From positions 1 to 64,000 of the forward strand of contig NZ_FLQX01000145.1 of assembly GCF_900089955.1 (NCBI RefSeq): DNA of 64,000 bases, written 5' to 3'. Positions 1 to 64,000 of the stretch are shown piece after piece. The notes beneath the pieces were generated by a model, which ran no database searches, was not told the origin of the DNA, and saw only the letters and a program-made list of their open reading frames with translations. Every line of letters starts with the position of its first letter. Within the stretch, counting starts at the first letter, position 1. The translations under genes were made by a program, and so were the position numbers. This DNA is from Candidatus Accumulibacter aalborgensis (GTDB taxonomy: Bacteria > Pseudomonadota > Gammaproteobacteria > Burkholderiales > Rhodocyclaceae).

Positions 1-362
1 ATTATCCAGTCCAAGGCCGAGCCAACAACGGTCAAGAAAGCTATCAGAATGAACTGATAAAGATCGTGAGGAAAATAAATCAAGCGCTCCGATAATAGCG
101 TCGAAATGGGAAATGCCAGCAACCCGGATATAAGACCTATCCATGGCAAACCAGCGCTGAGGCGCTTTCTCTTCCCTTGGCAAACTTCCCAAACAAGACT
201 GAGAGCACCGCCAGTGAAGCCAAGAACAAACGCCGTGTATATGTATGCAGCCATGCCATGTGGGCTTGCGAGCCCGGTTAATAGTCCGACGCCACTAGCG
301 CCAGCAATCCACACTACGGGCAGTAAGGCAATTCTGGACTTATGATTTATAACATGTTCCAT
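1..362 (-). CDS. Putative integral membrane protein, possible RHS immunity protein (3' end outside window)
   Basis: An open frame runs on the minus strand from an ATG at 362 to the window edge, at least 120 codons without a stop. The product starts MEHVINHKSR and shows four hydrophobic stretches, at about residues 12-32, 39-60, 75-92 and 103-120, so an integral membrane protein is likely. I recognise no family. It begins only 16 bp after the RHS tip gene ends, on the same strand, and shares the low GC of that tip, unlike the GC-rich RHS shell. Small genes directly downstream of RHS tips are commonly immunity genes. That role is inferred from position only. The C-terminus lies outside the window. 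Confidence 0.6.
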   Translation of the reverse strand, partial: MEHVINHKSRIALLPVVWIAGASGVGLLTGLASPHGMAAYIYTAFVLGFTGGALSLVWEVCQGKRKRLSAGLPWIGLISGLLAFPISTLLSERLIYFPHDLYQFILIAFLTVVGSALDWI

Positions 363-377
363 AATGAACCTTTCCTA

Positions 378-2093
378 CTAGGATCCACACGGGCAGGACT
401 CAGGTGATGAAAGAACTGCGTTTATCAAGTTGATAGTTTCGAACAATAGTTCTGGACTGAGCGCATTAAGCCCCTCAATAGAACCGTGCTCATTTCCGTG
501 CTTCGCCCCGTCATCGATCGGATGCCACACCTGAAATCCTCTGTGTGCCGGAGACGTCGAGTCCATGATCGGATGCAACGCTCGGCCCAGATAGTGATAA
601 GCCAGCCAATTGTTTCCGAGTTTTTTGTATTTGAGATATAGGTCCATGTTTCTCCTGACAAATCTGCACATCTTTTGACGCACATCGGCAATCGATTGTC
701 CCGGATCACGCATTGCGTGTTCGTAGGAATTGCCTACGCCTGGTATCTGGTTGATTGCCGCGTCAACATCGGCACTGCCTTCCTTAATCAACTTAATGAT
801 TGAGGCGTCGTAACCTAAAAAGGCTTTGTCGATAATTTTTTCGTGCGCGCGCTCCCCCCATAGGCCTCTTGAATCAATTAGCGAAAGTGGATTCCCTCCT
901 ACATAATCATACGTATTAATTCCAGCCACTAACCCGATAGGATCACTCTGCACATACCTACCCGTGTCCGGATCGTAGTCCCGCAAGTAGCTGTAGTGCA
1001 ACATCGTTTCCCGATCGAAGTATTGCCCCGGGAAGCGCAGGTTGATCACCGTCGCCTTCCCATCGCCATCCGGGTCCTCTTCCGGCAACGCCATGCCAAA
1101 GGGCTCGGTGGTCGGCAGGTTGCGCCAAACGACGACGTTGCTTTCGTTGGTCGCCACCCTCGGCGTGCCGAGGTGATCGCCGTGCAGATAGAGGATCGTC
1201 GGTCCGGCGGGGGACACGGTGATCGGTACCGCCGCACTGGTCCGGGTTCCGCCGAGGTTGTCGGTGGCCTTCGCCGTCAGGCTGTAGCTGCCGACGGGAA
1301 CGTTGCTCCAGACGACGCTGTACGGAGGCGTCGTCGCACTGCCGATCAGCGTCGCTCCCTGGAAGAACTCGACCTTGGCCAAGGTGCCGTCGGCGTCGCT
1401 CGCCGTGGCGGTGAGCGGCACGTTCGCCGGTGCAGTGAAGCTCTGGTCGGCGATCGGGCTGCTCAGGCTGACGCTCGGCAGTTGATTCGCCGCTTGCACC
1501 GTGATGCTGCGCGCCGCGCTCGTCGTCACTCCGCCGGCGCTGTCGGTAGCTTTGGCGGTGAGACTGTAGCTGCCGGCAATCGTGGGTGTCCAGATGATCG
1601 TGTAAGGACTGGCCGTGGCGCCGCCGATCAGAGTATTGCCTTGGTAGAAGTCCACCCGGCTGATCGGCGTATTGACATCGACTCCGCTCACCGTGGCCGT
1701 CACGGTGACCGTCGCCGGCAGCGTATACATCGCGCCGGCCGCCGGCGCGGTGAGGCTGACCGTCGGCGGGGTGTGGGTCGTCGCACACTTGGGGCGCGTG
1801 CAGCGCAGGGCGCACAGGCGGCCGTCGATGGAATTGATGACGCCGTTACTGTCGGCATCGCGCGGGTCGCCGGGACCGCTGACCGGGGTGCGGGCGAGGA
1901 TCGCTTGCTGGATCAGCGTGAGGTCGTCGAGGTCGATGTCGCCGTCACCGTCGACGTCGCAAGGGGTGGCCCAGACCTGACTGGCGAGGACGAGGCTGCA
2001 AAGGCACAGGCACGCTCTCATGAGGCGGCTTTCGCCGAACAGGGCGAGCAGCAGGAAGGTCGCGAGGCGGCGCAGGCTTTGGCGGACTGGCAT
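378..2093 (-). CDS. Secreted RHS C-terminal half with dockerin-like and Ig-like domains and a putative toxin tip
   Basis: The 571-residue product starts with hydrophobic segments at 10-20 and 26-42 (signal peptide; an internal ATG at 2021 is an alternative start). Residues 45-92 hold two dockerin-like calcium loops (DVDGDGDIDLDDL and DADSNGVINSID). Two Ig-like domains follow at about 108-198 and 204-294. Residues 300-410 are the end of an RHS core, with YLHGDHLGTPR and YLRDYDPDTGRYVQSDPIGL. The tip, 411-571, differs between RHS proteins. Here it carries H507-PIM-D511, H517 and H536-GSI-E540, a spacing that recalls zinc-dependent phospholipase C/S1-P1 hydrolases, but that is inference. GC content falls in the tip. 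The gene follows the larger RHS gene by 18 bp with a GGGGGAG ribosome site, so the two are probably one operon. Confidence 0.8.
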   Translation of the reverse strand: MPVRQSLRRLATFLLLALFGESRLMRACLCLCSLVLASQVWATPCDVDGDGDIDLDDLTLIQQAILARTPVSGPGDPRDADSNGVINSIDGRLCALRCTRPKCATTHTPPTVSLTAPAAGAMYTLPATVTVTATVSGVDVNTPISRVDFYQGNTLIGGATASPYTIIWTPTIAGSYSLTAKATDSAGGVTTSAARSITVQAANQLPSVSLSSPIADQSFTAPANVPLTATASDADGTLAKVEFFQGATLIGSATTPPYSVVWSNVPVGSYSLTAKATDNLGGTRTSAAVPITVSPAGPTILYLHGDHLGTPRVATNESNVVVWRNLPTTEPFGMALPEEDPDGDGKATVINLRFPGQYFDRETMLHYSYLRDYDPDTGRYVQSDPIGLVAGINTYDYVGGNPLSLIDSRGLWGERAHEKIIDKAFLGYDASIIKLIKEGSADVDAAINQIPGVGNSYEHAMRDPGQSIADVRQKMCRFVRRNMDLYLKYKKLGNNWLAYHYLGRALHPIMDSTSPAHRGFQVWHPIDDGAKHGNEHGSIEGLNALSPELLFETINLINAVLSSPESCPCGS

Positions 2094-2111
2094 GATCGTT
2101 CTCCCCCTGCC

Positions 2112-5100
2112 CTATTGTATGACCGCCAGCGGCTGGTCGCCGACCCAGATATAGTCTTTGGCGCGCGTGCCGTCGGGCGCACTTTCGCTGATCAGTCGGC
2201 CTTCCTGGTCGTAGTGGTAGCGGGTGTCTTCGGTTCCGGTCTTGCGGATGCGCTGGCCGAAAGGGTCGAGGCGATAGGTGGTGCTGAGGCCAGCGACCGT
2301 GACGCCGGTCAGGCGGCCGCGGGCGTCGTACGAGAAGGTCTGGCCGGCGCCGTCGCTGGTGATGCTGCCGTTGGCGTCATGGGTGTAGGCCCTGGCGTTG
2401 CTGCCGGCGATGGCCGACAGGCGGTTGCTGGTCGGGCTGAGGGTGTAGCTGCGGCTGGCGGCGCCGCTGGTCTGGGTCAGGCGGTTGCCGGTGGGGTCGT
2501 AGGCGTAGCCGTGGCTGACGGTGGGCAGGACGGCCTGGGTCAGCCGGTCGAGGGGGTCGTAGCCGTAGCTCGCGGTCTGCGTGGGCACACTGAGGTTGCT
2601 TTGACTGGTGATGCGCGAGGCGGTGTCGTAGGCGATCTGCCAGGTCTCGTTGCCGAGGGTGTAGCTCGCCGGCCGGCCGTCGGCGTCCTGATCCCAGGTG
2701 AGGACCTGCCCGGCACCGTTGGTGAGCTGCCGGATGCTGCCGAAGGGGTGGTAGGCGATGCCGGTGGCGAGTGTCTTGACCTGACCGGCGACGGTGAGCC
2801 TGACTTCGCTGATTCTCCCTTGGGCGTCGAGGGTGTAGTCGATCTGTTTGCCGCTCGGGTAAGTGAGGCCGACAAGGCGCCCGTGGGTGTAGCGGTATTG
2901 GGTGACGGTGGGCACGCTGGCGAGGGTATAGGTTTCCTGCGTCAGTCGTCCGTGCAGGTCGTATTGGCGGTCGATGGCGGTAACGAGGGCGTTGGCGGCG
3001 TCGCGTTGTTCGATTCGCGTCAGCCGGCCGAGGCCGTTGGCGCCCTGGTCCCAGAAGTAGATCTCACTGCCGTCGACGTCGCTGACCCGTGTCAGCCGAT
3101 TGAGCGCGTCGTACTGGCGGCTGCGTGTTTGCCCTCGGGCATTGGTCTCGGTGAGCGGGTTGCCGGCGGCGTCGAAGGTCCGGCTGCTGCTGCCGCTGTC
3201 GGGCGAGTTCAGTTGGGGCGTGTTGCCCAGGCCGTCGAGAGTATAGCTCGTGACGAGGCTTCTCGGGTCGGTGACCTGGATGAGACGATCTTGTCCGTTA
3301 TAGGCATAGCGGGTTTGCCCGCCATTGGGGTCGACGCTGCGGATGAGCCGGTTCAAGGCGTCGAAGGCCTGGGTGGTGGTGCGGGTGCCGGCGCCCAGCG
3401 GGGTGGTGATGGCGGTGAGGTTGCCTTGCGGGTCGTAGGTGAAGTCGGCCTGGATCTGGTTCAGCGATCCGAGTTCGCGAGTCAGGCGGCTCAGCGCGTC
3501 GAAGACGCGGTTCCCGGTCTGGCTGAGCAGGTTGGCGGGGTCGCGAAGTTCTTCCCGAACGCGGTTGCCGGCGGCGTCGAGGGTGAGGGTGAGGGTATTG
3601 CCGAGGGCGTCCTGGATGCGGCTGAGGCGATGCGCGTTGTCGTAGGTGTAGGCAAGGCGGCTGTGGTCGGGAAGCGTGACGCCGGTGAGCTGGCCGGCGG
3701 GGTCGTAGGTGTAGGCGGTGTGTTCGTCGCCGACGGTCTGACCGGTGAGGCGGCCGCGCAGGTCGTAGGTGAAGGTGGTGACGAGTCCGTTCGCGTCGAT
3801 CAGGGTGAGCGGTCGGCCGTTCAAATCGTAGGCGGTGATTTCGCTGCGGTGGCCCAGCGCGTTGGTGACCGTGGCGAGGTTGCCGCGTTTGCCGGGGTCG
3901 GGGTCGGCGGCGTCGTAATAGCTATAGGTGGTCACGTCGGCCACGTCGGAACGTGGGCCATCGGCGGTCAGTACCTGGCCGAGGGCGTTATAGGTCAAGG
4001 TCCAGGTGCGCGGGCTGCCGAGCGCGGGGGCAGCGAAGCCGAGGGTGCCGTTGGCGTCGGTGGTCGCCTGTTCGCTGCGGCTGAGGAGGTTGCCGGCGGT
4101 GTCGTAGGTGAAGGTGGTCCGCTTGAGCGGCTCACTGAGGCGCAAGGGCAGGCGGTAGCTGGCATGCCATTCGCTGCGGAGGGTGCGTTGTTCGGCTGTT
4201 CCGGAGGCTTCGACGCGTTGAGTTTCGAGGTTGCGAGTCAGGTCGTAGGTCCAGGTGGTGAGCCGGCCGTTGAAGTCGGTGCGGCTGGCGACGTTGCCGT
4301 TGGCGTCGTAGTTGAGGCTGCGGGTGAGACCGGGAACGAGCGGCTGGCTGATGGTCGACACGCGGTTGGCGCCAAGGAGGTTCTGGAAGGTGTATTGGGT
4401 GACCGCCTTGAGGGGGTTTCTGACGCTGCTGCCGGTGATCTTGCCGGCGGCGTCTTTCTGGTAGGTGAAGGCGTAGCGATCGACACCGCCTGCGTGTTCG
4501 CTGCTCGCGGCCAGCGCGCTGGCGTCATAGGTCCAGGCGGCGTAGGGAGCGGCGTTTTCGTCACTGAGGCCGGTGAGCAACGCGGGTTCGACGTGGCCAT
4601 CGACGGTGACGCTGGTGTAGCTGTAGCTGCGCGTGTGGGTGTCGAGGGTGGTGACGGTGGTGAGGTTGCCGTTGCCGTCGTAGGTATAGCCGACTTTGTC
4701 ACCGGCGGGGGTGGTGACTTCGCCGAGAAGCCCCTGGGCGTTGTAGGTCAGGCTGAGGCTGCGGCCGAAGTTGTCTTGAATGGCGGACAGTTTGTCGGAG
4801 CTCGGCAGGTAGCTGTAGCCGAGGGAGAGTCCGCCCTTCTCGACGCGAGTGAGGCGCCGGCCAGCGGCATCGAAGGTCTCGACGGCGTCGTCGGCGTCCC
4901 GCCAGGTCCAGCCGGTTGCGGTTCTTTGCAGTTGTCCGACGATGTCGGCGTCGCTGACCCAGTCCGTGGGGCTGCCGGACTTGGGATGGAAATGCAGAAT
5001 CCGGCCGTCGTCGCGGAGCATGAGGACGAGGTTGGCGGCTGCAGCAGGGTTGAGCAGGACGTCGTGATTGTGCCGCCAGCGGTTGCCCAGCGTGCGTTGG

Positions 5101-5786
5101 GCGGCGCTCTGGCCATGATAGGGGCTCTGACTGTGGTAGTAGCGCTTGAAGGTCAGCGGCGATGCGCCGCCGAAGGTGTAGTCGGTTTCCCACTGGACCT
5201 TGCAGCCTTGGCCGGGAAGGACCGGGTTGGCGAGGCACAGGTCGGGCGTCTTGACCGGCAGCGGTGGCGTACAGACGGCGGAACCTGCAAGCCTGGCCAG
5301 GCCGCCGGAGCAGCCGCAACTGATGGGAAAGCCCTCGCCGGGAGCGATTCCTTTGACGAATTCGTCGCTGTAGGTCGCGTTAAGCGGGTGGTCCGACAGG
5401 GCCAGGTTGACCGTGGCGACGCCGTCATTGAGGGTGCCGAGGAACTGGTCATGGGCTATCAGGCCCATGGAGCCGCACTGGTTGCGAAAGACCCGCGTGA
5501 AATGCAGCGATCGATAGGCCTGAATGACGGCAGCCGAGGTTCCATAGAACGAATTGCCCGTGAGATAGCGGGGCACTCCGCCCGAGCACAGGAGTGTCGT
5601 AACCTGGTACTCATAGCTGCCGTCCGGGTACGCGGCAGTAGCAAAGTACTCGTTGCCGATCGTGCTGACTCCGGCACCGACCGTGCAACTGGCAGCCTCA
5701 GCAAGCTGCGGCAATGCCGATGCGGCGAAGAACGCCAACCGAGCGGCGGCACACAGCGGCCGCACCATGCCCACGCGGTCTCCCAT
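2112..5786 (-). CDS. Secreted RHS/YD-repeat protein, N-terminal half of a split RHS shell
   Basis: From the ATG at 5786, preceded by a GGGAGAGGG ribosome site, this encodes 1224 residues. A signal peptide ends near LPQLAEA, followed by a cysteine-containing unique region. A DUF6531-like RHS entry segment comes next (DYTFGGASPLTFKRYYH), then dozens of YD repeats of the form YDxxGNLT...DxxGR that should build a hollow beta-cocoon. The protein stops at YIWVGDQPLAVIQ, just where intact RHS proteins continue into the DHLGTPR core. That core is encoded by the next gene, so the shell is split. A longer reading frame extends upstream through an 8-bp tandem repeat, but the internal start has the better ribosome site and signal peptide. 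A 170-bp piece of this gene is duplicated at 6427-6596. Confidence 0.85.
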   Translation of the reverse strand: MGDRVGMVRPLCAAARLAFFAASALPQLAEAASCTVGAGVSTIGNEYFATAAYPDGSYEYQVTTLLCSGGVPRYLTGNSFYGTSAAVIQAYRSLHFTRVFRNQCGSMGLIAHDQFLGTLNDGVATVNLALSDHPLNATYSDEFVKGIAPGEGFPISCGCSGGLARLAGSAVCTPPLPVKTPDLCLANPVLPGQGCKVQWETDYTFGGASPLTFKRYYHSQSPYHGQSAAQRTLGNRWRHNHDVLLNPAAAANLVLMLRDDGRILHFHPKSGSPTDWVSDADIVGQLQRTATGWTWRDADDAVETFDAAGRRLTRVEKGGLSLGYSYLPSSDKLSAIQDNFGRSLSLTYNAQGLLGEVTTPAGDKVGYTYDGNGNLTTVTTLDTHTRSYSYTSVTVDGHVEPALLTGLSDENAAPYAAWTYDASALAASSEHAGGVDRYAFTYQKDAAGKITGSSVRNPLKAVTQYTFQNLLGANRVSTISQPLVPGLTRSLNYDANGNVASRTDFNGRLTTWTYDLTRNLETQRVEASGTAEQRTLRSEWHASYRLPLRLSEPLKRTTFTYDTAGNLLSRSEQATTDANGTLGFAAPALGSPRTWTLTYNALGQVLTADGPRSDVADVTTYSYYDAADPDPGKRGNLATVTNALGHRSEITAYDLNGRPLTLIDANGLVTTFTYDLRGRLTGQTVGDEHTAYTYDPAGQLTGVTLPDHSRLAYTYDNAHRLSRIQDALGNTLTLTLDAAGNRVREELRDPANLLSQTGNRVFDALSRLTRELGSLNQIQADFTYDPQGNLTAITTPLGAGTRTTTQAFDALNRLIRSVDPNGGQTRYAYNGQDRLIQVTDPRSLVTSYTLDGLGNTPQLNSPDSGSSSRTFDAAGNPLTETNARGQTRSRQYDALNRLTRVSDVDGSEIYFWDQGANGLGRLTRIEQRDAANALVTAIDRQYDLHGRLTQETYTLASVPTVTQYRYTHGRLVGLTYPSGKQIDYTLDAQGRISEVRLTVAGQVKTLATGIAYHPFGSIRQLTNGAGQVLTWDQDADGRPASYTLGNETWQIAYDTASRITSQSNLSVPTQTASYGYDPLDRLTQAVLPTVSHGYAYDPTGNRLTQTSGAASRSYTLSPTSNRLSAIAGSNARAYTHDANGSITSDGAGQTFSYDARGRLTGVTVAGLSTTYRLDPFGQRIRKTGTEDTRYHYDQEGRLISESAPDGTRAKDYIWVGDQPLAVIQ
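5436..5605. repeat. RHS-gene segment duplicated at 6427-6596 (source copy)
   Basis: These 170 bp inside the RHS gene recur at 6427-6596 in the same orientation, offset by 991 bp. I count six mismatches, about 96 percent identity. The copy here is intact coding sequence. Confidence 0.95.
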
Positions 5787-5805
5787 GACCCTCTCCCTTC
5801 GAATG

Positions 5806-5833
5806 CCGGAATCCCGGAATCCCGGAATCCCGG
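5806..5833. repeat. 8-bp tandem repeat (CCGGAATC, 3.5 copies) before the RHS start
   Basis: Three full copies and a half copy of CCGGAATC lie 20 bp upstream of the RHS start codon. Octamer runs can change length by slippage. Here the change would fall in the leader, or would shift the frame if translation starts further upstream. Confidence 0.8.
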
Positions 5834-5964
5834 CACAAATCCTTCCTCGACACCCCGGATCACCACCCCGCCGCATTCGACGGAGAACAGGAAACTCATT
5901 GGCACCGAAGGATGGGAAATCCAAAGTAGGATAGCCAATCCCACGGGAGCGTTGAAAGTATAGG

Positions 5965-5990
5965 TTTCTCTATTCCGCGTGGTCAACCTC
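5965..5990. repeat. 26-bp repeat, left copy (partner at 6602-6627)
   Basis: This stretch, TTTCTCTAT followed by a CGTGGTCAA core, matches 6602-6627 at 23 of 26 positions in the same orientation. It abuts the broken 5' end of the PIN-domain fragment and marks a recombination junction. Confidence 0.7.
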
Positions 5991-6001
5991 AGCCTTGTCC
6001 A

Positions 6002-6379
6002 ATGGTTCTTGTGCGCTACATCATGCAGGACGATGCTGAACAGTCATTGCTGTCCACTCGGCTCGTCGAGTCGCTCTCGGTGGATTCGCCAGGGTTCGTG
6101 TCGCTGGTCTCTGTCGTTGAACTCGGCTGGGTCCTGTCCTCAGCCTACGACCTTGATCGAAGCCAGCTCCTCGAGGCTTTCGAAGGGCTGTTGCGCACGA
6201 AGGAGATCGTGGTTGAGCGGGCGGAAACCGTCTGGAAGGCACTGCGCATCTTTCAGCGCGCCAACGCAGACCTCGCCGACTGCCTGATCGAGCGATCGGC
6301 GGCGGCAGCCGGGTGCGGCACGACGATGACCTTTGATCGTTGCACCGTCAAGGGTTGCGGAATGACTCTGATAACCTGA
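6002..6379 (+). pseudogene. N-terminally truncated PIN-domain (VapC-like) toxin remnant
   Basis: The frame encodes about 125 residues that fit a VapC-type PIN ribonuclease from its first strand onwards: VLVRYIMQDD, then SLVSVVELGWVLSSAYDLDR, then the late acidic part NADLADCLIERSAAAAG and TMTFDR. An intact protein would start with M..LDTNVLVRY. The LDTN segment with the first catalytic aspartate is absent; upstream in-frame codons read unrelated sequence from a repeated junction. No antitoxin gene lies upstream. It is therefore probably a dead fragment left by rearrangement, although the internal ATG could still allow a stub to be made. Confidence 0.75.
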
Positions 6380-6426
6380 GCTTGTTCAGAGCCTCTTTTC
6401 GGGTCAACACGCGAACGCACCCATTA

Positions 6427-6596
6427 GCCGAGGAACTGGTCATGGGCAATCAGGCCCATGGAGCCGCACTGGTTGCGAAAGACCCGCGTGAAATGCAGCG
6501 ATCGATAGGCTTGAATGACGGCAGCCGAGGTTCCATGGAACGAATTGCCCGTGACATAGCGGGGCACTCCGCTTGAGCACAGGAGTGTCGTAACCT
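6427..6596. repeat. Duplicated fragment of the RHS gene (orphan copy)
   Basis: This is a near-identical copy of 5436-5605. No RHS gene continues on either side, so it is a stranded fragment. It stops at 6596, a few bases before a second short repeat (6602-6627) and the end of the PAS gene. Confidence 0.9.
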
Positions 6597-6601
6597 CATC
6601 C

Positions 6602-6627
6602 TTTCTCTATCCGGCGTGGTCAAGCTC
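6602..6627. repeat. 26-bp repeat, right copy (partner at 5965-5990)
   Basis: It matches 5965-5990 at 23 of 26 positions and contains the stop codon and last codons of the PAS gene that ends at 6607. This suggests the PAS gene lost its natural 3' end here. Confidence 0.65.
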
Positions 6628-8391
6628 GGATTCGCCCCCGGAAGCGCCCGAACATTGACTGTCGTTGCCAGCGTTGGATTTCTTGTCGCTCTCGCAAGGC
6701 GTTTCCAGGACGCCTGCGTGCAGCGCTATCCGGTTGGAGCCGGAAACGCGTTTCGCCTTACCCTCTTCGTCGCGCAGGATGTTCCCGCACGAAATGATAT
6801 TCAGATAATGACCGTCCTTGTGCAGCAAACGGAATTCCACCTCAAAGCTGTCCCTCGCGCCAGCCAGTTCAGTGGTGAAAACCGAGTTGACGCGGTCCAG
6901 ATCGTCGGGATGCATCAAACTCCGCCACAGATCAGGGTCGGCGTCGAGTTCGCCATCTGCATAGCCGATCATGTTCCACCAGCGCGGCGAATAGTAGACT
7001 TCATTGCGCAGCAGATTCCAGTCCCAGAACCCGTCCTGGGTGCCGCGCAGCAGCAAGGACAAGCGCTCTTCGCTCTCGCGCAGCGCGCCCTCGGCTTTCT
7101 TGTTGGCCGTGATATCTTCGGTGAAGATGATGATCCCGCCGATGGATTGCTGTCCGTTGTACCAGGGGCGTATCTCCCACCGCACCCACTTCACGGAACC
7201 GTCAAGCCTTTCGAAGTGGTCCCCTTCCGATCGCAATACCTCGCCCGCCAGCCCTCGGCGATGAAACTCCTTCCATTGTTCGGGGATCTCCGGGAAAACG
7301 TCGTAGTGGGACAAGCCATACAGGTCACACTTGTCGAGACCGTGGTCAGCAAACCAGTGGTTACTGGTGTACAAATACCGCATATTGCAGTCGAACATCG
7401 CCAGGCCAGCGGGTGCGTACTCGATAAAGAGTCGGCGCAATTCTTCGCTCGCGGCCAGAGCCTCTTCCGCCCTCTTGATCGCGGTGATATCGGAGAACAA
7501 GGTCACGAGTTGCTGGATAGTGCCTTGCACATCGGGTACCGCGCTGACGGTCTGCATCTCGGCATACACCTCGCCGTCCTTGCGCCGGTTCCAGACTTCG
7601 CCGGACCAGTAACCATCCTTGATCAGAGCACGCCACGCGGCCGCGTAGAAGGCCTGGTTCTGACGGTCGGAAGCGAGAAATCGAGAGTTGCGGCCCAAGG
7701 CTTCGTCACGGCTGTAGCCAGTGATCCGGGTGAAGGCTCGATTGACCTCGACGATCGTGCCGTCGGCAGCGGTAACCATGATTCCTTCCCGGGCATGAGA
7801 GAACACGCAAGCCGCCAGTTGCAGACGGGCTCCAGCGTGCTTGCGCTCGGTAATGTCACTGATCACGACGCGAAAAGCGCTATCGCCACTTTCGTCGCGC
7901 ACGGTGCTCGCTTCCATGCGTGCCCAGAAAGTCGTTCCGCCCTGCCTGACCATTCGCAGTTCGCAGGCCAACGGGTCGCCAGTCTCGACGAGCCGTTTGC
8001 GGTGGAGATGGTAGACGACGTGGTCGTCCTTGACGATAAAACGGTAAATCGATTGCTTGACCAACCCCCCTCGGGCGAGCCCCAGCAGAGTGCCTGCGGT
8101 GAGATTGGCGTCCAGGACAACTCCCACCTTGCTCATGGTCAAATAGCCTACCGGCGCCAGGTGGTAGAGGTCGAAATAGCGCTCTTTCGAAGCTTCCATC
8201 TCCACCTGCGCCTGGCGCAGTTCCTCGTTCTGCATCTCCAGTTCGATCTGATGCGCGCGCAACTCGTGCAGCGTATGCCACATGACTTCGGGCGACATCG
8301 TCTCGTACGCGGCACATCCGCTGTCGCCGACGATAGTCTCAGCATCCGAACGCAGCGCCGGTGCTGCAGTTCTCTTTTCCGACGGGTTCAC
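6607..8391 (-). CDS. Multi-PAS sensor protein lacking an output domain (probably truncated)
   Basis: The 594-residue product has an N-terminal coiled coil (ELRAHQIELEMQNEELRQAQ) followed by four PAS/PAC units at about 70-185, 190-310, 315-435 and 440-560. Each of the first three ends in a PAC signature such as ISDITERK, FSDITAIK or FTEDITANK. Such proteins normally continue into a histidine kinase or GGDEF/EAL domain. Here the fourth PAC breaks at RVSGSN and continues with low-complexity sequence to a stop at the edge of a repeated junction. Another frame of the same DNA reads ALRERQEIQRWQRQ, a typical post-PAS linker, so a frameshift plus 3' deletion is likely. No transmembrane segment is seen. 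Its output is unknown. Confidence 0.75.
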   Translation of the reverse strand: MNPSEKRTAAPALRSDAETIVGDSGCAAYETMSPEVMWHTLHELRAHQIELEMQNEELRQAQVEMEASKERYFDLYHLAPVGYLTMSKVGVVLDANLTAGTLLGLARGGLVKQSIYRFIVKDDHVVYHLHRKRLVETGDPLACELRMVRQGGTTFWARMEASTVRDESGDSAFRVVISDITERKHAGARLQLAACVFSHAREGIMVTAADGTIVEVNRAFTRITGYSRDEALGRNSRFLASDRQNQAFYAAAWRALIKDGYWSGEVWNRRKDGEVYAEMQTVSAVPDVQGTIQQLVTLFSDITAIKRAEEALAASEELRRLFIEYAPAGLAMFDCNMRYLYTSNHWFADHGLDKCDLYGLSHYDVFPEIPEQWKEFHRRGLAGEVLRSEGDHFERLDGSVKWVRWEIRPWYNGQQSIGGIIIFTEDITANKKAEGALRESEERLSLLLRGTQDGFWDWNLLRNEVYYSPRWWNMIGYADGELDADPDLWRSLMHPDDLDRVNSVFTTELAGARDSFEVEFRLLHKDGHYLNIISCGNILRDEEGKAKRVSGSNRIALHAGVLETPCESDKKSNAGNDSQCSGASGGESELDHAG

Positions 8392-8571
8392 TGCGCACCT
8401 CTTTCGTTTGGTTTGGCCTTGATACCTTCGCTTGCCCTTTCCGTGGTGGCACTCGCGTACATCTGCTCAGCCTCGTCCATCAAGGCGGTGCTTGTCATCC
8501 GGACCTTGCCTCCTGCAGGGAAGGAGATCGCGAAGTCATCCCGCTGGCAACGACCTGCAGTAAAGCAGGGC

Positions 8572-8598
8572 GCTTGCCTGGCCTTGCACCAGGCAAGC
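8572..8598 (-). terminator. 10-bp hairpin downstream of the RRM gene, possible terminator
   Basis: GCTTGCCTGG and CCAGGCAAGC form a perfect 10-bp stem with a 7-base loop just after the RRM gene stop. No good U-run follows on the minus strand, so it may stabilise the 3' end rather than act as an intrinsic terminator. Confidence 0.4.
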
Positions 8599-8608
8599 AG
8601 TGGTGCGC

Positions 8609-8872
8609 CTAGCGGTGGCGCATGCCGCTGCCGCGCGCCATCGCTTCATTGACCCGTAGCGGCTTGCCGTTGAGGTCCTTGCCGTCAAGGGCGGCGATCG
8701 CGCTCAGCGAATGCGCCTTGCCCGGCATTTCGACGAAGCCGAAGCCCTTCGACGCGCCGCTGAACATCTCGCGCATCACCTGCACCGATTTCACCTGGCC
8801 GAAGGCCTTGAAGAGATCGGTCAGTTGTACTTCAGTCGTTTCGGGTGCGAGATTGCCCACGAAGATATTCAT
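8609..8872 (-). CDS. Small RRM-domain RNA-binding protein
   Basis: The 87-residue protein is a single RNA recognition motif. RNP2 is MNIFVGNL at the N-terminus and RNP1 is KGFGFVEM near residue 46. The beta-alpha-beta-beta-alpha-beta order fits bacterial cold-induced RRM proteins. The start at 8872 is chosen because RNP2 directly follows it; upstream in-frame sequence is low-complexity and belongs to the opposite reading of the helicase tail. It follows the rhlE-type helicase on the same strand after 55 bp, so the pair may be co-transcribed and act on the same structured RNAs. Confidence 0.9.
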   Translation of the reverse strand: MNIFVGNLAPETTEVQLTDLFKAFGQVKSVQVMREMFSGASKGFGFVEMPGKAHSLSAIAALDGKDLNGKPLRVNEAMARGSGMRHR

Positions 8873-8927
8873 AGCCGGCTCCTGATCACAGTTTATTTTC
8901 GAAGAATGCGACATGCTGCGTTCGTGC

Positions 8928-10394
8928 TCAACCGCCGCGCCTGGCCGGGCTGCGAAAGAGCGCCGGCAATGGCGTGCTGGCGTCCGTCCGGCCACGTTGC
9001 GGCGCCCGCGGTCCATTCGGCAGCGGTGCCGAACTGGTGTGCGCCGGATTGGCGCGCGCCGGAGCCGGGGCATGCACGCTCGGACGCGCTGACGCCGACG
9101 CCGTGCCTGGCGTGCGAGCGCGACCGTCCTTGCCGTGACCGCCATGGCTACCATGGCCACCACCGCCGCGGCCGCCACGGCCATCGTGTGCCCCGCGAGC
9201 AGCGGCAGCGGCCGCCGCAGCGACCTCGGGCGGCACCGGCTGGCCGGGTTCGAATCCGGGAACGATCTGGCTGTCGATGCGCCGCGTGAGGAGCTTCTCG
9301 ATGTCGGCCAGGAGCGGCCTCTCCTCGGCAGAAACCAGCGAGATCGCTTCGCCGGTGCTGCCCGCGCGGCCGGTGCGACCGATGCGATGGACGTAATCCT
9401 CGGGAACGTGCGGCAACTCGAAGTTGACCACGTGCGGCAACTCCTCGATGTCCAGACCGCGCGCGGCGATGTCGGTGGCCACCAGAACGCGCACCGTACC
9501 CGCCTTGAAGCCGGCCAGCGCGCGCGTACGCGCCGGCTGGCTCTTGTTGCCGTGGATTGCGGTCGCCTCGATGCCGGCCTTGCACAACTGCTCAGCCAGC
9601 CGGTTGGCGCCGCTCTTCATGCGCGTGAACACCAGCACCTGCCGCCAGTCACCCGACGCCACGAGGTGGGTCAGCAGTTCGCGCTTGCGCCAACTGTCGA
9701 CCGGATGGACGCGCTGGGCAACGAGTTCGGACTCGGCGTTGCGGCGTGCGACTTCGACCATCGCCGGCGCATGCAGCAGGCCGTCGGCGAGCTTGCGGAT
9801 CTCGTTCGAGAAAGTCGCCGAGAACAGGAGGTTCTGGCGCTTCGCCGGGAGCAGCGCAAGAATGCGGCGGATGTCGCGGATGAAGCCCATGTCGAGCATG
9901 CGATCCGCTTCGTCGAGGACCAGGATCTCGACCTGTGCCAGGCTGACCGTCTTCTGCTGCAGGTGATCGAGCAGACGGCCGGGAGTCGCCACCAGAATAT
10001 CGACGCCGCGACGCAGCGCTTCGATCTGCGGGTTGATATTGACGCCACCGTAGATCAGCGTCGACTTGAGCGGCAGATACTTGCCGTAGGTACGCACGCT
10101 CTCCTCGATCTGCGCCGCGAGTTCGCGTGTCGGAGTGAGGATCAGCGCCCGCACCGGCGGCCGGTGCGTCGGTGCGCCGGCCGGGGCCGCACGGGTGGCC
10201 AGGCGTTGCAGCAACGGCAGCGTGAAACCAGCAGTCTTGCCGGTGCCGGTCTGCGCACCGGCGAGTACGTCGCGTCCTTCGAGGATGACGGGAATGGCCT
10301 GCGCCTGGACGGGCGTAGGCTCACTGTAGCCTTGATCGTCGACAGCGCGGGTAAGCTCGGCCGACAGGCCGAGAAGGGCAAACGAATGGGACAA
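8928..10394 (-). CDS. rhlE: DEAD-box ATP-dependent RNA helicase RhlE
   Basis: The 488-residue protein has the full superfamily 2 helicase set: Q motif region [14 protein letters not shown], Walker [21 protein letters not shown] in [17 protein letters not shown], and [10 protein letters not shown] in the second RecA domain. The order and the [10 protein letters not shown] segment fit the RhlE group, which remodels ribosomal and structured RNA. After about residue 385 the tail is glycine-, histidine- and alanine-rich and probably disordered, as in many RhlE proteins. About 270 bp without a gene precede it, which leaves room for a long leader. The RRM gene follows. Confidence 0.92.
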
Positions 10395-10666
10395 ATGAAT
10401 CTCCTGTGAACGACCTGCTGCGGCATGACGCCATCAGAGCCGGTTCAGGCGGGAACAACTTTTGGGATGGGGGCTGCGGGGCGAAAAGAGACGCGCCGGG
10501 GGGAACAACCGCGAGAGGAGCAAGCTGCCGACCGGATGAAACGCGGCTTGGCTCCGGGGCGGACTATACACGCTTTCGGCGAGCACAAGCGGAAAAAGCC
10601 TTGTCCACTGAGCAACGCGACGCGGACGCGCGCGCGACTTTCATGGCGACGAGCCCGGGTCGCCAA

Positions 10667-10900
10667 TCAGAAAGGCAGGTCTTTCGGGAAAGCGATCAGC
10701 TCGTCGTGGTCGACAAGGTCGATCGCCTGGGCACCGAGCTCGCGGCTGTTCCACGCGTAGTTGAGTTTGGCGTAGACCGCCGGAATCGCCATCGGCAACA
10801 GATCGTCGATCGCGTCCGGATCGGCCTCGCTTTCTTCGATCGCGGCTTCGAGCGCTTCGAGTGCATCGGTCAGTGTCGCGAGAACCCAGTCGGCGTTCAT
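10667..10900 (-). CDS. Small acidic protein of unknown function
   Basis: A 77-residue acidic protein starting MNADWVLATLTDALEALEAA. The ATG at 10900 is chosen because GGAG lies seven bases upstream; an ATG at 10912 would bury that site. The first half is predicted helical and amphipathic, and aspartate/glutamate are abundant (EESEADPDAIDDLL). I recognise no family. It lies upstream of rhlE on the same strand, about 270 bp away, so co-expression is not assured. Codon use fits its neighbours, which supports a real gene. Confidence 0.6.
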   Translation of the reverse strand: MNADWVLATLTDALEALEAAIEESEADPDAIDDLLPMAIPAVYAKLNYAWNSRELGAQAIDLVDHDELIAFPKDLPF

Positions 10901-11320
10901 GATGTGCTCCATAAAGTTTCGATCGTGTCGCGAATGGTCGCAGGAAGCGCGGCCCGATCATGACGATCAGCACGGCGCACGCGGCGAGCGAACGGTGCGT
11001 CGCATCGACGAAATCCTCGCCGATCCCGATCGAAGCGATGTCCTATTGCCGATTATGCCATTATCGACACCTGTCGTGCCGCTCGGCGTCCCCGACCCCG
11101 CACGCGGACGTGAGCGTAGGATACCCCGACAGGCATTAGAATGAGGCTTCAAGTCGTGGCCGCCGATTTACCGCCCGCTGATCGACATTTTTCATCGAGG
11201 AGTCGCTCGGCGAGCGCGCTCGCGGTTGAGATGGGCGCGGCAGAAGGATGTGCTGACCGAAGGGAGGCGCATCGCTGGCGGTCGATGCGCTTGGTACCTC
11301 ATAGAGAAAGGTAATCGCGG
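10901..11320. other. Intergenic region, no supported gene
   Basis: This 420-bp divergent gap holds upstream regions for the small acidic protein gene and the tam-like gene. Short frames here lack ribosome sites and family resemblance. I see no repeat or RNA gene. GAGAAAGG shortly before 11321 is the ribosome site for the methyltransferase. Confidence 0.5.
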
Positions 11321-12082
11321 ATGAACTGGGACCCCGAGCAATACCTCAAATTCGTTGACGCCCGTCAGCGGCCGGCGCTCGACCTTCTGGCGCGGCTGGG
11401 CAGCCGGTCGGCGACGCGCATCGTCGATCTCGGCTGCGGTGCCGGCAACATCACGCGGCTGCTGGCTGAACAGTGGCCAGAGGCGCAGATCACCGGCATC
11501 GACAGCGATCCGGCGATGCTCGAAAAGGCTGCCGGCAGCGTATCGACGATCGACTGGCAGTGCGCCGATGTTGCCGCCTGGCAGGCAGCGGTACCGCCCG
11601 ATCTGATTTTTTCGAATGCCGCGCTGCACTGGCTCGGCGACCACCCGCATCTGTTGCCGAGTCTGATCGAGCAACTGGCGGTGGGTGGCGTGCTGGCAGT
11701 GCAGATGCCGGACAACTTCTCCGCGCCGTCGCACCTGATCCTGCGCGAGCTGGCTGACGATCCTGGCTGGGAAGCCGTTTTCGACGGGGTTCCTGTCGGC
11801 GGCGTCTTGTCGGCAGCCGAATACCATGCGCTGTTGACCGCGCATTGCCGCCATCTGGAGATTTGGCAGACGACCTATTGGCAGGCGCTCGGCGGCGACG
11901 ATGCGGTCATCGAGTGGATGAAGGGAACGACGCTGCTGCCCTACCTTGCTCGCCTCAATGCCAAGTCGGCCAAACACTTTCTGGCCGCCTATCGCGCGCG
12001 GCTGCAGGCCGCCTATCCGCGCAGCGCCGATGGGAGCACACTTTTCCCGTTCAAGCGCCTATTCTTCGTGCTCCAGCGCTGA
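11321..12082 (+). CDS. tam: Trans-aconitate 2-methyltransferase-like SAM methyltransferase
   Basis: The 253-residue protein opens with MNWDPEQYLKF, the characteristic start of Tam proteins, which methylate trans-aconitate using S-adenosylmethionine and so detoxify an aconitase inhibitor. The class I SAM-binding glycine motif is VDLGCGAGN at about 37-45, an acidic residue ends strand 2 (GIDSD), and the post-core segment SNAALHWLGDH is typical of the family. The late FPFKRLFFV end also fits. The length is close to the Escherichia coli enzyme. Substrate is by family resemblance only. A TSUP permease gene follows 15 bp later on the same strand. Confidence 0.85.
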   Translation: MNWDPEQYLKFVDARQRPALDLLARLGSRSATRIVDLGCGAGNITRLLAEQWPEAQITGIDSDPAMLEKAAGSVSTIDWQCADVAAWQAAVPPDLIFSNAALHWLGDHPHLLPSLIEQLAVGGVLAVQMPDNFSAPSHLILRELADDPGWEAVFDGVPVGGVLSAAEYHALLTAHCRHLEIWQTTYWQALGGDDAVIEWMKGTTLLPYLARLNAKSAKHFLAAYRARLQAAYPRSADGSTLFPFKRLFFVLQR

Positions 12083-12097
12083 GCGTGATGACGATTG

Positions 12098-12871
12098 ATG
12101 CCCGGCCTCGATGACTCACTGCTGGTCGGTCTGGCCATTGCGGCGCTGTTTGCCGGCTTCATCGATGCCGTCGTCGGCGGCGGTGGTCTAATCCAGATCC
12201 CCGCCCTGTTCAACGCGCTGCCGACAGAAATCCCGGCAACGCTGTTCGGCACCAACAAGTTCGCGAGCATCTTCGGTACGGCCAATGCGGCCTGGGGCTA
12301 CGCGCGTCGCGTCCGCATGCCGTGGCGGACGACGCTGCCCGCCGCCGTCGCCGCGTTTGCCTGCTCCTATGTCGGCGCCATGGCCGTCGCCTGGTTGCCG
12401 CCGGCCATGTTGCGTCCGCTGATCCTGCTCCTGTTGATCGTTGCTGCGGCCTATACCTTCGGCCACCGCGATTTCGGCGCCCTGCATCAGCCACAGCACA
12501 CAGGCCGCCGGGAATTCGTCTACGCGCTCGTTCTCGGCGGCGCGATCGGTTTCTACGATGGCTTCTTCGGTCCTGGAACCGGCAGCTTCCTGATCTTTCT
12601 CTTCATCCGGTTTTTCGGCTTTGACTTCCTGCACGCCTCGGCCGCGTCGAAGGTGGTCAATGTGGCCACCAATCTCGCCGCGCTCGGCTTCTTCATCCCC
12701 CACGGACACCTCCTGCCGCTGCTGGCGGTGCTGATGGCCGGCTGCAACGTGCTCGGTTCGCTGCTCGGCACGCATCTGGCGCTGCGCCACGGCAGCGGCT
12801 TCGTCCGCAAGGCGTTCCTGTGCGTGGTCGGCGTCTTCATCCTCAAGTTCGCACACGACACCTTCGTTTAG
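12098..12871 (+). CDS. TSUP/TauE-SafE family membrane permease
   Basis: The 257-residue protein has about eight hydrophobic segments and the paired half signature of the TSUP family: near the N-terminus FAGFIDAVVGGGGLIQIP, and in the second half GFYDGFFGPGTGSFLIF. Members move sulfite, sulfoacetate or related anions across the inner membrane. The substrate here cannot be read from sequence. Start is ATG at 12098; a TTG one codon earlier is possible, and neither has a strong ribosome site. It follows tam closely and converges on dctA. Confidence 0.85.
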   Translation: MPGLDDSLLVGLAIAALFAGFIDAVVGGGGLIQIPALFNALPTEIPATLFGTNKFASIFGTANAAWGYARRVRMPWRTTLPAAVAAFACSYVGAMAVAWLPPAMLRPLILLLLIVAAAYTFGHRDFGALHQPQHTGRREFVYALVLGGAIGFYDGFFGPGTGSFLIFLFIRFFGFDFLHASAASKVVNVATNLAALGFFIPHGHLLPLLAVLMAGCNVLGSLLGTHLALRHGSGFVRKAFLCVVGVFILKFAHDTFV

Positions 12872-12935
12872 GATCAGGAGGCCAGCGGGCGGTCCGACAC
12901 CGCGCCGCCAGCCTCGCCCTGCGGCCAGTGCGGCC

Positions 12936-14297
12936 TTACCTGTGAGTGGCGCCTGCCGCTGCGACCCTTTCTTCCTCCTCGACCATGACGGCTTCGGGCT
13001 CCTCGGCTTCGTCATCGGTTTCCCGGTTTAGGCACTGCTGCATCTTGGTTTCGTCGAGCTGTTTGCACCACTTGCCGACCACCACGGTGGCAACACCGTT
13101 GCCGATCAGGTTGGTCAGGGCGCGCGCTTCGGACATGAAACGGTCGATGCCGAGAATCAGAGCCAGACCGGCGACCGGCACGTTACCGACCGCGGAGAGG
13201 GTGGCGGCGAGGACGATGAAGCCGCTGCCGGTGACCCCTGCGGCCCCCTTGGAGGTGAGCAGCAGGACGCCGATGAGCGTCAGTTGCTGCGTCAGATCGA
13301 GTGGCGTGTTGGTCGCCTGGGCGATAAAAACGGCCGCCATGGTCAGGTAGATCGAGGTGCCGTCGAGATTGAACGAGTAGCCCGTCGGAATCACCAGCCC
13401 GGCGACCGACTTGTGCACACCGAGGTTTTCCATCTTGGCCATCATCCGCGGCAGGACCGACTCGGACGACGACGTGCCCAGGACGATGAACAACTCCTCC
13501 TTGATATATTTGATGAACTTCCAGATGCTGAAACCGTGGAACTTGGCGACGCTGCCCAGGACGACGAAGATGAACAGCAGACAGGTGGCGTAAAAACAGG
13601 CCATCAGCTTGCCGAGCGAGAACAGCGTGCCGAGACCATACTTGCCGATGGTAAAGGCCATCGCTCCGAAAGCGCCGATTGGCGCCACCTTCATGATGTA
13701 GCCGACGATCTGGAAGAGGACATGGGAAACCTTGTCGACCACATTGAAGACCAGTTTCCCCTTCTCGCCGACGGCGTGCAGGGCAAAGCCGAAGAACACG
13801 GCGAACAGTAGAACCTGGAGAATCTCGCCCTTGGCGAAAGCATCAACGACGCTGTGGGGAATGATATCCAGCAGGAAGTCGGTGGTGCTCTTCATCTTGC
13901 CTGGACCCGTGTAGGCGACAATCGCCTTGGTATCCAGCGTATCGGGGTCGACGTTCATGCCGACACCGGGCTGGACGAGATTGACGATCGTCAGCCCGAT
14001 GATCAGCGACAGGGTGCTGATCACCTCGAAGTACAGCATCGCCAGGCCGCCCGTCTTGCCGACCGACTTCATGTCTTCCATGCCCGCAATACCGACGACC
14101 ACCGTGCAGAAGATGATCGGCGCGATGATCATCTTGATGAGCTTGATGAAACCATCGCCTAGCGGTTTCATCTGGGCACCCACATCGGGATAGAAGTAAC
14201 CGAGAAGAATCCCGATGATGATCGCGGTGATGACCTGAAAATAGAGCGAGCGATAGAACTTCTTGTGACCGGGCCGAGTTGATGCCGTCTGTACCAT
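12936..14297 (-). CDS. dctA: C4-dicarboxylate:cation symporter DctA
   Basis: The 453-residue inner-membrane protein matches the dicarboxylate/amino acid:cation symporter family throughout: [19 protein letters not shown] at the N-terminus, [17 protein letters not shown], the serine-rich re-entrant loop [14 protein letters not shown], and the substrate/cation motif [12 protein letters not shown]. It should import succinate, fumarate and malate. The C-terminal 30 residues are acidic and variable. The start has a good AGGAGG site upstream. The upstream gap of 160 bp contains a partial copy of a dispersed repeat. The next gene is a binding protein for glutamate/aspartate-like substrates, so both serve organic acid uptake. 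Confidence 0.93.
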
Positions 14298-14328
14298 GAT
14301 TTAATCCTCCTGGGTATCTTGCTGCCAT

Positions 14329-14372
14329 GCCCCGCTGCGCGGGGTCTCGTGAGTCGCTCGCGCGACTTTCGT
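14329..14372 (-). repeat. Partial copy of the dispersed MITE-like repeat
   Basis: Read on the minus strand, this stretch has the same left end as the elements at 46117 and 52541: GAAAGTCGCG, a GAGCGACTCACGA arm, then a different GC hairpin. It lies upstream of dctA. Only the left half is present. Confidence 0.65.
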
Positions 14373-14456
14373 ACTAACCGATGCGACCTCCGGCAACCAC
14401 CTTGGCACGGGTCGCTGCCGCCCGTGCCAAAAAAGCTGTGCCTGCCTCGTGCCCCG

Positions 14457-15374
14457 TCAATCGCCCTGCAATCCCTGCACTTTGAACAACTCCTCCATGT
14501 GCGGACTCATCGGCATGTTGAGGCGAACACCCGACGGCAGCGGCTTGACGAACCATTTGTCGTAGATCGCGCCGATCGTCCGGCTGCCCGAGAGTTTGGC
14601 GAAAGCGCGCTCGACGACTTCGGCGAACTGCGGGTCGTCGCGACGGAACATGAGCGCGTAATCGGCGTAGGTCAGAAATTCGCCGACCACACGATATTGC
14701 TTGCTGGTCCTGGTTTCAGCAACCATGCCGTAGAGCTGGACATCGTCGTTGGCAAAGGCATCGGCCTTGCCCGATGCCAGCATGGCGAAGGACTCGTCGT
14801 GATCGGCCCCGGTGACGAAGTTGATCGCCAGATTCTGCCGTGCGGCGAGCTTCGGCATCCATTCGGCGTGCACGGTGCCGCGCGTGACGACGACCGTCTT
14901 GCCCTGCAGATCGCGCAAGGACCTGACCTTGCTGGACTGGCGGACAAGCAACTTGATGCCGGTGACGAAAATGGTCGGCGAAAAGGCAACTCGCTTGCGC
15001 CTTTCGAAGGTGTTGGTCGTTGAACCGCACTCCAGATCGATGGCCCCGGAAGTCACCATGTCGATGCGGTTCTCGGGCGTCACCGGCCGGTATTCAACGC
15101 GGATGTCCTTTTCGAGTTCAGCGGCAATTTCCTCGACAACCGCGGTGCACAGGTCGAGCGCGTAGCCAACGGGCTTGCCTTTGGCATCCAGGAAAGCGAA
15201 CGGCGGCGAGTTTTCGCGATGCCCGAGGTGGATCACCCCACTGTCCTTGATCGCTTTCAACGTACCCGCGAACTGTGTCGGGAACATTTGTTTCATGTCT
15301 TGCGCCATGCCGTCGGCCGCCAAAGACATGAGCATGAAACATGCCAGGGCGACCAGAAACCCGTTTTTCCGCAT
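14457..15374 (-). CDS. gltI: Periplasmic amino acid-binding protein (glutamate/aspartate type)
   Basis: The 305-residue protein has a signal peptide (cleavage after AADGMAQ, about residue 25) and a family 3 solute-binding fold. Its motifs match GltI-like proteins: GVIHLGHRENSPPFAFLD, VGYALDLC, ENRIDMVTSGAIDLECGSTTNT and the second-lobe SFAMLASGKADAF. It should deliver glutamate, aspartate or a related acid to an ABC permease. No permease or ATPase genes are adjacent, so it is an orphan component or serves a transporter elsewhere. The gene faces the same way as dctA with a 160-bp gap. The symbol is by resemblance. Confidence 0.8.
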   Translation of the reverse strand: MRKNGFLVALACFMLMSLAADGMAQDMKQMFPTQFAGTLKAIKDSGVIHLGHRENSPPFAFLDAKGKPVGYALDLCTAVVEEIAAELEKDIRVEYRPVTPENRIDMVTSGAIDLECGSTTNTFERRKRVAFSPTIFVTGIKLLVRQSSKVRSLRDLQGKTVVVTRGTVHAEWMPKLAARQNLAINFVTGADHDESFAMLASGKADAFANDDVQLYGMVAETRTSKQYRVVGEFLTYADYALMFRRDDPQFAEVVERAFAKLSGSRTIGAIYDKWFVKPLPSGVRLNMPMSPHMEELFKVQGLQGD

Positions 15375-15511
15375 TTCAATTCCTCCTGGAGGGAATAAAA
15401 AGTCATCTTGGCCGGATCACCCACCCCGCCAAACCTTGGTCGCACGAGAGTCTCGCATGCTGAACGCCTAGTGACAACCAGAATCTTCGTGCCGCCTGCG
15501 TATCGGGCGTG

Positions 15512-17236
15512 TTAACCAGGACCACTCTCCGGGCTCCGAGACGGGCCAAGGGGTACGATCGGTACACCGTACTTACGTGCGACCCGCTGATAGGTTTCGC
15601 GTGCCGAGATCACCTTGGGGTTGCGCATGTCCTTGGTCTGCGCGAGCGCCAGATAACGAAGGCCGCGTTTGGCCAGCGTCGCGTCCCACCCCTTGAGTTC
15701 GAGCAGGGTGAAAATAGCCTTGGTGGCATTGACCAGAAACTGCAGATTCGGCACGCGTTCTGCAGCCTCGACGAGCAACTGCACTGAGCCCTGGAGATCG
15801 CCGCTGCGAGCCGCCAGCACCCCTCGATTATTCAGTTCAACGATTTCGCGGCCGACCTGGGCAAGAAGTTCCTGGCCCTTCTCTGCCTTCCCGGCTTTGC
15901 TGTAGATTCTCTGAACCTGGGCGATCATGGCGCGATCTTCATGGTTTTCTGCGGCAACCTGACGGACGATCTCTTGCGCGGTCGCCTCGTTGCCGGTCGC
16001 CAGGCAGGCCTGCGCCAGGTCAACAGTCATTTTCTGGGACACCCGCGTCGTCGCGCCTTCCGCCTTCAATGCCTCGTGCAGGAGGATTGCTTTTTCGACT
16101 GCATGCCTGGCTTTGACCGCGTCGCCTTCCTTCGCGGCACACAAGCTGTCCATGATCAACGCCGCCAACTCCCCTTGCCTGTTGCCGCGCCACTCACGGC
16201 GAAGTTCGTCGGTCACTTGCCGGGCACTCTCGGCATGACCGCGATCGAGCATCACCCTGGTGAGGTTGGAATAGTCGTCAAGGTTCTTCAGCGATGAACC
16301 GCGGCGACGCCGGAGTACATTGCCGTAAGCCTTTTCGGCCGTCGCAAGATCGTTGTTGCGCGCCGCCACGTCGCCAACCAAACGTTGTCTCGTCGAGTTG
16401 TTGGGCGAGATGGCCGCCGCCCGTTGGAGGACTTCCTGCGCTTCAACGGGTTTGCCGAGGTCTTGCTGCACTTCCGCGAGGAAATCGTAGGCAGCGGTGA
16501 ACTCGGGGAACTCGGTGACGATGGATTGCCCGACATCCTCTGCTTCTGCCAGTTGGTGCTGACCACGCAGCGCCATGGCCAGGCCCATGCGAGCCCATGG
16601 CACGACGCGCTGCTCGAGCACCTTCTGGTACACCCTCGTCGCCTCCGCGTAGCGCCCAAGAGCATTGAGTATCCCGCCTTTGAGGCGCAGCGCGTCAAAC
16701 AGGAAGGCGCTCTCCTGGCCAAGCAGGCGTTCGCAGGTAGACAGTGCTTCAGTAAAGGCGCCGTTGTCGAGTTGCTCGTAGAGCTGGGCGAAGAAATGCT
16801 TCTTGTACAGTGCGCGGATCAGCCGGCCGTGCAGTTCGTCAGCCGTAAAAGGCTTGATCAGATAGTCGTCAGGCGCCAGTTCAGCGATCGAGACCACATT
16901 GTGATAGGCACGCTCGCTGGTAATGATGATGAATACCGTGCTCAAGGCCACCAGATGATTCTGGCGTAACTCTTCGAGCAACTGCTGGCTGTCTCGTCCG
17001 TCTTCGAGCTGGTAATCGGCAAGGATCATGTCGAAGTGATGAGCCTTGACCTGCCGGAGCACCTCGACCGAGCGGCCAGCGTGATGCACGTCAGTCACGC
17101 CCAGCGCAGTAAGCATGATGCGCAGCGAATTGCGAGCGTTAGGGTGGCGATCAATCAACAGCGCTCGCTTGCGTGCCAGTTCATGGGTGAGCTTCTGACG
17201 CAGGTCATCGGTGGTGTCGGACGTCTTCATCGTCAA
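15512..17236 (-). CDS. Response regulator receiver with TPR-rich C-terminal region (orphan)
   Basis: The 574-residue cytoplasmic protein has a receiver domain at about 22-145, with phospho-acceptor aspartate in MILADYQL and the conserved lysine in DDYLIKPFTADEL. The remaining 430 residues are helical repeats of TPR type, for example ALRLKGGILNALGRYAEATRVYQKVL and the following units. There is no DNA-binding or enzymatic output, so phosphorylation probably changes protein-protein contacts. It is a paralogue of the gene at 41831-43453, with the same architecture and the same KPFTAD hinge. That paralogue overlaps a kinase gene, whereas this one has no kinase neighbour and its partner is unknown. 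Confidence 0.85.
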   Translation of the reverse strand: MTMKTSDTTDDLRQKLTHELARKRALLIDRHPNARNSLRIMLTALGVTDVHHAGRSVEVLRQVKAHHFDMILADYQLEDGRDSQQLLEELRQNHLVALSTVFIIITSERAYHNVVSIAELAPDDYLIKPFTADELHGRLIRALYKKHFFAQLYEQLDNGAFTEALSTCERLLGQESAFLFDALRLKGGILNALGRYAEATRVYQKVLEQRVVPWARMGLAMALRGQHQLAEAEDVGQSIVTEFPEFTAAYDFLAEVQQDLGKPVEAQEVLQRAAAISPNNSTRQRLVGDVAARNNDLATAEKAYGNVLRRRRGSSLKNLDDYSNLTRVMLDRGHAESARQVTDELRREWRGNRQGELAALIMDSLCAAKEGDAVKARHAVEKAILLHEALKAEGATTRVSQKMTVDLAQACLATGNEATAQEIVRQVAAENHEDRAMIAQVQRIYSKAGKAEKGQELLAQVGREIVELNNRGVLAARSGDLQGSVQLLVEAAERVPNLQFLVNATKAIFTLLELKGWDATLAKRGLRYLALAQTKDMRNPKVISARETYQRVARKYGVPIVPLGPSRSPESGPG

Positions 17237-17318
17237 ACCTTACCCGACGGATCGTTGCCGATCAAGAGCCTGATCGCCGAGGCACGCCAGCGATCAGCTC
17301 TCGTGAAGCAAGCGAAGG

Positions 17319-18878
17319 TCAGGCGACTGAACTGCGAATCAGGTAATCGAACGCGCTCAGCGCAGCCTTGGAGCCTTCTCCCATGGCGATGACGATTTGC
17401 TTGTAGGGCACCGTGGTCACGTCGCCGGCGGCAAAGACGCCGGGCAGCGAGGTCTCCCCGCGAGCGTCGACTTCGATCTCGCCGTGCCGCGACAAGGCGA
17501 TCGTCCCCTTGAGCCAGTCGCTGTTCGGCAGCAGGCCGATCTGCACGAAGACCCCTTCGAGAGCGATTCGCTGTACCTCGCCGCTGGCCCGATCGGTGTA
17601 GACGAGGCCGCTCACCTTCTTGCCGTCACCGGTCACCTCGGTGGTCAGCGCACTGGTGATGACCTTGACGTTGTTCAGGCTGAAGAGCTTCTTCTGCAGG
17701 ATGGCGTCGGCACGCAGGGTGGGGTCGAATTCCAGCAGGGTGACATGAGCAACGACGCCGGCCAGGTCGATCGCCGCCTCGACGCCGGAGTTGCCACCGC
17801 CAATGACGGCCACCCGCTTGCCCTTGAACAGAGGCCCATCACAATGCGGACAATAGGCAACCCCGTGGCCGCGATACTCTTTCTCGCCGGGAACGTTTAT
17901 CTCCCGCCAGCGCGCCCCGGTGGCAATGATCACCGCCTTGCTCCTGAGCTTGGCACCGCTGGCCAGGCGGACTTCGGCAAGACCGCCATAGGTTCCGGGC
18001 AGCAGCGCCTCGGCACGCTGCAGGTCCATGACGTCAACGTCGTACTCCCGGACATGCTTTTCAAGTCCGGCGGCGAGCGTCGGGCCGTCGGTCTGACTGA
18101 CCGAAATGAAGTTCTCGATCGCCAGCGTGTCGAGGACCTGGCCACCGAAGCGCTCGCCGACCAGACCGGTGCGAATTCCCTTGCGCACCGCGTAGATCGC
18201 TGCTGCAGCACCGGCTGGCCCGCCACCGACGATCAGTACGTCGAAAGGTTCGCGGGCCGAAAGTTTGTCCGCTTCACGCTGCAAGGCGCCGGTATCGATC
18301 TGGCCAACGATCTCCTCGAGCAGCATGCGGCCCTGGCCGAAGTGTTCGCCGTTCAGAAAGATCGTCGGTACGCCCATGATCTGGCGCGCGCTCACTTCGT
18401 CCTGGAAGAGTGCACCATCGATCATCTGGTGACTGATGCCGGGGTTCAGCACGGCCATCAGGTTGAGTGCCTGGACGACGTCTGGACAGTTGTGGCAGGA
18501 CAGGGAAATAAAGGTTTCGAAGCGAAACCGGCCCGGGATGGCGCGAATCCCCTCGACGGTACTGGCTTCGGCCTTCGGTGGGTGGCCACCGACCTGCAGC
18601 AGGGCAAGGATCAGCGAGGTGAATTCGTGCCCCATCGGGATGCCCGCAAAGCTGATCCGTGCCGTTTCACCAGGGCGGCCGACAGCAAACGATGGCTTGC
18701 GCGGCGCATCACCATCCTGGCGGACACTGACCTTGTCGGACAGGGCGGCAATGTCTTCGGCCAGAGCCAGCATCTCACGCGCCCGGTCGCTGGTGTCGAG
18801 CGAGGTGACCAGTTCGATCGGGAACTGTATTTTCTCCAGGTAGGCCTTGAGCTGGGCCTTGATACTTGCGTCTAGCAT
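17319..18878 (-). CDS. ahpF: Alkyl hydroperoxide reductase subunit F (AhpF)
   Basis: The 519-residue flavoprotein passes electrons from NAD(P)H to AhpC. The N-terminal thioredoxin-like module has the CHNCPD redox pair near residue 125. The FAD motif [14 protein letters not shown] comes near 212, the catalytic CPHCDGP near 340, the nucleotide motif [16 protein letters not shown] follows, and [13 protein letters not shown] sits near the C-terminus. The start [16 protein letters not shown] at 18878 is chosen because it matches the family start and has AAGAAAG seven bases upstream; an ATG two codons earlier is possible. It lies downstream of ahpC on the same strand with a 76-bp gap. Confidence 0.95.
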
Positions 18879-18954
18879 GTACATTCTTTCTTGTCGAAGA
18901 ACCGCGCTGCCGGGAGGGCTCTCTCGGCAGCGTGATCGACCGTCGTTCCCGGAC

Positions 18955-19518
18955 CTAGATCTTGCCCACCAGGTCGAGCGACGGCGACAGAGTGGCGTCA
19001 CCCGGCGTCCACTTGGCCGGGCAGACTTCACCCGGGTGGCTGGCGACGTACTGTGCGGCCTGCACCTTGCGCAGCAGTTCCTTGGCGTCACGGCCGATGC
19101 CGAGGTCGTGGATCTCGCAGACCTTGATCACGCCTTCAGGGTTGATGACGAAGGTACCGCGCAGAGCCAGACCTTCTTCCTCGATCATCACGTCGAAGTT
19201 GCGGGTGATCTTGCCGGTCGGGTCGCCGATCATCGGATACTGGATCTTCTTGATGGTGTCGGAAGCATCGTGCCACGCCTTGTGCGTGAAATGCGTGTCG
19301 GTGGATACCGCGTAGACTTCGACTCCGACCTTCTGGAACGATGCATACTCGTCGGCCAGGTCACCGAGTTCGGTCGGGCAGACGAAAGTGAAGTCGGCCG
19401 GGTAGAAGACGACAACGGACCATTTGCCCTTCAGGTCGGCGTCGGATACGGGACCAAACTTGCCGTTGTGAAACGCGGTGGCCGTGAAGGGTTTGATTTC
19501 AGTGTTGATCAAGGACAT
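18955..19518 (-). CDS. ahpC: Peroxiredoxin AhpC
   Basis: The 187-residue 2-Cys peroxiredoxin reduces hydrogen peroxide and organic hydroperoxides and is recycled by AhpF. The peroxidatic cysteine is in [11 protein letters not shown] near residue 47 and the resolving cysteine in GEVCPAKW near residue 166, as in the AhpC class that works with AhpF. The N-terminal [11 protein letters not shown] is typical. A ribosome site GGAGAGC precedes the ATG. The upstream region has an OxyR-like site at 19594-19630, so induction by peroxide together with ahpF is expected. Confidence 0.96.
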
Positions 19519-19593
19519 CTTGAGCTCTCCTTCGAGTTCGGTGGATAAAGGATACGACGCGCGAATCGTAGGGGAGTCGCCAGGATTGTTCCA

Positions 19594-19630
19594 ATTGATT
19601 CTGATAATTCAAATCATAGTCGCGCGCTAT
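19594..19630. promoter_or_regulatory. OxyR-like operator upstream of ahpC
   Basis: Four tetramers spaced by seven bases read ATTG, TAAT, ATAG and CTAT. The OxyR consensus is ATAG-N7-CTAT-N7-ATAG-N7-CTAT, so 13 of 16 positions fit and the second pair (19616-19630) is perfect. It lies 76-112 bp upstream of the ahpC start, a usual place for activation. Confidence 0.7.
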
Positions 19631-19766
19631 TCGCCCGCGGAGGTCATTTTCCACGAAGGGCTGACGCCGGCTCAGCCGGCTGAACGAAACCTGTTATCTT
19701 TCATGGAACTGGCGTAGAATTCCGCACTTTTCGGTCCTCCTGCCGTGCGCGAAATTCCGCTACCCC

Positions 19767-21683
19767 ATGCTTTTCCCTGACCGCTTCGACGTCATCGTCG
19801 TCGGTGGCGGCCATGCCGGCACCGAGGCTGCGCTTGCCGCCGCGCGTATGGGAGGCAAGACTCTGCTGCTCACGCACAACCTCGAAACGCTGGGTGCGAT
19901 GAGCTGCAATCCGTCCATCGGCGGCATAGGCAAAGGTCACCTGGTCAAGGAGATCGACGCTTTGGGTGGCGCCATGGCTGCGGCCACCGACGAGGCGGGG
20001 ATCCAGTTCCGGATTCTCAATGCGAGCAAGGGTCCGGCGGTACGCGCAACGCGTGCGCAGGCCGACCGCGTGCTCTACCGGCAGGCGATTCGCCGCCGCC
20101 TCGAGGACCAGCAGAAGCTGACGATTTTCGCGCAGGCGTGTGACGACCTGATCGTCGAAGGGGATCGCGTCGTCGGCGTGGTGACCCAGCTCGGCGTGCG
20201 CTTTGCCGCGCGCACCGTGGTGTTGACTACGGGAACGTTTCTCAATGGCCTGATCCACGTCGGCTTGTCAAATACCACCGGCGGTCGCATGGGGGACCCG
20301 CCGGCGCTGTCGCTGGCGGCCAGGCTGCGCGAGTTGCAATTGCCGGCCGGACGGCTGAAGACCGGCACACCACCGCGACTCGATGGCAAAACCATCGACT
20401 TCTCGCTGATGGTCGAACAGCGCTCGGATGACCCCTTGCCGGTCTTCTCGTTTCTCGGCGATGCGGCACAACATCCACGGCAGTTGCCGTGCTGGATCAC
20501 CAGCACCAACGCGCAAACGCACGACATCATCCGCGCCAATCTCGATCGCTCGCCGATGTACACCGGGGTGATCGAAGGCGTCGGACCGCGCTACTGCCCG
20601 TCGATCGAAGACAAGATCCATCGCTTTGCCGCCAAGGACAGCCACCAGGTCTTTCTCGAACCGGAGGGCCTGGCGACCCACGAAATTTACCCGAACGGGA
20701 TTTCGACCAGCCTGCCGTTCGATGTGCAGTTGGCCATCGTCCGCTCGATCCGCGGCCTCGAGAACTGCCACATCCTTCGCCCCGGCTACGCGATCGAGTA
20801 CGACTACTTCGATCCGCGCGCGCTCAAGGCTTCACTCGAAACCAGAGCGATTGGCGGACTGTTCTTTGCCGGCCAGATCAACGGCACCACGGGCTACGAG
20901 GAAGCCGCGGCGCAGGGCTTGCTGGCCGGTGCCAACGCGGCGCTGCTGGCGCAGGGCAGAGAACCGTGGACGCCGCGCCGCGACGAAGCCTACCTCGGCG
21001 TGCTGGTCGACGATCTGATCACGCGCGGCGTTTCGGAGCCCTACCGCATGTTCACCAGCCGCGCCGAGTATCGCCTGTCGCTGCGTGAAGACAACGCCGA
21101 CCTGCGGCTGACTGAACACGGTCGCCGGCTGGGTCTGGTTGGCGACACGCGCTGGCAGGCTTTCTGCGACAAGAGGACGGCGATTGCCGGTGAACAGGAG
21201 CGACTGAAGTCGACCTGGGTCGATCCGCGAAAAGTCACCGCTGAGGAGGCGACCAGAATTCTCGGCAAGCCGCTCGAACATGAATACACTCTGCACGATC
21301 TGCTGCGCCGGCCGGATGTCGGCTACCCGGCCTTGATGACCTTGCGCATGGGTGACGCGTCCGTCGATGCCGGCCTGCGTGATGCACAGGTTATCGAGCA
21401 GGTCGAAATCCAGGCCAAGTATCAAGGCTACATCGAACGGCAACAGGACGAGGTAGCGAAGAGCCTGGCCAATGAGGAAACGCGCTTCCCCGATGAGTTC
21501 GACTTCAGCCATATCAGTGGCCTGTCGAAGGAAGTGCAACAGAAGCTTGCCCAGCATCGGCCGCAGACCCTTGGCCAGGCGTCGCGCATTCAGGGGGTGA
21601 CCCCGGCGGCGATTTCGATCATGCTGGTTCACCTCAAGCGACGCGAACCGGACGCCTCGCGGCGGCATGTCGCCGGCCAATGA
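19767..21683 (+). CDS. mnmG: tRNA uridine-5-carboxymethylaminomethyl modification enzyme MnmG (GidA)
   Basis: The 638-residue FAD protein works with MnmE to modify the wobble uridine of several tRNAs. The FAD-binding motif [21 protein letters not shown] is at residues 9-29, [18 protein letters not shown] is the next hallmark, [22 protein letters not shown] is the third, and the helical tail carries [11 protein letters not shown]. The length is normal. A possible -10 TAGAAT lies at 19715-19720. The gene diverges from ahpC and heads the rightward block; rsmG overlaps its end by four bases. Confidence 0.97.
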
Positions 21684-22324
21684 GTCTTCAGACGCAGCTC
21701 GAGCAGGGACTGCTGGCCCTGGGCACGGGCTTGCCGGCGGCCGCCCGCCAGCGGCTGCTTGACTACGCCGCTCTACTCGACAAGTGGAACAAGACCTATC
21801 GCCTGACTGCTGTGCACGATCCTTCGCTGGCGGTCAGTCATCACCTGCTCGATTCATTGGCCGTGCTGCCCTTCTTGCCGTCCTTCGCGGCCGCGACACT
21901 GCTCGACGTGGGCAGCGGCGGCGGCATGCCGGGGATTCCCCTGGCTATCGCTCGTCCCGAAATGCGCGTCGTCCTGCTCGACAGCAGTTCCAAAAAGACC
22001 GCTTTCCTGCGCCAGGTGGTAATCGAGCTGCGTCTGACGAATATTGCCGTACACTGCGGTCGGGTCGAAGCCTATCAGCCTGCAACGAGGTTCGATGCAA
22101 TCACCGCGCGCGCTTTTTCCGACCTGGCCGATCTGGTGAAACTCTCGTCTCACCTGCTGCAAACGGATGGCCACTGGCTGGCCATGAAGGGCATCCGGCC
22201 GCAAGACGAGATCGCCCGTCTGCCGGATGATGTGCGGGTCGATGGGGTACACCGTCTGGACGTGCCGGGCGTCGCGGGCGAGCGCCATCTGGTCGTGATG
22301 AGCAGTTGCTGTTCTGGACTTTGA
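21680..22324 (+). CDS. rsmG: 16S rRNA (guanine527-N7)-methyltransferase RsmG (GidB)
   Basis: The 214-residue enzyme methylates G527 of 16S rRNA. The SAM-binding motif is [17 protein letters not shown] at about 74-90, and [16 protein letters not shown]-type N-terminal sequence is typical (here [14 protein letters not shown]). The ITARAFSDL segment is the conserved RNA-facing loop. Its ATG overlaps the mnmG stop (ATGA), indicating translational coupling. ParA follows after 16 bp. Confidence 0.96.
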
Positions 22325-22340
22325 GGGGAAAGTTGATTTG

Positions 22341-23171
22341 GTGAAGAATTTGGCAAGAAATCGGGCAAGAATCCTGGCCGTAACCAACCAGAAGGGCGGC
22401 GTCGGCAAGACGACGACTGCCGTCAATCTCTCGGCGTGTCTTGCCGAACTCGGTCAGCGTGTTCTGCTGATCGACCTCGACCCCCAGGGCAACGCGACCA
22501 CCGGCTGTGGGGTCGTCAAGCGGGTCGCCTTGCCGACGGTGTACCAGATTCTGATTGGCCGTTCGACGATCGCTGATACGCGTGTGAAGACCGAGTTCGG
22601 CTTCGACCTGCTGCCGGCAAATCGCGAACTGGCGGGTGCCGAAATCGATCTGATCAACATGGAACAGCGCGAGTACCGGCTGCGTGAGGCTCTCGGCGGC
22701 ATCGGCGACGACTATGATTTCATTCTGATGGACTGCCCGCCGGCGCTCAACCTGTTGACCGTCAACGGACTGGTGGCCGCCAATGCGGTCATGATTCCGA
22801 TGCAATGCGAGTACTACGCGCTGGAAGGCCTGACTGACCTCGTCGCGACCCTGAAGAAAGTGCGTGCCAGCCTGAATCCCGTCCTCGAGATCGAAGGGCT
22901 GCTGCGCACCATGTTCGATCCACGTTCGACGCTGACCCAACAGGTTTCGCGCGAACTTGAGAGCCACTTCGGGACCAAGGTGTACCGCACCATCATCCCG
23001 CGCAACGTCCGCCTGGCCGAGGCGCCGTCTTACGGCAAACCGGTGATCGCTTTCGACCGCAGTTCCAAGGGCGCACAGGCCTATCTTGTCCTGGCGCAGG
23101 AGATCCTGGACCGGCGCAGCGACCACCAGGGGACGGCAGCGAGCGCCGTGGCACCGGGAGTGGGGCCATGA
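22341..23171 (+). CDS. parA: Chromosome partitioning ATPase ParA (Soj)
   Basis: The 276-residue protein is a deviant-Walker ATPase that moves ParB-bound origin DNA. The P-loop is QKGGVGKTTTAVNL near residue 18, with DLDPQGN and FILMDCPPALN as the later motifs. The GTG at 22341 is chosen because GAGGGGAAAG lies eight bases upstream and ARILAVTNQKGG follows soon after; a TTG one codon earlier is less likely. ParB overlaps its end by four bases. The block mnmG-rsmG-parA-parB is characteristic of origin-proximal DNA. Confidence 0.95.
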   Translation: MKNLARNRARILAVTNQKGGVGKTTTAVNLSACLAELGQRVLLIDLDPQGNATTGCGVVKRVALPTVYQILIGRSTIADTRVKTEFGFDLLPANRELAGAEIDLINMEQREYRLREALGGIGDDYDFILMDCPPALNLLTVNGLVAANAVMIPMQCEYYALEGLTDLVATLKKVRASLNPVLEIEGLLRTMFDPRSTLTQQVSRELESHFGTKVYRTIIPRNVRLAEAPSYGKPVIAFDRSSKGAQAYLVLAQEILDRRSDHQGTAASAVAPGVGP

Positions 23172-24007
23172 AGCTCAAGGGACTGGGGCGTGGCCTCGAC
23201 GCCTTGCTGGCCGGGAATGACGCACAGAACACGGAGCAGCAACGGACGCTGCCAGTCAGCCACCTCCAGCCCGGCAAGTATCAACCGCGCACACGGATGG
23301 ACGCAGCTTCGCTCGAAGAACTGGCGGCGTCGATCAGGGTGCAGGGACTGATGCAGCCGATCCTGGTCCGCCCGGTCAGCGACGACCGTTACGAAATCAT
23401 CGCCGGCGAACGCCGCTGGCGAGCGGCGCAGATGGCCGGCCTGAGCGAAGTGTCCACGCTGATCCGGGAGATTCCCGACGAGGCCGCGCTGGCCATGGCA
23501 CTGATCGAGAATATTCAGCGCGAGGATCTTAACCCGCTGGAGGAAGCACTCGGTCTGCAGCGCTTGATCGACGAGTTCTCGATGACCCATCAGCAGGCGG
23601 CGGATGCCGTCGGGCGATCGCGCCCGGCGGCATCCAATTTGCTGCGTCTGCTGCAACTGGCCCCGCCGGCACAGGAACTGCTGATGTGCGGCGAGATCGA
23701 CATGGGCCACGCACGGGCGCTGCTCCCGTTGACGGGTGCGCTGCAGGTCCAGTTGGCTCAGCGGGTCGTGCACAAGGGGCTGTCGGTCCGGGAGACCGAG
23801 CGTTTAGTGCAGTACGCGCTGCGACCGCCAAGAGAACCTACGCCCGGCAAGCCGGATCGCGACGTGTTGCGTCTCCAGGACGAACTGGCTGATCTGCTCG
23901 GAGCGCAGGTGGCGATTCGGGCCAACAAGAGGGGGGCTGGCAAGGTGCTCATCGAGTTTGGCAACCTCGATCAGCTCGAAGGCATTCTGCAGCGCCTGCG
24001 TCATTGA
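23168..24007 (+). CDS. parB: Chromosome partitioning protein ParB (Spo0J)
   Basis: The 279-residue protein starts MKLKGLGRGLDALL, the usual ParB N-terminus that contacts ParA. The CTPase/clamp domain has the GERRWRAAQMAG motif near residue 80 and ALIENIQREDLNPLEEA. The helix-turn-helix DNA-binding part (MTHQQAADAVGRSRPAASN) should bind parS. A C-terminal dimerisation segment ends the protein. I did not find a convincing parS 16-mer by eye in the window. It overlaps parA and is followed by the atp operon after a 145-bp gap with a promoter. Confidence 0.95.
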   Translation: MKLKGLGRGLDALLAGNDAQNTEQQRTLPVSHLQPGKYQPRTRMDAASLEELAASIRVQGLMQPILVRPVSDDRYEIIAGERRWRAAQMAGLSEVSTLIREIPDEAALAMALIENIQREDLNPLEEALGLQRLIDEFSMTHQQAADAVGRSRPAASNLLRLLQLAPPAQELLMCGEIDMGHARALLPLTGALQVQLAQRVVHKGLSVRETERLVQYALRPPREPTPGKPDRDVLRLQDELADLLGAQVAIRANKRGAGKVLIEFGNLDQLEGILQRLRH

Positions 24008-24099
24008 TGCGGCGCACCATAGGAGCCGCTCCTGAGGTCGCTAATGCCGGCTGCAAGCCAGGTTTTACCGAGGAAATTGAACTTTTTTGCACGTGCGGT

Positions 24100-24128
24100 T
24101 TGATTCCTCCATACGAGTCTGGTATCCT
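24100..24128 (+). promoter_or_regulatory. Candidate sigma-70 promoter of the atp operon
   Basis: TTGATT at 24100-24105 and TATCCT at 24123-24128 are separated by 17 bp. They lie just before the GTG of atpI, downstream of parB. Both hexamers are imperfect. Confidence 0.45.
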
Positions 24129-24152
24129 GCGCATGTTTTGGAGGGGTTAGTC

Positions 24153-25306
<1,154 letters not shown>

Positions 25307-25382
25307 TGGGCGAGACAACCCTGGACTGTTACCCGTTTGCTTCACGCTGTCCCTGTTTAACCCATTTAGCATGTCTTACTAG

Positions 25383-25667
<285 letters not shown>

Positions 25668-25707
25668 GCGCTTCTCCTTTTGCATCAACTCTTGACAGGA
25701 GGTTAGC

Positions 25708-26178
25708 GTGAACATCAACGCAACGCTGTTTGGCGAAGCGATCTGGTTCGGCGTCTTCATCTGGATCACCATGAAGTACGTCTGGCCACCGCTGCAAAAG
25801 GCCATGGCTGATCGCCAAAAACTGATCGCTGACGGGCTTGCCGCCGGCGAGCGCGCCAAGCATGAACTGGAACTGGCCAGCAAACGTTCCACCGACGCCC
25901 TCCGTGAGGCCAAGGCGAAGTCTGCCGAAATCATTACGGCAGCCGAGAAGCGCGGCGTGCAGGTAGTCGAAGAAGCGAAGCAAACGGCAAAAATTGAAGC
26001 CGACAAGGTCGTCGCTTCGGCCAAGGCCGAGATAGCGCAACAGGTGGAACAGGCCAGAGCCGAACTGCGTGCTCGCCTCGCCGACCTGGCTGTCGCCGGT
26101 GCCGAGCGCATCCTGAGGCGTGAGGTCGATGCCAAGGCGCATGCCGAAATGCTGGTCGCGCTCAAGCAGGAACTCTAA
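25708..26178 (+). CDS. atpF: F1Fo ATP synthase subunit b (AtpF)
   Basis: The 156-residue peripheral stalk subunit has one N-terminal membrane helix (about 8-26, [19 protein letters not shown]), then a long charged coiled coil with the [17 protein letters not shown] hinge. The GTG start at 25708 follows ACAGGAGG. Length matches the family. AtpH follows after four bases. Confidence 0.96.
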
Positions 26179-26182
26179 GACC

Positions 26183-26719
26183 ATGGCCGAACTCGTTACC
26201 ATCGCGCGCCCCTACGCTGAAGCGGTTTTCCGCATCGCGCTGGAGAACAAGGCGCTGGCGGCCTGGTCCGAGCGGTTGTCGCTGCTTTCCGCCATCGCCG
26301 GGGATAACCAGATGCGTTCGTGCATCGGCAACCCCGAACTATCTGCCACGCAGAAGAGTGAACTCTTCAAGGCGTTGGTTGGCAGAGCGGTGGACGGTGG
26401 CGAAGCCAATCTGATCGATGTCCTTGCCGCCAACGAGCGGCTTTCGGCTTTGCCGGAAATCGCCGACCTCTTCGAGGCGCTCAGAGCTGCCCAGGAAGGC
26501 GTCACGGAGGCCACGATCTACAGTGCCTTTCCGCTTGACGACGCGCAGCGCAAGGATCTGATCACTGATCTGGAAGCGCGCTTCAAGACCCGGCTAACTG
26601 CCGAAGTGGTCGTCGATCAATCGCTGATCGGCGGCGTCAAGATTGTGGTTGGCGACCAGGTTCTCGATACCTCCGTACGCGGAAAACTTGAGAGCCTGAG
26701 GTTGGCGCTCAACAACTAG
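26183..26719 (+). CDS. atpH: F1Fo ATP synthase subunit delta (AtpH)
   Basis: The 178-residue protein joins the peripheral stalk to F1. It starts [19 protein letters not shown] and ends with the conserved second-domain pattern [25 protein letters not shown]. The ATG at 26183 is chosen from the family start; upstream in-frame sequence is the tail of atpF read in another frame. Ten bases separate it from atpA. Confidence 0.96.
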
Positions 26720-26729
26720 GAGAATTTCC

Positions 26730-28268
26730 ATGCAGTTGAATCCTTCCGAAATCAGCGAACTGATCAAGAGCAAGATCGAAAATCTTGCGATCAGCGCCGA
26801 TCTACGTACCCAGGGCACCGTCGTTTCGGTGACCGACGGTATCTGCCGCGTCTACGGCCTGACCGACGTCATGCAGGGAGAAATGCTCGAGTTTCCGGGC
26901 AACACCTTCGGCATGGCCCTGAACCTGGACCGCGACTCGGTTGGCGCGGTGGTTCTCGGTGAATACGATCAGATCAGTGAAGGCGATACGGTCAAGACCA
27001 CCGGCCGCATCCTAGAGGTTCCGGTGGGTCCGGAACTCCTCGGCCGGGTGGTGAATTCCCTCGGCCAGCCAATAGACGGCAAGGGTCCTCTGAACAACAA
27101 GCTGACCGACAAGATCGAGAAGGTGGCGCCTGGCGTCATCTGGCGGAAGTCGGTTTCGCAGCCCGTGCAGACAGGTTTGAAGTCGATCGACGCGATGGTG
27201 CCGATTGGTCGCGGTCAGCGCGAGTTGATCATCGGCGACCGGCAGACCGGCAAGACGGCGGTGGCGATCGATACGATCATCAACCAGAAGGGCCAGAACC
27301 TGATCTGCATCTACGTCGCGGTCGGTCAGAAGGCTTCAACGGTTGCCAACGTCGTGCGCAAACTCGAAGAGAATGGCGCGATGGAATACACCATCATCGT
27401 TGCCGCGACCGCTTCCGAAACAGCCGCTCTGCAGTACATCGCGCCTTACTCCGGATGCACCATGGGCGAGTACTTCCGTGACCGTGGCCAGGATGCACTG
27501 ATCATCTACGATGACCTGACCAAGCAGGCTTGGGCCTACCGCCAGGTTTCCCTGCTCCTTCGCCGCCCACCGGGTCGTGAAGCGTATCCGGGTGACGTGT
27601 TCTATCTCCACTCGCGCCTGCTCGAACGGGCTGCCCGGGTTTCCGAAGGATGGGTCGAGAGGTTCACCAACGGCGAAGTCAAGGGCAAGACCGGGTCGCT
27701 GACCGCTTTGCCGATCATCGAGACGCAGGCGGGTGACGTGTCCGCCTTCGTGCCGACCAACGTGATCTCGATCACCGATGGACAGATCTTCCTCGACACC
27801 GACCTGTTCAATGCCGGTGTCCGTCCGGCCATCGATGCCGGTATCTCGGTTTCCCGCGTCGGTGGCGCAGCCCAGACCAAGGTCATCAAGAAGCTCGGTG
27901 GTGGGGTACGTCTGGCGCTTGCCCAGTATCGCGAACTGGCCGCCTTTGCGCAGTTTGCCTCCGACCTCGACGAAGCGACCCGCAAGCAGCTCGATCGTGG
28001 ACGCCTGGTGACCGAACTGATGAAGCAGCCGCAGTACTCGCCATTGTCCGTTTCCGAGATGGCGATCACGCTGCACGCGGTGAACAAAGGTCTCTTCGAC
28101 GATGTTGAGGTGAAGAAGGCGCTGGCAGTCGAGAAGCAGATGCACGGCTTCATCAAGCAAAAATACGCCGACCTCATCAACAAGATCGAAACAACCAAGG
28201 ATCTTGACGCCGACTCTGAGCAGAAGCTCACCAAGGCGATTGAGGAGTTCAAGGCCACACTGGCCTGA
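26730..28268 (+). CDS. atpA: F1Fo ATP synthase subunit alpha (AtpA)
   Basis: The 512-residue non-catalytic nucleotide-binding subunit has the P-loop [13 protein letters not shown] near 170, the [19 protein letters not shown] segment, and the arginine finger region in [19 protein letters not shown]. It starts [13 protein letters not shown] after an AGGAG site and has normal length. It alternates with beta subunits in the F1 hexamer. Confidence 0.98.
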
Positions 28269-28286
28269 TCGATCGAGGAGATTGCC

Positions 28287-29150
28287 ATGCCTAGCGGCAA
28301 GGAAATCCGCAACAAGATCAAGAGCGTCGAGAGCACGCGCAAGATCACCAAGGCCATGGAGATGGTGGCCGCATCGAAAATGCGCAAGGCGCAGGAACGG
28401 ATGCGAGCTGCCCGCCCCTACGGCGAGAAGATCCGGCAGGTCGCCGGCAATCTTTCGCATGCCTTGACTGACTACCGCCATCCTTTTCTGACCGTACGTC
28501 CGCAAGTGAAAGCCGTCGGATTGATCGCGGTCACATCCGACAAGGGGCTGTGCGGTGGTTTGAACACCAACGTCCTTCGTCTCGCCCTGGGCAAGATGAA
28601 GGAGTGGGATGCCGAAGGCAAGACGCTGCGGGTAACCGCGATCGGCAACAGGGGACTGGGTTTCATGCAGCGCGCCGGTGCGCATGTCGTGTCGCATCTG
28701 ACCGGGCTGGGCGATACACCGCATCTGGAGAAGTTGATCGGCCCAGTCAAGGTGCAACTCGACGCGTACATGAAGGGCGAGATCGACATTCTCTACATTG
28801 CCTTCACGCGCTTCATCAACACCATGAAGCAGGAGCCGACGCTCTATCAGTTGCTGCCCCTGTCCGGGGACCTCGTCGGCGGTGAGGGCAACCGCTGGGA
28901 CTACATTTACGAGCCCGACGCCAAGACGGTCATCGATGACCTGCTGGTGCGTTATGTGGAAGCGATGATCTACCAGTCCGTTGCCGAGAACATGGCTTCC
29001 GAGCAGAGCGCGCGGATGGTGGCCATGAAGTCGGCGTCGGACAACGCAAAGAACGTCATCGGTGAACTCAAACTGGTGTACAACAAGGCTCGCCAGGCCG
29101 CGATCACCCAAGAGCTTTCAGAGATTGTCGCCGGCGCAGCGGCTGTCTGA
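28287..29150 (+). CDS. atpG: F1Fo ATP synthase subunit gamma (AtpG)
   Basis: The 287-residue central shaft subunit starts [35 protein letters not shown] in the usual way (only the flanking pattern matters: [15 protein letters not shown]). It keeps [11 protein letters not shown] in the middle and the C-terminal helix [14 protein letters not shown] that enters the alpha-beta ring. A GAGGAG ribosome site precedes the ATG. Confidence 0.97.
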
Positions 29151-29160
29151 CCACGGATAG

Positions 29161-30594
<1,434 letters not shown>

Positions 30595-30693
30595 AGCGGC
30601 ATCAGCAAGCGTCGTTTTTGGCTCGTTTTTGCGTCATTTTCGCGCCGCTTTCGGGCGCGGAAATGAGCCCCCCAGCAACAAGGAAAGAAAGCC

Positions 30694-31116
30694 ATGTCCA
30701 TCAGAGTCCATGTTGACGTCGTCAGCGCCGAGGAACTGATCTTTTCCGGCCAGACCGATTTCGCCGTGTTCCCCGGCGAAGCGGGCGAACTCGGCATCTA
30801 CCCACGGCACACGCCGCTCCTGACGCGTATCAAGCCAGGGACCGTGCGCCTTAAAATCCCTGACAGCAACGAGTACGAGTTGGTCTACGTCTCGGGCGGG
30901 ATGCTCGAGGTGCAGCCGGCGTTGATTACCGTCCTGGCCGACACCGCGATCCGCGCGCACGATCTCGACGAAGCCAAGGCAATGGAAGCGAAGCGCCGGG
31001 CCGAAGAGGCCCTGAAGGATCGCTCGTCAGACGTCGGCCTGGCAACTGCCGAGGCGGAACTGGCCCAGGCCGTTGCCCAGTTGCAGGCGATCAAGAAGCT
31101 GCGCAGCCGCCACTGA
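30694..31116 (+). CDS. atpC: F1Fo ATP synthase subunit epsilon (AtpC)
   Basis: The 140-residue subunit couples rotation and can inhibit ATP hydrolysis. The beta-sandwich half has [18 protein letters not shown] and [18 protein letters not shown], and the C-terminal half is the two-helix arm. It starts [14 protein letters not shown]. It ends the atp operon, directly before the terminator at 31125. Confidence 0.97.
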
Positions 31117-31124
31117 GCAAGACA

Positions 31125-31160
31125 CCGCAAAAAAGCAGCCCGCGGGCTGCTTTTTTGCGG
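31125..31160. terminator. 36-bp perfect palindromic terminator, bidirectional
   Basis: CCGCAAAAAAGCAGCC and its exact complement form a perfect palindrome with a run of six Ts at one side on each strand. It lies between the end of atpC (rightward) and the end of ubiJ (leftward) and should stop transcription from both. Confidence 0.92.
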
Positions 31161-31177
31161 TCGGTAAGCGGTGCCTA

Positions 31178-31750
31178 TCATGCCGAGCGCAGTTCGACCC
31201 GCTCCAGTTTTTTCTCGAAGCGCGACAAATCCTCGCGCAGCGCGTCGACCTGTGAGCAGAACGATCCGATCTCTAGGCGGCGCGCCAGCACGGATTCCTC
31301 CTCGCCGAAATACTCCGCTGCTGCCAGGGCCAGGTTTCCCGGGCCCGGCCATCGTCCCAGGATCTTCACCACCTGGAATGCCCGGCGAGCGACCACGTCG
31401 CCAAGAACCCGGGACAAGTCGTGCTCCACATCCCAGCGCAAATTGCGAAAAACGAAACCAAGGGTTTCCGCCAGATCGGCGGAGCCTGAAATCGTCATCG
31501 CAGAAAGCAGTGAGCGTCTGTCAGTCAGCGCACGTAGCGGGGCATCATCCGGAAGCCGTATGCTGACCGCTACCGGCGATCGAGCGTCCGCTGCTTCGAG
31601 CAGCCCCGCTTCAGATATCCTGACCACCCATTTCGAACTGCCGAACTCGACGCTCGCCGTTTGCCCGGCAACGCCGGCAAGCCGATCGCGCGCCCAGTCT
31701 TCCGCCGCCAGGACGTGATTGACAAAAGCCAGCGCCGGTCTGGTCAGCAT
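31178..31750 (-). CDS. ubiJ: Ubiquinone biosynthesis accessory factor UbiJ (SCP2 domain)
   Basis: The 190-residue protein has an N-terminal SCP2 lipid-binding fold (about 15-115, with ESSKWVVRI-like strands and a TISGSADLAETLGFVFRNL segment) and a C-terminal coiled coil that ends DLSRFEKKLERVELR. This is the UbiJ arrangement, which helps assemble the ubiquinone synthesis complex. It lies downstream of ubiE in the same orientation, with a Tim44-like gene between. The converging atp operon is separated by the palindromic terminator. Confidence 0.85.
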   Translation of the reverse strand: MLTRPALAFVNHVLAAEDWARDRLAGVAGQTASVEFGSSKWVVRISEAGLLEAADARSPVAVSIRLPDDAPLRALTDRRSLLSAMTISGSADLAETLGFVFRNLRWDVEHDLSRVLGDVVARRAFQVVKILGRWPGPGNLALAAAEYFGEEESVLARRLEIGSFCSQVDALREDLSRFEKKLERVELRSA

Positions 31751-31785
31751 CCGAATCAGCAGGACAAGGACGGGCCAATCAGGAA

Positions 31786-32688
31786 TCAGGAGAGCTGCTG
31801 AATACCGGCAACCACCCAGCCCTTGCCGCCTTCAACCGGCTTGGTGAGGTTCCAGACTTCGTCAAAGGGTGCCGCTGCCGCTCCCACCTCTTCGCGAATC
31901 ATGCCACTGAAGCGCACGCTGGCGACGTGTCGGCCAGCTTCGGTGACCAGCTCGATCAATTCGGCGTTCAGCGTCATGACATCCGTCTGCTGGGGGACCT
32001 TTCCTCTCTCGTCCAACTGCAACTTGATCTCGGCGAACAACTCGGGACCGACAAACTCACGAATGTCCTCGAGGTTACCGGCATCGTTGGCTGCCTGCAG
32101 ACGAATGAAATTCAGCTTGCCAATGCGCAGAAAGCCCTCGACGTCGAAGTCAGCCGGAATCCTCGCCACTGAAGCAGCCACGCCGGCAGCCGCTGGCGCG
32201 TTCACGTCAGGGGTGTCGAGCGCAGCAGCCGGCAGAACGGGACGGGTGTCGAACTGCGGCTGTGTCGACAGGCCAGGCCCACCCTGGCCCGCGTACTGAA
32301 AGGGTTCAGACGTCGGCGCCGGAGCCTTGCGCCGAAACAGAACCTTGAAAACGACAAAGGCAGCCATCGCCAGCAAGGCGATCATCAGCACGTTGGACAA
32401 ACCCTCGCCCATGCCGAAATGCGACAGCAAGGCAGCAATGCCAAGGCCGGCGGCGAGTCCGGCCAGCGGGCCCATCCAGTTGCGCTTCGGTGCGGCGGCT
32501 GGCGCTGCCGCCGGCGAAGCAGCGGGCGCCGCCGCTGCGCTCGCGGGTGGGGTGGCCGGCCTCTGGGCGACCGATTCCCTCTGCATGCCGGTCGACCTGC
32601 CTCCGCCCAGCCGTTTGGCTTCGGCGTCACCGACGACAAGGCCAAGGCTGAGCACACAAACGCTCAGCGCCACAAGAATTTTTTTCAT
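31786..32688 (-). CDS. Tim44-like domain membrane protein
   Basis: The 300-residue protein has a signal peptide (MKKILVALSVCVLSLGLVVG, mature from about AEAKR), an alanine/proline-rich linker, two close hydrophobic segments at about 65-105, and a C-terminal Tim44-like domain (about 160-300). The Tim44-like domain is marked by VEGFLRIGKLNFIRLQAAND and VRFSGMIREE. Bacterial members are of uncertain function and are often found in membrane-associated clusters. The ATG at 32688 is chosen because AGGAG lies ten bases upstream and the signal peptide starts there. It lies between ubiE and ubiJ, a possible link to the quinone-synthesis complex, but that is inference. Confidence 0.82.
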   Translation of the reverse strand: MKKILVALSVCVLSLGLVVGDAEAKRLGGGRSTGMQRESVAQRPATPPASAAAAPAASPAAAPAAAPKRNWMGPLAGLAAGLGIAALLSHFGMGEGLSNVLMIALLAMAAFVVFKVLFRRKAPAPTSEPFQYAGQGGPGLSTQPQFDTRPVLPAAALDTPDVNAPAAAGVAASVARIPADFDVEGFLRIGKLNFIRLQAANDAGNLEDIREFVGPELFAEIKLQLDERGKVPQQTDVMTLNAELIELVTEAGRHVASVRFSGMIREEVGAAAAPFDEVWNLTKPVEGGKGWVVAGIQQLS

Positions 32689-32705
32689 CACCTTCGCTTC
32701 TCCTG

Positions 32706-33446
32706 TCAAAACTTGAAACCACGATGCAGGGCGACGACGCCCAGCGCCAAATTGAAGTATTCGACTTGCTCAAGACCGGCTTGTTCCAGCAGACCTTTAA
32801 GCGCCTCCTGATCCGGATGAACCCGAATGGATTCGGCCAGATAGCGGTAGCTCGCCTCGTCGCGCGTGATGAGCTGACCAAGGCGAGGAATGACCTTGAA
32901 CGAGTAGAAGTCATAGGCTGGCGCCAGAGGCTTCCAGACGTGCGAAAACTCAAGCACCAGCAGTCGCCCTCCCGGCCGCAGCACGCGTCGCATCTCGGCC
33001 AGCGCCAGGTCCTTGTGCGTCATGTTACGCAGGCCGAAGGCCACCGTAACACAGTCGAAATAGTCATCCGGGAACGGTAGCTTCTCTGCGTCGCACTGCG
33101 CGACGGGGACGATGAAGCCCTTGTCGCTCAGCCTATCGCGACCGCGGGTAAGCATCGCATGATTGATGTCGGTCAACCAGACCTGACCGTCATTGCCCAG
33201 AATTCGCGCGAAAGCCAGTGCCAGGTCACCGGTACCGCCGGCCACGTCGAGGACTCGGCCCCCCCCGCGGACGCCACTCCTGGCGATGGCAAATGCCTTC
33301 CACAGGCGGTGGAGGCCGCCCGACATAAGATCGTTCATCAGGTCGTAGCGCTGGGCTACCGAGTCAAAAACGTCGGCGACACGCTGCGCCTTTTCGTCCT
33401 CGACGACCTCCTGGAAGCCGAAATGGGTAGTGCTTCTGTCGTTCAT
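32706..33446 (-). CDS. ubiE: Ubiquinone/menaquinone C-methyltransferase UbiE
   Basis: The 246-residue SAM enzyme methylates C2 of the quinone ring. It starts [19 protein letters not shown] at 33446, has the [17 protein letters not shown] segment, the SAM motif [15 protein letters not shown], and [17 protein letters not shown], all signatures of UbiE. An upstream in-frame start would add an unconserved leader. The DUF971 gene lies immediately upstream on the same strand, as in many betaproteobacteria. Confidence 0.96.
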
Positions 33447-33478
33447 GAGTGCTGCCAATGGGAATGATTCGGCGAAAA

Positions 33479-33904
33479 TCAATGCGTCCCGCAACTGCCA
33501 TGCATTTTGGCGGGCATTGCCGGGAGGTCATCCGGGTCACGGCTGGCGCCATCCTGCTCCACGCGAACGAGGTAGGCCTGCCAGAGTTGGTCACGGTGCG
33601 TGCCCAGGTTGTAGAGCAGATCCCATGAGTACAGGCCACTGTCGTGGCCGTCCGAGAAAATGGGTCGGATCGCGTAATTACCCACGGACTCGATGCGGTC
33701 GATGCCGACGTCGCGCTTACCCACCTGCAGGACCTCCTGCCCGGGGCCATGGCCGCGTGCTTCGGCCGAAGGCGTGAACACACGCAGGAACTCGTAGCTC
33801 AGTTCGAAACGCTCATCGTCGCCGAAAGTGATCTCGATAATGCGCGACTTCTGGTGCAGCTTGATCTCGGTGGGGGTCTTCGTGTTCTCGTCCAGGCCAG
33901 CCAT
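33479..33904 (-). CDS. DUF971 (GBBH-like N-terminal) domain protein
   Basis: The 141-residue protein carries a single DUF971 domain: [41 protein letters not shown], then [27 protein letters not shown] with the usual cysteine/histidine-free beta fold of the family. The same domain lies at the N-terminus of gamma-butyrobetaine hydroxylase; stand-alone copies in bacteria lie near Fe-S or quinone genes. The start at 33904 ([14 protein letters not shown]) fits the family; the frame extends nine codons further up. It is followed by ubiE after 32 bp. Confidence 0.88.
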
Positions 33905-33963
33905 GAAAGTCTCTACGCGAAGTTGGGCCAAGTATCATAGCGCAAAACGCCGAGGCTGCTGTA

Positions 33964-35568
33964 TCAAACGACGATGAAGGTCACTCGCTCAAAATCCGGC
34001 CCTGCAGCGACAAGCCGCTGCAGCTTCACCTGGGCAACGCTGTCATGGTAGATCTGCAGCAGGCGTTCGGCATAGTACCAACCCTGCGGGATCACCAGTG
34101 TCTGCTCGACGCCGATCGCCGAAACCGCAGGCAGCAAGAAAGCGCGACTGTAAGGATCGCCATGCCCCGGCGTCTGCGGCATCGGGCGCGCCGCAATGGC
34201 CTGTGGTCGGCCAGGCAGCGCGGCGATGCCGGCGACCAGACCGCCATCCTGCTCCTGCCTCAACCAGACCAACTGAGCCAGAAAATGGGCGTTGCCGTCA
34301 TGCGGACAAAGCGACAACAACTGCCCTGGTGCCAGCTTCCTGCCCGCGTTTGACCGGCTGAGCCGGAAACCGTTGGCACACTGGTCGAGTACTTCCCAGT
34401 CATCAACTGCAAAGCCCAGTTGTGCCTGACGTACGACCAACTCGCGAGTCGGGTCGGCCATGTGGCGGAAGGCAAAGAGACTGTCGAATTCCTGACGCGA
34501 ATAGATGCGCGCGCTCTCCGGCTGGTTGAACTCCTTTCCGGAAACGCTGAAGTGAATGCCGGCCAAGCCCGAGCACACCTTCGAGATTCCGGACGCATTG
34601 TGGCGGCGGAAGCGGCGCGCTGCCCGCAGCAAGGACCACGGGCCGGCCAGTCGCCTGAGCAAGCGCTGACATTGCGCGGCTGTACAGTCTTCACCGAGGC
34701 CAAGCTGCGCTGGTGAAATCCTTTGCTGCAACTGCCGCCTCATCTCATTGATCTGCATCGTCAGGCGCGAAGGGTCGAGGCGACGCAGGTTTTCGGGTTG
34801 CAGGCACGCCGACGAGGCACACAGACCGGTGTCCCGCATCAGGTCGACGACATAGGTCGGCAGCGGCTCTCCCGGCACGGCGGTATGCATGCTGACCAGT
34901 GGTGACCAGTGGCTCGCCCAGCGCCGAACCAGGCCAAGCTCGCGAACGGACAGGCTGTAAGGCCCGGCAAGTTCGATCAGCAGCAGGCCGACGAAAGCGG
35001 CAGTGCAGTGCGTGCTACGGCCGAGGGGATCAAGAGAATCCGGAACAGAAAGCGTCGCCACGCCCCATTCTTCAGCGCTGGCGTAAAAGCCGTGCAGGTC
35101 CAGCCACAGTCCGCCCGGCAACTCCCGACGGGCGCGATGATGCTCGATGACCGCCATTCCCGTGTAGTAGATACAGCGATGCAGAATCAACGCCAGCCGT
35201 TCAGTCTGCGCACTATCGTCGGCGCTTTGCAACTGCGCACAGTGCGAGTAGGCACGGGCCGCCTTCAGCCAGGTGGTCACCACCTCCTGAAAAGCGGCTT
35301 CTTCGCTCGCGCCGAGCGGCAGCGGCTTGTTGATGTAGCGTCGGGCAAGATCTTCCTCTATGAAGCAGAGCGATATTCGGGTCTGTTCGAGAAGCTGTAG
35401 ATAGACGTCGGCTGCCGGAGGGGACTGCAGTAGACTATCCAGGAACTGGTTCATTTCAACCACCGCCTGTTGCGAATTGGCCAACGACAGGCCCGACAGG
35501 ATCCTGAAACCGGTTTGCAGGTCGGAAATTTTCATCGTAGCCGGAACCCTGGCAAAGACTGCGCTCAT
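33964..35568 (-). CDS. Conserved hypothetical protein with possible PilZ-like C-terminal domain
   Basis: The 534-residue cytoplasmic protein has a mostly helical N-terminal two thirds with no motif I recognise, and a beta-rich C-terminal third. The segment DQCANGFRLSRSNAGRKLAPGQLLSL (residues around 415-440) resembles atypical PilZ domains, but the classical RxxxR and D/NxSxxG pair is not clear. If it binds cyclic di-GMP it would join the GGDEF protein in the same signalling network; this is a guess. It is preceded by a HIT protein gene and followed by the DUF971 gene on the same strand. Confidence 0.6.
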   Translation of the reverse strand: MSAVFARVPATMKISDLQTGFRILSGLSLANSQQAVVEMNQFLDSLLQSPPAADVYLQLLEQTRISLCFIEEDLARRYINKPLPLGASEEAAFQEVVTTWLKAARAYSHCAQLQSADDSAQTERLALILHRCIYYTGMAVIEHHRARRELPGGLWLDLHGFYASAEEWGVATLSVPDSLDPLGRSTHCTAAFVGLLLIELAGPYSLSVRELGLVRRWASHWSPLVSMHTAVPGEPLPTYVVDLMRDTGLCASSACLQPENLRRLDPSRLTMQINEMRRQLQQRISPAQLGLGEDCTAAQCQRLLRRLAGPWSLLRAARRFRRHNASGISKVCSGLAGIHFSVSGKEFNQPESARIYSRQEFDSLFAFRHMADPTRELVVRQAQLGFAVDDWEVLDQCANGFRLSRSNAGRKLAPGQLLSLCPHDGNAHFLAQLVWLRQEQDGGLVAGIAALPGRPQAIAARPMPQTPGHGDPYSRAFLLPAVSAIGVEQTLVIPQGWYYAERLLQIYHDSVAQVKLQRLVAAGPDFERVTFIVV

Positions 35569-35607
35569 GATGCTTTCTCCTCGATGGCCGTCACGCGTCG
35601 CGACGTG

Positions 35608-36039
35608 CTAAGTCGTGCGCAGGGCAGCGATGATTCGCTCACCCAGTTGCCGCCCGTCGACCAGGCTTGGTGGCGTGAGCTGCACCCGTTGCGGTGCGGC
35701 CCAGATGGGATTGGGAAAATGCCTGTCGTCATGCCAGCGCGGGATCAGGTGCCAATGAACGTGTGGCGTCAGGTTGCCGAGACTCGCGAGATTGATCTTG
35801 TCCGGCTGATAAAGGGCGCGCAAGGCGGTTTCGACGGCAAACACCACGGTCATCAGTTGCATCCTCTCCTGGTGAGCGAGGTCGGTCATCTCGCTCAGAT
35901 GCCGGTGCAAGATCACTCGGCAGAAGCCGGGATAGTCCGGGTCCGCCACCATGACGACGCGACACAGCGCGTTCTCCCACACCACTTCACCCCCTGGCGA
36001 CGCACACAACTCGCACTCTTCCAACCGGTTATCGCTCAC
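35608..36039 (-). CDS. HIT-family nucleotide hydrolase/transferase
   Basis: The 143-residue protein has the histidine triad at HVHWHLIPRW near residue 95, preceded by the PGFCRVILHRHLSEM segment, as in bacterial HIT hydrolases that act on nucleoside phosphoramidates or dinucleoside polyphosphates. The GTG start at 36039 is chosen because AAGGAG lies seven bases upstream and the family sequence begins there (SDNRLEECELC); an upstream ATG adds an unrelated leader. Two cysteines in CELC may bind zinc. It is the first gene of a possible operon with the hypothetical protein gene. Confidence 0.88.
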   Translation of the reverse strand: MSDNRLEECELCASPGGEVVWENALCRVVMVADPDYPGFCRVILHRHLSEMTDLAHQERMQLMTVVFAVETALRALYQPDKINLASLGNLTPHVHWHLIPRWHDDRHFPNPIWAAPQRVQLTPPSLVDGRQLGERIIAALRTT

Positions 36040-36252
36040 TTTGAGACTCCTTGCTGATCGTCTGGCGCCGATGCGCCGTGTTGACCGACACGATAGGCCG
36101 GTCTGGCAGCGAGCGTTAGGAACTAGGTCACGGACGGAGCAAGGAAGCTCGGCAAGGCCTGGATGGCGTCGCCCGACCCGCAACTTGTGACAGTGCAAGG
36201 GGTTCCCACCCGCCGGTCGGCGTGCAGCCGCGCTGGACGACTGCGGTCGTCG

Positions 36253-39200
36253 CTACAGGAGGACGCGCTCGATACCGCCGTTGTTCGCCGTAGCGACGTA
36301 GCGCGCCATCCAGTCGTCACCGAGCAGACGTTTGACGATCTCGACGACGATGTAGTCGGCTTCGGTGCCCGCGTCGTCGTTGTAGCGCGACAGGCCCTGC
36401 AGACAGGAAGGGCACGAGGTGAGCACCTTGACCTCGCCTGTAAAGCCATCGGCGCGCAGTTTGCCGGCGCCCTTCTCGATCTCCTCCTGTTTGCGGAAGC
36501 GCACCTGCGTCGACACGTCGGGACGCGTGACCGCCAGCGTTCCCGATTCACCGCAGCAACGCTCGGAGAGATCGACCCCTTGCCCCATCAACTGGTTGAC
36601 CACCTTGATGCCGGGCATCGTGCGCATCGGCGCGTGACAGGGGTCATGGTACAGGTAGCGCGTGCCGCTGACGCCGTCGAGCCGAATGCCTTTCTCCAGC
36701 AGGTATTCGTGGATGTCGAGCAAGCGGCAGCCAGGGAAGATCTGCTCGAAGTGGTACTTTTCGAGCTGGTCCATGCAGGTTCCGCAGGAGACGATGACGG
36801 TCCTGATGTCGAGATAGTTGAGTGTGTTGGCCACCCGGTGAAAGAGCACGCGGTTGTCGGTGGTGATCGTCTGGCCCTGGTCGGCCTCGCCGGCAGCCGT
36901 CTGCGGATAGCCACAGCACAGGTAGCCCGGCGGCAGCACCGTTTGCGCGCCGATTTCGTAGAGGATCGCCTGCGTCGCCAGGGCGACCTGCGAGAACAGG
37001 CGCTCCGAGCCGCAGCCGGGAAAGTAGAAGACCGCGTCGCCGTCGTAATCGGGCGCGCTGACCTTGTGCGGATCGCGAATGATCGGCACGACTTTGTCGT
37101 CTTCGATGTCCAGCAGGGCGCGCGCCGTGCGCTTGGGTAGCCCGCTGGGCATCGGCTTGTTGATGAAGTGGATGATTTGTGCCCTGAGCTTTGGCGGGCC
37201 AAGGGTTGCCGGCGGCTGTCGGGTCTGGCCCTGGATCATGCCCAGCGATCTGGCCATCCGGTGCACCAGGCGTTGCGCCCGATAGCCCCAGTCGATCATC
37301 AATTTGCGGACCAGCTTGATCGTCGCCGGGTCCTTGATCGTCAGGAAAGCCATGGCGGCGGCTTTCGCCGGTACGAAACGCTTCTTCCCCTGTTCGCGCA
37401 GGAGATTGCGCATCCTGATCGAGACGTTGCCGAAATCGATATCCACCGGGCACGGCGTGACGCATTTGTGACAGATCGTGCAGTGATCGGCGACGTCGTT
37501 GAACTCGTCGAAATGCCTCAGCGAGACGCCGCGCCGGGTCTGCTCCTCATAGAGAAAGGCCTCGATCAGCAGCGAAGTCGCGAGAATCTTGTTGCGCGGT
37601 GAGTAGAGCAGGTTGGCGCGCGGAACGTGCGTTGAACAGACCGGCTTGCACTTGCCGCAACGCAGGCAGTCCTTGATCATCGTCGAGATATTGCCGATCT
37701 CCGATTGCTCCATGATCAGCGACTCGGTGCCCAGCAATGAAAACGAGGGCGTGTAGGCGTTGCTCAGGTCGGCTCCGGGCAGCAGCTTGCCCTTGTTGAA
37801 GCGTCCTTCAGGGTCCACCCTGGCCTTGTACTCGCGGAATGGGCGGATTTCGTCCTCGCTCAGGAACTCGAGCTTGGTAATGCCAATGCCGTGCTCACCG
37901 GAGACCACTCCGTCGAGCGCCCTGGCGAGCACCATGATTCGCTTGACGGCCGCATACGCACCTTGCAGCATCTCGTAATCGTCGGAGTTGACGGGAATGT
38001 TGGTATGCACGTTGCCGTCGCCGGCATGCATGTGCAGGGCGACAAACAGACGGCTGCGCAGAGTCTCCGCGTGGATCGCGCTGATGCGCTCGATCACCGG
38101 CCGGCAGACGACGCCGTCGAAGATGTCTTCCAGTTGAGGCTTGAGTTCGCTTTTCCACGACACGCGTATCGAATAATCCTGCAGGCGATGGAAAAGCGTG
38201 GGCGTGGACGCCCTGTTTTTCAGCACCCCCGCGTGCACGCCCAGAGCGGCGAACTGCGCTTCGGCTGCCGCCAGAGGCAGGTCGAGATTGTCGAACAGCC
38301 ACCGCCAGCGCGCGCGAACGCCGGCGACGACGTCCAGCGCGAGCGCACGCCGCTCGCCGATGAGCAGTTCGGGGTCCAGGTCGACCTCACCACGGTGCAG
38401 CGGCAGATCGCCCCGCAACAGTTCGCTCAGCGCGTCGCAGAGCGCCAGCTTGTTCGCTATCGACAGCTCGATGTTGATGCGCTCGATCCCGTCGCAGTAC
38501 TCACCCATCCGCGGCAGCGGAATCACGACGTCTTCATTCAGTTTGAAGGCGTTGGTGTGTCGTGAAATGGCGGCAGTCCGTGAGCGATCGAGCCAGAATT
38601 TCTTCCGCGTTTCGGCGTCGACGGCGATGAAGCCTTCGGCGCTGCGCAGATTGCACATGCGCACGACCTCTGAGGCCGCTGCCATCACGGCGGTCTCGTC
38701 GTCACCGGCAAGGTCGCCGATCAGGACCATCTTCGGTCGGCCGGCGGTTTCCGCCTTGCGCTTGGCTTTGGTGGCGTAGCCGACGGCGCGCAGATAGCGT
38801 TCGTCGAGGTGTTCGAGGCCGGCGAGCAGTACGCTGGCCTGCCGGCCGGCGCCGCCGGGTTTGAAGTAATCGGTGATCTCGACGATCGCCGGCACCGCTT
38901 CGCGTACCTGGCCAAAGAATTCGAGGCAGACGGTACGCGTGTGTGCTGGCATCTGGTGCAGAACCCAGCGGGCGGCAACGATCAGGCCATCGGTCCCTTC
39001 CTTCTGCACGCCCGGCAGACCGGCCAGGAACTTGTCGGTGACGTCCTTGCCGAGGCCGGCCTTGCGAAATCTCGAACCGGGAATGGCCAGGATTTCCGGC
39101 TGCCCGTAAATGGTTTTGCCATCTCTGCGGAAGCGCTTGATCTCGAAGTGCGCGACCTCCTGTTCGTGGATCTTGCCGAGGTTGTGATTGAGGCGCATCA

Positions 39201-40131
39201 CTTCCAGCACGTGCCCGCTCGGGTCGACCATCTTCCACCACGCCAGGTTATCGAGCGCGGTTCCCCACAGCACGGCTTTCTTGCCACCCGCGTTCATGGC
39301 CACATTGCCACCGATGCACGAGGCCTCCGCCGATGTCGGGTCAACGGCGAAGACGCGGTTCACAGCCGCTGCGGCCTCCGAAACGCGGGCGGTGACCACG
39401 CCGGCGCCAGTACGGATCGTCGCGCAGGGGTGGGCGCAACCGGGCAGCAGCACTTCTTCGACGACACTCATGTCGATCAGCTTCTCGGTGTTGATCACCG
39501 CCGAAAGCGGTGTCAGCGGGATCGCGCCGCCGGTGTAACCCGTGCCGCCGCCGCGCGGAATGATCGTCAGCCCGAGTTCAATACAGCCACGCACCAGCGG
39601 GCCGATTTCGTCCTCGCTGTCCGGGTGGAGGACGACGAAGGGGTACTCGATCCGCCAGTCGGTAGCGTCGGTCACCTGCGCGACGCGGGCCAGACCATCG
39701 AAAGCGATGTTCTCCCGGCGCGTGTGCCTGGCCAGAGTTTTCCTGACTTGAGCGCGCAGCTTCGCGGTGTCGTCGAAATGCCGCTCAAAACCAGTGACCG
39801 CCGCTTCGGCGGCAGTGAGCAGTTGTCCGACCTTGTCGTTGCCCTGGCGACGCTTTTCTATCTCCCGCAGTCGGTGGCGGAGCGCGTCTACCAGGGCCAC
39901 ACGCCGCTCGCGGTTGGCGAGCAGGTCGTCTTCCAGATACGGGTTCCGCTGCACGACCCAGATGTCGCCAAGAACCTCGTAGAGCATTCGCGCCGAGCGG
40001 CCGGTGACGCGCTCGGCACGCAGTTCATCCAGAAGCGACCAATTCTCCGCACCGAGCAGCCGAATGACGATCTCACGGTCAGAAAACGAGGTGTAGTTGT
40101 AGGGGATCTCGCGCAGTCGTGCGTTCATCAC
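36253..40131 (-). CDS. Large FAD-linked oxidase fused to Fe-S/CCG oxidoreductase (DUF3683 family)
   Basis: The 1292-residue protein joins an N-terminal DUF3683-type segment (1-90), an FAD-binding type 4 domain (about 165-320, with [15 protein letters not shown]), an FAD-oxidase C-terminal domain (about 480-790, [14 protein letters not shown]), two 4Fe-4S clusters ([11 protein letters not shown] and [16 protein letters not shown], about 865-945) and two CCG domains ([11 protein letters not shown] and [10 protein letters not shown]). This combines the GlcD and GlcF roles in one chain, so it probably oxidises a 2-hydroxy acid such as D-lactate or glycolate and passes electrons through Fe-S clusters to quinone. 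The substrate is not known. It diverges from the di-haem peroxidase gene. Confidence 0.9.
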
Positions 40132-40204
40132 AAGCTCCCGGCCGCTGCCAAAGGGTGGATTCTAGCGTACCCTATGCACGCTTATCACCGATGGAGAACA
40201 CAAG

Positions 40205-41209
40205 ATGAAATTGACCTCCAGTAGCCGGCTTCTTGCTGCCGGCTTTTCCGTCGCCCTGGTCGCTTGCATCACGGCGCCCCAGGGTGATGCTGGCTACACC
40301 CGATCTTCCGCGCTGCCTGCACCACCCGACCCGCAGGATAACCCGACGACGCCCGGGAAGGCGGCGCTGGGCAAGCAACTGTTCTTCGACAAGCGCCTGT
40401 CCGGCGATGGCAGCATGTCCTGCCAGGGCTGCCACTACCGCCACCTCGGATGGACAGACGGGCTGCCGCTGTCGCGCAAGGTAGGCGGCGGAATGAACAC
40501 CCGCCATACGCCCAGCGTCTATGACACGGGCTACTATACTGCCTGGTACTGGGACGGTCGGGCAAAGACGCTTGAAGGCCAGGTCACGGCGGCCTGGAAA
40601 GGACAGATCGGCGCTGACCCGGCCAAGGCCGCCGCGGTCATCGCCTCCGTCCCCGGCTACCAAGCCACGTTTCAGCAGGTCTTTGCCGCCGAACCCAACG
40701 CGGACAACATTCCCAAAGCGCTGGCCGCCTTCCTGCGTACGCTCAACAGCGGCGAAGCGCCCTGGGACCGCTACACCGCCGGCGAGAAGAAGGCTGTCAC
40801 CGCCGATGCGGTCGCCGGTTACGAGCTCTTCACGGGCAAGGCCGGCTGTGCCGCCTGCCACACGCCACCGCTGTTCAGCGACAGCCTGTTCTACAACGTC
40901 GGCCTGGAAGCGGGCAAGACGCCGCCTGATCTCGGCCGCTATGCGGTGACCAAGGAGGCGAAAGACACGTCGGCCTTCAAGACACCAACGCTACGTTCGG
41001 TCGGCATATCCGGTCCATACTTCCACGATGGCAGCGTCGTCAGTCTGGACGGAGCGGTACGCTACATGGCCTCAGGAGGCAAGCCGGATGCCCACAAGAG
41101 CAGCCTGCTGGTGGACCGCAAGCTCTCCGAGAAGGAAATCGGCCAACTCGTTGCCTTCCTCAACACGCTGACCAGCGAGGAAAGCTTCGTCGACCCGACG
41201 CTGCCTTGA
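40205..41209 (+). CDS. Di-haem cytochrome c peroxidase/MauG-family lipoprotein
   Basis: The 334-residue protein has a lipoprotein signal (lipobox VALVAC, cysteine about residue 20). Two c-type haem sites, CQGCH near 76 and CAACH near 218, are spaced as in bacterial CcpA/MauG proteins. Conserved surroundings include GKQLFFDKRLSGDGSMSC, WDGRAKTLEGQ and TPTLRSVGISGPYFHDG. Such enzymes reduce hydrogen peroxide or oxidise protein targets in the periplasm. The last region lacks a clear methionine-loop signature I could assign, so peroxidase versus MauG activity is open. It diverges from the large oxidoreductase gene and converges on the kinase/RR pair. Confidence 0.88.
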   Translation: MKLTSSSRLLAAGFSVALVACITAPQGDAGYTRSSALPAPPDPQDNPTTPGKAALGKQLFFDKRLSGDGSMSCQGCHYRHLGWTDGLPLSRKVGGGMNTRHTPSVYDTGYYTAWYWDGRAKTLEGQVTAAWKGQIGADPAKAAAVIASVPGYQATFQQVFAAEPNADNIPKALAAFLRTLNSGEAPWDRYTAGEKKAVTADAVAGYELFTGKAGCAACHTPPLFSDSLFYNVGLEAGKTPPDLGRYAVTKEAKDTSAFKTPTLRSVGISGPYFHDGSVVSLDGAVRYMASGGKPDAHKSSLLVDRKLSEKEIGQLVAFLNTLTSEESFVDPTLP

Positions 41210-41219
41210 TCTCCCTGCT

Positions 41220-41834
41220 TCAGGGTGGCAGCATCAGGCGAAAAACGGCACCCTCGTCGTTGCCCAGTTCGACATAGCCGTGCTCGCCGGCATTGCTGTG
41301 CAGAGCAGCCACCCGGCCGGCGAGGTGCAGGCCAAGGCCGGTGCCCTCCCTGCTCAGCGGCTGCATGGCGACCGGCTGACCAAGCATCGCCGCCGGATAA
41401 CCCGGACCGTCGTCGCGCACACTGAATTCCAGCCAGCCGGTACGCACGCACGCCGCCATGAGCACCCGCTGCCGGGCATGGCGCAGGGCGTTGTAGAGCG
41501 CATTGAGCAACACCATACGGACCAGGGCTTCGTCATAGAACCATATTGCGGGCGCGTCCACCAGATCAGCGCTCACGGTCAACGCGTTCTGCGGGCCGAC
41601 TTCCCGCGTCAACTCCGTGAGCAGGTCAGCCGGAGTCCGCGCATCGATCTCGATACCCAGATTGCCTTTTTCCGCCTTGTACCAGGCCAGCAAGCGCGTC
41701 AGCGTAGCCGCCACTTCGAGCACCGCGTGCACGGTGTCGCGATCACCCTTTGCTTCCGCCCGACTGGCCAACACGGCCAGTCGGTTCTTGACATCGTGCA
41801 GGGTGAAAGCGGCGAGATCGCCAAAATCGATCAT
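41220..41834 (-). CDS. Minimal cytoplasmic histidine kinase without sensor domain
   Basis: The 204-residue protein holds only a phospho-acceptor segment and an ATPase domain. The histidine is in FTLHDVKNRLAVLA (residue 13), followed by a short helical stretch. The N box is LLNALYNALRHARQR, the G1 box VRDDGPGYP and the G2 box GTGLGLHLAGR. No membrane segment or input domain is present. Its start overlaps the stop of the upstream response regulator-TPR gene (ATGA), so the two are translationally coupled and are very likely partners. The signal must come from another protein, perhaps through the TPR repeats. Confidence 0.85.
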   Translation of the reverse strand: MIDFGDLAAFTLHDVKNRLAVLASRAEAKGDRDTVHAVLEVAATLTRLLAWYKAEKGNLGIEIDARTPADLLTELTREVGPQNALTVSADLVDAPAIWFYDEALVRMVLLNALYNALRHARQRVLMAACVRTGWLEFSVRDDGPGYPAAMLGQPVAMQPLSREGTGLGLHLAGRVAALHSNAGEHGYVELGNDEGAVFRLMLPP

Positions 41835-43453
41835 TTGTGCGCTTTCGCGTATTTGGCGCGAATCCGGGTCATCAACTCGGCCATGTCGGCCAGCTTGGGA
41901 TGCGTCGGAGCATGCGCCTGGACGGCTTGCTGAAATGCTTGCGCCGTGCGCAGCTTGGCCGCATCGAGACCATTCTTGAAGACATCGAAAAGCAAGGCGA
42001 CCGCCGCGTTGGACACCACCTGCATGTTGCCGGGCACGCGGTGCGCCGCCGCGGTAAGCATCTCGGCCGCCACACTCAGTTCCCCAGCTTTGGCGCGCAG
42101 CACCGCGTCGTCGTTGATCTTGATGATTTCTCGAATGCTCTCCTTGACCAGTTGCTTGGCAAGTTCCGGCGCGCCGTGCTCGCTCAGAACGGCCACAATG
42201 CGGCCATGCAGTTCTTTTGATTCCGGATTGCTCTGTACCAGGTTCTTCAGAATGTCCCGCGCCGCGTCCTGATTGCCGATGGTCAGACAGGCCTTGGCAA
42301 CCGCCAGCAATACGGCCTCGGGAAGAGCGGATCGATCGGCCTGCGTGGCGCGCGCCAACGCTGCCGCTGCTTTGTCCGGGTGGCCCGCCTTTTGCTGCGC
42401 AACAGCCTCGATGGCTGCCAGCAGTGGATTGTTGGCGTCGTCCCTGAAGCTGGTCCTCACCTCCTCGAGCAAAGCGACGGCCCTACCGGGTTCGCCCATT
42501 TCGGTCAGAGCGTTGCCCAGGCGGGCAAAATCACTGGTTTCGCGCAGCGGCGAATGGCGGGTCCTCTTGATGACCTGGCCAAGCGCCTGTTCGACCCGCG
42601 AAAAGTCTCCGTTGACTTCAGCGGCGGTGGCAATGGCGCGGTGCCGCGCCAGCGAATTCGGCGAAACGGTACAGGCGCTATCGAGGATGGCCATCGCTGC
42701 AGCGGCGTCGCCCGTCGCCAGGTGCACCTGGCCAAGGAGGTCATAAGCCGCCATCAACCTCGGCGACTCGGCAATCAGTTCGTTGAGAGTTTCCTTGCAG
42801 CGCACCGTATCGCCCTTTTTACGTAGCGCGTGCGCCAGGCCCAGTTTGGCCCAGGGCATGGAGCGCATGACGAGGACCTGCTCGTAAAACCCCACAGCGC
42901 CCTCGGCCTGCCCGGCCTGAAGCAGGGCGTTGCCCTTGATGCGCATGACGTCAACCAGATAACGATCCCTGGCCGCGATGATTTCGTCGCAGGCGGCAAT
43001 CACCTCGGCCCAGTCCCCCGCGTCCTGCATCTGATCGACCCTGGCCAGACGCTTCTTTTTCTCGAACAGTCGCTCCAGACGCATTTTCAGGGTATCGGCA
43101 GTGAAGGGCTTGAGCAGGTAGTCGTCAGGCATGCATTCCGCGGCCGTGACCACACTCTCGTAGCCCTTCTCGGCGGTGATCATCATAAACAGTACACCGC
43201 GACCAATGACGTTACGGCTGCGCAGAAACTCGAGGAATTGTTGCCCGTCCGTTCCGCCGGCCAGGTAATAGTCACACAGGATGACGTCGAAAGGCTGGGC
43301 CTTGAGCTGCTCGAGTGCGTCCTTTACGGTGCTGCTGACCGCGATGGTCTCACACCCCAGGCTTCCCACCTGGCTGCGTAGCGAACTGCGCATTTCCGGC
43401 AGATCGTCGAGGATGAGAATACGCTTGTCGCGGTAAGGGGTCTGGATGGACAT
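41831..43453 (-). CDS. Response regulator receiver with TPR-rich C-terminal region (kinase-coupled)
   Basis: The 540-residue protein has a receiver domain at about 8-130 (phospho-acceptor aspartate in VILCDYYLAGG, lysine in DDYLLKPFTADTL) and about 400 residues of helical TPR-like repeats, for example RIKGNALLQAGQAEGAVGFYEQVL and ARLGNALTEMGEPGRAVALLEEV. It has no output enzyme or DNA-binding domain. It is a paralogue of the gene at 15512-17236. The following kinase gene overlaps it by four bases, which makes a two-component pair whose output is probably a protein contact. Confidence 0.88.
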   Translation of the reverse strand: MSIQTPYRDKRILILDDLPEMRSSLRSQVGSLGCETIAVSSTVKDALEQLKAQPFDVILCDYYLAGGTDGQQFLEFLRSRNVIGRGVLFMMITAEKGYESVVTAAECMPDDYLLKPFTADTLKMRLERLFEKKKRLARVDQMQDAGDWAEVIAACDEIIAARDRYLVDVMRIKGNALLQAGQAEGAVGFYEQVLVMRSMPWAKLGLAHALRKKGDTVRCKETLNELIAESPRLMAAYDLLGQVHLATGDAAAAMAILDSACTVSPNSLARHRAIATAAEVNGDFSRVEQALGQVIKRTRHSPLRETSDFARLGNALTEMGEPGRAVALLEEVRTSFRDDANNPLLAAIEAVAQQKAGHPDKAAAALARATQADRSALPEAVLLAVAKACLTIGNQDAARDILKNLVQSNPESKELHGRIVAVLSEHGAPELAKQLVKESIREIIKINDDAVLRAKAGELSVAAEMLTAAAHRVPGNMQVVSNAAVALLFDVFKNGLDAAKLRTAQAFQQAVQAHAPTHPKLADMAELMTRIRAKYAKAHK

Positions 43454-43770
43454 GGCACGGGCACCGTTTCAAGGCAGGAAGCAAAGTATGCCAGCCAGCA
43501 GCCGGCAGGCGGTGGCTACAGAAAGGAATGAAAACCCAAGCGCACGAAACATAAGTAGTATCTGTGCCCTGTTCATTCGTGTCAAATTTCGTTAATCTCG
43601 CTCGACGTTCCCTTCTTGTATGCGCGAAGAGACGAGGGAACCTTGATTCTTTTCTTTCGGTCTACAGTTGTCCTCGGTCGCAGCACTTCGCTGGGCAAGG
43701 GTGCAGCGTCGAAGTGACAAGGGGTCGCGACAAAGCACGCAATCAGTCATACCACTTACAGGAGGGGGTC
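43454..43770. other. Intergenic region upstream of cstA
   Basis: This 317-bp gap holds the divergent control regions of the RR-TPR gene and cstA. In-frame codons extend the cstA frame upstream to 43564 but lack family resemblance and a ribosome site, so I treat them as leader. I saw no clear operator or riboswitch. Confidence 0.5.
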
Positions 43771-45834
43771 GTGAACATCGTTTCCAGACATGCCATTTGG
43801 GGTCTCTTGTCGGCGATCGGGGTATTCTCGCTCGGCACCGTGGCGCTATCGCGGGGCGAAACCATCAACGCCTTGTGGATAGTCACTGCTGCAGTTTCAA
43901 TCTATCTGGTCGCCTACCGCTACTACAGCCTGTTCATCGCCGATACGGTGATGCAACTCGACCCGACGCGGGCCACGCCGGCCGTCCGCCACAACGACGG
44001 CCTGGATTACGTGCCAACCAACAAGTACATCCTGTTCGGCCATCACTTCGCGGCGATCGCCGGCGCCGGCCCGCTGGTCGGCCCCGTGCTGGCCGCGCAG
44101 ATGGGTTACCTGCCGGGAACGCTGTGGATCATCGTCGGCGTGGTACTGGCCGGCGCGGTGCAAGACTTCATGGTGCTGTTTGTCTCGACGCGGCGTGACG
44201 GCCGTTCGCTCGGCGACCTCGTCAAGTCGGAACTGGGTTTCGTCCCCGGCATCATCGCCCTGTTCGGCACCTTCATGATCATGGTGATCATCCTCGCCGT
44301 TCTGGCGCTGATCGTCGTCAAGGCGCTGGCCGAAAGCCCATGGGGAACCTTCACCGTCGCCGCGACGATCCCGATCGCCATGTTCATGGGCGTCTACAAC
44401 CGCTTCATCCGCCCCGGACGCGTGGGAGAGATATCGATCGTCGGCTTCGTGCTGCTGATCGCAGCGATCATCGTCGGCGGCCAAGTCGCCGAAAGTCCGA
44501 CCTGGGCACCGATGTTCACCTTCGACGGCAAGCAACTGACCTGGATGCTGATCATCTACGGCTTCGTTGCGTCGGTTTTGCCGGTGTGGTTGCTGCTCGC
44601 ACCGCGGGACTACCTGTCGACCTTCCTGAAGATCGGCACCATCGTCGGCCTCGCTCTGTGCATGGTCTATGTCGCACCGAACCTGCGCATGCCGGCGGTC
44701 ACCCAGTTCATCGACGGCACGGGTCCGGCCTGGTCGGGCAGCCTGTTCCCGTTCATCTTCATCACCATCGCCTGCGGAGCGGTTTCGGGCTTCCATGCGC
44801 TGATCTCGTCGGGAACGACACCCAAGCTGCTCGACAACGAAAAGAATGCGCGCATGATCGGTTATGGCGGCATGCTGATGGAGTCCTTTGTCGCGATCAT
44901 GGCCATTGTGGCTGCTTCGGTGATCGATCCGGGAGTCTATTTCGCGATGAACAGCCCGCCCGCGATCATCGGCAAGACCGTCGAAGGGGCGGCGCAAGTT
45001 ATCTCGCAGTGGGGTTTCGTGATCACCCCCGAGGTACTGATGCAGACCGCCAGGGATGTCGGCGAGAACAGCATCCTCTCACGTGCCGGCGGTGCGCCGA
45101 CGCTGGCGGTGGGAATGGCCCAGATCTTTTCGCAGGTCATCGGTGGCCACGCGATGATGGCCTTCTGGTACCACTTCGCCATCCTCTTCGAGGCACTGTT
45201 CATCCTTACCGCCTGTGATGCCGGGACGCGTGCCGGACGCTTCATGCTGCAGGATCTGCTCGGCACCTTCGTGCCGTCGTTCAGGCAGATCAACTCCTGG
45301 CCGTCCAACCTGACCGCCACCGGGCTTTGCGTCGCCGCATGGGGATACATCCTCTATCAGGGAGTGGTCGATCCACTCGGCGGCATCAACAGCCTGTGGC
45401 CGTTGTTCGGCATCTCCAACCAGATGCTGGCTGGGGTGGCGCTGATGCTGTGCACGGTCGTGCTGTTCAAACTGAAGCGGCAGCAGTACGCCTGGGTGAC
45501 CATCCTGCCTGCCTGCTGGCTGCTGGTGTGCACGCTGACGGCGGGTTGGCAGAAGGTTTTCGACGCCAATCCAAAGATCGGCTTCCTCGCCCTGGCCAAC
45601 AAGTTCCAGGCGGCTCTCGACAAGGGCGAGCTGCTTGCCCCGGCGAAGAGCGTCGAGCAGATGCAGCAGATCGTCTTCAACAACAAACTGGACGCTGCGC
45701 TGGCCGCTTTCTTCATTTTCGTGGTGGTCAGCATTCTCTTCTACACGGTCATCGCCTGCATGAAGGCCTTGCGCGAGGACAGGATCACCAGTCAGGAAAT
45801 GCCGTATCAGGCAATGCCCACCGCGAAGGCCTGA
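43771..45834 (+). CDS. cstA: CstA-family pyruvate/peptide transporter
   Basis: The 687-residue membrane protein matches CstA/BtsT from its start (NIVSRHAIWGLLSAIGV): YRYYSLFIADTVMQLDP, NKYILFGHHFAAIAGAGPLVGPVLAAQ, then ISSGTTPKLLDNEKNARMIGYGGMLMES and the late ISNQMLAGVALMLCTVVLF. Homologues in Escherichia coli import pyruvate or peptides under carbon starvation. The GTG at 43771 is chosen because AGGAGGGGG precedes it and the family sequence starts there. A DUF466 gene and a CobW-type gene follow, the same trio as btsT-yjiX-yjiA. Confidence 0.93.
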   Translation: MNIVSRHAIWGLLSAIGVFSLGTVALSRGETINALWIVTAAVSIYLVAYRYYSLFIADTVMQLDPTRATPAVRHNDGLDYVPTNKYILFGHHFAAIAGAGPLVGPVLAAQMGYLPGTLWIIVGVVLAGAVQDFMVLFVSTRRDGRSLGDLVKSELGFVPGIIALFGTFMIMVIILAVLALIVVKALAESPWGTFTVAATIPIAMFMGVYNRFIRPGRVGEISIVGFVLLIAAIIVGGQVAESPTWAPMFTFDGKQLTWMLIIYGFVASVLPVWLLLAPRDYLSTFLKIGTIVGLALCMVYVAPNLRMPAVTQFIDGTGPAWSGSLFPFIFITIACGAVSGFHALISSGTTPKLLDNEKNARMIGYGGMLMESFVAIMAIVAASVIDPGVYFAMNSPPAIIGKTVEGAAQVISQWGFVITPEVLMQTARDVGENSILSRAGGAPTLAVGMAQIFSQVIGGHAMMAFWYHFAILFEALFILTACDAGTRAGRFMLQDLLGTFVPSFRQINSWPSNLTATGLCVAAWGYILYQGVVDPLGGINSLWPLFGISNQMLAGVALMLCTVVLFKLKRQQYAWVTILPACWLLVCTLTAGWQKVFDANPKIGFLALANKFQAALDKGELLAPAKSVEQMQQIVFNNKLDAALAAFFIFVVVSILFYTVIACMKALREDRITSQEMPYQAMPTAKA

Positions 45835-45838
45835 GGTG

Positions 45839-46036
45839 ATGTTCAACGATCTCGCCAAGGTCGGCAAGTATCTCGGGCAGGCCGCCAGATTGATGGTCGG
45901 TCTGCCCGACTACGACACCTATGTGGCGCACCTGCGCGCCACGCATCCCGAGCTGCCGGTAATGACCGAAGTCGAGTTTTTCCGCAATCGGCAGGAAGCG
46001 CGTTACGGGTCCGGACGTTCGGGCGGCTGTTGTTGA
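45839..46036 (+). CDS. DUF466 (YbdD/YjiX) small protein
   Basis: The 65-residue protein belongs to the YbdD/YjiX family, always encoded after CstA-type transporters: KYLGQAARLMVGLPDYDTYVAH and HPELPVMTEVEFFRNRQEARY, with a C-terminal GGCC. Family members support transporter activity. The ATG at 45839 comes four bases after the cstA stop and a GAGG is present; a GTG one codon earlier is possible. Confidence 0.9.
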   Translation: MFNDLAKVGKYLGQAARLMVGLPDYDTYVAHLRATHPELPVMTEVEFFRNRQEARYGSGRSGGCC

Positions 46037-46116
46037 CCTCCTCCCGACAGGCAGCGAAGGGCACCCGCCCTTCGCTGCCCGCGTCTCGACCACTCATGAA
46101 CCAGTCTACCTGTGCT

Positions 46117-46204
46117 ATGAAAGTCGCGAGAGCGACTCACGAATCTCCCCTCTCCCGCATGCGGGAGAGGGGTCGGGGGTGAGGGAAGCGGTCATGACGT
46201 TCAT
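46117..46204 (+). repeat. 88-bp MITE-like dispersed repeat (copy A)
   Basis: The element starts ATGAAAGTC and ends TCATGACGTTCAT. It contains a GTCGC-GAGA-GCGAC hairpin and a 22-24 bp palindrome (CCCTCTCCCGC/GCGGGAGAGGG). Copy B at 52541-52628 is the same in inverted orientation, and a partial copy lies at 14329-14372. It separates the DUF466 gene from the CobW-type gene. Confidence 0.85.
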
Positions 46205-46226
46205 TAGCGGGGGTGTTTAGGAAGTC

Positions 46227-47303
46227 ATGACCGTTTGCACCCCGCTGCCGGTCACCCTGCTTTCCGGCTTTCTCGGTGCCGGCAAGACGACCGTGCTCAA
46301 CGCCTTGCTGAACCATGCCGACGGACTGCGTTTCGCCGTCGTCGAAAACGAATTCGGCGCCATCAACATCGACAGCCAGCTCATTTCGCGCCGCAGTGGC
46401 GGCATCATCGAGCTGACCAACGGTTGTGTCTGCTGCACAGTCAGCGCCGACCTGGTGCGCGGACTGCAGGAACTCGCCGCACGGCGCGTCGCCGGCGAAC
46501 TCTCATTCGACTGGATCATCATCGAAACGACCGGGCTCGCCGACCCCGGCGCGGTGGCCCAGACCTTCTTTGCCGCGCCCGAGTTGCGCGACGACTTCAT
46601 GCTCGACGGCATCGTCGTCGTCGTCGATGCGCTGCACGCACAGAAGCAGCTCGATCAACACAGCGTCGTCCAGCGTCAGGTCGGCTTCGCCGATCGCCTG
46701 CTGCTCGCCAAGTGCGATCTCGTCGATACGGACGCGATCGCCGTGCTGGCCGAGCGCCTGGCGCGAATCAATCCGCGCGCGCCACAGCAGCGACTGGCGC
46801 AGGGTCGCGCCGAACCCGGTTCGCTGCTCGGTATCGGCGGCTTCAATCTCGATGCCTCGTTGCTGGCGGCTGACGCCGATCAGCGCTCTCCTGCCCGCTT
46901 CACACCACTGGCGACTTCGACCCGAGGCGCGGTCAGATGGTCGCGCCGGCCGGCGGCGCACGACGACGAAATCTCGTCTTTCCTGCTCGAAGCGGGTGAG
47001 GTCGATCTGGACAGGGTCGGTTCGTTCGTGCAGTCCCTGATCGACGAGTTTGGCGACGAACTGCTGCGTTACAAGGGAATTCTGGCCATCCCCGATGAAA
47101 ACCGAAAACTGATCTTTCAGGGCGTACAGCGCGTCGCGGGCTTTGATTACGGCGAAGTCTGGGCGCCCGAGGAGGTACGCGTTTCACGAATCGTGCTGAT
47201 CGGCAAGCAGTTGCCGGAAGCGCGGCTGCGCGAAGCATTTCTGAAATCGACCATCACGCCGTCGATCGCTGATGACGGCAAGGCGCCGAAGGTGATACAT
47301 TAG
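46227..47303 (+). CDS. yjiA: CobW/YjiA-family metal-handling GTPase
   Basis: The 358-residue protein is a G3E GTPase. The P-loop is [15 protein letters not shown] near residue 14, the metal-binding CxCC motif is in [13 protein letters not shown] near 66, the switch region is [11 protein letters not shown] near 94, and the guanine-specificity motif is in LAKCDLVD. The C-terminal CobW domain has a DDEISSF segment. It is the third member of the cstA-DUF466-yjiA trio, with a MITE-like repeat between. The metal is unknown; zinc or cobalt are family options. The symbol is by position and resemblance. Confidence 0.88.
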
Positions 47304-47332
47304 CGAGCACTAATACACCATCGGAGATTACC

Positions 47333-47914
47333 GTGCGCATGTCCACCTCACTCCTGCTTACCTGTTCTCTCGTTTCTGCAGCTCAGCTCGCCTGGGCGCA
47401 GGATACAGCGTCATTGCTCACCGATACACGCCAGACGGCGGTGCCGGTGCTGCCCAAGGTGGTCCAGGCGATGCAGACGGCGGTCAAGGAACAGGGCCCG
47501 GTTGTAGCCATCGCCGTGTGCAAGGAAAAAGCGCCGCGACTGCTGCAGGAAATGCGCCAGCAGACCGGCTGGGATATCCGCCGTGTCAGCCTGAAAACGC
47601 GCAATCCCGCCACCGGCACACCCGATGTGTGGGAAGCGCGGCAACTGGCTGACTTCGACCTCAAGGCGGCCAACGGTGCAAAGCCCAAGCAACTCGAAAT
47701 CGGCGAGATCGTCACCGCGGCCGACGGCAAGCGCAGCTATCGCTACATGAAAGCGCTGCCGGTAGCCGAGGTCTGCGTGACCTGCCACGGCCCGGCGGAA
47801 TTGCTCTCCGACGACCTCAAGGCAGCGCTGGCCAGGGACTACCCGCATGATCGGGCGACCGGCTATGCGCCAGGCGAGATCCGTGGTGCGCTGTCAGTCA
47901 AGCGGCCACTGTAA
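47333..47914 (+). CDS. Periplasmic DUF3365 (Tll0287-like) c-type haem protein
   Basis: The 193-residue protein has a signal peptide (mature after SAAQLAWA) and a Tll0287-like/DUF3365 domain. A haem c site CVTCHG lies near residue 150, preceded by [12 protein letters not shown], and the C-terminus is [13 protein letters not shown], all as in this family of small sensor or redox proteins. The GTG at 47333 follows GGAGA at five bases; the ATG two codons later is possible. It follows the GTPase gene after 29 bp and a pyrophosphatase gene follows after seven. Confidence 0.85.
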
Positions 47915-47921
47915 GCTCACT

Positions 47922-48425
47922 GTGCACGCCGGGCGTCTCGATCCAGCCAACGGTCATGACGAACCGCCGGAAGTCGAGGTGGTGATCGAGGTTCCGCGCG
48001 GCAGTTTCCTCAAGCGCGGTTCCAGCGGACGGGTGGATTTCGTTTCCCCCCTGCCCTGCCCGTTCAACTACGGCTCGGTGCCGAACTACCTCGGCCTCGA
48101 GGGCGATCTGCTCGACGCGCTGGTCCTCGGACCGCGCCTGCCCTTCGGCGCGCGCATCCGCGTCCGCGCCTGGGGCGCCGTGACGCTCACCGACCGCGGC
48201 CTGAGCGACGACAAGCTGATCTGCAGCGCCCACGCGCTGACGGTGGCGGAACGACGAAGCGTGTTGTGTTTCTTCCACTTCTACGCCAGATGCAAGGGGC
48301 TGCTGAACATCTGGCGCTGTCGCCCGGGTCGTAATGCCTGCGACGGCTGGTGTGCAGCCTCGCTGGCGATCGCCCGCGCCCAGCCACTCAGGGAACCGTG
48401 GCCAGGACCGCGGGTAGGGTTCTGA
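47922..48425 (+). CDS. Divergent inorganic pyrophosphatase (family I-like)
   Basis: The product, about 167 residues from a GTG at 47922, resembles family I pyrophosphatases in the order of catalytic elements: VVIEVPRGSFLKR, PFNYGSVPNYLGLEGDLLDALVLG with the paired aspartates, and RGLSDDKLICS. It is divergent, and the last 40 residues after about residue 125 have no counterpart I recognise. The start is uncertain; the frame opens upstream inside the preceding gene. Catalytic activity should be regarded as probable rather than shown. Confidence 0.65.
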   Translation: MHAGRLDPANGHDEPPEVEVVIEVPRGSFLKRGSSGRVDFVSPLPCPFNYGSVPNYLGLEGDLLDALVLGPRLPFGARIRVRAWGAVTLTDRGLSDDKLICSAHALTVAERRSVLCFFHFYARCKGLLNIWRCRPGRNACDGWCAASLAIARAQPLREPWPGPRVGF

Positions 48426-48466
48426 CCCGTTGCGCGCTGGCAAGCGCCGTAGGATGTGCTGACATA

Positions 48467-48758
48467 AGGCGAGCCGGAACCCGATGCCAGCGTCGTCGCG
48501 GTAGCCAGGCTCGTACCCGTAGCGGTAGGCCGACACGTACCAGCCGCTGCCCTGCCACTAGCCGCCGCGCAAAACGCGGGAGACGCCTCCCTGCGAACCT
48601 CGGGGGTCAAGCTGGGCACCCGCTGAACACACACCGGACCAGTGGGTACACCAGTCCAAGACGTTGCCGTGCATCTCGTACAAACCCCAGGCATTGGGCA
48701 GCGCTTCGCTGTGGGAGGCTTCAGCGTCTTCGATGCTGTGATCGATCCTGCGCATTGG
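48467..48758 (-). pseudogene. C-terminal fragment of a SUMF1/FGE-sulfatase domain gene, interrupted
   Basis: Minus-strand codons read the tail of a formylglycine-generating-enzyme-type (SUMF1) domain: LPNAWGLYEMHGNVLDWCT, then GGVSRVLRGG, then a TAG at 48558-48560, then in the same frame GSGWYVSAYRYGYEPGYRDD and GIGFRLA. An intact protein would have serine-tryptophan at the stop. The N-terminal part is missing upstream. It is therefore a dead fragment with one nonsense change and a 5' truncation. Confidence 0.8.
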
Positions 48759-48861
48759 CGGCCGCGACGTCGGCCGAGCCAGGTAGACCGGGCTGTTAAC
48801 TGCCCTTGTCGGCAGCGCCTCCTTGATCCGGCGAGCGAGTCACGCGTCGGTCAGGTTCGGC

Positions 48862-48867
48862 TATAAT
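48862..48867 (+). promoter_or_regulatory. -10 element TATAAT of the tRNA gene
   Basis: A perfect TATAAT ends 20 bp before the tRNA 5' end. The -35 region (near 48839-48844) is weak. Its position supports a transcribed tRNA. Confidence 0.55.
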
Positions 48868-48887
48868 CGAGGCTTGCCGCATGATTC

Positions 48888-48961
48888 GCCCCCGTAGCAT
48901 GAAGGTCGTGCAGTTGATTTGTAATCATCAGGTGTTGGTTCGATTCCGACCGGGGGCACCA
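48888..48961 (+). tRNA. tRNA-Thr (anticodon TGT), with unusual D-arm
   Basis: The 74-base gene has a perfect 7-bp acceptor stem (GCCCCCG with CGGGGGC), an encoded CCA end, a good T-arm (GTTGG-TTCGATT-CCGAC) and the anticodon loop TTTGTAA. The D-arm is GCAT-GAAGGTC-GTGC, with a 7-base loop that does not show the common AGTTGGTAGA pattern. The anticodon stem has one T-T mismatch (GTTGA with TCATC). A TATAAT box lies upstream. The scan was by eye. Confidence 0.78.
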
Positions 48962-49315
48962 AAAAAATCAATCACATAGCCATGTCAATTGATCGGGCTT
49001 CTGGCTTTTCTGGCCGGCGCGTAGCCGCCGTGTAGCCAAATCCGGTCAAGCTGTAGCAAGAGAACCCGGCCATCACAGCAGGCCGGGGCTTTGCGCGAGC
49101 GTCAGGGTCAGGGCTTCGGAAACGCCGTATTAGCCGATCAGGAGATTCGCTTGCTGAATCCCGCTGCCTATGCCTGCTGTGTGCATGGAAGCCAAGCGGC
49201 GCACCTCTGCCCGCCTGAGATTGCTCCACGAACGGCAGAAAACGCCCCTCTCCTGACCCAGGACTACTCTTCGAGGCCGCCGCCGGAGCCGGCGAGTAAA
49301 CGCGAGGAGGTGACC
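48962..49315. other. Intergenic region after the tRNA, with a possible gene remnant
   Basis: No supported gene lies here. On the minus strand one frame ends LDRIWLHGGYAPARKARSPIN before a stop at 48985-48987, which may be a decayed gene tail; I cannot name it. A 7-bp GC hairpin with a 9-base loop at 49065-49087 followed by GCTTTGC could terminate transcription. The location next to a tRNA is a usual place for inserted elements. Confidence 0.4.
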
Positions 49316-50380
49316 ATGAGCGAGGGTAAGGGACGGACAATGGCGACCGATTTGGCCGGGGCTGGCGGCAAGATTCTCGCCGGCGGGTTTTCGCAGCGAC
49401 TGGGCCGGCGGCTGACCGAGTGTGTCGCCGCCCTGGCGGCCGTGGAGAAGATTTCCTCGCCGATCATCCCCTCTATCGCCGCCTGGCGCGAACACGAGAA
49501 GATCATCTGGTACGAATATGTAGGCGCGCGCTTTCTCGCCCTTCTCGGCTGCGAGCGGGGGGAAATCGACGAGGTCTTTCGGCAGAGTATCGTCGATCGG
49601 CGGCTTTACCGCTACGCTGAGCGGGAGAGCAAGGTCGAGGAGGAGATCGTCACCCGCGCCGAGTTGCGCGGCCATCAGGCCGGTTTGCGCGAGGAGGTGG
49701 AAAAGGCGGGGGCGGTGGAGTTCGTCTATCAACTGGCCTTGCCGGGGGGAAAGAGGATCTGGCTGAAGGACCAGGCCAACATCGAGGTCTTTGTCGAGGA
49801 CCGGATCTGTCTCTCCATTGGCTGCCTGACCGAGGTCAGCAAGGAGATGGAGCAGAAGGATCTGCTGGAAAAAATCGGCTATTTCGACGAACTGACCAAG
49901 TTGCCTAAACGGACCATCCTCCAACGGATCATCGAGATGAATATCGGTAATCTCCACCGCGGCCACATCAACGATTTCGTCTTTCTGTTGCTCGACCTGG
50001 ATCATTTCAAGGCGGTGAACGACAGCCATGGCCATCAGGCCGGGGACCAGGTTCTGGTCGGCCTGGCGGAGGTGATGCGCGCCACCAAGCGGCATGAGGA
50101 TGAGATCGGCCGCTATGGCGGCGAGGAGTTTTACGGATTCTCCATCGGCGGCCTGAAGAACGGCCTTCAATTCGCCGAGCGCTTACGGCTGGCGGTGGCC
50201 AACACCGATTTCACTTTCAATCAGGAGCGAATCCCGGTCACCGTCTCGATCGGCCTGGTCGCCGCGAGCCAACTGGCGGGGGTAGGGAAAATCAGTGCCG
50301 AGGAGTTGGTGAGGGTAGCCGATCGGCGCTTGTATGCGGCCAAGGAAGAGGGGCGCAATCGGGTGGTCTTTGAAGGCTGA
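49316..50380 (+). CDS. Diguanylate cyclase (GGDEF domain)
   Basis: The 354-residue cytoplasmic protein has an N-terminal helical sensor region of unknown type (1-175) and a GGDEF domain (about 190-354). The active-site motif is RYGGEEF, a functional GGEEF variant, the metal site lies in LLDLDHFKAVNDSHGHQAGD, and an RHED inhibitory site stands five residues before the motif. It should make cyclic di-GMP and be product-inhibited. The ATG at 49316 follows GAGGAGG. Codon style differs from its neighbours, with more CGG, GGG and GAG. It lies next to a tRNA, so acquisition is plausible. It converges on tkt. Confidence 0.9.
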   Translation: MSEGKGRTMATDLAGAGGKILAGGFSQRLGRRLTECVAALAAVEKISSPIIPSIAAWREHEKIIWYEYVGARFLALLGCERGEIDEVFRQSIVDRRLYRYAERESKVEEEIVTRAELRGHQAGLREEVEKAGAVEFVYQLALPGGKRIWLKDQANIEVFVEDRICLSIGCLTEVSKEMEQKDLLEKIGYFDELTKLPKRTILQRIIEMNIGNLHRGHINDFVFLLLDLDHFKAVNDSHGHQAGDQVLVGLAEVMRATKRHEDEIGRYGGEEFYGFSIGGLKNGLQFAERLRLAVANTDFTFNQERIPVTVSIGLVAASQLAGVGKISAEELVRVADRRLYAAKEEGRNRVVFEG

Positions 50381-50466
50381 CCCCCCCGGAATGATCGTCC
50401 TCCTGCCATTGATCGCTGCCGACCGGTACAGGCAGCAGCGCCTAGCCGGCGCCGCCGTTCGGACGA

Positions 50467-52494
50467 TCACTCGAACCCGGCCGCCGGTCCGACAAGGCGA
50501 CGCGCTGCGCTCACGATGCTCGCGACGTTGATGGCGAAGAATTCGTAGAGTTCCGCCGCCGGGGCGGACTCGCCAAAACGGTCGATACCGACCACGGCAC
50601 CGTTGCTGCCGACGTACTTCCACCACAGATCGGGATGTCCGGCTTCGACGGCGACGACCGGCAGTGACGGCGGCAGCACCTCGTGTCGGTAAACCAGCGA
50701 CTGCAGATCGAAGCGACGCGTGCAGGGCATCGACACGACGCGGGCGGCGATCCCTTCCTGCCGCAGAACGGCCTGTGCCTCGACGGCCAGCTTCAGTTCC
50801 GAGCCGGTCCCGATCAGCACGATGGCTGGCGTGCCGCCGTCCGCCTCACCCAGAACATAGCCGCCGCGCCCGATGCTGCCGATTTGTTCGGCGCTCCGCT
50901 GCAGTGCCGGCAGGTTCTGCCGCGAGAGCAGCAAGCACGAGGGGCCGTCCCGCCGTTCGAGCGCCGCGGTCCACGCCACCGCAGTCTCCATGGCGTCCGC
51001 CGGGCGCCAGACATCGAGACCCGGGATCAGGCGCAGCGAAGCTGCATGCTCGATCGGCTGGTGCGTCGGGCCGTCCTCGCCAAGACCGATCGAGTCGTGC
51101 GTATAGACCATCAAGTGACGGAGCTTCATCAGCGCGGCCATGCGAATGGCGTTGCGCGCGTAGTCCGAGAAGACCAGGAAGGTCGCGGTATAGGGAATGA
51201 AACCACCGTGCAAGGCCAGTCCGTTGGCGATCGCCGTCATGCCGAATTCGCGCACGCCATAATTGACGTAATTGCCACCGGCATGGCGATTGGCGGACCG
51301 CGTACCACTCCAGTCGGTCAGGTTCGATCCGGTCAGGTCGGCCGAGCCGCCGAGCAACTCGGGCAACGCCGGAGCGATGGCTTCGATCACGTTCTGCGAA
51401 GCCTTGCGGGTCGCCACAGCGTTCGTCTGAGTGGACAACTGGTCGACCAGGGCGGCGACCCGGTCTTGCCAGTCAGTCGGCAGATCACCCTGCATGCGAC
51501 GTTCAAACTCGGTCGCCAGATCGGGATAGGCGGCACGATAGGATGCGAAAGCCGTGGCCCAGCTTTGCTCGGCGGCTTCTCCCCTGGCCCTTGCATCCCA
51601 GCCACTGCGAACGTCGTCCGGGATTTCGAAGGCGGCAAACGGCCATTCGAGCTGGCGACGGGTATTGGTGACTTCACCGGCACCCAGCGGGGCACCGTGA
51701 ACGTCGTGGCTGCCGCCCTTGTTCGGCGAGCCGTAACCGATCATCGTCTTGCAGCAGATCAGCGTCGGCCGCCCGGTCTGGGTCCTGGCGATGCGAATCG
51801 CCGCCTCGATCGAATCGACATCGTGACCGTCACAACGATGTACCACGCGCCAGCCGTAGGCCTCGAAGCGCTGCGGCGTATCGTCGGCAAACCAGGGTTG
51901 CACGTGGCCGTCGATCGAAATGTCGTTGTCGTCGTAGAAGACGATCAGCTTGGCCAGCGACAGACGGCCGGCCAGCGAACAGACCTCATGCGAAATTCCT
52001 TCCATCAGGCAGCCATCGCCGATAAAGGCGTAGGTGTAGTGGTCGACCACCTTGTGCCCATCGCGGTTGAAGGTCTCGGCGAGCAGACGCTCGGCCAGCG
52101 CCATGCCTACCGCATTGGCCAGACCCTGACCGAGAGGCCCGGTCGTCGTTTCGACGCCGGGAGTCACTCCCAGTTCGGGGTGCCCCGGGGTCTTTGAATG
52201 CAACTGCCGGAAGCGTTTGAGTTCCTCGATCGGCAGGTCGTAACCGGAAAGATGCAGCAGGGCATAGATCAGCATCGACCCGTGCCCGTTGGACAGTACG
52301 AAACGGTCGCGGTCAACCCAGCCGGGATTCGCCGGATTGTGCTTCAGGTGGCGGCGCCAGAGAATTTCGGCGATGTCGGCCATTCCCATCGGCATCCCGG
52401 GGTGTCCGGAGTTGGCCGCCTGGACGGCGTCGATGGCCAGGAAGCGCAGCGCGTTGGCGCAGCGGCGGCGGAACTTGCGGGATTCGGTGGGCAA
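50467..52494 (-). CDS. cbbT: Transketolase (Calvin cycle/pentose phosphate)
   Basis: The 675-residue thiamine diphosphate enzyme exchanges two-carbon units between sugar phosphates. The diphosphate site is in [23 protein letters not shown] and [14 protein letters not shown] lie earlier, the central [19 protein letters not shown] and [19 protein letters not shown] follow, and the C-terminal lobe is complete. The TTG at 52494 is chosen because AAGGAG lies six bases upstream; an ATG at 52551 would start inside a MITE-like repeat. It lies last in the leftward fbp-prk-tkt series, so cbbT is an appropriate name. Confidence 0.94.
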
Positions 52495-52540
52495 GAAACT
52501 CTCCTTCAAACGGTCATGACTTGGCAAGACACCCGTGATC

Positions 52541-52628
52541 ATGAAAGTCATGACCGTTTCCCTCTCCCCCGACCCCTCTCCCGCAAGCAGGAGAGGGGAG
52601 CTTCGCGAGTCGCTGAGGTGACTTTCAT
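52541..52628 (-). repeat. 88-bp MITE-like dispersed repeat (copy B) between prk and tkt
   Basis: Read on the minus strand this matches the element at 46117-46204 over its whole length, with ATGAAAGTC at both ends in inverted orientation and the same internal palindrome. It lies between prk and tkt, so it forms part of the cbb transcript or a terminator within it. Confidence 0.85.
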
Positions 52629-52677
52629 GGTAACAGGGCGCGGGAACAAGCGTCGCTAGTGGGACTGGCTGGCACCT

Positions 52678-53553
52678 TCAGCGCGCACGGCGCTTCTTGT
52701 CCATCAACTGCATGATCATCGGCGTGAAGATGATCTGCATGGCGAGACCCATCTTGCCGCCAGGGCAGACGATGATGTTCGGCCGCGACATGAAGGAGTT
52801 GTGCAGCATGCTCAGCAGGTAAGGAAAGTCGATGCCCTTCGGGTTGGCAAAACGAATCACCAACATGCTTTCGTCTTGCAAGGGAATATCCTCGGCAATG
52901 AACGGGTTCGAGGTATCGACCGTCGGCACTCGCTGGAAATTGACGTGCGTCTGGGAAAACTGCGGACAGATGTAGTTGATGTAGTCCGGCATTCGCCGCA
53001 GGATCGTGTCCATCACCGCTTCGGTCGAGTAGCCCCGCTGCCCCTTGTCGCGGTGGAGCTTCTGGATCCACTCCAGATTGATGATCGGGACGACACCGAC
53101 GCACAGGTCGACATAACGCCCGACATCGACTGATTCGGTCCTGACGCCGCCATGCAGGCCTTCGTAGAAGAGCAGATCGGTATCGGCCGGGAGATCGGAC
53201 CATTCGGTGAAAGTGCCCGGCGGTGAGCCATACTTCTCCGCTTCGGCGTCGTCGTGAACGTAGTGGCGACTCTTGCCTTGCCCCCTTTCGCCGTATTCGC
53301 GGAACAGACCTTCGAGTTCGGCCAGCAGGTTGGCCTCGGGTCCGAAGTGGCTGAAATGATGGTCACCGGCGAGGCTTTTCTCGGCCATCCTCTCGCGCAT
53401 TTCCAGGCGGTCGTAGCGGTGAAAGCTGTCGCCCTCAATGATCGCGGCGTTGACCTTCTCGCGCCGGAAGATGTGTTGAAAGGCGCGGGTGACCGAGGTC
53501 GTTCCGGCGCCCGAGGAGCCGGTAATCGCGATGACGGGGTTCTTGATCGACAT
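52678..53553 (-). CDS. cbbP: Phosphoribulokinase
   Basis: The 291-residue kinase makes ribulose 1,5-bisphosphate from ribulose 5-phosphate and ATP. The P-loop is GSSGAGTTSVTRAF near residue 12, followed by AIIEGDSFHRYDR, the GKSRHYVHDDAEAEKYG segment, and LFYEGLHGGV with the catalytic-region acidic residue. Length fits the proteobacterial class I enzyme. It follows fbp after 54 bp and precedes tkt. With fbp and tkt it indicates a Calvin cycle; no RuBisCO gene is in the window. Confidence 0.95.
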   Translation of the reverse strand: MSIKNPVIAITGSSGAGTTSVTRAFQHIFRREKVNAAIIEGDSFHRYDRLEMRERMAEKSLAGDHHFSHFGPEANLLAELEGLFREYGERGQGKSRHYVHDDAEAEKYGSPPGTFTEWSDLPADTDLLFYEGLHGGVRTESVDVGRYVDLCVGVVPIINLEWIQKLHRDKGQRGYSTEAVMDTILRRMPDYINYICPQFSQTHVNFQRVPTVDTSNPFIAEDIPLQDESMLVIRFANPKGIDFPYLLSMLHNSFMSRPNIIVCPGGKMGLAMQIIFTPMIMQLMDKKRRAR

Positions 53554-53607
53554 CTGGTGTGCCTCCGTTGCGTAAAAGGGAATGATCGGTCGCTGGCGCC
53601 AGGGCGC

Positions 53608-54690
53608 TCAATCGTCGCGGAACAGGGTGCGCGTCGAAAAGAGCGGCGACCGGAATGGCTGGTCCTCGCCGGTTTCATGTTCCCGGTGATAGCGTTCGAT
53701 GCGTTCGACTTCATCGCGCGAACCGAGTATCACCGGCACCCGCTGGTGCAGGCTGGTCGGTTGTACGTCGAGAATACGTTCGTTGCCGGTCGACGCCAGA
53801 CCGCCGGCCTGACCGACGATCATGGCCATCGGATTGGCTTCATACATCAGACGCAAGCGTCCGGGTCGGGACAAGTCCTTGCTGTCGCGCGGGTACAGGA
53901 AAACGCCTCCGCGCATCAGAATGCGATGGACTTCGGCGACCATCGACGCCACCCAACGCATGTTGAAGTCCGTCTCGCGAACGCCGGTCTTGCCTGCCAG
54001 ACACTCGGCGACGTAGCGCTGAACCGGCTTTTCCCAGAAACGCTCGTTGGAAGCGTTGATCGCAAACTCGCGGGTCTCCGGCGAGATGACCAGATTGGGA
54101 TGGGTCAGCAGAAACTCGCCGATGTTGCGATCGAGCGTAAAACCGTGCGTCCCGTTGCCCACGGTCAGCACGAGCATCGCCGACGGGCCATACAGCGCGT
54201 AGCCGGCGGCAACCTGCCGGCTGCCAGGCTGCAGAAAATCAGCCGCGGTCGGCTCGCCGCCACTGCCATTCTCGGGGCAGCGCAAGACGGAAAATATACT
54301 GCCGACCGACAGGTTGACGTCGATGTTCGACGAACCGTCGAGCGGGTCGAACACCAGCAGGTACTTGCCGCGCGGATTTTCGGCTGGAATCGGGTAGATG
54401 TCGTCCATTTCCTCGGACGCCATGGCAGCCAGGTGGCCACCCCACTCGCAGTGATGAATGAATGCCTGGTTGGCCAGCACATCGAGTTTCTTTTGCGCCT
54501 CGCCCTGCACGTTCTCACTGCCCTGATCGCCGAGCACACCCGCCAGCGAGCCACGCGAGACGCCCTGTGCAATCGCCTTGCAGGAACGAACGACATCGCT
54601 GATGAGCATCGAAAAATCGCCGGCCAGCGCCGGATTCCGGCGCTGCTCCTCGATCAGGAACTTGTTGACATTGGTGCGTCCGCATAGCAT
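53608..54690 (-). CDS. cbbF: Fructose-1,6-bisphosphatase class I
   Basis: The 360-residue enzyme converts fructose 1,6-bisphosphate to fructose 6-phosphate. The metal and phosphate site is [13 protein letters not shown] near residue 115, [12 protein letters not shown] is near the N-terminus, and MLCGRTN starts the protein. It heads the leftward cbb series. The upstream region contains a TTA-N8-TAA LysR-type sequence at 54790-54803. The symbol reflects its location; the gene is also called fbp. Confidence 0.95.
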
Positions 54691-54789
54691 GGCGATACTC
54701 CTGGCGATGAAACTCTCGTTGGTCCAAAGATTGACCCGATTCTAGTGCTCTGATGCAAAAACGCTAGTTAAACATATTGTTCATTTTCG

Positions 54790-54808
54790 TTAAGAAAACC
54801 TAATCAAT
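54790..54808. promoter_or_regulatory. Candidate CbbR-binding sequence upstream of cbbF
   Basis: TTA-AGAAAACC-TAA at 54790-54803 fits the TNA-N7/8-TNA form of CbbR sites, and AATCAAT follows at 54802-54808. The latter heptamer is also the half-site at 62195-62201 upstream of cbbR. Function is inferred from sequence only. Confidence 0.4.
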
Positions 54809-54823
54809 AAGAAACACACCATC
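54801..54823. repeat. Direct repeat flanking the restriction-modification module, left copy
   Basis: TAATCAAT-AGAAAC-ACCATC type sequence matches 62194-62217 at 21 of 24 aligned positions in the same orientation. The right copy contains the start of cbbR. The pair encloses the hsd operon. Confidence 0.5.
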
Positions 54824-54928
54824 ATCACTTGCGCTGGCGAAGATAGCGGGTGCTGAACACAGAAACGCGGGAAAACTTCGCCGATGTGGCATGCTTGCAG
54901 GCTGGCATGCCAACCGATAACAGCAATG

Positions 54929-54947
54929 ATCCTAGAAACCTCTGTTG
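54929..54947. repeat. 19-bp inverted repeat, left arm
   Basis: ATCCTAGAAACCTCTGTTG is the exact reverse complement of 55079-55097. The 131 bp between the arms hold two further palindromic stretches of the common CCTTCGACA...GCGAACGG type. Confidence 0.9.
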
Positions 54948-54959
54948 ATGACACGAGAG

Positions 54960-55066
54960 CCCTTCGACACGCCCGCTACGCGGGCTGCTCAGGGCGAACG
55001 GAAGCTCACCCGTTGGGTGAGCCGAAAAAATCCCGTTCGTGCTGAGCCTGTCGAAGCATGAACGGG
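54960..55066. repeat. Palindromic REP-like sequence between inverted repeat arms
   Basis: CCCTTCGACACG and the GCTCAGGGCGAACGG part on the left recur as CCGTTCGTGCTGAGC and CTGTCGAAG on the right. This is a widespread intergenic repeat type in GC-rich bacteria. It lies upstream of hsdM. Confidence 0.7.
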
Positions 55067-55078
55067 ACTTTCCCCCGC

Positions 55079-55097
55079 CAACAGAGGTTTCTAGGAT
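55079..55097. repeat. 19-bp inverted repeat, right arm, overlapping the hsdM start
   Basis: CAACAGAGGTTTCTAGGAT carries the hsdM ribosome site and the first bases of its ATG (55096). It pairs with 54929-54947. Confidence 0.9.
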
Positions 55098-56649
55098 GAT
55101 CGACGACCTCAAGAAGACCCTGTGGGCCACGGCCGACAAGCTGCGAGCCAACATGGACGCGGCTGAATACAAGCACCTGGTCCTCGGCCTGATCTTCGTC
55201 AAGTACATCTCCGACACCTTCGCCGCCCGCCGGGATGAGTTGACCCGGCGCTTTGCCGACACCTCGGACGAATACTTCCTGCACGACGTAGACGACGAAC
55301 TCCTGGCCGAAGAACTGGAAGACCGCGATTACTACAAGGCAGTGAACGTCTTCTGGGTTCCCGAAACCGCCCGCTGGGAGAAGCTGCGCGCTGCCGCCAA
55401 GCAGCCGGACATCGGCAAGCGCATCGACGATGCGCTGACCATCGTCGAAACGGAAAACCCCAGGCTCAAGGGAATCCTCGACAAGCGCTACGCGCGCGCC
55501 CAGTTGCCCGACGGCAAGCTCGGCGAACTGGTCGATCTGGTGTCCACCATCGGCTTCGGCGACGACCCCGGCCAGGCGCGCGACGTGCTCGGGCAGGTCT
55601 ATGAATACTTCCTCGGCCAGTTCGCCAGCGCCGAAGGCAAGAAAGGCGGCCAGTTCTACACGCCGGCCTCCATCGTCAAGACGCTGGTCGCGGTGCTCGC
55701 CCCGCACCACGGCAAGATCTACGACCCCTGCTGCGGCTCCGGCGGCATGTTCGTGCAAAGCGAAAAGTTCATCGAAGCGCACGGCGGCAAGCTGGGCGAC
55801 GTGGCCATCTACGGGCAGGAATCCAACCCGACGACGTGGCGGCTGGCGGCAATGAACCTCGCCATTCGCGGCATCGACTTCAACCTCGGCCGCGAACCCG
55901 CCGACACCTTCACCCGGAACCAGCACCCGGATCTCCGCGCCGATTTCATCCTCGCCAATCCGCCGTTCAACGTCAGCGACTGGTGGCACGGCAGCCTGAC
56001 CGGCGACCCGCGTTGGGAATACGGTGACCCACCCGCCGGCAACGCCAACTACGCCTGGTTGCAGCACATGCTCTACCACCTGAAGCCAACCGGCCGCGCC
56101 GGCATCGTTCTGGCCAATGGCTCGATGAGTTCGAGTCAGAACAGCGAAGGCGAGATCCGCCAAGCGATGGTCGAGGCCGACGTAGTCGAGGTGATGATCG
56201 CCCTCCCCGGCCAGCTCTTCTTCAACACCCAGATCCCCGCCTGTCTGTGGTTCCTCTCCAGGCAGAAAGCTGCCCGTCCGGGGGAAGTGCTGTTCATCGA
56301 CGCCAGGAAGCTGGGCCGCATGATCAGCCGGGTGCAGACGGAGTTTACCGATGAAGTCATCGACCGCATTGCCGGCACCGTCGCTGCCTGGCGTGATGAG
56401 GCGGACGCCGATGACTATGAGGACATCCCTGGCTACTGTCGCAGCGTGAATTTGGCCGAGATCGCCGAACATGGCCACGTCCTTACTCCTGGGCGCTACG
56501 TGGGTGCGGAGGCCGTCGAAGACGATGGTGAGCTCTTCGCCGAGAAGATGCTGAAGCTGACCGAGAAGCTGGGCGAACAGATGGCCAAGGGAGCGGAACT
56601 CGATGCCTTGATCCGGAAGAAGCTGAGGGGGCTGGGGTATGAGTTCTGA
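55096..56649 (+). CDS. hsdM: Type I restriction-modification system methyltransferase subunit HsdM
   Basis: The 517-residue protein is an N6-adenine methyltransferase. An HsdM N-terminal helical domain (1-140) starts [21 protein letters not shown]. The SAM motif is [12 protein letters not shown] near residue 208, preceded by [15 protein letters not shown], and the catalytic NPPF motif is [12 protein letters not shown] near 285. Residues 430-517 form a helical tail that contacts HsdS. The start at 55096 follows AGAGG in the inverted repeat. HsdS begins inside its last codons (11-bp overlap). Confidence 0.96.
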
Positions 56650-57961
56650 GCCTGTTCGGTCACTCCGAGACTTTGTTAGCCTGCAACGCGGTACAACCTA
56701 CAAGGGGAATCTGGTTGGTTTGCCAGGTCCCGTTTTGCTTGGATTGGCATCAATAGAGGCTAATGGCGGGTTCCGTCATGGAGGATTCAAAACATACGGA
56801 GGCGATTGCCCTGAGAAGATTTCGCTGAAATCGAGCGACTTGTATGTGTCGCTAAAGGATGTGACCCAATCAGGAGACTTGCTTGGGTCCGTATCACGGG
56901 TTCCTGCTGAAATTAAATCTGGGCGCCTGACACAAGACACAGTCAAGCTGGTTTTCGACGGCCTCCAGATTAAAAGAGAGTACATCTACTGGCTGCTGAG
57001 AACTCCTAATTATCGTGAATACTGCCGTGGTTGCGGGACCGGCACTACAACACTTGGCTTAGCTCGGGACGACTTCCTCAACTATACCGTCCCCCCTCCA
57101 ACTCCGGCGGACCTTGTGCTAGTGGAGGTACTTGAGGGGGTTGAGAAGCGCATCACCCTCCTGCGTGAAACCAACGCCACTCTCGAAGCCATTGCACAGG
57201 CGCTGTTCAGATCATGGTTCGTCGATTTCGATCCTGTCCACGCCAAGCAGCAAGGGCTTGAACCGGAAGGGATGGACGAGACTACCGCCGCACTATTTCC
57301 TGACAGCTTCGAGGAATCTGAACTTGGCTTGGTGCCACGGGGGTGGCGGGTGGCCCCATTTGGGGATGTCGTCGACAGCGTTGGTGGCGGCACACCTGAC
57401 ACGAAAGAGCCAAGCTATTGGCAACCCGGTGTGTATTGCTGGACGACTCCCAAGGATTTGTCTGGTATTCAAGTCCCGGTATTGCTGACCACCGAACGTA
57501 AAGTCTCAGCCAAGGGATTGGCGAAGGTGAGTTCAGGACTTTTGCCGGCAGGCACGCTTCTGATGTCTTCGCGCGCGCCCATTGGCTATCTTGCCATTAC
57601 GGACATTCCCTTGGCGATCAATCAGGGTTACATCGCCATGCGGCCCAATAGCGAATTACCGCCTCTGTACATGTTGTTTTGGTGTAAGGAGAACATGGAG
57701 GTAATCAAGAGACGAGCCAATGGCTCGACGTTCATGGAAATCAGCAAGAAATCATTCCGCCCAATTCCTGCACTCGTGCCCTCGACGCCAGTGATAGCTG
57801 CGTTTATTGGTATAGCGGGCGCCCTGTTTGAGCGCTTGGTCGAAAATGAGAAACAGGCCCAAACCCTTTCCACCCTCCGCGACACCCTGCTCCCCCGCCT
57901 GATCTCCGGCCAACTGCGCCTACCGGAAGCGGCGGCGATACTTGAGGAGGCGACCGCATGA
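56639..57961 (+). CDS. hsdS: Type I restriction-modification specificity subunit HsdS
   Basis: The 440-residue protein has two target recognition domains, about 5-160 and 230-390, each followed by a conserved helical spacer. The first spacer is [29 protein letters not shown], and the second ends [20 protein letters not shown]. It determines the DNA sequence methylated and cut; the site cannot be read here. The first TRD has markedly lower GC than the rest, as expected from domain exchange. The gene overlaps hsdM by 11 bp and its stop overlaps the next start (ATGA). Confidence 0.93.
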
Positions 57962-59016
57962 CACCGACCCCGCCCGCCCTGCCCGAGGGCTACGCCGACT
58001 GGCTAAAGCAACTCAAGAGCGACATCGCCCGCGCCCAGCAGCGCGCTGCGCTGGCGGTCAATGGCGAACTGGTACAACTCTACGGCCGCATCGGCCGCGA
58101 CATTCTGCTGCGGCAGGAGGCGCAGGGCTGGGGGGCGAAAGTGATCGACCGGCTGGCCAATGACCTGAAAGATGCTTTCCCGGACATGCGTGGCTGGTCG
58201 TCCAGCAACCTCAAGTACATGCGGTTTTTCGCCCAGCATTGCCCGGAGGGCCGATTTGGTCAGCAGCCTGCTGACCAATTGCCGTGGTTCCACATTGTGA
58301 CCCTGCTGACCAAACTGGAGACTGCTGCCGACCGTGAATGGTACGCCGGACAGGCGGTGCAGCAGGGCTGGTCGCGCACGACGCTGGAACTGAGCATCAG
58401 GAACCGCCTGCGTCAACGCCAGGGGGCTGCGGTGAGCAATTTCATCGCGCGTTTGCCGTCGCCGGATTCGGCGCTGGCGCATGACACCCTGAAAGACCCG
58501 TATCTGTTCGATTTTCTCGGCCTGGGTGACGACGCGCAGGAGCGCGAGATCGAGTCCGGGCTGATTCGCCACATCACCCGCTTCCTGCTAGAACTGGGCG
58601 CCGGCTTCGCCTTCGTCGGCCGGCAATTCCGGCTCGAAGTAGCTGGTGACGAGTTCTTCATCGACCTGCTCTTCTACCACACTCGCCTGAAACGCTACGT
58701 GGTGGTCGAACTGAAGGCCACCGCTTTCAAGCCGGAACACGCAGGCCAACTCAATTTTTACCTTTCCGCCGTCGATGCACAGATCAAGGCGGAGGACGAC
58801 AAACCGACCATCGGCCTGTTGCTGTGCAAGCAGCAGAACCGACTGGTCGCGGAATACGCGCTGTCCGGCATTGAAAAACCCATCGGCGTGGCCGAATACC
58901 AGTTGCTGCGCGACCTGCCGGAGACTCTGGGGCGCAATCTGCCGAGCATTGCCGAGATTGAAGCGGAATTGGCTGGCGAACTGGGTGAGAGCGGTGAGGT
59001 GAACGAACCGACATGA
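57958..59016 (+). CDS. DUF1016 (YhcG-type) PDDEXK nuclease-family protein
   Basis: The 352-residue protein has an N-terminal DUF1016 helical domain (about 10-160; [14 protein letters not shown] and [14 protein letters not shown] are typical) and a C-terminal PDDEXK-like nuclease domain (about 175-330). The catalytic elements are [12 protein letters not shown] and [23 protein letters not shown]. Members occur within or beside type I restriction systems; their role is unsettled. It is coupled by overlapping starts and stops to hsdS and hsdR, so it is made as part of the system. Confidence 0.9.
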
Positions 59017-62000
59017 GCGAAGACCAGCTCGAACGGGAAGCCCTTGGCTGGCTGGCCGAGGTCGGTTACACGCCGCTGCGCGGCCTGGACATTGCCCCCG
59101 ATGGCGTCCGCCCGGAGCGCAGCGACTACCGGCAGGTGCTGTTGCGGCAACGCCTGCGGGCGGCGATCGGTCGGCTGAATCCGGGCATTCCTGCAGCGGC
59201 GCGTGAGGAGGCCCTGAAACAGCTGGTCGATCTCGGCATTCCTTCCCAACTCGCCGCCAACCGGCGTTTCCACCAACTGCTGGTGGCGGGGGTTCCCGTG
59301 CAGTATCAGAAAGACGGGGAAACACGGGGTGACTTCGTGCGGCTGATCGACTGGGCCGAAGCGAAGAAAAACGAGTGGCTGGCAATCAACCAGTTCTCGA
59401 TCAAAGGCCCGCAGCACACCCGCCGGCCGGACATCATCCTGTTCGTCAATGGCCTGCCACTGGTCCTTCTGGAGCTGAAGAACCCGGCCGACCAGAACGC
59501 CGACATCTGGAAAGCCTACAACCAGATTCAGACCTACAAGGAACAGATCCCCGACGTTTTCCAGTACAACGAGCTGCTGGTCATAGCCGATGGCAGCGAA
59601 GCACGGGCAGGTTCGCTATCCGGTAATGCCGAGCGTTTCATGCAGTGGCGCACCATCGACGGCGTCATGCTCGACCCGCTGGGGCCGTTCAACGAGCTGG
59701 AAACCCTGGTCCGCGGCCTGCTCGCCCCGGCCATTCTGCTCGACTATCTGCGTTTCTTCGTGCTCTTCGAGGACGATGGCACAACGCTGATCAAGAAGAT
59801 CGCCGGCTATCATCAGTTCCACGCCGTGCTGGCCGCCATCGTTCAGGTGGTGACGGCGTCGCGTCCCGGCGGCAGCCAGAAAGGGGGCGTCGTGTGGCAT
59901 ACCCAGGGCAGCGGCAAGAGCATCACCATGATCTGCTTTGCTGCCCGAGTCATGCGTGAAGCGGCGATGGAGAACCCGACAATCGTCGTCATCACCGATC
60001 GCAATGATCTCGACGGGCAGTTGTATGGCGTCTTTTCGCTGGCCCATGACCTCCTGCGTGAGCAGGCGGTACAGGCTGAAACGCGGCATGATTTGCGTGC
60101 CAGACTGAGTAATCGGCCTTCGGGCGGTATCGTCTTCGCCACCATCCAGAAGTTCATGCCCGGTGAGGATGAAGACACTTATCCGCTGCTCTCCGATCGC
60201 CACAACATTGTCGTGATTGCCGACGAGGCGCACCGCACGCATTACGGTTTCTCGGCGGAGATGAAGCTGGTCAAGGCACCACAGGGTGTTCAGGAAGCCC
60301 CGATCAGTGCTCTGACACGCTATCAGGTCGGCTACGCCCAGCACCTGCGCGATGCGCTGCCCAACGCCACCTTCGTGGCCTTCACCGGCACGCCGGTATC
60401 CCTGGAAGACCGAGACACGCGTGCCATTTTTGGCGACTACATCCACGTCTACGACATGCAGCAGGCCAGGGAGGATGGCGCTACGGTTCCCATCTACTTT
60501 GAATCGCGTCTGGCCAAACTGGCATTGAAGGCAGAAGACTTTCCGCAGATCGACGCCGATGTCGATGAACTCGCCGAGGACGAAGAAGACAGCCAGAAAG
60601 CCAGGCTGAAGAGTCGCTGGGCCGCACTGGAGAAAGTGGTCGGTACAGAACCGCGTATCGCCAGCGTCGCTGCCGACCTGGTGGCGCACTTCGAGGAGCG
60701 CAACAAGGCACAGACCGGCAAGGCGATCATCGTCGCCATGAGTCGTGAGATTTGCGTCCATCTCTACGACGAAATCATCAAGCTGCGCCCGGATTGGCAC
60801 GATGCCGACCCGGAGAAAGGCGCCATCAAGATCGTCATGACTGGATCGCCCAGCGACAAAGCGATGCTGCAACCCCATCTCTACAGCGCTCAGATCAAAA
60901 AACGACTGGAGAAACGCTTCAAGGACCCCATGGACCCCCTGCGGCTAGTCATCGTGCGTGACATGTGGCTGACCGGATTCGACGTTCCGTGTGCGCATAC
61001 GCTCTACGTCGACAAGCCGATGAGGGGCCACAACCTGATGCAGGCGATTGCCCGCATCAACAGGGTGTTCAAGGACAAGCAGGGCGGACTGGTGGTGGAC
61101 TACATCGGCATCGCCAACGAGCTGAAGAGTGCCCTGAAGGAATACACCACCAGCAAAGGTCGAGGCCGACCAACAGTCGATGTTCATGAAGCCTATGCCG
61201 TTCTCGAAGAAAAGCTCGACGTGCTGCGGGCACTGTTGCACGGCTTCGACTACAGCGATTTTCTGACGGCAGGCCATAAGCGGCTGGCTGGCGCCGCCAA
61301 CCATGTGCTGGGACAGAAGGATGGGAAGAGACGTTTTGCCGATACGGCTCTGGCCATGAGCAAGGCATTCTCCCTTTGTTGCACACTGGATGAGGCCAAG
61401 GCCGTTCGCGAAGAAGTCGCCTTCTTCCAGGGCGTCAAGGTGTATCTGACCAAGCCTGATATCAGCCAGAAGAAAAAGACTGATGTAGAGCGTGAACTGG
61501 CTATCCGCCAGATCATCGGCTCGGCGGTGGTGTCGGAAGAAGTCGTCGACATCTTCAATGCTGTCGGGCTCGACAAGCCGAACATCGGCATCCTTGATGA
61601 AGCCTTCCTTGCCGAAGTGCAGAACCTGCCGGAGCGCAATCTGGCGATTGAACTTCTGGAGCGGCTGCTGGAAGGCGAAATCAGGTCCCGCTTTGCCGGC
61701 AACATCGTGCAGGAGAAGAAATTTTCCGAACTTCTGGCCAACGTCATCACGCGCTACCAGAACCGGGCCATCGAGACGGCACAGATCATCGAAGAACTGA
61801 TCGAGATGGCGAGGAAGTTCAAGGCAGTCGCCGAGCGGGGGGACGAACTGGGTCTCACGGAAGACGAAATCCGCTTCTACGACGCACTGGCCAACAACGA
61901 ATCAGCCGTGCGCGAACTCGGCGACGAGACGCTCAAGAAAATCGCCCATGAACTGACCGCGAACCTGCGCCGGAACCTGAGCGTCGACTGGTCGCAGCGA

Positions 62001-62135
62001 GAAAGCGTGCGCGCCAGGCTACGCCTGATGGTCAAGCGCATCCTGCGCAAGTACAAATACCCGCCGGACCAACAGGAGTCGGCGGTGGAACTCGTCCTGC
62101 AACAGGCGCAAGCCTTGGGCGAAGCATGGCTGTGA
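59013..62135 (+). CDS. hsdR: Type I restriction-modification endonuclease/translocase subunit HsdR
   Basis: The 1040-residue protein has the RecB-like nuclease motif [19 protein letters not shown] near 140-160. The translocase P-loop is [12 protein letters not shown] near 300, the DEAH-type box [11 protein letters not shown] near 405, and motif III AFTGTPV near 455. The second RecA part is [12 protein letters not shown] with the [10 protein letters not shown] motif VI. The C-terminal helical region after 850 should contact HsdM. It overlaps the DUF1016 gene by four bases and ends the operon. All motifs are intact, so the system is predicted to be active. Confidence 0.95.
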
Positions 62136-62181
62136 GGGCTGCAGTGGCCGCCGAAAGTCGGCACGACCTCACGTGGCGTCC

Positions 62182-62201
62182 ATTGATTCTCGATAATCAA
62201 T
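62182..62201. promoter_or_regulatory. Inverted repeat at the cbbR start (candidate LysR-type site)
   Basis: ATTGATT and AATCAAT are exact complements separated by six bases, and overlap the cbbR ATG at 62200. Such a site could serve autoregulation by CbbR. Confidence 0.5.
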
Positions 62202-62217
62202 GAGAAACGCCACCATC
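62194..62217. repeat. Direct repeat flanking the restriction-modification module, right copy
   Basis: It contains the first codons of cbbR and matches 54801-54823 near fbp. See the finding on the inserted module. Confidence 0.5.
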
Positions 62218-63114
62218 CGGCAACTGCAGATTTTCTCGGTGGCCGCCACCCATCTCTCGTTTGCCCGGGCGGCGGAGAAACTACATCTGACGCACGCTGC
62301 CATCTCGTTGCAGATCAAGCAACTGGAGGAAGTCTCCGGGGCACTGTTGTTCGAGCGGATCGGCAGACGCGTCTTTCTGACCGAGGCGGGGGAAATCCTC
62401 CTTGACCATACGCGCCAGATCCTGCAGTCACTGAAGGAAGCAAACGAGGCGCTGCTGGCGCTGAAGGGGCTGCGCGGCGGACGCATCGCCGTTGCGGTCG
62501 CCAGCACTGCCGAGTACTTCGCGCCGGGACTGCTCGCCGAGTTTCGCAAGGTGCAGGCCGACGTGCGTATCCGCCTGGTGATCGACAACCGCGACACGGT
62601 GAGCCGCCTGCTCGCCGGCAACGAGGTGGATCTCGCGATCATGGGTCGACCGCCCGCCGGACTCGACGCCACGGCCGTCGCCTTTGCCCCGCACCCGCTG
62701 GTGATCGTGGCCAGTGCGGACCATCCCTTGAGCAAACTACCCAATGTCGCCGTCGAAGACCTCGAAAGCGAAACGCTGATCGTTCGCGAAACCGGGTCGG
62801 GGACGCGCTCGGCAATGGAAGAGTTCTTTCACGAGCGTTCGATCAAACCGCGCATCGGAATGGAGATGGCCAGCAACGAGGCCATCAAGCAGGCGGTTAT
62901 CGCCGGGCTGGGCATCAGCTTCATATCCCAGCACACGCTGGGACTCGAACTGAGCGCCGAGCGTCTGACCATCCTCAAGGTCGAGGGAACGCCGGTGATC
63001 CGCCGCTGGCACATCGTCCGCCACAAGAGCAAGCACCTGACCCCCGCCCTGGCCGCGTTCTGGGACTTCGTCCTCGAGTTCGCTCCGGGTTATCTGAGAA
63101 AGCTGGTCTGCTGA
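62200..63114 (+). CDS. cbbR: LysR-family regulator, CbbR type
   Basis: The 304-residue regulator has a winged helix-turn-helix at 1-60 (LTHAAISLQIKQLEE) and a substrate-binding domain. The second domain carries CbbR hallmarks: IAVAVASTAEYFAPGLLAEF, VDLAIMGRPPAGLD, and the late ETGSGTRSAMEEFF with MASNEAIKQAVIAGLGISF. CbbR proteins activate the cbb operon in response to metabolites. In typical loci they diverge directly from the cbb genes. Here a 7.2-kb restriction module lies between. The 65-bp upstream region holds an inverted repeat that overlaps the ATG. Confidence 0.88.
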   Translation: MRNATIRQLQIFSVAATHLSFARAAEKLHLTHAAISLQIKQLEEVSGALLFERIGRRVFLTEAGEILLDHTRQILQSLKEANEALLALKGLRGGRIAVAVASTAEYFAPGLLAEFRKVQADVRIRLVIDNRDTVSRLLAGNEVDLAIMGRPPAGLDATAVAFAPHPLVIVASADHPLSKLPNVAVEDLESETLIVRETGSGTRSAMEEFFHERSIKPRIGMEMASNEAIKQAVIAGLGISFISQHTLGLELSAERLTILKVEGTPVIRRWHIVRHKSKHLTPALAAFWDFVLEFAPGYLRKLVC

Positions 63115-63125
63115 CAGCGCTGCAA

Positions 63126-64000
63126 TCAGGCAAAACCGGTTTGTACTGCCTCGGGTATCGACACTCGGGGAGGCTGCGGGCGATCAACCGTAAAAACGAT
63201 CCGGGCAATACATCCGGGTGGCTGGTCACCCTTCGCGTCTCTGCTATTCGGGCGCAGACTGGCTGCTGCCTCGTGCAGTTCGGCGATCTCGCGAACGATC
63301 GCCAGGCCCAGGCCACTTCCCTCACCATCCGTTCCCTCACCCCGGTAGAACCGGTCGAAGACCTTGTGGGATTCCTCGTCGGAAATCCCCGGTCCGCTGT
63401 CTTCAATCTCGAGCAGAGCGAAGTCGCCCTGCGCCACCACGCGCGCGGTCACCCGTCCGCCGGCCGGGGTATACCGCAGGGCATTGTCGAGCAGATTGTT
63501 GATCATCTCGCGCAACAAGAAGGCACTGCCCCGAATCAGCACCGCGCCAGCCGGCTCGTAGCCGAGATCGATTTGCTTGTCAAGCGCCTGGACCACCCAG
63601 GTCTCGACGATTTCCCGCAGCAGTTGATCGAGATCGAGCGGCACCAGCGACTGCTGCGCGAGCCCGCTCGCTTCGGCGCGTGCCAGCACCAGCAACTGAT
63701 CAACGAGGTGCGAAGCCCGATCGACGCCGATCAGGATCTGTCTTAGCGCGTGCCGCAATTCTGCCGGGTCGCTCTCGCGCATCGCCCACTGCGCCTGCGT
63801 CTTCAGGCCGGTCAGCGGAGTCCGCATCTGATGGGCGGCATCAGCGATGAAACGCCGCTGAGCATCCACATTGAGCTGCATTCTTCCCAGCATGGAGTTG
63901 AACGCTTCGGTCAGCGGTCGCAATTCTTCAGGGACGCGACGCAGCGCGATCGGCGAGAGATCAGCTTCGCGACGCGCCTGAATGCGGTCGCGCAGACGGG
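63126..64000 (-). CDS. Sensor histidine kinase, C-terminal part (5' end outside window)
   Basis: The minus-strand frame is open from the window end to a stop at 63126, about 291 residues. It starts in a HAMP-like linker (RLRDRIQARREADLSPIALR), then has the phospho-acceptor histidine in ADAAHQMRTPLTGLK, a HATPase N box in INNLLDNALRYTPAGG, EDSGPGIS as the G1 box, and GSGLGLAIVREIAELH as the G2 box. This is the QseC/TctE-like class of membrane kinase. The N-terminal sensor and membrane segments lie beyond the window. The gene converges on cbbR with only 11 bp between. Confidence 0.92.
   Translation of the reverse strand, partial: RLRDRIQARREADLSPIALRRVPEELRPLTEAFNSMLGRMQLNVDAQRRFIADAAHQMRTPLTGLKTQAQWAMRESDPAELRHALRQILIGVDRASHLVDQLLVLARAEASGLAQQSLVPLDLDQLLREIVETWVVQALDKQIDLGYEPAGAVLIRGSAFLLREMINNLLDNALRYTPAGGRVTARVVAQGDFALLEIEDSGPGISDEESHKVFDRFYRGEGTDGEGSGLGLAIVREIAELHEAAASLRPNSRDAKGDQPPGCIARIVFTVDRPQPPRVSIPEAVQTGFA

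Follow-up and report, generated by a model that had tools for sequence, protein, structure and literature searches.

Comparative analysis of a 64,000-bp window, the whole stretch of Candidatus Accumulibacter aalborgensis DNA analysed here, indicated that a 7.37-kb type I restriction module entered one Accumulibacter lineage at the start codon of cbbR, co-directed with this gene. In this reading, to which we assign a probability of about 0.8, a 24-bp target was duplicated, the control region stayed with fbp and cbbR lost its promoter. By comparison with relatives, the duplication of the target including the start codon restored the cbbR reading frame on the far side of the module, and the divergent control region with its predicted CbbR operator was left whole beside fbp-prk-tkt. 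Deprived of its own promoter, cbbR would probably be transcribed via the hsd genes, and the left start codon, being out of use, would have decayed. The insertion is known from one draft genome, an assembly of 4.7 Mb in 181 contigs.

Table 1. Features of the cbbR locus, with positions in the window
Feature	Position	Strand	Remarks
tkt	50467-52551	-	
prk	52678-53553	-	
fbp (class 1 fructose-bisphosphatase), leads fbp-prk-tkt	53608..54690	-	NCBIfam NF006779 above cut-off; Pfam FBPase
Ancestral control region between divergent fbp and cbbR, complete	54691..54800		Aligned to 26 relatives
Predicted CbbR operator	54767..54798	+	Best genus-matrix match, 46.0 bits
Left target copy, decayed cbbR start (putative)	54801..54823	+	TAATCAATAAGAAACACACCATC, 23 bp, ATG now ATA
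Inserted segment, 7370 bp	54824..62193	+	Missing here in 26/26 relatives
MITE-like repeat, 165 bp, at hsdM start	54931..55095		ATGAT flanks at 54926-54930 and 55096-55100
hsdM, methyltransferase subunit	55096..56649	+	Pfam N6_Mtase, HsdM_N; PADLOC MTase_I
hsdS, specificity subunit	56639..57961	+	Pfam Methylase_S; PADLOC Specificity_I
yhcG/DUF1016, PD-(D/E)XK nuclease-type	57958..59016	+	Pfam YhcG_C, DUF1016_N; PADLOC PDC-S02
hsdR, restriction subunit	59013..62135	+	TIGR00348 above cut-off; Pfam HSDR_N; PADLOC REase_I
Right target copy, intact	62194..62217	+	TAATCAATGAGAAACGCCACCATC, 24 bp; cbbR start codon at 62200
cbbR, LysR-type regulator	62200..63114	+	LysR Pfam domains; fbp neighbour in relatives

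The module is filled by four co-directed genes, hsdM, hsdS, yhcG and hsdR, each overlapping the next (Table 1). The gap from the fbp start to the hsdM start is 405 bp, and that from the hsdR end to the cbbR start is 64 bp. HsdM, HsdS and HsdR are encoded together, as expected of a type I restriction-modification system. The NCBIfam hsdM model and one hsdS model matched below their cut-offs, and the Pfam models matched above theirs; Methylase_S was found once in HsdS (residues 233-382), and the PADLOC models cover nearly the whole protein. In the host genome, Rubisco is located on a different contig from the window.

The cbbR gene was searched for in 28 genomes of the genus at a threshold of E 1e-60. 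It was found in 27 of them (the host and 26 others), with no match in G021 at this threshold, and the host cbbR was the sole match in its own genome. In all 26 other genomes with cbbR, fbp adjoins it divergently at a distance of 112-125 bp. These 26 empty sites indicate an insertion of about 7.37 kb specific to this lineage, in agreement with the original prediction that a type I restriction module had come between formerly adjacent divergent genes. The comparison that it had proposed, with relatives carrying no hsd genes at this place, recovered both the undivided fbp-cbbR region and the breakpoints. Among 80 named loci, a set that overlaps with the genus genomes and is not independent of them, 39 carry a cbbR with 70% or more identity to that of the host, and fbp adjoins cbbR at 112-125 bp in 35 of these 39. 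The 35 include one locus (L096) in which fbp matches only as two poor pieces, and in two loci the upstream stretch is too short to judge adjacency (95 bp in L089 and 214 bp in L093). In L095 and L099, whose cbbR is 71% identical, the upstream neighbour is a gene other than fbp, co-directed with cbbR, which we take to be DedA-like in the former and leuA-like in the latter. Where cbbR identity is 46-55%, the arrangement mostly differs from the fbp-cbbR pair. Relatives that have no hsd genes and keep cbbR apart from fbp, named beforehand as evidence against the insertion, were thus encountered only among distant loci, namely these two and many of those at 46-55%.

Both junctions could be placed by the likeness to these relatives. 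The fbp side is colinear with them across the intergenic region and on into the opening codons of cbbR, and the likeness stops at about position 54823; on the cbbR side, it starts at 62194, six bases before the ATG, so that the two sides overlap by 24 bp. Here, TAATCAATAAGAAACACACCATC and TAATCAATGAGAAACGCCACCATC align as a direct repeat with 21 matches, two substitutions and one gap. The local alignment score was 17, against a maximum of 11 over 5092 other tile/strand comparisons within the window. The 24-position direct repeat with 21 matches that had been pointed out earlier is therefore real, and it marks the insertion event. The 24 letters of the right copy are identical in a relative with an empty site (L029), and the left copy sits where the cbbR start sits in 26/26 relatives, which attributes the repeat to homology. 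The direct repeats thus correspond to a sequence that is single in the empty site, as in insertion with long target duplication. The left copy differs by the change of ATG to ATA, one further substitution and a 1-bp deletion. Judged by these alignments, the repeat arose by duplication of a 24-bp target that carries the cbbR start codon.

Rather than a decayed duplicate, the left copy could be a site recognised by a site-specific recombinase and derived from the donor. Integration of this kind by a trans-acting recombinase, with the 24-bp repeats as attachment sites and the left copy partly donor-derived, would fit the direct repeats that exactly flank the module and the restoration of the target gene. 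This explanation is nevertheless unlikely, given that no recombinase is found among the four module genes and that the module ends are not common to the relatives' modules. The left end (54826-54945) had no match in the 27 other genus genomes, and the right end (62130-62196) had none in these genomes except for 25 bases in G009 (E 0.006). No terminal inverted repeats were found at the module ends, where the best local score of 6 was reached by 929 of 1000 shuffles; their absence agrees with insertion with long target duplication.

An assembly chimera, in which hsd genes of a different locus or organism had been wrongly joined here, might be suspected in a draft of this many contigs, all the more as the arrangement was seen in one genome only. 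It is highly improbable, however: both junctions lie inside a single 99-kb contig, the repeat copies differ and one of them is decayed, fbp and cbbR share their best-matching relative (L011), and the genome is listed as 100% complete and 0.2% contaminated.

The intergenic region was aligned with those of the 26 relatives. At positions 54741-54800, the host keeps 22 of the 23 columns with 90% or higher conservation and has the relatives' majority base at 49 of 60 columns; single relatives have it at 40-53, each being counted in its own consensus. Since the break lies beyond the control region, this region is undivided. The whole ancestral intergenic sequence has remained with fbp, and cbbR has retained about 6 bp of leader. 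Because the region stays with fbp-prk-tkt at the ancestral distance, the control of these genes should be unchanged, provided that it functions as predicted.

An operator matrix of 32 positions was built from the 26 relatives, with the host window left out. Over the 64 kb, it gave one strong match of 46.0 bits, the predicted operator of Table 1, and a runner-up of 2.8; on the cbbR side (62100-62210), the best score was -18.5. These results support the presence of the predicted operator only on the fbp side. The published CbbR consensus, which is TNA-N7-TNA in the available part of its source (PMC2942843), matched twice on the fbp side (54781-54793 and 54791-54803), once before cbbR (62184-62196) and 55 times on the forward strand of the window, and its counts around either junction do not exceed those of shuffles. 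Of the CbbR-like sites reported on both sides in the original prediction, the one at 54790-54808 is the edge of the conserved predicted operator and can be upheld; the one at 62182-62201 scores no higher than -18.5 with the genus matrix and cannot. It had further been proposed that the control region was split by the insertion, with a working CbbR site kept in each half. The single consensus match before cbbR does lie in a perfect 7-bp inverted repeat (62182-62201), but only the right arm, AATCAAT, derives from the old leader and the left arm comes from the insert. As the ancestral intergenic sequence is entirely on the fbp side, with the conserved columns kept as above, a split control region is very unlikely and that proposal was abandoned.

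Upstream of Rubisco, the matrix was scanned in 25 of 27 matched loci, the host genome included and two partial genes left out. The best match was on the opposite strand in 25/25 loci, with at least 10 bits in 18 and at least 8 bits in 21 of them. The background, 532,434 other bases from which the fbp-cbbR intergenic regions and cbbR starts were excluded, gave a single match of at least 8 bits (L069, 8.5). The Rubisco-upstream regions (L153-L177) contain a conserved element with a GTTTAACTTTTAATAATC-like core; other sequence intervenes in some species, and the match in L165 is displaced relative to the common element. Because the element lies anywhere between about 75 and 1025 bp before the Rubisco start, its role there is putative. 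The occurrence of a related element before Rubisco supports the name cbbR. The gene product has Pfam HTH_1 and LysR_substrate domains above the cut-off, and the best NCBIfam model was CbbR (NF045990), with 275.3 bits against a cut-off of 450; given this score, the name rests on context. Divergence from Calvin-cycle genes with a shared predicted operator is present in 26/26 relatives and absent in the host window itself.

The host cbbR is intact. Its median dN/dS was 0.078 against 25 relatives (the set without G009) and 0.082 among the relatives, values in which part of the history predates the insertion, and the gene apparently is still under selection without relaxation. In G009, cbbR (L036) is in two pieces with residues 65-176 missing, either by an internal deletion or by an assembly fault. 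The gene in the host seems to be cut off from its native promoter, which would now face hsdM. Terminator-like sites on the forward strand were found neither in 54600-55200 nor in the hsdR-cbbR gap. Consensus scans recognised no promoter at either junction, and since they also missed the native one, these scans do not decide the matter. As the hsd genes face cbbR, no forward-strand terminator-like site intervenes and the old promoter faces hsdM, transcripts of cbbR most likely come through the hsd genes and start either at a promoter of these genes or at the former cbbR promoter.

A 165-bp repeat lies at the start of hsdM. It had 17 matches in the host genome, partial pieces included, of which 11 were nearly full-length copies with at least 85% identity, itself included (the other copies are L188-L197). 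The 5-bp flanking repeats were perfect in seven of nine copies inspected by eye and agreed at four of five positions in the other two. The repeat is short and multicopy, with terminal inverted repeats and a target-site duplication, as is characteristic of MITEs. Since the flanking duplication ATGAT is the beginning of hsdM, which begins at the same place in G011, G023 and G027, the MITE-like insertion too restored a start codon. The predicted RNA fold of this stretch has -98.7 kcal/mol (z -9.5) with the hsdM start at the foot of the stem, and the long hairpin possibly damps hsdM translation. It is conceivable, though rather doubtful, that the module, entering co-directed at the cbbR start, captured the cbbR promoter and that hsdM-hsdS-yhcG-hsdR-cbbR forms one transcription unit under the CbbR operator, in which restriction would follow the carbon-fixation status, CbbR would control its own gene across 7.4 kb of defence genes and the MITE hairpin would damp translation.

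Relatives of hsdR with 81-83% protein identity were found in G011, G023, G025 and G027, none of them beside cbbR. Among these four genomes, DNA identity was 89.7-93.5% for hsdR, 77.4-83.3% for cbbR and 79.6-85.7% for fbp. Vertical inheritance of the module was rejected on this ground, and the higher likeness of hsdR than of cbbR or fbp indicates that the module moves between species. The host hsdR has 77.2-78.4% DNA identity to those of the four genomes, and the G+C content of the module is 0.599, compared to 0.620 for positions 1-54700. A closer donor in the class was also sought in 369 genomes with at most two candidates scored in each; the best full-length hsdR match outside the host genome was 77%, and this candidate origin was discarded. 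The same scan gave an 82% match in G155 over residues 435-1039. An attempt to find an empty site for the G027 module, the single module so treated, matched its flank in 3 of 28 genomes, G027 included. No yhcG was found at E 1e-10 in six other module loci, which does not make the system unusual; in L149, about 1.2 kb of other sequence lies between hsdS and hsdR, in the yhcG position. An hsdR gene close to cbbR was seen a second time, possibly by coincidence, on a short Rhodoferax MAG contig (L113, 4678 bp) that carries in a row a Rubisco gene, cbbR, a 126-aa frame and hsdR.

The locus offers a base-exact case of a defence module that entered a metabolic regulator without destroying it, with the start codon restored and the operator whole beside its targets. 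It makes testable whether a LysR regulator without its divergent promoter still controls carbon fixation and whether a restriction operon comes under a metabolic promoter. The components are ordinary outside this lineage, and the event is a clear instance of a type already known. The literature searched gave no description of hsd genes at cbbR, and its coverage was partial, so absence from print is not established; in the available part of PMC5506194, the mention of hsdR is a strain genotype.

The gene families of hsdM, hsdS and hsdR and their overlapping order on one strand are like those of type I restriction-modification systems with YhcG/DUF1016. For restriction-modification genes, insertion with long target duplication was reportedly described by Nobusato et al. 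in 2000. As far as the available part of PMC3031569 goes, genome comparisons have revealed restriction systems that insert with long, variable target duplications. The present event is likely a member of this class. As in the cases outlined there, a recombinase-free module is flanked by direct copies of a target of which relatives have only one; the present case differs in its type I module, in its target, the start codon of a regulator, and in the decay of one copy. The Accumulibacter relatives resemble Acidithiobacillus ferrooxidans, in which cbbR diverges from cbb genes and shares an operator with them (PMC2942843), in that their cbbR and fbp diverge around an operator-like element; in the host, 7.4 kb of hsd genes lie between cbbR and this element.
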